This document shows positions 1 to 45,821 of a stretch of 45,821 bases of DNA, piece by piece (within the stretch, counting starts at the first letter, position 1; each line of letters starts with the position of its first letter). The stretch covers positions 1-45,821 of the forward strand of contig DXCX01000057.1 of assembly GCA_019115785.1 (NCBI GenBank), written 5' to 3'. The position numbers and the translations under genes are program-made. The notes beneath the pieces are model-generated. The model did no database searches and was not told the DNA's origin. It was given only the letters and a program-made list of their open reading frames with translations. This DNA comes from Candidatus Intestinimonas merdavium. Its GTDB lineage: Bacteria; Bacillota; Clostridia; Oscillospirales; Oscillospiraceae.

Positions 1-945
1 GCCAAGGTGGTGGACGATCTGGTCAAGTCCATGGGCGGCGTCCCCTTCCTCACCGACTGCAACACCCTGTATGTGGGCCGGCGGAAGAACGCCCTGGAGC
101 ACATGGACGCCGCCTATGAGAACGGCTTTTCTCCCTTCTCCACCGGCTGCCAGATCATCATCGGCGACGGACTCAAGGGCACCGACGACGTGGAGGTGCC
201 CGTGGAGGGGGCCGAATATATCCAGACCGCCAAGATCGGCCGGGCCATCATGGACGCCGACGTCTTTATCAGTCTGACCCACTTCAAGGGCCATGAGGCC
301 ACCGGCTTTGGCGGCGCCATCAAGAACATCGGCATGGGCTGCGGTTCCCGCCGGGGCAAGATGGAGCAGCACAATTCCGGCAAGCCCGAGGTGAGCAAGA
401 AGAAATGTGTGGGCTGTCACCAGTGCGCCAAACAGTGCGGCCAGGATGCCATCTCCTACGGTCCAGACCGGAAGGCCAGCATTGATCAGGACAAGTGCGT
501 GGGCTGTGGCCGCTGCCTGGGCGCCTGCAACTTTGACGCCATTTTCAACCGCAATGCCAGTGCCAATGATGACCTGAACCGGAAGATGGCCGAGTATGCC
601 AAGGGCGTGGTGGACGGCCGTCCCCAGTTCCACATCAGCCTGGTCATGGACGTCTCCCCCTTCTGCGACTGTCACCCCGAAAACGATATTCCCATCATCC
701 CCGATGTGGGCATGTTCGCCTCCTTTGATCCGGTGGCCCTGGACCAGGCCTGCACCGACGCCTGTCTGCGCCAGCCCGTCATGCCCGGCAGCCGCCTGGA
801 CCAGTATCTCCACACTGAGGGCTGCGAGGACCACCACGACCACTTCTGCAACAACTTCCCCGAGACCAACTGGCGCTCCTGCCTGGAGCATGCCGAGAAG
901 ATCGGCTTGGGTACCCGCTCCTATGAGCTCATCGAAGTGAAATAA
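1..945 (+). CDS. DUF362 domain-containing protein with two 4Fe-4S ferredoxin motifs (5' partial)
   Basis: Frame is open from base 1; contains CVGCHQCAKQCGQDAI and CVGCGRCLGACNFDAI Cys clusters and DUF362-like LTHFKGHEATGFGGAIKNIGMGCGSRRGK. Confidence 0.85.
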   Translation, partial: AKVVDDLVKSMGGVPFLTDCNTLYVGRRKNALEHMDAAYENGFSPFSTGCQIIIGDGLKGTDDVEVPVEGAEYIQTAKIGRAIMDADVFISLTHFKGHEATGFGGAIKNIGMGCGSRRGKMEQHNSGKPEVSKKKCVGCHQCAKQCGQDAISYGPDRKASIDQDKCVGCGRCLGACNFDAIFNRNASANDDLNRKMAEYAKGVVDGRPQFHISLVMDVSPFCDCHPENDIPIIPDVGMFASFDPVALDQACTDACLRQPVMPGSRLDQYLHTEGCEDHHDHFCNNFPETNWRSCLEHAEKIGLGTRSYELIEVK

Positions 946-972
946 GCCGCCAATCAAGAAAGGATGTTATCT

Positions 973-1638
973 ATGGATGTAAAGGAGATCCTGAAGCACT
1001 GTGACCATACCCTCCTGAAGCAGGAGTCCACCTGGGCGCAGATCAAGGAGATCTGTGACGATGGGCGCAAGTATCAGTGCGCCTCTGTGTGCATTCCCGC
1101 CTCCTATGTCCGCCAGGCCGCCGAATACGTGGGCAACGACCTGAAGATCTGTACGGTCATCGGCTTCCCCAACGGATACTCCACCACCGCTGTAAAGGTC
1201 TTTGAGACAGAGGACGCCATCCGTAACGGCGCCGACGAGATCGACATGGTCATCAACATCGGCTGGGTGAAGGATCAGAAGTGGGACGATCTCCTGGCTG
1301 AGATCAAGGCCGTGAAGGAGAGCTGCCAGGGCCGCATCCTCAAGGTTATCGTGGAGGCATGCCTCCTCACCGAGGAGGAGAAGATCAAGATGTGCGAGCT
1401 GGTCACCGCCTCTGGCGCCGACTACATCAAGACCTCTACCGGATTTTCCACCGGCGGAGCCACCCGGGAGGACGTGGCCCTCATGGTGAAGCATGTGGGC
1501 CCCGGTGTAAAGGTCAAGGCCGCCGGTGGTATCACCAGCCTGAAGGACGCCGAGGACTTCCTGACCCTGGGCGCCGACCGCCTGGGGACCTCCCGTATTG
1601 TGAAGCTGGTGAAGGGCCAGCAGGGCGAGGGGTACTGA
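973..1638 (+). CDS. deoC: Deoxyribose-phosphate aldolase
   Basis: [17 protein letters not shown]..., [63 protein letters not shown] motifs of DeoC. Confidence 0.93.
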
Positions 1639-1639
1639 G
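1573..1639 (+). repeat. 3'-end repeat copy A (the coding end of deoC)
   Basis: 67 bp repeated at 1776-1842 with one mismatch (C1617/G1820, synonymous Gly GGC/GGG). Confidence 0.95.
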
Positions 1640-1775
1640 AAAAGGCATATGCGGACGGCGCCGGGACCCGCCGCAGGCGGGACGCCGCGTATGCGGCGAA
1701 GGCCGGCGGAATTGATTTCCGACGGCCGCAAATGAAGGCAGCGGGGTCCCCACGGGAGCGTGCTCCCGTGGGGCT
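1640..1775 (+). mobile_element. Small non-coding structured insert element, copy 1 (136 bp)
   Basis: Sits between the two deoC 3'-end copies; consecutive hairpins at 1667-1681, 1683-1698, 1701-1727 and 1748-1773 (12-bp perfect stem CCCCACGGGAGC-GT-GCTCCCGTGGGG). Confidence 0.6.
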
Positions 1776-1842
1776 GCCGACCGCCTGGGGACCTCCCGTA
1801 TTGTGAAGCTGGTGAAGGGGCAGCAGGGCGAGGGGTACTGAG
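1776..1842 (+). repeat. 3'-end repeat copy B (displaced deoC end, stop codon included)
   Basis: 66/67 identical to 1573-1639. Confidence 0.95.
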
Positions 1843-2011
1843 GACAAAACCTGCGTCATCTGCGTGGAGCGGGGACCGCTGTTTAGGCGGTTCCCGCTGT
1901 TTCTTTCAGCACTGAACCGGCCTTTTCCCCAAGGCACACCTGAAGGGAGGAGGGCGTTTAACACTTTTGTAACAAAACCGTAAACTTTTTTTGATATTCA
2001 TGAAATTTCGG

Positions 2012-2040
2012 TTGCGCTCTGGTAAAATGTGCGTTATAAT
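2012..2040 (+). promoter_or_regulatory. Sigma-A type promoter upstream of the BMP lipoprotein gene
   Basis: TTGCGC - 17 nt - TATAAT. Confidence 0.7.
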
Positions 2041-2123
2041 AAGCCCGTGCTCGGGAGGATGGAACATTTTTGAAGATGTCTAAGCCATTCCGGGCACTGA
2101 TTTTGAAAGGAAGGTAGATCAGC

Positions 2124-3317
2124 TTGAAGAATTTTAAGAAACTTTCCGCTCTTGTTCTGGCTGGCGCCATGGTGTTCTCTCTGGCCGCCTGCGGCGGCGG
2201 CAACGCCGAGACTCCCGCCCCCGAGACCACCACCACCCCCACTGAGAGCGGCGCGCCCGCTGAGACCACCCCCGCTACCGATATGAAGGTGGCCATGATC
2301 ACCGACTACGGCGACATCACCGACCAGTCCTTCAACCAGACTACTTACGAGGCCTGCAACGAGTTCTGCACTGCCAACAGTGTGGAGTTCACCTACTACA
2401 AGCCCGCTGGTGACTCCACCGCTGAGCGCGTGGCCATGGTGGACGCCTCCGTGGCCGAGGGCTACAACGTGATCGTGATGCCCGGCTACGCCTTCGCCGA
2501 GACCATCAAGGAGACCGCCGATATGTATCCCGATGTCACCTTTATTGCCCTGGATGTGGGCGAGGGCGACCTGGGTGCCGACTACACTGTGCCCTCTAAC
2601 GTTTACTGCGCCGTTTACCAGGAGGAGCTGTGCGGCTACATGGCCGGCTATGCCGCTGTGAAGCTGGGCTACACCCACCTGGGCTTCCTGGGCGGCATGG
2701 CTGTCCCCGCTGTGCAGCGCTACGGCTACGGCTTTATCCAGGGCGCTGACGCCGCCGCTGTGGAGCTGGGCAACGGTGCCGACGTGACCGTGGAGTACGT
2801 CTACGGCAATCAGTTCTTTGGCGACGCCGACATTACCGCCTACATGGACAACTGGTATCAGACCCAGGGTGTTGAGGTGGTCTTCGCCTGCGGCGGCGGC
2901 ATCTACACCTCCGCCGCTGAGGCTGCTGCCAAGGTGGGCGGCAAGGTCATCGGCGTGGACGTGGACCAGGCCGGCATCATCGACGCCTACGGTGAGGGCA
3001 TGACCGTGACCTCCGCCATGAAGGGCCTGGCCAACACCACCAAGCACCTCCTGCAGGAGACCATGGACGGCAACTTTGCCAACTACGGCGGCCAGATTGA
3101 GACTCTGGGCCTGGTGTCCGGCGACGATCCCACCGCCAACTATGTCCAGCTCCCCATGGAGTCCACTCAGTGGAGCGATAGCTTCACTCAGGACAACTAC
3201 AAGGCTCTGGTGGCCGGCATGTTTGACGGTACCATCACCGTCTCCAATGACGTGTCCGTGGCGCCTGCTGACAACGCCACTGCCATCACCGTCAACGCTT
3301 ACGACAACATTAAGTAA
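2124..3317 (+). CDS. BMP family lipoprotein, nucleoside ABC transporter substrate-binding protein (TTG start)
   Basis: Lipobox SLAACGGG; KVAMITDYGDITDQSFNQ; upstream of matching ABC ATPase and permeases; RBS GAAAGGAAGG. Confidence 0.88.
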   Translation: MKNFKKLSALVLAGAMVFSLAACGGGNAETPAPETTTTPTESGAPAETTPATDMKVAMITDYGDITDQSFNQTTYEACNEFCTANSVEFTYYKPAGDSTAERVAMVDASVAEGYNVIVMPGYAFAETIKETADMYPDVTFIALDVGEGDLGADYTVPSNVYCAVYQEELCGYMAGYAAVKLGYTHLGFLGGMAVPAVQRYGYGFIQGADAAAVELGNGADVTVEYVYGNQFFGDADITAYMDNWYQTQGVEVVFACGGGIYTSAAEAAAKVGGKVIGVDVDQAGIIDAYGEGMTVTSAMKGLANTTKHLLQETMDGNFANYGGQIETLGLVSGDDPTANYVQLPMESTQWSDSFTQDNYKALVAGMFDGTITVSNDVSVAPADNATAITVNAYDNIK

Positions 3318-3337
3318 GAACTCCTTTGTAAGACTGA

Positions 3338-3375
3338 AAAGGCCGCTGCGGTTCATTCACCGCGGCGGCCTTTTT
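3338..3375 (+). terminator. Rho-independent terminator after the BMP gene
   Basis: AAAAGGCCGCTGCGG...CCGCGGCGGCCTTTTT. Confidence 0.85.
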
Positions 3376-3417
3376 CCATAGGTTGGAGAGAAAAATAGCA
3401 CATCGAACATTTTTGTT

Positions 3418-3446
3418 TTGAATTATGCGCTTGAATATAGTACAAT
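3418..3446 (+). promoter_or_regulatory. Promoter of the nucleoside ABC ATPase/permease operon
   Basis: TTGAAT - 17 nt - TACAAT. Confidence 0.65.
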
Positions 3447-3586
3447 AGTAGAGAATCATGTGCCTTGCCATATGATGTCTCCGAACGGCAGAAAAGAGCC
3501 GAGCGGAATCGGGGCAAAAACCCCACGGGCCGGCGCTGCGCGGTCGACCTGACAGATACTATGCGACAAGAGGGAGGGCGGTAAGC

Positions 3587-5119
3587 TTGGAGCAGCCATA
3601 TGCCATTGAAATGCTGAATATCACCAAGCGGTTCCCCGGCATCGTTGCCAATGACAACATTACGCTCCAGCTCAAAAAGGGCGAGATCCACGCGCTTTTG
3701 GGCGAAAACGGCGCCGGAAAGTCCACACTGATGAGCGTCCTGTTCGGCCTTTATCGGCCGGAGGAGGGCACCATCAAGAAGAACGGTCAGGTAGTGGAGA
3801 TCAAGGACCCCAACGACGCCAATGATCTGGGTATCGGCATGGTCCACCAGCACTTCAAGCTGGTGGAGTGTTTTACCGTGCTGGACAACATCATTCTGGG
3901 CGTGGAGCCCTGCAAGAACGGCCTGCTGCAGAAGGCGGAGGCCCGGGAAAAGGTCATGTCCCTCTCTAACAAATATGGGTTGAAGGTGGACCCGGACGCC
4001 CTGGTGGAGGACATCACCGTGGGCATGCAGCAGCGCACCGAGATCCTGAAGATGCTCTACCGGGACAATGAGATCCTCATCTTTGACGAGCCCACCGCTG
4101 TCCTCACCCCCCAGGAGATCGACGAGCTGATGGACATTATGCGGGGGCTCAAGGCCGAGGGAAAGAGCATCCTCTTCATCACCCACAAGCTCAATGAGAT
4201 CATGGCCGTGGCCGACCGCTGCACTGTGCTGCGCAAGGGCAAGTACATCGGAACTGTAGACGTGGCCTCCAGCACCAAGGAGGAGCTCTCCAAGATGATG
4301 GTGGGCCGTGATGTAGACTTTGTGGTCCACAAGGAGGAGGCCAAGCCTACAGACGTGATCCTATCGGTGGAGGGCATGACTGTGGCCTCCAAGACCCACG
4401 CCAACAACGCCGTCAAAAATGTCTCCTTCACCGTTCGGGGTGGGGAGATCGTCTGCATCGCCGGTATCGACGGCAATGGACAGACCGAACTGGTCTACGG
4501 CCTTACCGGTCTGGAGCCGATTAAGGAGGGCAAGATCACTCTGTGCGGACAGGACATCACCCACGTCTCCATCCGCAAGCGCTCCACCATGGGCATGAGC
4601 CATATCCCCGAGGACCGGCACAAGCACGGTCTGGTGCTGGACTATACCCTGGAGGACAACATGGTTCTCCAGCGGTATTTTGAACCCCAGTTCGTCTCAA
4701 GCGCCGGATTTTTGAAGCGCAAGGCCATCCGGGAGTACGCCGAACGCCTCATCGAACAATACGACGTGCGCTCCGGTCAGGGCCCGATCACCATCGCCCG
4801 GTCCATGTCCGGCGGCAACCAGCAGAAGGCCATCGTGGCCCGAGAGATCGACCGGGACCCCGAATTGCTCATCGCCGTCCAGCCCACCCGCGGCCTGGAC
4901 GTGGGCGCCATCGAGTATATCCATAGACAGATCGTGGCCCAGCGGGACGCCGGTAAGGGCGTGCTGCTGGTCAGCCTGGAGCTGGACGAGGTCATGGCCC
5001 TCTCCGACCGGATTTTGGTCATGTACGAGGGGGAGATCGTGGGCGAGCTGGACCCCAAGACCACCACAGTGGAAGAGATGGGCCTCTACATGGCCGGCGC
5101 CAAGCGGAAGGGGGCGTAA
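3587..5119 (+). CDS. Nucleoside ABC transporter, ATP-binding protein (dual ATPase domain, YufO/NupA type)
   Basis: Two ABC domains; Walker [41 protein letters not shown]. Confidence 0.9.
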   Translation: MEQPYAIEMLNITKRFPGIVANDNITLQLKKGEIHALLGENGAGKSTLMSVLFGLYRPEEGTIKKNGQVVEIKDPNDANDLGIGMVHQHFKLVECFTVLDNIILGVEPCKNGLLQKAEAREKVMSLSNKYGLKVDPDALVEDITVGMQQRTEILKMLYRDNEILIFDEPTAVLTPQEIDELMDIMRGLKAEGKSILFITHKLNEIMAVADRCTVLRKGKYIGTVDVASSTKEELSKMMVGRDVDFVVHKEEAKPTDVILSVEGMTVASKTHANNAVKNVSFTVRGGEIVCIAGIDGNGQTELVYGLTGLEPIKEGKITLCGQDITHVSIRKRSTMGMSHIPEDRHKHGLVLDYTLEDNMVLQRYFEPQFVSSAGFLKRKAIREYAERLIEQYDVRSGQGPITIARSMSGGNQQKAIVAREIDRDPELLIAVQPTRGLDVGAIEYIHRQIVAQRDAGKGVLLVSLELDEVMALSDRILVMYEGEIVGELDPKTTTVEEMGLYMAGAKRKGA

Positions 5120-5122
5120 GGG

Positions 5123-6250
5123 ATGAAACAAAACAACTCCATTCTGCGCAACAAGGGCGTCCAATCTCTGCTGGCCTCCCTGCTGTGCATCTTCATCGGC
5201 CTGGTCATCGGCTATCTGGTCCTCCTGGTCATCAACCCCGCCGGCGCCTGGGAGGCCATTCTGACCATCATCAAAAACTTCTTCTACTATCCCAGCGGTC
5301 CCGCCCGAATGAAGTACTTCGGCAGCACCCTGGTCAAGACCGCACCGCTGCTCATGTGCTCCCTGTCGGTGCTCTTTGCCTATAAGGTGGGCCTCTTCAA
5401 CATCGGCGCCGCCGGACAGTACGTGGTGGGCGCCGGCGCCAGCCTCTACTGTGCCCTGGGCCTCCAGATGCCCTGGTTTGTCTGCCTCATCGCCGGCATC
5501 CTGGCCGGTGCCGTCCTGGGCGGCATCTCCGGCGCCCTGAAGGCATACCGCAACGTCAACGAAGTCATCTCCTGCATCATGCTCAACTGGATCAGCCTGT
5601 ATTTGGTCAATGCCCTGCTGAGCAATGTGAAGGAATCGGCCAGCCCCTACACCCTCACCCTCTCCAGCACCAACCCTGGGGCCATCATTCCCAGTCTGGG
5701 CCTGGGCGAGCTGTTCTCCAACAACCAGTATGTCACCATCGCCATTCCTCTGACCGTGGTGGTGGGCGTCCTGATCTGGGTGCTCCTGGAGAAGACCAAG
5801 CTGGGCTATGAGCTGCGGGCCACTGGCTATAACAAGTTTGCCGCAAAATACTGCGGCATGCAGGAAAAGCGCAACATCATCCTCACCATGGTCATTGCCG
5901 GCGGCCTGGCCGGCTTCGGCGCCGGCACCTTCTTTCTCACTGGCTTTGAGCAGTGGCAGTGCACGCAGTCCTCGGTGCCGGCTATGGGCTTTAACGGCAT
6001 TGCCGCCGCCTTCCTGGGCGGACTTAACCCCATTGGCGCCATTTTCTCCTCCTACTTCATCCAGCATATCACAAACGGCGGCGCCTATGTGGACAAGACC
6101 ATGTACTCCGCTCAGATCTCGGACCTCATTTCGTCTCTTATCATTTACCTGTGCGGCTTCGTACTCTTCTTCAAGACCGCGCTCACCGCTTGGCTGGACC
6201 GCCGCGCTGAGCGCCGGGCGGCCCAGGAGAAGAAAGGAGGAGAGGCATAA
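5123..6250 (+). CDS. ABC transporter permease (YufP type)
   Basis: Multi-TM; FNIGAAGQYVVGA and SGALKAYRNVNEVISCIMLNWI motifs; operon context. Confidence 0.88.
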   Translation: MKQNNSILRNKGVQSLLASLLCIFIGLVIGYLVLLVINPAGAWEAILTIIKNFFYYPSGPARMKYFGSTLVKTAPLLMCSLSVLFAYKVGLFNIGAAGQYVVGAGASLYCALGLQMPWFVCLIAGILAGAVLGGISGALKAYRNVNEVISCIMLNWISLYLVNALLSNVKESASPYTLTLSSTNPGAIIPSLGLGELFSNNQYVTIAIPLTVVVGVLIWVLLEKTKLGYELRATGYNKFAAKYCGMQEKRNIILTMVIAGGLAGFGAGTFFLTGFEQWQCTQSSVPAMGFNGIAAAFLGGLNPIGAIFSSYFIQHITNGGAYVDKTMYSAQISDLISSLIIYLCGFVLFFKTALTAWLDRRAERRAAQEKKGGEA

Positions 6251-7191
6251 TGCTGCTGCTGATCCAATACACCATTATTTTCGCCTCGGTCCTCATCCTG
6301 GTAGCCCTGGGCGGCTGCTTCTCCGAGCATTCTGGTGTCATCAACATCGGTCTGGAGGGCATCATGGTCATGGGCGCCCTGGGCGGCGCGCTGATGATGA
6401 AGTTTGCCCCTGCCGGCCTGCCCGCTGTGGGCATGATCGTGCTGGTGGTCCTGGCCGCTGTGCTCCTGGGTATGATCTATTCCCTGCTGCTGGCCGTGGC
6501 CGCCATTAACTTCAAGGCTGACCAGACCCTGGTGGGCACTGCCATGAACCTGCTGGCCACCGCTGCCGCAACCGTCTTCGTCAAGGCCATGAACACCGCC
6601 GCCGACTCCGGCAATGTCTCTGCCACCATCCAGTATATCGAACAGAAGAAGGCCTTCCTGGTCAACATCAACGGCTTCGAGTTTAACTGGTTCATGCTCA
6701 TGGCTCTCATTGCCCTCATCTGCTCCTGGGTGGTCCTCTACCGGACCCGCTTCGGTCTCCGGCTCATGGCCTGCGGCGAGCACCCCCAGGCGGCTGACTC
6801 CGTGGGCATCAACGTCTACCGCATGCGCTATGCCGGTGTCCTCATCTCCGGTTTTCTGGGTGGACTGGGCGGCATCGTCTATATCACCGCAGGCGTCAGC
6901 GAGTGGAAGTTTGAATACGGCGTGGCCGGCTTTGGCTTCCTGGCCCTGGCCGTTATGATCTTCGGACAGTGGAAGCCCACCCGCATCGCCTTGGCGGCCC
7001 TGCTCTTTGGCCTCTTCCGGGCCCTGGGCAACGTCTACACCGGCTTTGATGTGCTGAAGAACCTGAACCTGCCCAGCGCTGTCTATAATATGCTGCCCTA
7101 TATCGTCTCCCTGGTGGTGCTGGCCTTCACCTCTCAGAAGTCCAGAGCCCCTAAGGCGGAGGGCATCCCCTACGACAAGGGCATGCGCTGA
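6250..7191 (+). CDS. ABC transporter permease (YufQ type)
   Basis: SEHSGVINIGLEGIMVMGALGGA; start codon overlaps the previous stop. Confidence 0.88.
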   Translation: MLLLIQYTIIFASVLILVALGGCFSEHSGVINIGLEGIMVMGALGGALMMKFAPAGLPAVGMIVLVVLAAVLLGMIYSLLLAVAAINFKADQTLVGTAMNLLATAAATVFVKAMNTAADSGNVSATIQYIEQKKAFLVNINGFEFNWFMLMALIALICSWVVLYRTRFGLRLMACGEHPQAADSVGINVYRMRYAGVLISGFLGGLGGIVYITAGVSEWKFEYGVAGFGFLALAVMIFGQWKPTRIALAALLFGLFRALGNVYTGFDVLKNLNLPSAVYNMLPYIVSLVVLAFTSQKSRAPKAEGIPYDKGMR

Positions 7192-7228
7192 GTACCGCAT
7201 TCCGCCTTCGGACGGACAAAAATCGAAA

Positions 7229-7305
7229 GAGGGACGCTGCCATGGGCGGCGTCCCTCAGTCTGTCGATAAGTCCAGCTAAGGCCGGGCTGGCTCGACAAA
7301 CTGAG
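7229..7305 (+). repeat. Structured intergenic sequence with two consecutive inverted repeats (REP-like)
   Basis: GAGGGACGC...GCGTCCCTC followed by a branched palindrome CTCAGTCTGTCGA-(CCAGC..GCTGG)-TCGACAAACTGAG. Confidence 0.5.
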
Positions 7306-7306
7306 A

Positions 7307-7336
7307 GCGGAGCAGGGCGATCTGCTCCGCTTTTTT
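7307..7336 (+). terminator. Rho-independent terminator
   Basis: GCGGAGCAG GGCGAT CTGCTCCGC TTTTTT. Confidence 0.85.
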
Positions 7337-7385
7337 ATGACCTTCTGCATGGGCAAAACGCAGCAGAAAAAAGCAAATCTTCCCC

Positions 7386-7414
7386 TTGGCTTTTGGTGGA
7401 TATACCGATATAAT
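7386..7414 (+). promoter_or_regulatory. Promoter upstream of galK
   Basis: TTGGCT - 17 nt - TATAAT. Confidence 0.6.
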
Positions 7415-7573
7415 AGTAACAGTGGATGACAACCATCCCTATAGCCATTGCAGTGCGGTGGGACTCCTTTGAGGGGGAAAATGTGCCTTGCCTGAAGGGG
7501 CAAAACAAGGTAAAATATGAATCACGACGGACCGGAGCGCGTCCGGAGAAAAGTCCGAGAGGGGCGAAGAGAG

Positions 7574-8863
7574 ATGAATATCCAGGAACTGAGACAGGCG
7601 CTGAACACCGGTGCCTTCGACAAAACCTTCCAAAAATTGTACCCCGGCCGCTGGGAGGGCCAGCGGGAGCGGTACTTGCACATTGCAGACGCTTTCGCCG
7701 AGCGGTTCGGCGAAGAGCATGCGGTGGAGCTTTATTCCGCGCCCGGCCGCAGTGAGATCGGCGGCAACCACACTGACCACCAGCGGGGCAGGGTCCTGGC
7801 GGCGGCCGTCACCCTGGACGCGGTGGCGGTGGCGGCCAAAAACGACCGCAACGTCATCCGCATTTACTCTGAGGGCCACGGCGAGGAGCGCATCAACCTG
7901 GAAAAGCTGGAGATCGTCCCCGAGGAGAAGGGCACCACCGCGGCCCTTATCCGGGGCATTGCGGCCCGATTCTATGAGCTGGACCTGCGCTTTGGCGGCT
8001 TTGACGCCTATGTGAGCTCCGATGTGCTGCCCGGCTCCGGTCTCTCCTCCTCCGCTGCCTACGAGGTGCTGGTGGGCACCATCCTCAGCGGCCTATATAA
8101 CGGCGGTCGGGCCACCCCCGTCCTCATCGCCAAGGTGGGGCAGTTTGCCGAAAACACATACTTTGGAAAGCCCTGCGGCCTCATGGATCAGTGTGCCTCC
8201 GCCGTGGGCGACTTCTGCCTCATGGATTTCGCCGACCCCGGCGCGCCGGTGGTGGAGTCCATCCCCTGTGTCCCCGCCGATCATGGTTATGCCCTGTGCC
8301 TCATCGACGCCGGGGGCAGCCACGCCAACCTCACCGACGAGTATGCCGCCATCCCCCAGGAGATGCGCGCCGTGGCCAAGCTGCTGGGCAAGGATGTACT
8401 GGGGGAGACGGACCCGGCGGAGTTCTATGCCCGGCTGGGGGAGTTCCGGGGCAAGGTGCCCGACCGCGCTCTGCTGCGGGCCATGCACTTCTACGGCGAT
8501 AACCAGCGGGTGCTGGACCAGGCCGAAGCTCTGCGAAAGGGAGATTTTCAGCGGTTCCTGTCCCTGGTGCGGGACTCCGGCGCCTCCTCCATGGACCTCT
8601 TGCAGAATATCTATCCCTCTGGCGACCCCTCGGAGCGCAGCCTTTCCCTGGCCCTGGCGCTGTGCCGGCGGCTTTTGGAGGCCGACGGCGCCTGGCGTGT
8701 CCACGGCGGCGGCTTCGCCGGTACCGTCCAGGCCTTTGTGCCCATGGCGAAGCTGGAGGAGTTCCGGCAGAAGATGGAGTCTGTCTTCGGCGCCGGTACC
8801 TGCCACGACCTGTCGGTGCGGCCGGCTGGCGGTATTCGGGTGATGGCGGAGGGAGAGGCATGA
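7574..8863 (+). CDS. galK: Galactokinase
   Basis: APGRSEIGGNHTDHQ, LPGSGLSSSAAYEVL, GLMDQCAS, VHGGGFAGTVQAF motifs of GHMP galactokinases. Confidence 0.9.
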   Translation: MNIQELRQALNTGAFDKTFQKLYPGRWEGQRERYLHIADAFAERFGEEHAVELYSAPGRSEIGGNHTDHQRGRVLAAAVTLDAVAVAAKNDRNVIRIYSEGHGEERINLEKLEIVPEEKGTTAALIRGIAARFYELDLRFGGFDAYVSSDVLPGSGLSSSAAYEVLVGTILSGLYNGGRATPVLIAKVGQFAENTYFGKPCGLMDQCASAVGDFCLMDFADPGAPVVESIPCVPADHGYALCLIDAGGSHANLTDEYAAIPQEMRAVAKLLGKDVLGETDPAEFYARLGEFRGKVPDRALLRAMHFYGDNQRVLDQAEALRKGDFQRFLSLVRDSGASSMDLLQNIYPSGDPSERSLSLALALCRRLLEADGAWRVHGGGFAGTVQAFVPMAKLEEFRQKMESVFGAGTCHDLSVRPAGGIRVMAEGEA

Positions 8864-9897
8864 TTACGGCCAGATCTTTTGGCACCACCGCAGACGGCGC
8901 GCCGGTGACCTGCTTTCATCTGGAAAATTCCTCCGGCGCCTGGGCGGAGGTACTGGACTACGGGGCCATCCTCCGGGGGGTGGCCGTCCCCGACCGGACG
9001 GGGAGGCTCCGGGACGTCTGTCTGGGCTTTGACACCGCCAAGGAGTATCAGGAAAAGCACCAGGGCTATTTGGGGGCCCTGGTGGGCCGGTGTGCCAACC
9101 GTATCCGGGATGCCCGGTTTACGCTGGATGGCCGGACGTACACACTGGCGGCCAATGAGAGGAATAACCACCTCCATGGCGGCGTCCGGGGGTTTGATCA
9201 ATATGTCTGGGACCACAGTGTCGAAGGGGATACGGTGGTCTTTTCCCGTACCTCCCCCAATGGGGAGGAGGGCTACCCCGGCACACTGAAGGTGCGAGTG
9301 AGCTACACGCTGACGGAGGACAACGCCCTTCGGCTGGTGGTGGAGGGAGAGAGCGACGCCGACACCGTGATAAACCTCACCAGCCACGCCTACTGGAATC
9401 TGAACGGCCATGGCGCCGGCGATGTGGGGAGCCATACGCTGTGCATCGACGCCATCGCCTTTACCGAGCTGGCCTCGGATAACTGTCCCAACGGCACCAT
9501 CGCCTCGGTGGTGGGGAGTCCCTTTGACCTGAGGACTGCCAGGCCCCTGGAGGAGGGCTGGGACGCCGACCACCCTCAGATCCGCCAGGGAGGCGGCTAT
9601 GACCATAATTGGGCCATCCGGGGGACTGGTCTACGCCGGGCGGCGGTCCTCGCTGCTCCGGAGAGCGGCATCACCCTGTCCCTCTCAACCACTCAGCCGG
9701 GGCTCCAGGTCTACAGTGGAAACTTTCTGCCGGTGATGACGGGAAAGGGAGACGCCCACTACGGCCCCCGGCGGGGGGTGGCCCTGGAGGCCCAGGGCTT
9801 TCCCAATGCCGTGAACCAGCCTGGCTTCCCTTCTGTGGTCCTGAGGCCCGGGGAGCGGTATCATCAGGAGATCATCTTTGCCTTCGGGCTCGATTAA
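8860..9897 (+). CDS. galM: Aldose 1-epimerase (galactose mutarotase)
   Basis: ATGA overlap with galK; GRCANRI, NNHLHGGVRGFD, NLTSHAYWNL, QPGLQVYSGNF. Confidence 0.9.
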   Translation: MITARSFGTTADGAPVTCFHLENSSGAWAEVLDYGAILRGVAVPDRTGRLRDVCLGFDTAKEYQEKHQGYLGALVGRCANRIRDARFTLDGRTYTLAANERNNHLHGGVRGFDQYVWDHSVEGDTVVFSRTSPNGEEGYPGTLKVRVSYTLTEDNALRLVVEGESDADTVINLTSHAYWNLNGHGAGDVGSHTLCIDAIAFTELASDNCPNGTIASVVGSPFDLRTARPLEEGWDADHPQIRQGGGYDHNWAIRGTGLRRAAVLAAPESGITLSLSTTQPGLQVYSGNFLPVMTGKGDAHYGPRRGVALEAQGFPNAVNQPGFPSVVLRPGERYHQEIIFAFGLD

Positions 9898-9918
9898 CAT
9901 GTGAAAGAAGGTGTCCCG

Positions 9919-11499
9919 GTGAGCCTCTATAAGATCATGATAGTGGATGATGAGGCCGAAGTCCGGCAGGCCATCGCCCGAAAGATCGACTGGCGCGCCG
10001 TGGGGTTTGAGATCGTGGCCGATGCGGAGAATGGCCGGGACGCCCTGGAGAAGGCGGAGGCGCTAGAGCTGGATGTGGTCCTCACCGACATCAAGATGCC
10101 CTTTATGGATGGGCTGGAGCTGGGTGCGGAGCTCTCCCGGCGCAAGCCCAATCTGAAACTCATCGTTTTCTCCGGTTTTGACGAGTTTGAGTATGCCAAG
10201 GAGGCCATCAAGCTCAATGTAGTGGAGTATGTCCTCAAGCCGGTGAACGCCGCCGAGCTCACCGCCATTCTGGACCGGGTACGGAAGGTACTGGACCAGG
10301 AGATCGAGCAGCGCCGGAACATCCGCCAGCTTACCCAGGCCTACCAGGACAGTCTGCCCCTGCTGCGGGAGAAGTTCCTCCAGGATCTCATGCGGGGCCC
10401 TATGGACCCGCAGGTGCTGGAGGCGCAGGCGGAACGATTTGCCCTCACCGTCCGGGACGGGGCCTATAAAGTGGCGGCAGTGTGCGACATTGTCCACAGT
10501 GGCGAGCGGCGGCCCGCCCTCAGCGCCGAGCTGGTGCCGGTGTCAGTGCAGCAGATGCTCAGCGATGCCCTCCGGGACCGTTGCAGGAGTGAGATCGTGC
10601 TGGGGGTATCCTCCATCCTGGTGGCCACTGCCTGGGAACGGGACCCGGTGGAGAGCCTCATGCGCATCCTGGGGGAGGTCTGTACCGAGTGTGAGCGTAT
10701 TCTGGGGGTCACGCTGACGGTGGGCATTGGCCGCCCCTGTCAGAAGCTGGAGGAACTATGCCGTTCCTGTGGAGAGGCCCGGACCGCCCTGGAGTACCGT
10801 GCGGTGGTGGGGGCTGGAAAGCCCATCTACATACAGGATATGGAGCGTCTGGACCGGACGGCGCCGGAGGGAGATACCCACCGGGAGCAGCAGCTCCTCT
10901 CGGTCATCAAGTTCGGTTCCCAGGAGCAGATCGCCGCCATGGTGGACAAACTCCTGGCGGACGGCAACGGGGAGTGGAGCAGCCAGTCCAAAGCCATTGG
11001 CGTGCTGGGGACTCTGCTGCCCATTATCCAGCGGTGCCGGCTGGGGGAGGAAGCCATGCTGGGACCCAGGGGAACATGGCTGGGTCTCCTCACAGAGGAT
11101 ACCCCCATGGAGGATCTCCGGGCCTGGCTGCTGTCGGTCTGCCTCAACATGAGCGGCTGCATGGATCAGCGCCGGGTCTCCACCGCCAAACGGTTGGTGG
11201 AGGAGGCGGAGCGCTATATCCGTGAAAATTACCCCGACTCCGGGCTGTCGGTGGACCGGCTGTGTGATCACCTGCATATCAGCCAGTCCTATTTTTCCAC
11301 GATCTTTAAACAGGAGACGGGGCGCAGCTATGTCCAGTACCTCACCGATGTGCGTATGGAGCACGCGGTGGAGCTGTTGCGCACCACCGACGACAAGACC
11401 TACATGGTGGCGGAAAAGGTGGGCTATGACGAGCCCAATTACTTTAGTTATGTGTTCAAAAAACGGTTTGGCGTCTCTCCGTCGCAGTTTCGTAAGTAG
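9919..11499 (+). CDS. Response regulator with C-terminal AraC-type HTH (YesN-like)
   Basis: N-terminal receiver IMIVDDEAEVRQAI..DVVLTDIKMPFMDG; C-terminal AraC HTH HLHISQSYFSTIFKQETG..VGYDEPNYFSYVFKKRFGVSPSQFRK; GTG start with upstream GAAGG. Confidence 0.9.
   Translation: MSLYKIMIVDDEAEVRQAIARKIDWRAVGFEIVADAENGRDALEKAEALELDVVLTDIKMPFMDGLELGAELSRRKPNLKLIVFSGFDEFEYAKEAIKLNVVEYVLKPVNAAELTAILDRVRKVLDQEIEQRRNIRQLTQAYQDSLPLLREKFLQDLMRGPMDPQVLEAQAERFALTVRDGAYKVAAVCDIVHSGERRPALSAELVPVSVQQMLSDALRDRCRSEIVLGVSSILVATAWERDPVESLMRILGEVCTECERILGVTLTVGIGRPCQKLEELCRSCGEARTALEYRAVVGAGKPIYIQDMERLDRTAPEGDTHREQQLLSVIKFGSQEQIAAMVDKLLADGNGEWSSQSKAIGVLGTLLPIIQRCRLGEEAMLGPRGTWLGLLTEDTPMEDLRAWLLSVCLNMSGCMDQRRVSTAKRLVEEAERYIRENYPDSGLSVDRLCDHLHISQSYFSTIFKQETGRSYVQYLTDVRMEHAVELLRTTDDKTYMVAEKVGYDEPNYFSYVFKKRFGVSPSQFRK
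11418..11499 (+). repeat. 3'-end repeat copy A (coding end of the response regulator)
   Basis: 82 bp repeated at 11649-11730 with 3 mismatches, all synonymous (TCT/TCG Ser, AAG/AAA Lys, TAG/TAA stop). Confidence 0.95.
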
Positions 11500-11648
11500 C
11501 CCACCTTTTGGGCCCCGCCTGAGGCGGGGCGCGGGTCATCCGCGTCCAAGGTTTTGTCCCTAGGCAAAACCTTGCCGCAGGCGGAATTTACTTCCGCCGA
11601 GGAAGAAAAGGGAGGGGTCCCCTGGAAAAGGGCGGCGCCCTTTTTTGG
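11500..11648 (+). mobile_element. Small non-coding structured insert element, copy 2 (149 bp)
   Basis: Between the two gene-end copies; hairpins at 11512-11530, 11548-11573, 11580-11598 and 11619-11650; shares GGCGGAATTnAnTTCCGnCG and GGGGTCCCC-hairpin-GGGG with the element at 1640-1775. Confidence 0.6.
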
Positions 11649-11730
11649 GGTGGGCTATGACGAGCCCAATTACTTTAGTTATGTGTTCAAAAAACGGTTT
11701 GGCGTCTCGCCGTCGCAGTTTCGTAAATAA
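11649..11730 (+). repeat. 3'-end repeat copy B (displaced response-regulator end, stop codon included)
   Basis: 79/82 identical to 11418-11499. Confidence 0.95.
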
Positions 11731-11744
11731 AAAGGAGCGAAGAG

Positions 11745-11795
11745 GGGCGGCTGCTCCGTACCGGCACTGCCACTGGTGCGACAGCCGCCCTTTTC
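11745..11795 (+). terminator. Terminator downstream of the displaced gene end
   Basis: GGGCGGCT...AGCCGCCC TTTTCC. Confidence 0.6.
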
Positions 11796-11834
11796 CTGTA
11801 TCAAATAGCCAACTTGTTGGAAGGGAGGGTCCGC

Positions 11835-13634
11835 ATGGGGGAAATGTCAAAACGGCTTCAGGGTCGATTTTCCAGGGGCAGTATCCGGTACGTGATGTTC
11901 GCCTCTTTTACCATCAGTGCGCTGGTGGCAGTGCTGCTCACCTGCCTGACCCTATACGCCCGATTTTCCAAGCAGATGGATGATGCCATCCAGGAGGAAA
12001 ACCAGATCTTGGTCAGCCAGGTGAATCAGTCGCTGAGTACCTACCTGCGCGACATGATCCGCCTCTCCGACTCTATCTGCTACAATGTGGTCAAGAACAC
12101 AGACCTGGAGCGGGAAGGGGTGGGGGAGGAAATCCGTCTTCTCTACGACACATACAGCGACTATGTGGAAAACGTGGCCCTCTTTACCCGCACCGGGGAG
12201 CTGCTGGCCACCGCGCCGGCGGCCAAGGTGAAGGATGGAATAGACGTGACGGGGGAGGAATGGTTCACCTCTGCCATGGCCCAGACGGAGAATCTCCACT
12301 TCGGGGTCCCTGCCATCCAAACCCTCTTCGTTGACGCGGAAAACAATTACAAGTGGGTGGTCTCCCTTTCCTGTGCCGTAGAGCTTACCCAGGGCGGCGG
12401 CGCCCAGCTGGGCGTCCTCCTCATTGATCTGAAGTACAGCGCACTGACCGCTCTCTTTCAGAGCGTGAAGTTTTCCGGCAGCGGCTATGTCTACCTGGTG
12501 GACGGCACGGGCAACCTCATCTATCATCCGGAGCGCACCCTCATCGCCACAGGGCGGGTCCGGGAGAACAGTCTCCAGACCGCTGCCCGGTCGGACGGCA
12601 TCTATACCGAGGTGTGGGAGGGGGCCCGCCGCTCCGTCATTGTTCAGAGCGTAGGCTACACTGGCTGGAAGGTGGTGGGTGTGGTGGAGCGTCCGGGCTT
12701 CACCATGAGCCTCCAGCAGACCCTGCCCTTCCTGGTGGTCATCATCTGTGCCTATGTGGAGCTGCTCATTCTCATGAACGTCCTTCTCTCCCGGAAGATC
12801 ACCGAGCCCCTGCGGCGGCTGCGGGAGTCGGTGGGCCAGGTGGAGGAGGGGGCGGAGCGCCCCCCCATCTATGTGGGGGGCACCGCCGAGACCAGGGAGT
12901 TGGGTACCGCTATCCAGACCATGGTGGACCGGATGCGGCAGCTCACCGCCGACATGGTCCGGGAGCATGAGCAGAAGCAAAAAAGTGAGCTTAACGCCCT
13001 CCAGGCCCAGATCAATCCCCACTTTCTCTACAACACCCTGGACATCATTGTCTGGATGATCGAGAACGGCCAGAGGGAGGACGCCATACGGGTGGTTACC
13101 GCCCTGGCCCGCTTTTTCCGGGTCAGCCTCTCCAAGGGGCGCAATATTATCCCCGTTCGGGATGAGCTGGAGCATGTGCGCAACTACCTGCTCATCCAGG
13201 AAATGAGATACAAAAATAAATTCCGCTATCAGATCACCTGCCCCGAGGCGTGTGCCAACCTCACCACCATTAAGCTGGTGGTGCAGCCCATCGTGGAGAA
13301 CGCCATCTATCACTCCATGGACTTTATGGATGGGGACGGCCTTATCGACATCCGGGCGGATACCGACGGCAGAGACCTCACCATCACTGTTTCTGACAAT
13401 GGCCTGGGTATGCCCCCCGACGTGGTGGAGCGGCTGCTCACGGCGTCCCCCCAGCCGGGGGCACAGACCGGGGGAAAGCGGGGCTCCGGCATCGGGCTCA
13501 GGAACGTCCAGGAGCGCATCCGGCTTTATTTCGGGTCGGAGTACGGCGTGACCATTCAGTCGGAGCCCGATGAGGGCACTGTGGTCACCCTCCATCTGCC
13601 GGCTGTGCCCTATGGAGAAATGGAGGACACGTGA
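11835..13634 (+). CDS. Sensor histidine kinase, YesM/LytS-like (Cache, HAMP, His_kinase, HATPase_c)
   Basis: NALQAQINPHFLYNTLDIIVWMIE H-box; VVQPIVENAIYHSMD; DNGLGMPPD; GSGIGLRNVQERI; RBS GGAAGGGAGGG. Confidence 0.92.
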   Translation: MGEMSKRLQGRFSRGSIRYVMFASFTISALVAVLLTCLTLYARFSKQMDDAIQEENQILVSQVNQSLSTYLRDMIRLSDSICYNVVKNTDLEREGVGEEIRLLYDTYSDYVENVALFTRTGELLATAPAAKVKDGIDVTGEEWFTSAMAQTENLHFGVPAIQTLFVDAENNYKWVVSLSCAVELTQGGGAQLGVLLIDLKYSALTALFQSVKFSGSGYVYLVDGTGNLIYHPERTLIATGRVRENSLQTAARSDGIYTEVWEGARRSVIVQSVGYTGWKVVGVVERPGFTMSLQQTLPFLVVIICAYVELLILMNVLLSRKITEPLRRLRESVGQVEEGAERPPIYVGGTAETRELGTAIQTMVDRMRQLTADMVREHEQKQKSELNALQAQINPHFLYNTLDIIVWMIENGQREDAIRVVTALARFFRVSLSKGRNIIPVRDELEHVRNYLLIQEMRYKNKFRYQITCPEACANLTTIKLVVQPIVENAIYHSMDFMDGDGLIDIRADTDGRDLTITVSDNGLGMPPDVVERLLTASPQPGAQTGGKRGSGIGLRNVQERIRLYFGSEYGVTIQSEPDEGTVVTLHLPAVPYGEMEDT

Positions 13635-14539
13635 TGAGCAAGAATGAGCGCCATGTGTTTATCGGGGTACTGCTGGTGCTGGCGGCGGCCCTGGTGGTAA
13701 TGCTCTTTCAGAATGTCCGGGGAAATGTCCAGCCGGAGATCCGGCGGGTATCTGTTCTGCTGGACGGCGAGAGTGAGTCCTACTGGCAGAATTTTCGCCT
13801 TGGGGTGGACCGGGCTGCCCGGGAGCACAATGTGGATGTGCGCTATGTCTCCCGGTATGACGGTCCCGCCGGGACGGCCCAGGCGGAGCAGCTACGCCGG
13901 GAATGGGAGGGCGAGCTGGACGGGGTGATCCTGGTGCCGGTGGACGCCGATGTCCTGGCGGAGACGTTGCAGGAGGCGCCCGACGGACTGGCGGTGACCG
14001 TGGTGGGTCCTGCCCTGTCCGGTGTGGAGGGGGCCTGCACCATCTCGGCCTCCCCGGAGGAGATGGGCCGGCAGCTGGCCGCCGCCGTGGCCGACAGCGG
14101 TGCGGCGTCCTGCGCTGTGATCCTCACCGGCAGGGAGGGGGAGACCGCCCTGCGCCGGCTCCACGGACTGGAGGAGGGTTTTCAGGAGCTGGGGGTTACG
14201 TGGCGCACGGTGATGACCCTGTCGGTGGAAGCACTTCCTGAGCCTGATGGCCAGCCCGTGGTGGCCCTGGAGCCGGGGACCACGGAAGCGCTCTGCGCCC
14301 GGGGCGGGCCGGTCTATGGGATAGGGGCCTCCAACGGGATATTGAGCCGCCTGGAGGAGGGAACCGCGGCGGCTCTGGTGGTCCAGAGCGACTATGATGC
14401 CGGTTATCTGAGCCTGCTGAGCGTTCTGGAATCTCTGGATGGAGTCCAGCCGGAGGACCAGATCCTGGATTGTTATACCGTCACCGCGGAGAATATGTTT
14501 AGCGATCCCATGGACCAAATTCTGTTTCCGGTAGCGTGA
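13634..14539 (+). CDS. Membrane-anchored sugar-binding-protein-like sensor partner (periplasmic binding protein fold)
   Basis: N-terminal TM helix; LDGESESYWQNFRLGVDRAAREHNVDVRYVSRYD and LDGVILVPVDADVLAETL resemble sugar-type PBPs; start overlaps the HK stop. Confidence 0.65.
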   Translation: MSKNERHVFIGVLLVLAAALVVMLFQNVRGNVQPEIRRVSVLLDGESESYWQNFRLGVDRAAREHNVDVRYVSRYDGPAGTAQAEQLRREWEGELDGVILVPVDADVLAETLQEAPDGLAVTVVGPALSGVEGACTISASPEEMGRQLAAAVADSGAASCAVILTGREGETALRRLHGLEEGFQELGVTWRTVMTLSVEALPEPDGQPVVALEPGTTEALCARGGPVYGIGASNGILSRLEEGTAAALVVQSDYDAGYLSLLSVLESLDGVQPEDQILDCYTVTAENMFSDPMDQILFPVA

Positions 14540-14559
14540 GTTGGAGAGGAGGGAAACAG

Positions 14560-15549
14560 ATGAAAAAACGGGCGTGTGCGCTGCTGGCGGCGCTGCTGTG
14601 TCTGGCCGCCTGTGCCCCCCAGGGGAACGGTGGAAAAGGGACCCTGCGCATTGGAGTGGCGGTCTATAAAGGGACAGATACCTATATCAACAACATGACC
14701 CAGGCCATGGAGGCCGCCGCCCAGGCCTGGAGCGAGGAAAGCGGCGAGCGGGTCCAGGTCACGGTGTCCGACGCCCAGGAGAGCCAGAACACCCAGAATG
14801 AGCAGATTGACCGATTCCTCTCCCTGGGTTATGACGTACTGTGTGTCAACCTGGTGGACCGCACTGACGCCGCCCGGATCATTGGAAAGGCCAGAGAGGC
14901 CGACGTGCCGGTGGTCTTCTTCAACCGGGAGCCGGTCCAGGAGGACCTGGAGAGCTGGGAGAAGGTCTACTATGTGGGCTCCGACGCCCGGCAGTCAGCT
15001 CAGCTCCAGGCCGAAATTGTGCTGGAGCTCTGGGAAAAGGACCCGGCTGCCCTGGACCTGAACGGGGACGGCATCCTCCAGTACGCCATGCTGGAGGGGG
15101 AGAGCCGCCATCAGGATGCCATGATCCGCACAGAGGTATCGGTTCAAACCCTGAGGGACGCCGGCGTCCCCCTGGAACGGGTGGAGAGCGGCATCGCCAA
15201 CTGGGAGCGCAGCCAGGCCGACGCCCTCACCGAATCCTGGCTGCTGAAGCGGTCGGATATCGAGCTCATCCTGTGCAACAACGACGACATGGCCCTGGGT
15301 GCCGCCGACGCTGTGGCCCGTCTTGGGCTGGAGCTGCGCAACATCGTGGGCATCGATGGCACGCCCCAGGGGCTGGAGGCGGTGGAGGACGGGAAGCTAC
15401 TGGGTACTGTTGTCATGGATTACGCTGCCCATGGCCAGGCCATTTTTCAGCTCTCCCGTGCCCTGGACGCAGGAGAGGAGCTGGGTGAGATGGAAAATAT
15501 GGAAAATAACTCCATAAGAATTCCCATGTACATTCACAAGTCATGGTAA
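14560..15549 (+). CDS. Galactose-type sugar-binding lipoprotein (MglB paralogue)
   Basis: Lipobox CLAACAPQ; LRIGVAVYKGTDTYINNM; VPVVFFNREP; LNGDGILQYAMLEGE; LILCNNDDMALGA. Confidence 0.82.
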   Translation: MKKRACALLAALLCLAACAPQGNGGKGTLRIGVAVYKGTDTYINNMTQAMEAAAQAWSEESGERVQVTVSDAQESQNTQNEQIDRFLSLGYDVLCVNLVDRTDAARIIGKAREADVPVVFFNREPVQEDLESWEKVYYVGSDARQSAQLQAEIVLELWEKDPAALDLNGDGILQYAMLEGESRHQDAMIRTEVSVQTLRDAGVPLERVESGIANWERSQADALTESWLLKRSDIELILCNNDDMALGAADAVARLGLELRNIVGIDGTPQGLEAVEDGKLLGTVVMDYAAHGQAIFQLSRALDAGEELGEMENMENNSIRIPMYIHKSW

Positions 15550-15738
15550 AGGGTTTCGGCTTTTCCACCAGAAATCTATTGAGTATTTTGCATAAAAGTG
15601 ACAAAGCAAGAGGATGGAAAAATAGATTATTTATGGAATGAGGTGATTTTTGATATGGCTTTTTCCGGGGGTTCATGGTATGATGATGGTGGTAAAGCTC
15701 CGAAAGAGCTGCCAAACAAAAATCAAGGAGGATCTTAC

Positions 15739-16866
15739 ATGAAACTGAAAAAGCTGTCCGCTCTGCTCCTGGCTGGTACCATGTGCGTGAGCATTGCTGC
15801 TTGCTCCGGCGGCGACGGCACCACCACCCCCGCTCCGTCCACCGCTCCTGAGAGCAGCGCCCCCGCCACCACCGCCGGGACCTCCGACCTGAGTGTGGCC
15901 GTCTTCTATTACAACTACTCCGACGCGTTCATCAGCAACGTCCGCAATGAGATGGATGCTCAGTGGGAGGCCATGGGCGTCACCTACAACAACTACGACG
16001 GCAACACCAACCAGGGCACTCAGATGGACCAGGTCAACACCGCCATCGCCAACGGCGCCAATGTGCTGGTGGTCAATGCCGTGGAGGCCTCCGCTGACGA
16101 GACCACCCAGAGCATCGTGGACGCCGCCAAGACCGCCGGTATCCCCGTGATCTTCTTCAACCGCGAGGTTTCCGACGACGTGGTCAACAGCTATGATCTG
16201 GCCGCTTTCGTGGGTACTGATCCCGCCGAGGCCGGCCACATGCAGGGCGAGCTCATCGGCAACTACCTCATCGAGAACTATGACGCCGTGGATCTCAACG
16301 GCGACGGCGTGATCTCCTACGTCATGTTCAAGGGCCAGGAGAACAACCCTGAGGCCGAGATGCGCACCCAGTACGCCGTGGAGGACGCCAACGCCATCCT
16401 GGAGGCCAACGGCAAGCCCACTCTGGCCTACTATGACACCGCCGCCACTACCCAGTACCTGGTTGACCCCAACGGCTCCTGGTCTGCTGCCGCTGCCCAG
16501 GACTACATGACCACCATTCTCTCCGCCTACTCTGAGGCCAACGGCAACATGGTCGAGCTGGTCATCGCCAACAACGACGACATGGGCCTGGGCGCCATCA
16601 CCGCTCTGGAGACCGCCGGCTACAACAACGGCACCGGCACCACCATCCCCGTCTTCACCGTGGACGGCCTGCAGGGCATCGTGGACGCCATTTCCGCCGG
16701 CAAGGCTACCGGCGCTGTGGGTCAGTCCGCCAGCGGCCTGGCTGAGTCCGTCGCCACTCTGGTGAAGAACTATCAGGCCGACGGCGCTCTGATGAGCAAC
16801 ACCGGCGACATGATCGTGGACTCCGGCGTGGCCAAGATCCGTGTTCCCTACACCACTGTCAGCTGA
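15739..16866 (+). CDS. mglB: Galactose/glucose ABC transporter substrate-binding lipoprotein
   Basis: Lipobox SIAACSGG; IPVIFFNREVS; DLNGDGVISYVMFKGQ; VIANNDDMGLGAI; followed by mglA and mglC. Confidence 0.88.
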   Translation: MKLKKLSALLLAGTMCVSIAACSGGDGTTTPAPSTAPESSAPATTAGTSDLSVAVFYYNYSDAFISNVRNEMDAQWEAMGVTYNNYDGNTNQGTQMDQVNTAIANGANVLVVNAVEASADETTQSIVDAAKTAGIPVIFFNREVSDDVVNSYDLAAFVGTDPAEAGHMQGELIGNYLIENYDAVDLNGDGVISYVMFKGQENNPEAEMRTQYAVEDANAILEANGKPTLAYYDTAATTQYLVDPNGSWSAAAAQDYMTTILSAYSEANGNMVELVIANNDDMGLGAITALETAGYNNGTGTTIPVFTVDGLQGIVDAISAGKATGAVGQSASGLAESVATLVKNYQADGALMSNTGDMIVDSGVAKIRVPYTTVS

Positions 16867-16903
16867 TGATAGCATCTACTGCAAGCTAAAATAGGCTGAT
16901 TTG

Positions 16904-16944
16904 CGGGGTTGCCCGTGGGGCGTTTTTCCCCACGGGCGGCCCCG
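16904..16944 (+). terminator. Strong hairpin between mglB and mglA (possible mRNA-stabilising or attenuating stem)
   Basis: CGGGG TT GCCCGTGGGG CGTTTTT CCCCACGGGC GG CCCCG; no downstream T-run. Confidence 0.6.
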
Positions 16945-17036
16945 TATCTGTTATCGAGGAAGCCTCTGCTTGAGCCGCGGGCATTCGGCCGCGGATGAAG
17001 CGGGGGCTCTTCCCCAAGCAAGAGAGGAGGAAGCAT

Positions 17037-18536
17037 ATGGAGCAGCCTGCACTGCTGGAGATGCGTGGCATCACCAAGGAATTCCCCGGCGTCAAAGCGC
17101 TGGATGGCGTCAATCTCACCGTCCGGGCCGGCACGGTCCATGCCCTCATGGGGGAGAACGGCGCCGGCAAATCCACCCTGATGAAATGCCTCTTTGGCAT
17201 TTACAGCCGGGACGGCGGGACCATCACCCTGGATGGAAAAGAGGTCAACTTCAAAAGCGCCAAGGAGGCCCTGGAAAACGGCGTGGCCATGGTGCATCAG
17301 GAGCTCAACCAGGCCCTGACCCGCAGTGTTCAGGACAACCTCTGGCTGGGCCGTTACCCCAAGGTGGGGGGACTCATGGTCAGCGAACGCATTATGGCCC
17401 AGAGGACCAAGGAGATCTTTGAACAGCTGGAGGTCAATGTCAACCCCAAGACCATTATGTCCACCATGCCTGTCTCCCAGCGGCAGATGGTGGAGATCGC
17501 CAAAGCCGTCTCTTACGACGCCAAGATCGTCGTCTTTGATGAGCCCACCTCTTCCCTTACCGAGTCGGAGGTGGAGCACTTATTCCGCATCATCAACATG
17601 CTCCGGGACAAGGGCTGCGGCATCATTTACATCTCTCACAAGATGGAGGAGATCCTCCGCATCAGCGACGATGTCACCATCATGCGTGATGGCACCTGGG
17701 TGGCCACCCGGCCGGCAAAGGAGCTCACCATGGATGAGATCATCAAGCTCATGGTGGGCCGTGAGCTCACCAACCGCTTCCCCGCCAAGACCAATGAGCC
17801 GGGTGAAGTCATTTTGGATGTGGAAAACCTCTCCGGTAAATACACCCGCCTGAAGGAGGCCTCCTTCCATCTGCGGAAGGGAGAGATCCTGGGCATCGCC
17901 GGACTGGACGGCTCCGGCCGCACCGAGGTGCTGGAGAATCTCTTTGGCGTCATGACCAAGGAGAGCGGCACCATCAAGCTCCACGGCAAGGAGATCAAGA
18001 ACCGTACGCCCCGGGAGTCCATCAAAAACGGCTTTGCCCTCCTCACCGAGGAGCGCCGGGCCACCGGCATCTTCGGCATCCGCGATATTAAGGAGAACAC
18101 CGTCATCTCCAATCTGAAGAGCTATCTTCTGGGCGGTATCTGCCTGAGCGACAAAAAGATGAAGGAGGACACCGACTGGGCCATCCAGGCCATGCACATC
18201 AAGACTCCCAGTCAGTCCACCCAGATCCGGTCCCTCTCCGGCGGCAACCAGCAGAAGGTCATCATCGGCCGGTGGCTCCTCACCAAGCCGGAGGTGCTGC
18301 TGCTGGACGAGCCCACCCGCGGCATCGACGTGGGCGCCAAATACGAGATCTACCAGCTCATCATCGATCTGGCCAATCAGGGAAAGGGGATCATTATGGT
18401 ATCCTCTGAGATGCCCGAGCTGCTGGGCGTGTGTGACCGTATTCTGGTCATGTCCGGCGGCCGGCTGGCCGGCGAGGTGGATGCCAGGAACACCAGCCAG
18501 GAGGAGATCCTGACCCTGGCCGCAAAGTATGTGTAA
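17037..18536 (+). CDS. mglA: Galactose/methyl galactoside ABC transporter ATP-binding protein
   Basis: [34 protein letters not shown]; dual ABC domains. Confidence 0.92.
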
Positions 18537-18548
18537 GGGGGAAGAGAC

Positions 18549-19616
18549 ATGAGTCAAGAATCCAAAGCTTTGGCCGAGAAGGCCCAGAAGCTCAGCGGCA
18601 AACAAGTCGGCGACCTGCTGATGAACAACATGCTGGTCATCATCATGATCGTCGCCGCCATCGCCATCGCCATCTACCGCCCGGCCTTCGTGTCGGCCAG
18701 TTCCATCATCAATATTATCTCCCTGACGGCGGCCTACCTGCCCGCCGCCCTGGGTATTGCCGGCTGTATCGTCCTCACCGGCACCGATCTGAGCGCCGGC
18801 CGCGCCGTGGGTCTCACCGCCTGCGTATCCGCCTCTCTGCTCCAGACTGTCACCGCCTCCAACAAAATGTGGCCCGGCATCGGCACCCTGCCCATCCCCG
18901 TGGTCATCATCATCGCCATGGGCATCGGCGCCCTGGTGGGGGCCTTCAACGGGTTCTTTGTGGGCAAGTTCAAGCTCCACCCCTTCATCGTCACCCTGGG
19001 CACCCAGCTGATCCTCTACACCCTGCTGCTGCTCTATGTCCAGCAGGGCAACAACGGAGGCGGCACCATCGGCAGCCTGGACGAGAGCTATACCAACTTT
19101 GTCCGTGCCCCCCTCTTCTCCATCCCCGCGGGTAACGGTGGCAGCATCCCCATCCCCTGTTATGTGCTCTACTCCATTCTTCTGGCCGTCATCATGTGGT
19201 TTATCTGGAACAAGACCACCTTCGGTAAGAACATGTTCGCTCTGGGCTCCAACGAAGAGGCCGCCCGGGTTTCCGGCGTCAACGTGCTGGTCACCACCAT
19301 TATGGTCTTCGCCCTGGCCGGCGCCATGTACGGCTGGACTGGCTTCATTGAGGGCGCCCGCGTGGCCGCCAACAACGCCAATACCGGTCTGAACTACGAG
19401 CTGGACGCCATCGCGGCCTGCGTCATTGGCGGCGTCTCCTTCGTCGGCGGTATTGGTAAGATCAGCGGTATCATCATCGGCGTCATCATGCTGCGGCTCA
19501 TCTTCGTGGGCCTGACCTTCGCCGGCATTGACCAGAACTACCAGTACCTCATCAAGGGTGCCATCATCCTCTTCGCCTGCGCCCTGGATATGCGCAAGTA
19601 TCTGGCCAAGAAGTAA
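18549..19616 (+). CDS. mglC: Galactose/methyl galactoside ABC transporter permease
   Basis: GIAGCIVLTGTDLSAGRAVGL; GKNMFALGSNEEAARVSGV; GGVSFVGGIGKISG. Confidence 0.92.
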   Translation: MSQESKALAEKAQKLSGKQVGDLLMNNMLVIIMIVAAIAIAIYRPAFVSASSIINIISLTAAYLPAALGIAGCIVLTGTDLSAGRAVGLTACVSASLLQTVTASNKMWPGIGTLPIPVVIIIAMGIGALVGAFNGFFVGKFKLHPFIVTLGTQLILYTLLLLYVQQGNNGGGTIGSLDESYTNFVRAPLFSIPAGNGGSIPIPCYVLYSILLAVIMWFIWNKTTFGKNMFALGSNEEAARVSGVNVLVTTIMVFALAGAMYGWTGFIEGARVAANNANTGLNYELDAIAACVIGGVSFVGGIGKISGIIIGVIMLRLIFVGLTFAGIDQNYQYLIKGAIILFACALDMRKYLAKK

Positions 19617-19667
19617 GGACTTTTGTCAAAGGACTGTGCAGGGGCACGGGATTATGGTACAATGAGA

Positions 19668-19706
19668 GACAGGGCAGGAAAGAAAAGCCTGCCCTGTCTC
19701 TTTTTA
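19668..19706 (+). terminator. Terminator after mglC
   Basis: GACAGGGCAG GAAAGAAAAGC CTGCCCTGTC TCTTTTT. Confidence 0.85.
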
Positions 19707-19753
19707 TTACGTAGGCGGGCAGCTCCGCCAAATCATAGAGAGAGGTGAGCCAT

Positions 19754-21058
19754 ATGGCGAATATGATCGGACAAACAGAGGCATTTCTGCACAAATATGG
19801 TCTGGACCCGTCCCTGGTGGACGTGGATGCCTGTGCCAGAGCCTTTTGGGCTGATATGGAGCGAGGGCTCCGGGGTGATCCGGATGCCTGGATGCTGATG
19901 CTCCCCACCTACCTGTCCCTGGACGGGGACATCCCCAGAGATACCCCCACCATTGTCATCGACGCCGGTGGGACGAACTTCCGCATTGGGCTGGTCACCA
20001 TGACGGATGGGGGACCGATGGTGGAGGACCTACGGGTCTTCCCGATGCCGGGCTCACAGGCCCCTATCACCTGGGAGACCTTTGTGGATGAGGTCTCTGA
20101 CGCCGTCCTCCCGTTCACAGGCCGCAGCCGCCGGGTGGGGCTGTGCTTTTCCTACGCCGCCGAGATCCTTCCCAACCGGGATGGCAAAGTTCTGAACCTT
20201 ACAAAGCAGGTCCAGATCTCCGGCGCCCAGGGCCGGGAGCTGGGCCGGGACCTCTCCGCGGCTTTGGAGGCTAAGGGGGCGGGTGGAATCACCTTTGTGG
20301 TTCTCAACGACACGGTAGCCGCCCTGCTGGGGGGAGTGGCCGCCCTGCGGGAGGAGAAATTCGATGGCTACATCGGGTTGATCTACGGTACCGGCGTCAA
20401 CACCTGTTATGTAGAGAGGCAGGAGCACCTGGGTAAGGTGACCACACCCTGGGATCAGGATACCATGCTCATCAATATGGAGTCTGCCCGGTTCGATGGC
20501 GCCCCCATGGGCGCCTTTGACAAGGCCCTGGACTCGAACAGCGTGGACCCGGGGCTGTGCCACTACGAGAAAATGGTCTCCGGTCGTTACCAGGGAGAGC
20601 TGGTGTGGCGGGCCCTGCGGCAGGGGGCGGACGACGGACTCTTTTCCCCCAGGTTCAGCGCTTTTCTGAGGGGGCTGGGGAATCTCACCATGGTGCAGGC
20701 GGATGCCTTTGCCGCCCGCCCCTATGGAGACAATCTACTGGCCGCCGCCTGCGACAGTGAGGACGACCGGGAGGCGGTCTATACCATCATTGACCAGGTG
20801 GTGGAGCGCTCGGCCCGGCTGGTGTGTGCCAACCTGGCGGGTATTCTGCTTCAGACCGGTGCCGGGCAGCACATCCACCGACCTGCCTGTGTGGTGGCGG
20901 AGGGCTCCACCTTCTACAAGGGGCACCTTTTCCGGGGTAAATTGGAGCGGCTGTGCGGCAGCTACATCACCGGCACACTAGGGCGGTATATGGTGTTCCG
21001 TCAGGTGTCGGATGCCAATCTGGTGGGGACCGCGGCAGCGGCTCTCCTGAATCCGTAA
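19754..21058 (+). CDS. Hexokinase (eukaryotic-type hexokinase family)
   Basis: [76 protein letters not shown]. Confidence 0.85.
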
Positions 21059-21089
21059 GCACAGAGAAGAGAGAAAGGGGTCGGAAGTG

Positions 21090-22757
21090 ATGAAGACAGA
21101 CATTGAGATCGCCCAGGCGGCGGAGATGCTGCCCATTGCCCGGATCGCCGAGCAGGTGGGTTTGGACGAGGACAAGCTGGAGTATTATGGGAAATATAAG
21201 GCCAAGGTGGACACCTTGGCCCTGCGGGGAGCGCCCCGGAGGGCCAAGCTCATCCTGGTGACCGCCATCAACCCCACTCCCGCGGGAGAGGGCAAGACCA
21301 CCACCAGTGTGGGGCTGGCCGACGCCCTCCACAGGCTGGGAAAAAAGGCCGTCCTGGCCCTACGGGAGCCCTCTCTGGGTCCGGTCTTCGGCATCAAGGG
21401 TGGCGCTGCCGGCGGCGGTTACGCCCAGGTGGTGCCTATGGAGGACATCAACCTTCACTTCACCGGGGATTTCCATGCCATCGGCGCCGCCAACAACCTG
21501 CTGGCGGCCATGCTGGACAACCACATCCAACAGGGGAACGCCCTGGATATTGACGTGCGCCGCGTCACCTGGAAGCGGTGCGTGGATATGAACGACCGTC
21601 AGCTGCGGAATATCATCTGCGGCCTGGGGGGCAAGGTCAATGGTGTGCCCCGGGAGGATGGCTTCGACATCACCGTGGCCAGCGAGATCATGGCGGTGCT
21701 CTGTCTGGCCTCCGACCTAATGGACCTGAAGGCCCGGCTGGGCCGCATGGTGGTGGCCTATAACCGCTCCGGCGACCCGGTGTACTGCTCCGATCTAAAG
21801 GCCCAGGGGGCCATGACTGCCCTGCTGAAGGACGCCATCCGGCCCAACCTGGTCCAGACCCTGGAGCACACTCCCGCCTTTATCCACGGCGGACCCTTCG
21901 CCAACATTGCCCATGGCTGCAACTCGGTGTCAGCCACCGACACCGCTCTGAAGCTGGGGGACTATGTGGTCACCGAGGCAGGCTTCGGCGCCGACCTGGG
22001 GGCGGAGAAGTTCTTGGACATCAAGTGCCGGGCGGCGGGTCTTACCCCCGACGCCGTGGTCATTGTGGCCACCGTCCGGGCCCTGAAGCACCACGGCGGC
22101 TGCCCCAAGGCGGCGCTGGGCCAGGAGGATCTGGCAGCTCTGGAGAAGGGGCTGCCCAACCTGCTCAAGCATGTGGAAAATATTACCAAAGTGTATGGCC
22201 TGCCTGCCGTGGTGGCCATCAACCAGTTCGACAGCGACACCGAGGCCGAGATCAGCATGATCCGGGCAGCCTGCGGGAAGTACGGCGTTCGGGTGGCCCT
22301 CAGCCAGGTGTGGGGCAAGGGCGGTGAAGGCGGCGAGGAGCTGGCCGGGGAAGTCCTGCGGATCATTGACGAGGAGAAGCCTGACTTCCGCTTTGCCTAC
22401 GAGAGCGGCGCCCCCCTCACCGAGAAGATCGAGGCCATCGCCCAAAAGGTCTACGGCGCTGACGGAGTGGACTATGCCCCCGCCGCCGCCAAGGAGCTTC
22501 AGCGCCTCACCGAGCTGGGATACGGCGCTTTCCCTGTGTGCATGGCCAAGACCCAGTACTCCCTCTCCGACGACCCCGGTAAGCTGGGGGCCCCCAGCGG
22601 CTTCCGCATCAAGGTGCAGAAGGTGAAGGTTTCCGCCGGCGCCGGCTTCGTGGTGGTCCTCACCGGCGACATCATGACCATGCCTGGGCTGCCCAAGGTC
22701 CCCGCCGCAGAGAACATCGACGTGGACGAAAACGGTGTCATCACCGGCCTCTTTTAA
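21090..22757 (+). CDS. fhs: Formate--tetrahydrofolate ligase
   Basis: [77 protein letters not shown]. Confidence 0.95.
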
Positions 22758-22772
22758 GGGAGCAGAGACCGG

Positions 22773-23873
22773 ATGAAGGCATTCATCAAAAAGGAGGCGG
22801 TGCTGTGCATCGCCTTCCTGTGCGCTGTGATCTCCATGCTCCTGGTGCCGCCGGACGTCGGCTACGCCAGCTATGTGGACTACCGGGTGCTGGCACTCCT
22901 CTTCTGCCTGATGCTGGTGGTAGCGGGACTCCAGGACTGCGGGCTCTTTGACCTGCTCGCCCGGCGGCTCCTGGCGGGGGAGAAGCGGTTCCGTTTTCTG
23001 GCCATGGCCCTGGTGCTGCTGCCCTTTTTCAGCTCCATGCTCATCACCAACGACGTAGCCCTCCTCACCTTTGTACCTTTCGCGGTACTGGTGCTGGAGC
23101 TGACAGGACGACAGGCCCAGCTCCCCTATGTCGTCACCCTCCAGACCGTGGCCGCCAACCTGGGCAGCATGGCCATGCCGGTGGGCAACCCCCAAAACCT
23201 CTTCCTCTGCTCCAAATTTTCCATCCCCATGGGCGGCTTCTTTGCCGCTGTTTTGCCCCTGACGGCGGTGAGCCTGGTGGGGCTGGTCCTGGCGGCTGGC
23301 GCCACCAGCGGCGATATTATTCGGGTGGACTTTCAGGACGCCGGCGGCATTGGTAAGCCGGGACAGCTCAAGCTGATGCTCCTCCTCTTTGCCCTGTGCC
23401 TGCTCTCCGTCTTCCACGTTCTGCCCTGGCCCGCCCTGCTGGCCGTGGTCATTGTGGCTGCCGCCCTCTTTGCCCGGCATCTCTTCCCACGGGTGGACTA
23501 CGCCCTGCTGTGTACCTTTGTGTGCTTTTTCGTCTTCTCCGGCAATCTGGGCCGGATGGAGGGGGTGCGGGGTGTCCTTACCGGGCTCATGGCCCAAAAT
23601 ACCGTGGTCACCTCCGCCCTGGCCAGCCAGATCATCAGCAATGTGCCCGCCGCCGTGCTCCTCTCCGGCTTCACCCAGGACTGGAAGGGCCTGCTGGTGG
23701 GCACCAATGTGGGGGGACTGGGTACCCTCATCGCCTCCCTGGCCAGTCTGATCTCCTTCAAGCTCTATATCCGTACCGAAGGGGCGAAACCCCTCCGGTA
23801 TCTGGGCATCTTCACCCTGGCCAATGTGGTGGGACTGGTGGTGCTGGGCGTTGTGGCCTGGCTCCTGCCGTAA
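22773..23873 (+). CDS. SLC13/ArsB-like anion permease
   Basis: Multi-TM; SSMLITNDVALLTFVPFAV; TVAANLGSMAMPVGNPQNLFL; IISNVPAAVLLSGF. Confidence 0.8.
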   Translation: MKAFIKKEAVLCIAFLCAVISMLLVPPDVGYASYVDYRVLALLFCLMLVVAGLQDCGLFDLLARRLLAGEKRFRFLAMALVLLPFFSSMLITNDVALLTFVPFAVLVLELTGRQAQLPYVVTLQTVAANLGSMAMPVGNPQNLFLCSKFSIPMGGFFAAVLPLTAVSLVGLVLAAGATSGDIIRVDFQDAGGIGKPGQLKLMLLLFALCLLSVFHVLPWPALLAVVIVAAALFARHLFPRVDYALLCTFVCFFVFSGNLGRMEGVRGVLTGLMAQNTVVTSALASQIISNVPAAVLLSGFTQDWKGLLVGTNVGGLGTLIASLASLISFKLYIRTEGAKPLRYLGIFTLANVVGLVVLGVVAWLLP

Positions 23874-23878
23874 CAGAA

Positions 23879-24031
23879 AAAACAAGGGTCTGTTGCAAAA
23901 TGCAGTTTTCAGACCCAAGTGGGGAATATATGCATTAAAAAGTTAGCGAGAACCGCCGCCTTGACGGTTCTCGCTAACTTTTTCTTTGGTCTGTTTTTTC
24001 AAAATCCTATTTTGCAACAGGCCCTTGTTTT
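23879..24031. repeat. Nested palindrome / MITE-like element with an internal bidirectional terminator
   Basis: 23-bp terminal inverted repeats (AAAACAAGGGTCTGTTGCAAAAT / ATTTTGCAACAGGCCCTTGTTTT, 1 mismatch) around a perfect 19-bp stem AAAAAGTTAGCGAGAACCG / CGGTTCTCGCTAACTTTTT (23937-23955, 23965-23983). Confidence 0.8.
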
Positions 24032-24043
24032 GTGTGCGGGCCG

Positions 24044-25564
24044 TCAGGCAGCCCAAAGGGCCTGGGCGGCCAGATAGTCCAGAATACCCTGGGTGATGCC
24101 CTGGGCGAGCTGCTGCTGGTAGCCGCCATCCATAAGACGCATAAGCTCCTCGTGGCTGGTCATGAAGCCCATCTCCACCAGCACCGCCGGCATATCGGTC
24201 TCCCGGAGCACCACAAAGTCGGCATCCCGGATGCCTCGGTCAATGGCGCCGGTGACCTGGCACAGGGGGGTCTGGACGGCCTGGGCCAGCCGCGCCCCCT
24301 GGCTGCTGGTGGGGTGATAGTAAGTATAGATGCCCTGATAGTCGGGGCGGTTCTCCGCGGCGTTGGAGTGGATGGAGATAAAGAGGTCGGCGCCGGCGGC
24401 ATTGGCCAGGTCGGCCCGCTCATAAAGCCCGATCTCCACGTCGGTGGAGCGGGTCATGATGACCCGGAAGCCCTTGCTCCAGAGAAGGGTGGCCAGCTTC
24501 AGGGAGACGGACAGGTCGATGTCCTTCTCCATGATGTCCTCATAGCAGGCGCCGGGGCGGTCCCCTCCGTGGCCGGGGTCGATGACGATGGTGTAGTCCT
24601 GAGGGTCAATGGAGACGGAGGGAGGAACTGGCGCGGCGTGGGTGGTGACGCTGACGCCGGTGAGGCCGGTGGAAATGGTCAGGTTCCCGGCGGCGGTGGC
24701 GCCGACGGCCAGATCCAGTACAATGCGAACCGTATGGTCGCTGCCGGGGTAGAAGTCAGAGCCGTGCTGGGCGTAGCGCACATCGAAGAGGTAGGGGTCG
24801 TCCACCGTGCAGCCGGTAAAGTCCTCCGACAAAACCGTATTGAGGAAGTCAATGGCCACCCGGTCCCCCAGGTCGGTCACCCGGCAGTCGGGGGCCTGTT
24901 CGGTGGTGATGGTGAGGATGCCGGCGCTCCAGCGCATGCCGGTGATTTCAGAGAAATCCTCGGAGGGGGTTTCTGGCTCTTGGGTGGGTGTCTCCGGTGT
25001 TTGGTCAGGGGCTTCCGGAGATGGATCAGGCGTCTCCGGGACCTCCTCGGCCAGCACCGCCGTCAGATGGGCAGTATAGGTGTCCTGCTCCCAGTCTACC
25101 TGGGCGCCCAATGCCTCAGAGACAAAGCGCAGGGGGATCATCGTGCGGTCGGCTCCGCCATAGGTCACCACCTGGGCGGGTACGCCGTCGGGCAGAGGGG
25201 TGGACACGCCGTTGACGATGGCGGTGGCGCTGTCCAGGGTCAGGACGATGACGTCCTCCCCCTTGGTGAGGATGACCTGTCCCGTCTGCTGGACCCAGAG
25301 GACCTGAGCCTGGAGGGCCTCACCCACCAGACGGACGGGGACCAGGGTCCGCCCGTCCCGAATCATGGCGGGGACGTCGCCGGTCAGAGGAGTGCCGTTG
25401 AGGGTGAGCTTGACCACTTCTGCGGAGGCCGGTGTATGGGTGTGTTGGGTCCAGCTGTAGAGCTGTACAGAGAGGGTCCCGTTGGGACCAGCGGCAAGGA
25501 CGGTGAGGGTCAGGGCGTACAGAACGGCCAGGACCGTCAGCAGGTGCGTGAGCTTCTTTCTCAT
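24044..25564 (-). CDS. N-acetylmuramoyl-L-alanine amidase with N-terminal copper amine oxidase-like/stalk and AMIN-like domains
   Basis: Signal peptide; two RTLVPVRLVGEAL / RTMIPLRFVSEALGA repeats; C-terminal IVIDPGHGGDRPG, FISIHSNAAE, VLVEMGFMTS Amidase_3 motifs. Confidence 0.9.
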   Translation of the reverse strand: MRKKLTHLLTVLAVLYALTLTVLAAGPNGTLSVQLYSWTQHTHTPASAEVVKLTLNGTPLTGDVPAMIRDGRTLVPVRLVGEALQAQVLWVQQTGQVILTKGEDVIVLTLDSATAIVNGVSTPLPDGVPAQVVTYGGADRTMIPLRFVSEALGAQVDWEQDTYTAHLTAVLAEEVPETPDPSPEAPDQTPETPTQEPETPSEDFSEITGMRWSAGILTITTEQAPDCRVTDLGDRVAIDFLNTVLSEDFTGCTVDDPYLFDVRYAQHGSDFYPGSDHTVRIVLDLAVGATAAGNLTISTGLTGVSVTTHAAPVPPSVSIDPQDYTIVIDPGHGGDRPGACYEDIMEKDIDLSVSLKLATLLWSKGFRVIMTRSTDVEIGLYERADLANAAGADLFISIHSNAAENRPDYQGIYTYYHPTSSQGARLAQAVQTPLCQVTGAIDRGIRDADFVVLRETDMPAVLVEMGFMTSHEELMRLMDGGYQQQLAQGITQGILDYLAAQALWAA

Positions 25565-25712
25565 GGCTCCCCTCCTTGGAATGTTTTCTCTTTATTTTAT
25601 CCATTGTGACCCTTTTCGTCAAGAAATGAGGGAGTCATTCGTTTACATAAATTATGGAAGAAAGGTGTGCCAAGTAAACAAAACCTACCAATTTAGAGGG
25701 CAATATTTAGAC

Positions 25713-25741
25713 TTGCCATCCCAGGGGCGACGTAGTACTAT
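25713..25741 (+). promoter_or_regulatory. Candidate promoter upstream of feoAB
   Basis: TTGCCA - 17 nt - TACTAT. Confidence 0.5.
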
Positions 25742-25823
25742 AAGGACAGAAAAAGTTTGACAAGACTAATCCTTCGAGTAAGAAGCATTGGCCCTAAAGG
25801 GCAGTGGAGGCAAAGAGTTAGAA

Positions 25824-28271
25824 ATGGCGGCAGAGACAGTGAAGAAGAGCGGCGGCACACTGATGGACCTGGAGCCAGGCCACAGTGCGGTCATCCTCAA
25901 GGTAGGCAGTGACAAGGGACCGGTGAAGCGCCGGCTGGTGGATATGGGGCTCACCCCCGGCACCACGGTGACTGTTCGGAAGGTGGCCCCCTTTGGCGAC
26001 CCCATTGAGGTGAACATCCGGGGCTATGAGCTCTCCCTCCGCAAGGAGGACGCCGGGCAGATCACAGTGACCACCAGCGAGGAGGAGGCCAAGGCCCGGC
26101 GGCAGGAGCGCAGCCGCCGGCGAGAGGCGGTAGAGCGGACGCCGGATGAGGCCACTCAACGGAGAATGGAGGCCGACCACGCCCATGAGAAGGAGCACCA
26201 CGGGGGCATACCCGACTATGCCAGCCATGATACCCGGGAGATGAAGCTGGCCCTGGTGGGTAACCCCAACTGCGGCAAGACCACCCTCTTCAACGCTCTA
26301 ACGGGCTCCAACCAGTACGTGGGCAACTGGCCCGGCGTGACGGTGGAGAAAAAAGAGGGAAAGGCCAGTGTGGACGGCAAGCCGGTGACCATTGTGGACC
26401 TGCCGGGCATCTATTCCCTCTCCCCCTACTCCATGGAGGAGATCGTGGCGCGGGACTTCATTGTGGGGGAGCATCCCGACGCCATCATTGACATTGTGGA
26501 TGCCACCAATATCGAGCGGAACCTTTACCTCACCGCCCAGCTTCTGGAGCTGGAGCGGCCCATGGTCATTGCCCTTAACTTCATGGACGAGGTGGAGAAG
26601 CACGGCGACCGCATTGATGTGGAAAAGCTCTCCCAGGAGCTGGGGGTGCCGGTGATCCCCATCACCGCCCGGTCGGGGGAGAATGTGGAGGAGATGCTCC
26701 GGGTGGCCCACCGGCAGATGCACATTGGCGTGACGGTGGAGCCCGACGACCTCTATGATGACTACACCCATCGCATCCATCACCAGGTGGGCGAGCTCAT
26801 CCATGACAAGGCCTACGAGGTGGGGCTGCCCGCTCACTGGGCCTCCATCAAGCTCATCGAGGGAGATTCCCTGGTGGAGGAGGCGCTGGGCCTTGACAGC
26901 AAGACCAGGGAGCGTCTGGAGAAGATCTGCCGGGAGTATGAGAGCGCCTACGTGCTGGGAGACCGGGAGACCCTCATCGCCGACAGCAGGTACCAGTTCA
27001 TTCAGAAGGTGGTGAGCGCTGCGGTGGTGAAGGGCCGGCCCCGGGACGCCCTGACCCTCTCCGACAAGATCGACTCCATCGTCACCCATAAATTCCTGGC
27101 CATTCCCGTTTTTTTGCTGATGATGCTTGCCATGTTCGCCCTCACCTTCGGTCCCATCGGGTCTGTGCTCTCGGACGGTGTGGAATTCTTGGTGGGTGAG
27201 GTCTTCGCGGGCTGGGTGTCCTCTGCCTTGGCCACCGCACAGGTGGCGCCCTGGGTGGAGGCCCTTCTGGTGGATGGCATCATCGCCGGTGTGGGAGGGG
27301 TGCTCACCTTCCTGCCCCAGATCGCCCTCCTCTTCCTCTTCCTCTCCATTTTGGAGGACTCCGGCTACATGGCCCGGGCCGCCTTTATCATGGACCGGCT
27401 CCTGCGTCGGTTCGGACTTTCCGGCAAGGCCTTTATCCCCATGCTCATGGGCTTTGGCTGCACCGTCCCCGCCGTGATGGGGGCACGTACCATGGAGAAT
27501 GAAAAGGACCGGCGCATGACCATCATGCTGGTGCCCTTCATGTCCTGCTCCGCCCGGCTGCCGGTTTATGGCCTCATGTCCGCCGCTTTCTTTCCCCGGT
27601 ACAGCGGCCTGGTGGTCTTCTCCCTCTACGTCATCGGCATCCTCTTCGCCATTGTCTCCGGTGTCATCCTCAAAAAGACGATGTTCAAGGGCGAGCCCGC
27701 CGCCTTTGTGCTGGAGCTGCCCCCCTACCGGCTTCCCACCTTCAAAAACTGTGCCATGCACGTGTGGGAGAAGGTCTGGGGCTTCCTGGTGAAGGCGGGC
27801 ACCCTGATCCTGGCTATGAGCGTGGTCCTCTGGTTCCTCCAGAGCTTCGGTCCCGGCTTTACTATGGTGGATGACGCTGCCAACTCCTTCCTGGGGATCA
27901 TCGGCGGCGTGATCGCTCCGGTCCTCCGCCCCCTGGGCTTTGGCACCTGGCAGGCAGCGGTGGCCCTCCTCTCCGGCCTCATCGCCAAGGAGGCCGTAGT
28001 CTCCTCCATGAGTATGTTCTACGGCTTCTCTCTGGGAGCCAGCGGCGCCGTGGTGGCCTCTGCCCTCTCCGGCACCTTCCAGACCCCTCTGGCGGCTTAC
28101 GCCTTCCTGGTCTTCGTGCTGCTCTATGTCCCCTGCGTGGCGGCTGTCTCCACCATCCGGAAGGAGATGGACTCCGCCAAGTGGACCATCCGCTCCATCC
28201 TCTGGCAGCTGGCGGCGGCCTATCTGGGCTCCTTCCTGGTCTATCAGATCGGCAGCCTGCTGCTGGGCTGA
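25824..28271 (+). CDS. feoB: FeoA-FeoB fusion ferrous iron transport protein
   Basis: N-terminal FeoA-like SH3 domain (LMDLEPGHSAVILKV..KRRLVDMGLTPGTTVTVRKVAPFGDPIEV); FeoB G domain GNPNCGKTTLFNALTGSNQYVGNWPGVTVE; membrane domain GFGCTVPAVMGARTM. Confidence 0.93.
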   Translation: MAAETVKKSGGTLMDLEPGHSAVILKVGSDKGPVKRRLVDMGLTPGTTVTVRKVAPFGDPIEVNIRGYELSLRKEDAGQITVTTSEEEAKARRQERSRRREAVERTPDEATQRRMEADHAHEKEHHGGIPDYASHDTREMKLALVGNPNCGKTTLFNALTGSNQYVGNWPGVTVEKKEGKASVDGKPVTIVDLPGIYSLSPYSMEEIVARDFIVGEHPDAIIDIVDATNIERNLYLTAQLLELERPMVIALNFMDEVEKHGDRIDVEKLSQELGVPVIPITARSGENVEEMLRVAHRQMHIGVTVEPDDLYDDYTHRIHHQVGELIHDKAYEVGLPAHWASIKLIEGDSLVEEALGLDSKTRERLEKICREYESAYVLGDRETLIADSRYQFIQKVVSAAVVKGRPRDALTLSDKIDSIVTHKFLAIPVFLLMMLAMFALTFGPIGSVLSDGVEFLVGEVFAGWVSSALATAQVAPWVEALLVDGIIAGVGGVLTFLPQIALLFLFLSILEDSGYMARAAFIMDRLLRRFGLSGKAFIPMLMGFGCTVPAVMGARTMENEKDRRMTIMLVPFMSCSARLPVYGLMSAAFFPRYSGLVVFSLYVIGILFAIVSGVILKKTMFKGEPAAFVLELPPYRLPTFKNCAMHVWEKVWGFLVKAGTLILAMSVVLWFLQSFGPGFTMVDDAANSFLGIIGGVIAPVLRPLGFGTWQAAVALLSGLIAKEAVVSSMSMFYGFSLGASGAVVASALSGTFQTPLAAYAFLVFVLLYVPCVAAVSTIRKEMDSAKWTIRSILWQLAAAYLGSFLVYQIGSLLLG

Positions 28272-28283
28272 AAGGAGAATACC

Positions 28284-28445
28284 ATGAAGTACATCATCTA
28301 CGCCGGCGTGGCCCTTCTCATCCTTTGGGCGGTGGTCTACCTGGTCCGGCATGTCCGCCGGCAGCTCCGGGGCGAGTGCGGCTGCGGCGGCGATTGCGGC
28401 GGCAGCTGCGCCTCCTGTGGGCACAGCTGCGGCAAGCGGGACTAG
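28284..28445 (+). CDS. FeoB-associated Cys-rich membrane protein (53 aa; not in supplied ORF track)
   Basis: ATG with RBS AAAGGAG 12 bp after feoB; MKYIIYAGVALLILWAVVYLVRHVRRQLRGECGCGGDCGGSCASCGHSCGKRD: one TM helix plus a Cys-rich tail. Confidence 0.88.
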   Translation: MKYIIYAGVALLILWAVVYLVRHVRRQLRGECGCGGDCGGSCASCGHSCGKRD

Positions 28446-28446
28446 A

Positions 28447-28498
28447 CAAAGGGCAGCGGTCCCCGTCTCATTAGACAGGGGCCACTGCCCTTTGTTCA
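28447..28498 (+). terminator. Terminator after the feo operon
   Basis: ACAAAGGGCAGCGGTCCCC...AGGGGCCACTGCCCTTTGT. Confidence 0.75.
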
Positions 28499-28532
28499 TA
28501 GCTTATTATGAAAAAAGACCATATACCGAAGT

Positions 28533-29033
28533 TTATTCCAGAGCGTGACGGCTGCGGACCAGCTCAATGGCCTCTTTTCCGGTGAGGTGCTCCACGGCGA
28601 CCTCTATGATGGCGACGGCGGGCAGTTCTTTTTCCAGCACGGACTGGCGGTGCTCCTGACTGTCCTCGGGAGCATAGCGGAGGGCCAGACGCTCCAGGGC
28701 GGCGCGTATCTCTGCCGGGTCCTCCAGGACCCTGGCCCTACCGAAAAGGATGACGCTGCGGAAATAGGTGGTGTACTCCAGAGGGACCACCTGGTCCCGG
28801 TCTGTTACACAAAAGGAGACCTTTGGGTCCCTAATAATGGCGTCCAGCTTGTGACCCGCCCTGGCACAGTGGAACCAGAGCTTGCCATCCGCGTAGGCAT
28901 AGCTCAGGGGGACGGCGTAGGGATAGCCGCCCTCACCGTGTACCGCCAGTACCCCGGAGGTGCCCCGGTCCAGCACAGCCAGACATTCCTCCCGGGAGAG
29001 CTCCTGATTTTTGCGTCTCATCTCACGAAACAT
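28533..29033 (-). CDS. Pyridoxamine 5'-phosphate oxidase family protein
   Basis: GTSGVLAVHGEGGYPYAVPLSYAYADGKLWFHCARAGHKLDAIIRDPKVSFCV, a typical FMN-binding split-barrel sequence. Confidence 0.85.
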   Translation of the reverse strand: MFREMRRKNQELSREECLAVLDRGTSGVLAVHGEGGYPYAVPLSYAYADGKLWFHCARAGHKLDAIIRDPKVSFCVTDRDQVVPLEYTTYFRSVILFGRARVLEDPAEIRAALERLALRYAPEDSQEHRQSVLEKELPAVAIIEVAVEHLTGKEAIELVRSRHALE

Positions 29034-29178
29034 ATGGGTGCTCCGCCTTTCTATCTTTCCTGTGTGACCAGTTATATCATGGTGAGCGGATTTTTGCAAG
29101 GGCGGAGTCCGTGCCCGCTGGACAGCGAGAGACGGTTGAGGTATGATAGTCAGACGAGAATGGAAAGGCGGGAATACC

Positions 29179-29799
29179 ATGCTTCAGAGCGGAACGTGCT
29201 ATATTGTGGGGGCCGGGGCCTTTTATGACCGGGACTTTGTACCAGAAGAGGGGGACTTCGTCATCGCCGCCGACGGCGGCTATGGAACGCTAAGCGTGCG
29301 GCAGACGGCCATGGACCTGGTGGTGGGCGACTTTGATTCTATGGGCTTTCGGCCGGACCATCCCAAGGTAGTGGACCTGCCGGTGGAGAAGGATGACACA
29401 GATATGATGGCCGCCATCCGCCTGGGCTGGGACAGGGGATACCGGACCTACCGGCTCTATGGGGGCACCGGCGGCCGTGTGGACCACACATTGGCCAACC
29501 TCCAATCCCTGGTGTGGCTTTCCAGGCGAGGGGGCCGGGGCTTTCTGGTGGGGGAGAACTGGACCGCTGCCGCCATCACCGACGGAGAAATGACCTTTCC
29601 GGCGGAGTATACAGGTGTTGTCTCCGTATTCTGCCAGGGCGACCGGGCGGAAGGGGTGACCCTGGAGGGGCTCAAGTACACGCTGGAGGAGGCCGTCCTC
29701 ACCTGTGATTTTCCACTGGGTGTGAGCAATGCGTTCACTGGAAGGGAGAGCAGGGTGGCGGTCCGGAAGGGGACCCTCCTGGTCGTTTGGTACAGGTGA
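29179..29799 (+). CDS. thiN: Thiamine diphosphokinase
   Basis: VIAADGGYGTL, LVVGDFDSMG, VEKDDTDMMAAI, LYGGTGGRVDHTLANLQSL. Confidence 0.88.
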   Translation: MLQSGTCYIVGAGAFYDRDFVPEEGDFVIAADGGYGTLSVRQTAMDLVVGDFDSMGFRPDHPKVVDLPVEKDDTDMMAAIRLGWDRGYRTYRLYGGTGGRVDHTLANLQSLVWLSRRGGRGFLVGENWTAAAITDGEMTFPAEYTGVVSVFCQGDRAEGVTLEGLKYTLEEAVLTCDFPLGVSNAFTGRESRVAVRKGTLLVVWYR

Positions 29800-29827
29800 A
29801 TCAGGGATAAAAGCGGTACGCCGACCA

Positions 29828-29880
29828 TGAGAAAGGAGCGGCTGGACAACCATTTCGGGCTGTCCAGCCGCTCTTCTCTC
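29828..29880 (+). terminator. Terminator after thiN
   Basis: GAGAAAGGAGCGGCTGGACA...TGTCCAGCCGCTCTTCTCTC. Confidence 0.65.
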
Positions 29881-30018
29881 ATGGGCCATTTTGCAGCGGC
29901 CCGCTGAAACGCAGGGAGGATTTCATGCGGTTGGAATGATTAGGGGCAGTTTGCGGTTTTCCATCCTTTTTGCGGTGCGGCTCCTTGTGGGCCCAGGTGC
30001 CGCCGGGGGATGGGGAGA

Positions 30019-31017
30019 TCAGCGGACCAGCTTCTTGAATTCGTCGGCCACAAACTGGACCTTGGGCCCGATAATGACCTGAACGCTGGTCTTGCCGGGA
30101 CGGACGACGTCGGCGGCGCCGGAAGCCTTGATCTTCTTCTCGTCCACCAGCAGGCGGTCCTTCACCTCCAGACGCAGGCGGGTGATGCAGTTGTCCACAC
30201 TGGTCACGTTGGCCGCGCCGCCGACGCCCTCAAGGATAGCCTGGGCCATAGCGGCAAAGTCGTTGCTGCTCAGTTCGATGCTCAGTTCGGTCTCGTTATT
30301 GTCATCCTCGCGGCCAGGGGTCTTCAGGTTCAGGGCCACAATCACAATACGGAAGATCACATAGTACACCACGAAGAATACCAGGCCGATGGGGATCAGC
30401 AGCAGGGGGTTTTCGGCGAAGGGAGCGTTGAAGCTCAGGGCCCAGTCTACAAAGCCGGCGCTGAACTGGAAGCCAGCACGGATGGGCAGAGCTGCCACGA
30501 TGGCCACCGAAATGCCGGTAAGCAGGGCATGAATGACGTACAGGACGGGGGCAAGGAACATGAAGGAGAACTCCAGAGGCTCGGTAACGCCGGTGAAGAA
30601 GGAGCACAGCGCGGCGGACATCAGGATGCCGGCGGCGATCAGACCGCACAGGATGCCGATAAACTGGGTGTTGATTTTGCCAAAGGCGTCAGGGACCACC
30701 GCGTCAGCGCCTATGATCAGCTGTACCACACTGGTGCCGAGCATGGTCTGCACGGTCAGCTAGGAGATAACAGCCGCCAGGGCGGAGGTGCCCTCCTGGT
30801 CCTTGGACATGCCGATGGCTACGCCAAGGGCGAACAAAATGGCCATGTTGTCAATCAAAATACCGCCGGCCTTGATCAGCAGCAGGGCCAACAGGCTGTT
30901 GGCGCCCCAGCCGCTGGGGTCAATCGCGTAACCGATGCCCATCAGGATGCCGCCGATTGGCAGGCAGGCTACGGGCAGCATCAGGGACTTGCCCAAACGT
31001 TGGAAAAATCGCATCAT
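30019..31017 (-). pseudogene. PTS EIIBC (N-acetylglucosamine/glucose family) pseudogene: in-frame TAG plus internal EIIC deletion
   Basis: N-terminal EIIC MMRFFQRLGKSLMLPVACLPIGGILMGIGYAIDP...TSALAAVIS then TAG, LTVQTMLGTS..., a jump from FIGILCGLIAAGILMSAALCSFFTGVTEPLEFSF, and an intact EIIB with TSVDNCITRLRLEV. Confidence 0.85.
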
Positions 31018-31121
31018 AAGTATTACCTCCTCCTAACACTGGTGCTGAACCGGCGATATGCTGCCGGTTCGGCATGTCAGCAGGGGACGGCCGGCCCACA
31101 GCCGTCCCTCCTTGCGACGAA

Positions 31122-31202
31122 TTACAGATTGGCCTTCAGAAAATCGGCCATGGACGCGGCGGCGGCCTCCTCGTCAGGGCCGTCAAAGGTGAGGGTAGGC
31201 CT
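31122..31202 (-). pseudogene. C-terminal remnant of an HPr-like phosphocarrier gene
   Basis: Frame reads RPTLTFDGPDEEAAAASMADFLKANL*, resembling the HPr C-terminus; no N-terminal half and it overlaps the antiterminator 3' end out of frame. Confidence 0.55.
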
Positions 31203-31989
31203 GCTCCTCAGGGGGAATCCTGTTTTGCGTGCGGGACTCCAAACCCTCCACGATCTGTCGGGCACAGTGGAATTCGTTTGGGTAGCACTGCCGTACCGCC
31301 GCTACAAACCGCGCGTCGTCCTGGGACTGCGCATGGTCGGAAAAGGCCCGCAGGACAAGAAATTTCAGGTGCACCGTAAACTCGTCGTAAAACCCGCTGT
31401 CGGTGTCCAGATGCAGGTGCGGCCAGCCGTTCAGGGTGGTCAGGATGTCGTGGAGCGTCTGTGTAATGCGCAGCGTGTCGCTGATGGAGTTTTCGTATTC
31501 GGCATTCACCAGATGCAGGGCAATGTTGGCGGCCTCGTCATCCGGAAAGTGGACGTCCAGTTCCTTCGCCATCAGTTCCAGAGCGTACTTGCCCACCGTG
31601 TACTCGCGGGGGTAGAAGGTACGTACCTCCGCCAACAGGGTGTTCTGAAAGGTCGTTCCGCTGCGCAGACGTTCAATGGCGAAGCAGATATGGTCGGTAA
31701 GGGTCAGGTATACGCTGGGGCTGAGCTTCCGTCCCAGATCCTGGGTGGCTCGGTCCACGATCAGACTGCACAGCTCAATCTGCTGGGCGGGCAAGGTGGC
31801 GAAAAGATCGGTCAGGCGGCGGGCGTCGTCCGGTGTCTCCATCCGGAACAGCTTTTCCACCTTTGTCTGGTCGATCTTGTCCCCGGCTCGCAGAGAAAAT
31901 CCCAAACCACGCCCCATGGCGATCCATTCCCGGCCGTTTTCATCCAGGCAGGACACCACATTGTTATTTATGGATTTCAAAACCTTCAT
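31183..31989 (-). CDS. PRD domain-containing BglG/LicT-family transcription antiterminator (C-terminus probably truncated)
   Basis: CAT domain MKVLKSINNNVVSCLDENGREWIAMGRGLGFSLRAGDKID; two PRD domains; ends abruptly RIPPEEQAYPHL*. Confidence 0.85.
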   Translation of the reverse strand: MKVLKSINNNVVSCLDENGREWIAMGRGLGFSLRAGDKIDQTKVEKLFRMETPDDARRLTDLFATLPAQQIELCSLIVDRATQDLGRKLSPSVYLTLTDHICFAIERLRSGTTFQNTLLAEVRTFYPREYTVGKYALELMAKELDVHFPDDEAANIALHLVNAEYENSISDTLRITQTLHDILTTLNGWPHLHLDTDSGFYDEFTVHLKFLVLRAFSDHAQSQDDARFVAAVRQCYPNEFHCARQIVEGLESRTQNRIPPEEQAYPHL

Positions 31990-32012
31990 ATGCTTGCCCT
32001 CACTGGCAGAAA

Positions 32013-32080
32013 GAAAAAAGACCACATTCAAAGCCATTCCATGAATCCAATGCCCATGGAAAGGGTTTGAATATGGTCTT
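32013..32080 (-). terminator. Leader terminator in front of the antiterminator gene
   Basis: Minus strand AAGACCATATTCAAACCC...GGCTTTGAATGTGGTCTTTTTT. Confidence 0.8.
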
Positions 32081-32102
32081 GCCTGCCGAACAGTAACAAC
32101 CC
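32075..32102 (-). promoter_or_regulatory. Ribonucleic antiterminator (RAT) site
   Basis: Minus strand GGGTTGTTACTGTTCGGCAGGCAAGACC resembles the SacY/LicT RAT consensus; its 3' end overlaps the terminator. Confidence 0.88.
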
Positions 32103-32118
32103 AACAATTAACAACCAC

Positions 32119-32147
32119 AGGGTATCAATTTACTCAAAGATTGTCAA
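32119..32147 (-). promoter_or_regulatory. Promoter of the antiterminator/PTS locus
   Basis: Minus strand TTGACA - 17 nt - TACCCT. Confidence 0.55.
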
Positions 32148-32449
32148 TGATTTGGGGAAATAAATTGGCGATTCTGCCAAATAGACAAATTGGGGTAAGA
32201 AATTTTGTAGATTTTGCAAATAAATATTGTGTAAATTCCACCGTGCGGTGGGGGCTCCGCCGCTTTTGCCGCCGGATGGAAACGGTATCTGCATACATGA
32301 GTAGATTATCCTGCGCCATCTGCGCTGCCGCCCGGTATGATGACCGATGGTCCGGAAGCGGCCACCTGGCTGAGTTTGGAATGAGGGTACCTGCCCGGGG
32401 GGATGGAGTATCCGACCCAAATACTTGATGGGATCGGTGCAATTCCCCC

Positions 32450-32478
32450 TTGCAAAGGACACGTGCGTCCGGTATACT
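32450..32478 (+). promoter_or_regulatory. Promoter of the gcv operon
   Basis: TTGCAA - 17 nt - TATACT. Confidence 0.65.
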
Positions 32479-32507
32479 GATAAGGAAGAAAATAAGCTCG
32501 GATGATG

Positions 32508-32680
32508 GCATCGGGAGAGACCGCCTCAGGCGGCGCCGAAGGGGATTGGCAGAAAAACTCTCAGGCAAAAGTACCGGTGTCGGACGAAACTCCGAAGACC
32601 AAAAGGGCGCGTGCCCTGGAGGACCGAAGAAGCAATTTGCTCCACTGGGGCGGAGAATCTTTCAGGTAAGAAGACGGAGG
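32508..32680 (+). ncRNA. Tandem glycine riboswitch (two aptamers)
   Basis: CGGGAGAGACC...CGCCGAAGGGG...CTCTCAGGCAAAAGTACCG then GGACGAAACTCCGAAGACC...ACCGAAGAAGCAA...GAATCTTTCAGGTAAGAAGAC; directly upstream of gcvT. Confidence 0.92.
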
Positions 32681-32722
32681 CGTGCCTTTGCTTGGCGCGC
32701 CTCCGTTTTGTGTTTTTTGTCC
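32680..32722 (+). terminator. Riboswitch expression-platform terminator
   Basis: ACGGAGGCGTGCC TTTGCTT GGCGCGCCTCCGT TTTGTGTTTTTT. Confidence 0.8.
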
Positions 32723-32751
32723 TACCAATTCTGAGAAAGAAGGGATCGCCA

Positions 32752-33834
32752 ATGGAAAAGAAGACACCGCTGTACGACTGCCATGTGGCACTGGGCGGAA
32801 AGATCGTCCCCTTTGCCGGCTATCTGCTGCCGGTCCAGTATTCCACCGGCGTCATTGCCGAGCACATGGCTGTCCGCACCGCCGCCGGACTTTTTGACGT
32901 CTCCCACATGGGGGAGCTGGTTTTTACCGGTCCGGATGCCCTGAGAAATCTCAACCATATGCTCACCAACGACTTTACCAACATGTATGACGGCCAGGTC
33001 CGCTACTCCCCCATGTGCAACGATGACGGCGGCTGTGTGGACGATCTGATCGTCTACAAGGTCAGGGAGGGGGCCTATCTGGTGGTGGTCAACGCCGCCA
33101 ACAAGGATAAGGACGCTGCCTGGATGGCGGAACGCCTCTTCGGGGACTGCAAGATGGAGGACCTCTCGGATACCGTGGCCCAGGTGGCCCTTCAGGGTCC
33201 CAGCTCCAAGGAGATCCTCCTCAGACTGGTGGGGGAGGAGGAGCTGCCCAAGAAATATTACAGCTTCGTCCGGGAGATCACCGTGGGGGGCATCCGGTGT
33301 CTGGTTTCCCGCACCGGCTACACCGGGGAGTTCGGCTATGAGCTCTACTGTGCCACCGGAGAGGGCCCTGCCCTGTGGGACCTGCTGCTGGAGACCGGGA
33401 AGGACCTGGGTCTCATCCCCTGCGGCCTGGGCGCCCGGGACACCCTGCGTCTGGAGGCTGCCATGCCCCTCTATGGCCATGAGCTCACCGACGGCATCGG
33501 CCCCCTGGAGGCCGGTCTGGACTTTGCTGTCAAGATGGGCAAGACTGAATTCATTGGCAAGGCGGGCCTGGAGAGACGGCTGCCCCTCACCCGGACCCGG
33601 GTGGGCCTGGAGGTTACCGGACGGGGCATTGTCCGGGAGCACCAGGATATTTATATTGGGGAGCGGCTGGTGGGACAGACTACCTCCGGAACCCACGCCC
33701 CCTTCCTGGGCAAGGCCATCGCCATGGCATATCTGTCGCCGGAGGACGCCGCCGTGGGCTCCGAGGTGGCTGTGGACGTCCGGGGCCGCCGGGTGGCCTG
33801 CAAGGTGGTGCCCCTGCCCTTCTATAAGCGGTGA
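32752..33834 (+). CDS. gcvT: Glycine cleavage system aminomethyltransferase (T protein)
   Basis: [65 protein letters not shown]. Confidence 0.95.
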
Positions 33835-33878
33835 GAACATTCCCTTTCATACCGATCAAATACAAGGAGGAATTTATC

Positions 33879-34259
33879 ATGAATACCCCTGAGCATCTCC
33901 GTTACACCAAGTCCCACGAGTGGATTCTCTTCGCCGATGACGGTACCGCCAAGGTGGGCCTCACCGACCATGCCCAGGACGCGCTGGGGGATCTGGTCTT
34001 TGTCAACCTACCCCAGGTGGGGGATACCCTCACCTGCGGCGAGGCGCTGGGGGATGTGGAGTCGGTGAAGGCCGTCTCCGACGTGTACAGCCCCGTCTCC
34101 GGTACGGTGAAGGCGGTCAACGAGGACCTGCTGGACGCCCCCGAGTCTATCAACGCCGACCCCTATGGCGCCTGGCTGGTGGAGGTGGAGGGCATCAGCG
34201 ACCAGGAGGAGCTGCTGGACGCCGCCGCCTACGAGGCCCACTGCGCCCAGGAGAGCTGA
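33879..34259 (+). CDS. gcvH: Glycine cleavage system H protein
   Basis: [47 protein letters not shown] lipoyl motif. Confidence 0.95.
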
Positions 34260-34298
34260 GCCACCAGAGAGACAACGGAAAGGAGCTGATCCAAGGAC

Positions 34299-35612
34299 AT
34301 GGGAAGCTATCTGCCATCCACTGACGGAGAACGTCAGGCCATGCTGGAGTCCATCGGCTGCCGGAGCATAGACGACCTTTACGCCCAGGTGCCTCCGGAG
34401 ATGCGGGTGGACCGCCTGGACCTGCCCGACGGAAAGAGCGAGCTGGAGGTCCGGCGTATCCTGGAGGATATGGCGGCCAAGAACACGGTCTTCCCCTCGG
34501 TGTTCCGTGGGGCGGGGGCCTACCGGCACTATATCCCCTCTATTGTCAAAAGCGTCACCAGCAAGGAGACCTTCCTCACCGCCTACACCCCCTATCAGGC
34601 CGAGCTCTCTCAGGGGGTGCTCCAGTCCATTTTTGAGTACCAGACCATGATCTGCACCCTCACCGGTATGGACGCCTCCAATGCGTCCATCTATGACGGC
34701 GCCTCCGCTGCCGCCGAGGCCGTGGCCATGTGCCGGGACCGGAAGCGGAGCACCGTCCTCCTCTCCGCCGCCATTCACCCCATGGTCCGCCGGACGGTGG
34801 AGACCTACTGCTTTGGAAACGGCATGGAGGTCAGGATTGTCCCCATGAAGAACGGCTTCACCGACGCCCATGCCCTCACTGGGCTTCTGGACGACACCGT
34901 GGCCTGCTTCTACCTCCAGCAGCCCAACTATTTCGGCCGCATTGAGTCGGCTAAGGAGCTGGGGGAGGCTGCCCACGCCGCCGGAGCCAAGTTCATCATG
35001 GGGGTCAACCCCATCGCCATGGCCGTGCTGAAGACCCCGGGGGAGTGCGGCGCCGACATCGCCGTGGGCGAGGGGCAGCCTCTGGGCATGCCCCTGAGCT
35101 TCGGCGGACCCTATCTGGGCTTTATGGCGGCCACCGCCGCCCTTACCCGGAAGCTCCCGGGCCGTATCGTGGGGGAGACCGCCGACCACGACGGCCGACG
35201 GGCCTATGTCCTCACCCTTCAGGCCAGGGAGCAGCACATCCGCCGGGAGAAGGCCTCCTCCAATGTCTGCTCCAACCAGGCTCTGTGCGCCATGACCGCC
35301 GCCGTCTATCTGGCCGCCATGGGTCCCCAGGGTCTGCGGCAGGCCGCCGAGAGCTGCATGGCCCACGCCCGGTACACCGCTGAGCGGGTGTGTGATGTGC
35401 CCGGCTTCGACATGGTCTACCCCGGCCCTTATTTCCACGAGTTTGTGACTACCTGCCCCTGCAAGCCGGAAAAGCTCCTGAACGGGCTGGCCAAGCGGGG
35501 TATTCTGGGTCCCCTCCCCCTGGAGGACGGCAACCTGCTGTGGTGTGCCACAGAGATGAACACCAAGGGCGAGATCGACGCCCTGGAACAGGCCATTCGG
35601 GAGGTGATATGA
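34299..35612 (+). CDS. gcvPA: Glycine dehydrogenase (decarboxylating) subunit 1
   Basis: FRGAGAYRHYIPSIVKSVTSKETFLTAYTPYQAELSQGVLQSIFEYQTMICTLTGMDASNAS. Confidence 0.95.
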   Translation: MGSYLPSTDGERQAMLESIGCRSIDDLYAQVPPEMRVDRLDLPDGKSELEVRRILEDMAAKNTVFPSVFRGAGAYRHYIPSIVKSVTSKETFLTAYTPYQAELSQGVLQSIFEYQTMICTLTGMDASNASIYDGASAAAEAVAMCRDRKRSTVLLSAAIHPMVRRTVETYCFGNGMEVRIVPMKNGFTDAHALTGLLDDTVACFYLQQPNYFGRIESAKELGEAAHAAGAKFIMGVNPIAMAVLKTPGECGADIAVGEGQPLGMPLSFGGPYLGFMAATAALTRKLPGRIVGETADHDGRRAYVLTLQAREQHIRREKASSNVCSNQALCAMTAAVYLAAMGPQGLRQAAESCMAHARYTAERVCDVPGFDMVYPGPYFHEFVTTCPCKPEKLLNGLAKRGILGPLPLEDGNLLWCATEMNTKGEIDALEQAIREVI

Positions 35613-37061
35613 GTGGAACTGCTGTTTGAAAAGAGCCGAAAGGGGCGCCGGTGCGATCTGCTGCCCCCCCTGGATGTACCCCCCGCCCACCTGATGGCGG
35701 GGATGGAGCGGGAGCGCCCCCTGGATCTGCCGGAGCTCTCCGAGGTGGACCTGACCCGGCACTATTCCGCCCTGGAGCGGCGGGCCCACGGGGTCAATAA
35801 CGGCTTTTATCCTCTGGGCTCCTGCACCATGAAGTACAATCCCAAGATCAATGAGGAAATGGCCGCCCTGCCTGGCTTTGCCGGGGTCCACCCCACCCAG
35901 GATGCCGACACCGCCCAGGGCTGTCTGGAGGTCCTCTATCTGGCCGAGGAGCTCCTGTGCGAGATCACCGGCATGGACGCCATGACCTTTCAGCCCGCCG
36001 CCGGCGCCCACGGGGAGTTTACCGCCCTGCTGATGGTGAAGAAGTACCACCTGGACCGGGGGGATACCGCCCGGACCAAGATCCTGGTACCCGATTCCGC
36101 CCACGGCACCAACCCGGCCTCTGCCGCCATGTGCGGGTTCACCGTGGTCAACGTGCCCTCCAACCCGGCCGGCGGAGTGGACCTGGAGGCCCTAAAGGCC
36201 GCTGCCGGTCCCGATACCGCCGCCCTCATGCTCACCAACCCCAACACCCTGGGCCTCTTTGACCCCAATATCCTGGAGATCACCCAAATCGTCCATGACG
36301 CCGGTGGGCTGTGCTACTACGACGGCGCCAACCTCAACGCCGTCATGGGGGTGGTCCGCCCGGGGGACATGGGCTTTGACCTGGTCCACCTGAACCTTCA
36401 CAAGACCTTCTCTACCCCCCACGGCGGCGGCGGGCCTGGTTCCGGCCCTGTGGGCTGCAAAAAATTCCTCCGGGATTTTCTGCCTGCCTTCCACGTGGAG
36501 GAGGGGGCCGATGGACTGGAGTTCCGGGACCCAGCCAAGAGCGTTGGCAGCGTAAAGGAGTTTTATGGTAACTTCAGTGTAGTGGTGAAGGCCCTGGCCT
36601 ATCTCCTCACCCTGGGGGCCGAGGGCATCCCCGAGGCCGCCAAGGGGGCGGTGCTCAACGCCAACTATCTGCGGGAAAAGCTGCGGGGGACCTACGACAT
36701 CGCCTACGGAGACGGACCCTGCATGCACGAGTTCGTGCTCACCCTGTCGGGGCTCAAAAAGGAGACAGGGGTCTCGGCTATGGACGTGGCCAAGGCCCTG
36801 CTGGACCACGGCATCCACCCGCCCACCATGTACTTCCCCCTCATTGTGGAGGAGGCCCTCATGTTTGAGCCCACCGAGACCGAGTCCAGGGAGACCCTGG
36901 ACCAGGCCGCGGAGGTGCTCAAGGGCATCCGCGCCCAGGCAGACGCCCAGCCGGAGGCTCTCCACGCCGCCCCCACCACCACCCCCATCGGACGGCCCGA
37001 CGAGGTCAAGGCCGCCCGCCACCCGGTGCTGCGGTATACGCCGCCGGAGGACAGGGCATGA
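35613..37061 (+). CDS. gcvPB: Glycine dehydrogenase (decarboxylating) subunit 2 (GTG start)
   Basis: GFYPLGSCTMKYNPKINE; FQPAAGAHGEFTALLM; MGFDLVHLNLHKTFSTPHGGGGPGSGPVG. Confidence 0.95.
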   Translation: MELLFEKSRKGRRCDLLPPLDVPPAHLMAGMERERPLDLPELSEVDLTRHYSALERRAHGVNNGFYPLGSCTMKYNPKINEEMAALPGFAGVHPTQDADTAQGCLEVLYLAEELLCEITGMDAMTFQPAAGAHGEFTALLMVKKYHLDRGDTARTKILVPDSAHGTNPASAAMCGFTVVNVPSNPAGGVDLEALKAAAGPDTAALMLTNPNTLGLFDPNILEITQIVHDAGGLCYYDGANLNAVMGVVRPGDMGFDLVHLNLHKTFSTPHGGGGPGSGPVGCKKFLRDFLPAFHVEEGADGLEFRDPAKSVGSVKEFYGNFSVVVKALAYLLTLGAEGIPEAAKGAVLNANYLREKLRGTYDIAYGDGPCMHEFVLTLSGLKKETGVSAMDVAKALLDHGIHPPTMYFPLIVEEALMFEPTETESRETLDQAAEVLKGIRAQADAQPEALHAAPTTTPIGRPDEVKAARHPVLRYTPPEDRA

Positions 37062-38440
37062 GCTGGGACCTCATCGTCATCGGCGGCGGCCCCGGTGGAT
37101 ACACCGCCGCCATCCGGGCCGCCCAGCTGGGCCTGCGCACCGCCCTGGTGGAGCGGGACGCTGTGGGCGGCACCTGTCTCAACCGGGGGTGTATCCCCAC
37201 TAAGGCCCTCATTCACGCCGCCGAGCGATATGAGGAGATGAGCCAGTGCGGCGTCTTCGGCCTGCGGGCGGAGGGAGTCAGCTTTGACTACTCCGCCATG
37301 TGTGCCCGCCGGGACCAGGTGGTGGGGCAGCTGCGGGAGGGCGTGGAGCGGCTGCTCAAGGGCAACAAGGTGGACCGGATCACCGGCGCCGCCCACATCC
37401 TGGGACCCGGCAGGGTTCGGGTGGGGGAGGAGGTGCTGGAGGGGACAAATCTCCTCATCGCTGTGGGTTCCCGGCCCGCCCTGCCGCCGGTGCCGGGGCT
37501 GGACCTGCCCGGCGTCCTCACCAGCGACGACCTGCTCACGGGGACCGGCTTTTATCAGCGCCTTGTCATCATCGGCGGGGGCGTCATCGGCATGGAGTTT
37601 GCCGGACTCTATCGGGCCCTGGGGGCCGAGGTCACCGTGGTGGAGGCCCTGGACCGGGTGCTTCCCACCCTGGACCGGGAGCTCTCCCAGAGCCTGAGCA
37701 TGCTCATGAAGAAAAAGGGTGTGAAGCTCTGCACCGGCGCGGTGGTGGAGCATGTGGAGCGGGGCCCGGATGGACTTTGCTGCACCTATACCGCAAAGGA
37801 CAAGACTGAGACGGTGACCGCCGACGCCGTGCTGGTGGCCACCGGCCGCAGGGCCAATACCGACGGGCTGTGCGCTCCGGAGGTGGATCTGGGCCTGGAG
37901 CGGGGGGCCATCCCGGTGGACGGGCGTTTCCAGACCAGGGTCCCCGGCATCTATGCCATTGGGGATGTGGTGAAGGGCAGCATCCAGCTGGCCCACGCCG
38001 CCGCCGCCCAGGGCATCAACGCCGTGAGCCTACTGGCGGGGCGGGAGCCTCCCATGGACCTGAGCGTGGTCCCCTCCTGCGTGTATGTCCGGCCAGAGAT
38101 GGCCTCCGTGGGGCGGACCGAGGCCGGGTGCAGGGAGGCGGGCATCCCCGTCAAAACGGCCAAGTACCTTACCGGGAGCAACAGCCGCAGCGTCATCACC
38201 GATGCCGGGCGGGGCTTTATCAAGGTGGTCTATCATGGAGAGACCGGTGTGGTGCTGGGGGCCCAACTCCTGTGTGAGCGGGCCACCGACCTGGTGGGGG
38301 CGTTCACCTCCGCCATCTCCCGGGGAGAGACCCTGGAGGATATGGCCCGGGTGATCCGCGCCCACCCAACCTTCGCCGAGGGGATCGGCGAGGCGGCGGA
38401 GGCCGGGTTGGGCCTGAGCATCCACCAGCTCAACCGATAA
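37058..38440 (+). CDS. lpdA: Dihydrolipoyl dehydrogenase
   Basis: IGGGPGGYTAAIRAAQLG; GGTCLNRGCIPTKALIHAAE; GGGVIGMEFAGLY; AHPTFAEGIGEA. Confidence 0.93.
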   Translation: MSWDLIVIGGGPGGYTAAIRAAQLGLRTALVERDAVGGTCLNRGCIPTKALIHAAERYEEMSQCGVFGLRAEGVSFDYSAMCARRDQVVGQLREGVERLLKGNKVDRITGAAHILGPGRVRVGEEVLEGTNLLIAVGSRPALPPVPGLDLPGVLTSDDLLTGTGFYQRLVIIGGGVIGMEFAGLYRALGAEVTVVEALDRVLPTLDRELSQSLSMLMKKKGVKLCTGAVVEHVERGPDGLCCTYTAKDKTETVTADAVLVATGRRANTDGLCAPEVDLGLERGAIPVDGRFQTRVPGIYAIGDVVKGSIQLAHAAAAQGINAVSLLAGREPPMDLSVVPSCVYVRPEMASVGRTEAGCREAGIPVKTAKYLTGSNSRSVITDAGRGFIKVVYHGETGVVLGAQLLCERATDLVGAFTSAISRGETLEDMARVIRAHPTFAEGIGEAAEAGLGLSIHQLNR

Positions 38441-38452
38441 ATTCCATATGGA

Positions 38453-38495
38453 AAGCGGTCCGCGGGGCGTTTAAAACGCTCCGCAGACCGCTTTT
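38453..38495. terminator. Bidirectional terminator between lpdA and the XRE operon
   Basis: AAAGCGGTC CGCGGGGCGTTTAAAACGCTCCGCA GACCGCTTTT. Confidence 0.8.
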
Positions 38496-38496
38496 G

Positions 38497-38688
38497 TCAG
38501 CTCGGGGTAAAGAGACCGTCCACGGTGGTGCTCAGGGTCTTGGCCAGCCGGAAGGCGAGGGAAAGGGTGGGGTCATACTTGTTATTTTCAATGGCGTTGA
38601 TGGTCTGACGGGAGACGCCGCAGGCTTTGGCCAGGGCGCCCTGGGAGAGTCCCAGCGCCTCCCGCCGCTCCTTGATCTGATTGTCCAT
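38497..38688 (-). CDS. XRE-family HTH transcriptional regulator (63 aa)
   Basis: MDNQIKERREALGLSQGALAKACGVSRQTINAIENNKYDPTLSLAFRLAKTLSTTVDGLF. Confidence 0.92.
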   Translation of the reverse strand: MDNQIKERREALGLSQGALAKACGVSRQTINAIENNKYDPTLSLAFRLAKTLSTTVDGLFTPS

Positions 38689-38690
38689 CT

Positions 38691-38987
38691 TCAGCCCCCG
38701 TATCTGGAGCGATAATAGAGCAGGAAGACAAAGTACAAAGTGGCTATAGTGGTAAGCAGAGTATAGGGGTTGAGACCCTCATAGCCACGCACAAAGTTCA
38801 GGGCCACGCGGAGGACCAGATACCCCGCGATGCCGCCCAGGGTGGAGGCGCTGGCCTTCCAGACAACGAGCCGCCGCCGTTCGTCCCCCGGGCGGATGAG
38901 CGAGATCACCAGAGCGAGGTCCAGGGCGGTGAGCCCCACCAGGAGGAGCAGAAACAGATAGGGCGCGATATGGGTAAGGGCGGGCAC
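38691..38987 (-). CDS. Small multi-pass membrane protein paired with the XRE regulator
   Basis: 98 aa with about three predicted TM segments; stop 2 bp upstream of the XRE gene start. Confidence 0.75.
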   Translation of the reverse strand: MPALTHIAPYLFLLLLVGLTALDLALVISLIRPGDERRRLVVWKASASTLGGIAGYLVLRVALNFVRGYEGLNPYTLLTTIATLYFVFLLYYRSRYGG

Positions 38988-39044
38988 GGACGAATCCCCC
39001 TTTCGTAATATGCGCTTAAACTGTAAAAAACTTTTTACACTGTA

Positions 39045-39073
39045 AGTGTAGCAAAAGCGGGGAAGAGTGTCAA
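39045..39073 (-). promoter_or_regulatory. Promoter of the XRE/membrane-protein operon
   Basis: Minus strand TTGACA - 17 nt - TACACT. Confidence 0.75.
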
Positions 39074-39169
39074 GAACTTTTTACAGTTTGATGGGTACGT
39101 CTTTGCAAAAGGCGGGAACCGTGGTACACTCAACGAGAGAAAGTCGGTAATGGGAGGAGTGTGGAGCAT

Positions 39170-40117
39170 ATGGCGGAGAAGGGGCGGTTTGCCCCCAGTC
39201 CCAGTGGGCGGATGCATCTGGGAAATCTGTTTTCCTTTCTTGTGGCCTGGCTGGATGCCCGGTCGGCAGGGGGAAGGATGGTCCTGCGGATGGAGGACCT
39301 GGACCCGGACCGCACCGGAGAACCCTGGACCAGCCATATTGTGGAGGACCTGAGGTGGTTGGGCCTGGACTGGGAGGAGGGCTACGGCGTGGGGGGACCG
39401 GATGGGCCCTATGCCCAGCGGGAGCGTACCGCCTTCTATGACGCCGCCTTTCAAAGGCTTCAGGCCGCGGGAGTGGTCTACCCCTGCTGGTGTAGCCGGG
39501 CCCAGCGGCTGGCCGCCTCGGCCCCACATTTGGGGGAGGAGCGGGATTTGGGACACTGCCCCTGCCGGGACCTATCCCAGGTGGAGCGGGAGGACAGGGC
39601 CATGGTGCGGGCGCCGGCCTGGAAAGCGGCCCTCCCCCATGAGAGGGTCCGGTTCCGGGATCTGGTGCAGGGGGAACAGGTCTTTGACCTGGCCCGAGAC
39701 TGCGGCGATTTTGTCATTCGCCGGGCCGATGGGGTGTACGGCTACCAGCTGGCAGTGACGGTGGACGACGCCCTGATGGGGATCACCCGGGTGGTGCGGG
39801 GCAGGGATCTGCTGGACTCTGCCGCCCGTCAGATCTGGCTCATGGGGCAGCTGGGATACCGCCCGCCGGTCTACGCCCATGTGCCGCTGCTGCTCTCGCC
39901 GGATGGCCGCCGTCTCTCCAAGCGGGAGCGGGATCTGGATCTGGGGGTGCTGCGCCAATCTCATCGCCCCGAGGAGCTCTTGGGCGCTTTGGCTTGGCTG
40001 GCTGGACTGCGAAAGGAGCCGGCTCCAGTCACAGCGGAGGCGCTGGCCCGGGACTTCTCCTGGAACCGGGTAACCCAGGCAGATCTGATCCTCCAAGCAG
40101 GGGCCCTTGCCAAATAG
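39170..40117 (+). CDS. gluQ: Glutamyl-Q tRNA(Asp) synthetase
   Basis: GRFAPSPSGRMHLGNLFSFLVAWLDARS; LRMEDLDPDRTG; CWCSRAQRLAAS; LLLSPDGRRLSKRERD; no anticodon-binding domain. Confidence 0.9.
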   Translation: MAEKGRFAPSPSGRMHLGNLFSFLVAWLDARSAGGRMVLRMEDLDPDRTGEPWTSHIVEDLRWLGLDWEEGYGVGGPDGPYAQRERTAFYDAAFQRLQAAGVVYPCWCSRAQRLAASAPHLGEERDLGHCPCRDLSQVEREDRAMVRAPAWKAALPHERVRFRDLVQGEQVFDLARDCGDFVIRRADGVYGYQLAVTVDDALMGITRVVRGRDLLDSAARQIWLMGQLGYRPPVYAHVPLLLSPDGRRLSKRERDLDLGVLRQSHRPEELLGALAWLAGLRKEPAPVTAEALARDFSWNRVTQADLILQAGALAK

Positions 40118-40129
40118 GGGCCGCCCCAG

Positions 40130-40158
40130 TTGACAAATTCCCTCGACTGTGGTAGAAT
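40130..40158 (+). promoter_or_regulatory. Promoter of the lysine riboswitch/transporter operon
   Basis: TTGACA - 17 nt - TAGAAT. Confidence 0.75.
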
Positions 40159-40172
40159 CCCTTGCAATTAAA

Positions 40173-40338
40173 GATGATAGAGGCGCAACGCCCATCAGTA
40201 CCCCCGCTGAGGCCCACGGAGGCCGGTGATCCGGGGGGAAAGGGAGCTTTGCCGAAATGGGCTGTCCGCCGTGGGACAGCCTGTTGGGCGTCGGGAGAAG
40301 ATCCCGCCGACTGTCACATTGCGTGGAGTGCTATCGTC
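40173..40338 (+). ncRNA. Lysine riboswitch (L-box)
   Basis: GATAGAGGCGCAACGCCCATCAGTA...GGGGGGAAAGGGAGCTTTGCCGAAATGGGCTG...TTGGGCGTCGGGAGAAGATCCCGCCGACTGTCACATTGCGTGGAGTGCTATC; P1 GATGATAG/CTATCGTC. Confidence 0.92.
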
Positions 40339-40360
40339 CTTTTTCATACTTTTTGATGAG

Positions 40361-40402
40361 AAACGACTGCTGGCCATCTGCCGCTGTCGTTTTTTGTTTT
40401 GG
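40361..40402 (+). terminator. Lysine riboswitch terminator
   Basis: AACGACTGCTGGCCATCTGCCGCTGTCGTTTTTTGTTTT. Confidence 0.65.
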
Positions 40403-40427
40403 AATGGAAAGAAAGGAAGGATTATGA

Positions 40428-41405
40428 ATGAAACGGATCTCTTGTCTCTTGCTTGCCGCTCTGACGGCCTTCTCCCTGACCGCCTGCGGCGGCGGCTCCA
40501 CCGAGTCCACACCCCCTGAAACAAGTCCCGCCGAGACGACTCCTGCCGCGACTACCCCCGCCGAGACCACCCCGGCTGTCAGCGTGCCCCCGGTGGAGGA
40601 TCTCACCGGTGTGGACACCTCCGCCATCCCCGGCGTGGAGGACGGTGTGCTCACGGTGGGCATGGAGTGCGCCTACGCCCCCTACAACTGGACACAGATG
40701 GATGACTCCAATGGCGCCGTGCCCATTGTCAATAACCCCGGCTCCTATGCCAATGGTTATGACGTGATGATGGCGCAGCGCATCTGCGACGCCTATGGCT
40801 GGGAGCTGGAGGTCATGGCTCTGGAGTGGGGGGGACTGACCCCCGCCCTGCAGAGCGGCACCATCGACGTGGCCATCGCCGGCAAGTCCATGACCGCCGA
40901 GCGCATGGCTGAGGTGGATATGGCCGGGCCCTACTACTACGCCACCATCGTGTGTGTCACCACCAAGGACAGCGCGTATGCCTCCGCCACCTCCATTGCC
41001 GATCTGGCCGGCGGCCTGTGCACCTCTCAGTCGGGCACCATCTGGTATGACACCTGTCTGCCCCAGATCCCCGACGCCCAGATCCAGGCCCCCGCTGACA
41101 CCGCCCCCGCCATGATCATGGCCCTGCAGAGCGGTACCGTGGACTTCATCTGCACCGACCTGCCCACCGCCAGCGGCGCCGTGGCAAAAGACGACAACCT
41201 GGTGATTCTGAACTTCTCCGGCACCGACGGCGACTTCCAGTTTGCCACCGAGGAGGAGCGGGCTGAGAACGTGAACATCGGCATGTCTGTCCAGAAGGGC
41301 AATACCCAGCTGCTGGACGCCATGAACACCGTACTCTCCGCCTTGAATGGTGACCAGTTCAATGCCCTCATGGACCAGGCCATCGCCGTCCAGCCCGAGA
41401 TCTGA
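40428..41405 (+). CDS. Amino-acid (probably lysine) ABC transporter substrate-binding lipoprotein
   Basis: Lipobox SLTACGGG; GMECAYAPYNWTQ; NGYDVMMAQRICDAYGWELE; downstream of the lysine riboswitch. Confidence 0.9.
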   Translation: MKRISCLLLAALTAFSLTACGGGSTESTPPETSPAETTPAATTPAETTPAVSVPPVEDLTGVDTSAIPGVEDGVLTVGMECAYAPYNWTQMDDSNGAVPIVNNPGSYANGYDVMMAQRICDAYGWELEVMALEWGGLTPALQSGTIDVAIAGKSMTAERMAEVDMAGPYYYATIVCVTTKDSAYASATSIADLAGGLCTSQSGTIWYDTCLPQIPDAQIQAPADTAPAMIMALQSGTVDFICTDLPTASGAVAKDDNLVILNFSGTDGDFQFATEEERAENVNIGMSVQKGNTQLLDAMNTVLSALNGDQFNALMDQAIAVQPEI

Positions 41406-41483
41406 TCCCACACGCGGCTCCACGCTCCACCCGCCCAAAAGGTGGGTGGGGCGTGCTGTCTCTGAAAGGAATGTGAGCGTTTC

Positions 41484-42374
41484 ATGGACAAATTCATTGA
41501 GCTGGGCCAGGATATGGTGACTCTCTGGGTCAATTATTGGCCCAGATACCTCGTGGGTATCCGCAGCACCCTGCTCCTGGCCATCTCCGCCACCATCATC
41601 GGCTGTCTGATCGGCCTGGTGTGCGGCATCCTCAACACCATCCCCTATTCCCCCAGGGACCCTGCTCCCAAGCGCATCCTCCTCAAGCTCATCCGGGCGG
41701 TGGTGCGCATCTATGTAGAGGTCTTCCGAGGCACTCCCATGATGCTCCAGGCGGTGTTTATTTTCTATGGCCTGCCCTATTTCACCGACCAGAAAATTAT
41801 GTTCCGGGGCACCAGCGGCATGTGGCTGGCCGCCATCATCATCGTGTCCATCAACACCGGCGCCTATATGGCGGAATCGGTGCGGGGCGGCATCATCTCC
41901 ATCGACCCGGGCCAGACCGAGGGGGCCAAGGCCATCGGCATGAACCATGTGCAGACCATGACCAGCATCATTCTGCCTCAGGCCCTGCGCAACATCATGC
42001 CCCAGATCGGCAACAATTTCATCATCAATATCAAGGATACCTCGGTGATGTTTATCATCGGCTTTATTGAGTTCTTCGGCCAGCACCGGAACATTGTGGG
42101 CAACAACAACATGTTTTTCCAGTCGGCCGCCATTGAGATGATCGGCTATCTGTGCATGACCCTCATCGCCTCCCTTCTCCTGCGGTGGGTGGAACGGCGT
42201 ATGGACGGCAGCGACAGCTACGAGCTGGTGCAGGCAGACCAGTTGACCATGGCCGCCGGGACCTACAGCCACCCGAACCGGGGGACGCCCTTTGACGAGC
42301 ACAGCAAGGAGTACCAGGACCGGGTCAGTGAGGGCCTGAAGCAGCGCAACGGCAGCACGAGAGGAGAGCGGTGA
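41484..42374 (+). CDS. Amino-acid ABC transporter permease
   Basis: [58 protein letters not shown]. Confidence 0.92.
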
Positions 42375-42375
42375 G

Positions 42376-43116
42376 ATGAGCGAGGTGATTTTACAGGTCA
42401 GACACCTGTCCAAGGCCTTTGGGAAAAACCAGGTCCTGCGGGACATTGACTTCACCGTGTCCAAGGGGGATGTCATCTCTATCATCGGGGCGTCCGGATC
42501 GGGAAAGTCCACCCTCCTCCGGTGCATCAATCTTCTGGAGACGCCCACGTCGGGAGAGATCCTCTTCCATGGCAAAGACGTGGCCGGCCGGGGGGTGAAT
42601 CCCTGCGGCTACCGGTCCCGAGTGGGCATGGTCTTCCAGTCCTTCAATCTTTTCAACAACATGACGGTGCTGGAAAACTGCATGGTGGGCCAGCTTAAGG
42701 TGCTCAAACGGGACAGGGAGAGCGCCCGGAAAAATGCTATGAAGTATCTCGAGCAGGTGGGGATGGCCCCCTATATCAATGCCAAGCCCCGGCAGATTTC
42801 CGGCGGTCAGAAGCAGCGGGTGGCCATCGCCCGTGCCCTGGCTATGGAGCCGGAGGTCCTCCTCTTCGACGAGCCCACCTCTGCCCTGGACCCGGAGATG
42901 GTGGGGGAGGTCCTCTCTGTTATGCGGGACCTGGCGCAGGGCGGCATGACCATGCTGGTGGTCACCCATGAGATGGCCTTTGCCCGGGATGTGAGCAGCC
43001 GGGTGGTCTACATGTCGGAGGGGGTCATCTGTGAGGAGGGAACGCCTCAGGAGATCTTCCAGGCCCCCAAGCAGCAGAGGACCCGGGACTTTTTGGCCCG
43101 TTTCCGGCAGGATTGA
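42376..43116 (+). CDS. Amino-acid ABC transporter ATP-binding protein
   Basis: [52 protein letters not shown]. Confidence 0.93.
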
Positions 43117-43138
43117 GGGGAAAGAGGACCGATTTTTC

Positions 43139-43167
43139 TTGACTTTTCCGCCGCTGCCGCATATACT
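43139..43167 (+). promoter_or_regulatory. Promoter of the T-box leader
   Basis: TTGACT - 17 nt - TATACT. Confidence 0.7.
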
Positions 43168-43179
43168 GGGTAGGTCAAA

Positions 43180-43385
43180 GGCTGGGAAGGGAAGGAGTAC
43201 GTCTGTTTCCAGGTTCAGAGAGGAGCCGCTGTGGTGCGAGGCTCCCCGGTGCAGACGGAATGTGGTCCCGGAGCCCCGCGGCCCAATGGATGATGCGATG
43301 TCCTGGTAAGCCGCGGCGCGCGTCCGCGTTATGGACGAAAAAAGTGCGGGTGCCAAGGCGCCCGAATTCAGGTGGTACCGCGGAG
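43180..43385 (+). ncRNA. T-box riboswitch leader (probably tRNA-Val)
   Basis: GGAGTACGTCTG...CAGAGAGGAGCCGCTGTGGTGCGAGGCTCC...GCAGACGGAATGTGGTC and AATTCAGGTGGTACCGCGG; valS lies downstream. Confidence 0.88.
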
Positions 43386-43390
43386 CCATC

Positions 43391-43423
43391 CGCCCTGAAG
43401 CCAGAAGGCTTCAGGGCGTTTTT
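43391..43423 (+). terminator. T-box terminator
   Basis: CGCCCTGAAGCCAGAAGGCTTCAGGGCGTTTTT. Confidence 0.9.
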
Positions 43424-43455
43424 CGTATCTGGAACGGAAAGGTGGTAGAGAGGGA

Positions 43456-44064
43456 ATGGCCCGATTTGAGGTCAAGATGACAGGGGCGACATTTCAATCA
43501 TGTACCGAACAGTATATTTTGTTTCGGCGCGCCCGGGAAGTGGCCGGAACCGGATTCAAAATCGTGGTTCTGATTGAGGCGGTGGCGGCCGTGTCGGCGG
43601 TCCTGCTTGCGGTATCCCAGCAGGAGGCTCCCCTCACAAGGATTCTCTTCTTCCTGGCGGCGGTATTCCTGGCATGGCGGGTTGTGAGCAAGGTCCAGGG
43701 TCGGGATACACGAAGCTATATCCAGAGGGCCAGGGCACAAAAGATCTCCCCCGAGGATGGGGCAAAGGAACTCGTGGTATCCTTTGATGAGGAGGGCTGC
43801 ACGCTGGGGACGGCGGGCGGTACTCTGCCCGGCCAGGATGTGGAGGAGCGGAAGCTCTTCTCCTATGACCAGGTGAGTGGGCTCTTCCGCTCCGAGTCCT
43901 ATTTTCTGGCCGCCTGCGACAAGGCCTCCAGTATCTGTTTCCCCTTGGCGGGGCTGACCGGCGGGACCCCGGAGGAGCTGACGGCCTTTCTGGAGGAGCG
44001 GTGCCAACGGAAGGCGGTCTTCTACCCCCTGGAGACGGAGAAATTTCAGACTTTTCTAGGATAA
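43456..44064 (+). CDS. YcxB-like conserved membrane protein
   Basis: Two hydrophobic helices followed by LVVSFDEEGCTLG..FSYDQVSGLFRSESYFLA resembling a YcxB C-terminal domain. Confidence 0.55.
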   Translation: MARFEVKMTGATFQSCTEQYILFRRAREVAGTGFKIVVLIEAVAAVSAVLLAVSQQEAPLTRILFFLAAVFLAWRVVSKVQGRDTRSYIQRARAQKISPEDGAKELVVSFDEEGCTLGTAGGTLPGQDVEERKLFSYDQVSGLFRSESYFLAACDKASSICFPLAGLTGGTPEELTAFLEERCQRKAVFYPLETEKFQTFLG

Positions 44065-44102
44065 AAACTGGGAAATAATAAGATATGGGATGTGAAATAC
44101 CG

Positions 44103-45821
44103 ATGAACAAGGAATTGCCGAAGGTTTATGAGCCCCAGGAGGCGGAGGGGCGTATTTACAAGATGTGGGAGGAGCACGGCTGCTTTGCCGGCCACCGGGA
44201 CCCGGACAAGAAGCCCTTCACCATCGTCATGCCGCCCCCCAACGTGACAGGCCAGCTTCATATGGGCCATGCCATGGATTCCACCCTCCAGGACATCCTC
44301 ATCCGCTTTAAGCGGATGCAGGGCTATGCCGCGCTGTGGGTGCCCGGCACCGACCACGCCGGTATCGCCACCCAGATCAAGGTGGAGGAGGAGCTCCGGA
44401 AGAACGAGGGCCTCACCCGCTATGACCTGGGCCGGGAAAAATTCCTGGAGCGGGTCTGGGACTGGAAGAACAAGTATGGCAACCGCATTGTGGAGCAGCA
44501 GAAGAAGCTGGGTGCCTCCTGTGACTGGGACCGCTCCCGGTTCACCATGGATGAGGGCCTCTCCAAGGCGGTGCGCCATGTCTTCGTCTCCCTCTACAAG
44601 AAGGGCCTCATCTATAAGGGGAGCCGCATCATCAACTGGTGCCACCACTGTGTCACCGCCCTCTCCGACGCCGAGGTGGAGTACCAGGACAAGCCCGGCT
44701 CCTTCTGGCACATCCGCTATCCCATCCAGGGGGAGGAGGGCCGGTACGTCATCGTGGCCACCACACGGCCCGAGACCATGCTGGGCGACACCGGTGTGGC
44801 CGTCCACCCCGACGACGAGCGGTACAAGGACATCGTGGGCAAGAAGTGCATCCTGCCCCTGGTGGGCCGGGAGATGCCCATCGTGGCTGACGCCTACGTG
44901 GACATGGAGTTCGGCACCGGCTGTGTGAAGATGACCCCCGCCCACGACCCCAACGACTTCGAGGTGGGCCTGCGCCAGAATCTGGAGACCATCCGGGTGC
45001 TGGACGACAACGGCCGCATTGTGGAGGGCTATGGCAAGTACTCCGGCATGGACCGCTATGAGGCCCGGAAGGCCATTGTTGCCGACCTGGAGGCGGGTGG
45101 CTATCTGGTGAAGGTGGAGCCCCACCAGCACAATGTGGGCACCTGCTACCGCTGCCACAGCGACGTGGAGCCCCTCATCTCGGCCCAGTGGTTCGTCAAG
45201 ATGGCCCCCCTGGCCGAGGAGGCCCTGCGGGTGGTCAACGACGGAGAGGTGAAGTTCGTCCCCGACCGCTTCTCCAAGACCTACACCAACTGGATGGAGA
45301 ACGTCCACGACTGGTGCATCTCCCGGCAGCTCTGGTGGGGCCACCAGATCCCCGCCTGGACCTGCCAGGACTGCGGCCACATCACCGTCAGCGAGAGCGA
45401 CCCCACCGAATGTGAGCACTGCCACTCCCACAACATCGTCCAGGAGGAGGATGTGCTGGACACCTGGTTCTCCTCCGCCCTCTGGCCCTTCTCCACCCTG
45501 GGCTGGCCCGAGGAGACCGAGGACTACAAGTATTTCTATCCCACCGACGTGCTGGTCACCGGCTACGACATCATCTTCTTCTGGGTGGCCCGCATGATCT
45601 TCTCCGGCTGTGAGCATACCGGCAAGCCCCCCTTCCACACCGTGTTCATCCACGGTCTGGTGCGGGACGACAAGGGCCGCAAGATGTCCAAGTCCCTGGG
45701 CAACGGCATTGATCCCCTGGAGATGGCCAACCAGTACGGCGCCGACGCCCTGCGCTTCAACCTGGTGACCGGCAACTCCCCCGGAAACGATATGCGCTTC
45801 TACACCGAGCGGTGCGAGGCC
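44103..45821 (+). CDS. valS: Valyl-tRNA synthetase (3' partial; runs off the window, so absent from the ORF track)
   Basis: Frame open for 573 codons from ATG 44103 to the window end; [79 protein letters not shown]. Confidence 0.95.

What the first reader, a model, noticed from the sequence alone, without database searches (positions are those of the whole stretch)
11418..11730. Second independent case: yesN-like regulator 3' end repeated around a 149-bp insert of the same architecture
Seen directly: the last 82 bp of the AraC-type response regulator (11418-11499) recurs at 11649-11730 on the far side of a 149-bp structured insert. The three mismatches are TCT/TCG (Ser), AAG/AAA (Lys) and TAG/TAA (stop), all silent. 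The host gene is unrelated to deoC, so the repeated segment comes from the target gene and not from the element. A second occurrence within 10 kb argues for a recurrent process.
Basis: seen in the sequence. Interest (0 to 1): 0.88.

Follow-up and report, generated by a model that had tools for sequence, protein, structure and literature searches.

The report
Guide-bearing element carrying spare gene ends
A short non-coding, hairpin-rich DNA element, scattered through many gut bacteria, sits inside the ends of essential genes, carries a spare copy of the gene end it would have broken, and bears a 10-16-letter stretch complementary to its own insertion point, which suggests that base pairing aims it.

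Summary
It is one case of a dispersed element family in Intestinimonas, Flavonifractor, Pseudoflavonifractor and relatives, with 25 copies in this genome.

Each insertion reads H | A B g E | A B. H is the body of a gene. AB (30-138 nt, median 68) runs past that gene's end. E is a ~115-150 nt hairpin scaffold with very strong covariation. g is 10-16 nt just 5' of the scaffold and is complementary to the insertion junction.

All 126 non-redundant insertions examined lie at a gene terminus: 100 at 3' ends in sense, 26 at starts in antisense. A match of score >=8 to the junction occurs in 114 of 126. A first set of 58 gave 91%, against 5-8% in controls. The two AB copies differ almost only at silent sites (279 synonymous, 59 not; dN/dS about 0.09), so both have served as real gene ends. 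The yesN site here is occupied in six of eleven congeners and clearly empty in four.

Best explanation: a homing-type element whose DNA (or RNA) guide selects a conserved coding site, and whose carried terminus keeps the gene working. The geometry resembles IS608 single-strand transposition with a much longer guide. No Y1 transposase, reverse transcriptase, IscB, TnpB or IS110 gene tracks the element. The enzyme and the strand used are unknown.

The parts
9901..11499 (+). host gene: YesN-type response regulator (H = its body; last 82 bp = first copy of AB)
   Evidence: ORF; Pfam Response_reg, HTH_AraC
11418..11499 (+). AB copy 1: gene terminus in use; insertion junction just before it (uncertain by ~3 nt)
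11414..11426 (+). target of the guide, spanning the junction (AAAAGGTGGGCTA)
   Evidence: 13/13 complementary to 11497-11509, (L043)
11497..11509 (+). guide g (TAGCCCACCTTTT), reverse complement of the junction, overlapping the stop codon
11512..11530 (+). hairpin I of scaffold E
   Evidence: sequence; alignment
11531..11543 (+). hairpin II
   Evidence: covariation
11547..11574 (+). hairpin III (CAAGG...CCTTG)
   Evidence: covariation
11575..11602 (+). hairpin IV with conserved loop and flanking pairs (G/C swap of CTTGsCGCAG with GAGsA)
   Evidence: covariation
11619..11650 (+). hairpin V, 3' end of the scaffold; the second repeat starts here
   Evidence: second repeat starts 18-33 nt after the end of the model match in nearly all copies
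11649..11730 (+). AB copy 2, followed by the native downstream region
1573..1639 (+). deoC case: AB copy 1
1651..1662 (+). deoC case: guide (GCGGACGGCGCC), complementary to 1570-1581 with one mismatch
   Evidence: L057
1663..1775 (+). deoC case: diverged scaffold E (lacks hairpin III)
   Evidence: model match 1684-1751, E = 4.4e-4
1776..1842 (+). deoC case: AB copy 2

Best explanation
A non-autonomous mobile (homing-type) element family. The mobile unit is [A B g E]: a spare gene terminus (AB), a guide (g) and a folded scaffold (E), inserted precisely at H|A inside a conserved coding sequence close to a gene end. The guide, at the 5' foot of the scaffold, pairs with the target from about 4 nt upstream to 6-11 nt downstream of the junction and fixes where the 3' end of E is joined. 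Because the unit brings its own AB, the broken gene is completed at once, so essential genes can be used as conserved, widely shared targets; leaving restores the native end. I think the pairing most likely acts on single-stranded DNA, as in IS608, with an unidentified enzyme supplied in trans. Shown by sequence: anatomy, guide-junction complementarity, gene-terminus restriction, purifying selection on both AB copies, empty and occupied sites. Inferred: that the guide directs insertion, that the unit moves between genomes, that ssDNA is the substrate. Unknown: the enzyme, and how a guide for a new target first arises.
For: Family: 25 own copies, all ten congeners, Oscillospiraceae isolates and MAGs, 22 of 245 genomes sampled across the order. 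Scaffold: 98.6% of cells paired, 648 compensatory cells, covariation 0.638 vs 0.153 shuffled and <=0.107 slid. Guide: score >=8 in 91% of 58 insertions vs 7.7% (permuted loci) and 5.2% (other host windows); 114 of 126 in the enlarged set. With the segment fixed by position, the junction is the best or joint best complement within 1.5 kb in 107 of 126. Pairing starts most often 4 nt upstream of the junction. Guides follow their own target between orthologous sites and differ between different junctions of one gene. Targets: 100 gene 3' ends, 26 starts, none mid-gene or intergenic. Both AB copies constrained: 279 synonymous vs 59 nonsynonymous, dN/dS ~0.09; p = 2e-45 against 'one copy dead'. Where copies differ inside the guide, the guide agrees with copy 1 in 20 of 23 (8 of 9 without position +2). 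yesN site: occupied in six species at the same junction, clearly empty in four. G-U pairs 1.7% of paired cells (my count) vs 7.3% in tRNAs of the same loci, which favours DNA folding. IS608 geometry (insertion 3' of a paired tetranucleotide, guide 5' of the hairpin base): PMC5934647.
Against: No enzyme found: Y1_Tnp, RVT_1, IscB, TnpB and IS110 families do not track the element, and no copy lies in 12 fetched regions around Y1-like genes. Within a genome the two AB copies are usually closer to each other than to other species, so long-distance transfer is not shown except perhaps in G001; short-range transfer or excision/re-insertion would fit equally. The guide also matches copy 1 of the occupied locus, so self-targeting is not prevented. 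Guides were located by their match, so the covariation count is partly circular. The test of middle versus last copies in tandem arrays was inconclusive. In genus g33 the scaffold occurs mostly without repeats or a visible guide.
Confidence: 0.6

Rival explanations
1. RNA-guided version: the transcript [guide + scaffold] directs a nuclease or a target-primed polymerase in trans to the junction; the unit is copied in by homologous repair or reverse transcription.
For: 5' guide plus 3' structured scaffold resembles Cas9/IscB-type guide RNAs; guide length 10-16 nt; fixed distance from scaffold to junction; about a third of guide mismatches (16 of 49) are G-T wobbles.
Against: IscB, TnpB, IS110 and RVT_1 genes are absent from many element-rich genomes; G-U pairs are rare in the scaffold helices; the occupied locus keeps an intact target, which a double-strand-cutting nuclease would also cut.
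Confidence: 0.25
2. The complementary segment is not a guide but is made at insertion: a 3' end at the gene terminus snaps back, copies about 15 nt across the junction, then switches to a scaffold copy and back, leaving A B A' E A B.
For: Explains how each new target gets a matching segment and a long repeat in one event; the scaffold is palindrome-rich and its helices change arm by arm with few G-U pairs, as templated hairpin correction would give.
Against: Does not explain why the scaffold's 3' end always joins ~4 nt inside the copied segment, why only gene termini with E outside the gene are hit and intergenic sites never, or why both repeat copies evolve as coding sequence.
Confidence: 0.2
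3. Degenerate remnants of integrase-type islands or phages that integrate into gene ends and restore them (attL/attR).
For: Direct repeats of a gene end around an insert with a silently diverged carried copy are the signature of such elements (general knowledge); such repeats flank the inserts here.
Against: The insert is 115-150 bp with a conserved covarying fold, the same scaffold is used at some 60 unrelated target-gene clusters, no integrase or cargo lies inside, and each insertion carries its own junction complement. Only 3 matches in 2.9 million viral contigs.
Confidence: 0.05
4. Assembly artefact or chance repeat.
For: The window comes from a fragmented MAG-like assembly (128 contigs, 86% complete).
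Against: Same structures in single-contig G008, complete CCNA10 and isolates An10, An184, An827; silent differences between copies; empty sites in relatives.
Confidence: 0.01

Closest known systems
IS200/IS605 family (IS608) single-strand transposition and its non-autonomous derivatives
   Same: Guide immediately 5' of a hairpin base; pairing with the ~4 nt 5' of the insertion point, which stay in the left flank; no short target duplication; hairpins read as ssDNA would fit the rarity of G-U pairs.
   Different: Guide 10-16 nt and unique to each copy instead of 4 nt; five-hairpin scaffold; carries 30-138 nt of host gene terminus; no Y1 transposase in many bearing genomes. In the paper read, 12/17-nt targets were reached with IS608 by engineering (PMC5934647).
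REP/BIME with TnpA-REP (RAYT)
   Same: Short non-coding palindromic repeats in many copies, recognised as folded single strand, with a 5' tetranucleotide proposed as guide (PMC8266576).
   Different: REPs have a conserved GTAG motif and no host-gene duplication; Y1/RAYT-like genes are rare here and have no E copy nearby.
OMEGA/CRISPR guide RNAs (IscB, TnpB, Cas9) and IS110 bridge RNAs
   Same: A structured scaffold with a guide matching the target.
   Different: No associated protein gene in element-rich genomes for IscB, TnpB or IS110; guide and target arrangement inverted within one locus; no Rfam match.
Homing introns, inteins and homing endonuclease genes
   Same: Use conserved sites in essential genes and avoid harm (here by carrying a spare gene end rather than by splicing); empty and occupied alleles among relatives.
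   Different: Only ~150 bp plus the gene end, non-coding, no endonuclease gene.
Integrase-dependent islands and phages in gene 3' ends
   Same: Carried gene terminus restores the target gene.
   Different: No integrase, no cargo, many unrelated target genes, junction complement present.

Membership tests
IS200/IS605 (incl. non-autonomous) | Y1 HUH transposase available in cis or trans | tested here: not met
   PF01797 absent from G000, G001, G009, G010 and G042 (>=69 copies, 98% complete); no E near Y1-like genes
IS200/IS605 (incl. non-autonomous) | guide 5' of hairpin base pairing with the bases just 5' of the insertion point | tested here: met
   but the guide is 10-16 nt and also pairs downstream of the junction
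IS200/IS605 (incl. non-autonomous) | single-stranded DNA intermediate | not testable with these tools
   only indirect: G-U share 1.7% vs 7.3% in tRNAs
REP/RAYT | GTAG motif at stem base and RAYT gene | tested here: not met
   no constant motif at the guide position; Y1/RAYT-like genes not associated
OMEGA / IscB or TnpB guide RNA | IscB or TnpB gene in bearing genomes | tested here: not met
IS110 bridge RNA | IS110 transposase in bearing genomes | tested here: not met
Retroelement / group II intron | reverse transcriptase in bearing genomes | tested here: not met
   PF00078 absent from G000-G002, G005, G006, G009, G010, G042
Known structured RNA family (Rfam 15) | match at gathering score | tested here: not met
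Integrase-dependent gene-end island | carried gene terminus flanking the insert | tested here: met
Integrase-dependent gene-end island | integrase gene in the element | tested here: not met
   insert 115-150 bp; no distant repeat pair enclosing an ORF in the loci held
MITE of a DD(E/D) transposon | terminal inverted repeats and short fixed-length target duplication | tested here: not met
   repeat length 30-138 bp, no constant terminal repeat
Homing element | polymorphic occupied/empty alleles at a conserved site | tested here: met
   yesN: six species occupied, four clearly empty
Homing element | demonstrated transfer into empty alleles | not testable with these tools
   needs strain data or an experiment; only G001 shows copies of different allele types

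The most novel reading that the evidence does not exclude
A previously undescribed class of base-pairing-guided homing elements without any protein gene: non-coding DNA of ~150 bp that carries its own programmable 10-16 nt guide and a spare, co-evolving copy of the target gene's terminus, moved by an unknown enzyme in trans that natural genomes reprogram to dozens of essential-gene sites.
Probability: 0.55. Interest if true: 0.95.

Novelty: categorically new. Interest (0 to 1): 0.9.

Why it matters
If the guide directs insertion, this is a naturally reprogrammable insertion system that uses a short guide, needs no cargo gene and leaves the target gene intact. Essential genes can be occupied precisely because the element repairs what it breaks. 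It makes concrete questions testable: which enzyme recognises the scaffold, whether DNA or RNA is the guide, and how new guides arise. It would also explain a family of hairpin repeats in abundant gut bacteria, including Flavonifractor and Intestinimonas, for which I found no description.

Tried and rejected
A first gene-finding rule (longest ORF) was fooled by antisense frames and was replaced by a codon-usage score. Candidate enzymes tested by co-occurrence over 60 relatives and rejected: Y1_Tnp, RVT_1, IscB, TnpB, IS110. No cargo-bearing long version was found by searching for distant repeats. Middle-versus-last copy decay in tandem arrays gave a trend only. Literature: seven completed searches in open-access PMC found no description; subscription papers and preprints were not searchable. 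ORFs around copies without repeats were listed but not family-searched.

Full report
Observation. The window shows what was described: 11418-11499 recurs at 11649-11730 around 149 bp, with three silent differences. The host is a YesN-type response regulator. The deoC case 10 kb away is built the same way. The window is contig C44 of a 2.34-Mb, 128-contig genome.

A family. Searching the genome with the insert found further copies. Eleven copies aligned into a structured core with strong covariation. A covariance model of it finds 25 copies in the own genome, 1-49 in each of ten congeners, including a single-contig genome with 21, and copies in other genera. A pattern scan of named genomes gave at least 116 stretches. 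Named genera include Flavonifractor, Pseudoflavonifractor, Intestinimonas, Dysosmobacter, Oscillibacter, Enterenecus and Evtepia; cultured isolates and the complete genome of strain CCNA10 are among them. In 245 genomes sampled over the order, 22 have it, mostly in the same family, plus high copy number in one genus of another family. It is rare in viral contigs (3 hits). Rfam has no match.

Anatomy. Nearly every copy in the genus is flanked by a direct repeat of host sequence. The second repeat begins 18-33 nt after the end of the model match in almost all copies, at the foot of the last hairpin. Over 126 non-redundant insertions the repeat is 30-138 nt long, median 68. The order is H | A B g E | A B: gene body, terminus copy 1, guide, scaffold, terminus copy 2.

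The guide. Directly 5' of hairpin I (or of hairpin II where I is missing) lies a 10-16 nt segment complementary to the host sequence across the insertion junction, from about 4 nt upstream to 6-11 nt downstream. In the window 11497-11509 pairs perfectly with 11414-11426. Scores of 8 or more occur in 91% of 58 insertions, against 7.7% with guides permuted among loci and 5.2% with other host windows; the enlarged set gives 114 of 126. When the segment is fixed by position alone and compared with all sequence within 1.5 kb, the junction is the best or joint best site in 107 of 126. Orthologous insertions in different species carry guides that follow their own target, and different junctions in one gene carry different guides, as in IF-2, AspRS, uvrA and both ends of lepA (gene names from the terminal sequences, my reading). 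Because guides were located by their match, the count is partly circular; searches are not affected in that way.

Targets. With a codon-usage frame finder, 100 of 126 insertions lie in the last 34-109 nt of a gene (one at 151), in sense, and 26 lie antisense at gene starts. None was mid-gene and none intergenic. The genes fall into 60 clusters; 28 of them are hit more than once, often in several species, and many are conserved single-copy genes (gene identities are my reading).

Two living gene ends. In 3'-end insertions the two repeat copies differ at 279 synonymous and 59 nonsynonymous positions; neutrality predicts 29% synonymous, and one dead copy would give about 45%. The observed 83% gives dN/dS of about 0.09 and p = 2e-45 against the dead-copy model. 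So both copies have served as gene ends. Inside the guide, where the copies differ, the guide agrees with copy 1 in 20 of 23 positions; leaving out position +2, which may belong to the scaffold, 8 of 9. Copy 1 and guide therefore belong together.

Empty sites. At yesN, G000, G001, G002, G006, G009 and G010 carry the element at the same junction, G009 and G010 in tandem, while G003, G004, G005 and G008 have the plain gene end. Within a genome the two copies are usually each other's closest relatives, except in G001, where copy 1 and copy 2 are of different allele types. This fits movement among close strains or repeated excision and insertion; long-range transfer is not shown.

DNA or RNA. In 100 distinct copies 98.6% of cells pair and 648 show compensatory change. 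By my count from that table only 44 of about 2585 paired cells (1.7%) are G-U, against 7.3% in tRNAs of the same loci. That is easier to explain if the fold is read as single-stranded DNA, or on both strands, than as RNA alone.

Mechanism. The geometry is that of IS608: its guide lies 5' of a hairpin base, pairs with a tetranucleotide, and insertion occurs 3' of it, leaving it in the left flank (PMC5934647). Here the modal distance is also 4 nt, but the guide is far longer and the unit brings a gene terminus. I therefore propose guided homing of [A B g E], most likely through single-stranded DNA, with an enzyme in trans. The enzyme is not any of five obvious candidates: Y1 transposase, reverse transcriptase, IscB, TnpB and IS110 do not follow the element, and no copy lies near Y1-like genes. 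How a new guide arises is open; templating from the target at a founding event is one possibility.

Membership. It fails the enzyme criterion of every family tested and the sequence criteria of REP, MITE and Rfam families, while working in geometry like IS608 and in strategy like homing elements. I rate it categorically new, with the reserve that only open-access literature could be searched.

Noticed in passing
L127-L138 (G042) and genomes G066, G084, G128: One genus of another family carries the scaffold at very high copy (at least 69 in G042), mostly without flanking repeats or a visible guide, inside longer shared repeats with extra hairpins.
   Followed up: partly
L042/L032 (truB), L044/L024 (prfC), L040/L030 (arcC): Antisense insertions at gene starts carry a start codon and in some cases a ribosome-binding site, so the gene keeps a usable start.
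   Followed up: partly
L048 (own C97), L303 (yesN in G009), L318 (G010), L248, L090, L091, L121: Tandem arrays of the whole unit, two or three copies about 195-260 bp apart, as repeated insertion at the same target or unequal exchange would give.
   Followed up: partly
L301 (G001, yesN): Copy 1 and copy 2 of the terminus belong to different allele types found in different species, a sign of import or exchange.
   Followed up: no
hairpin IV of the scaffold, window 11575 with 11602: CTTG[G/C]CGCAG ... GAG[C/G]A: A G/C swap at one position is almost always matched by its partner across hairpin IV (94 of 98 cells are G-C or C-G).
   Followed up: yes
window 32502-32586, 40170-40341, 43175-43400: Glycine riboswitch, lysine riboswitch and T-box leader, ordinary.
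   Followed up: no
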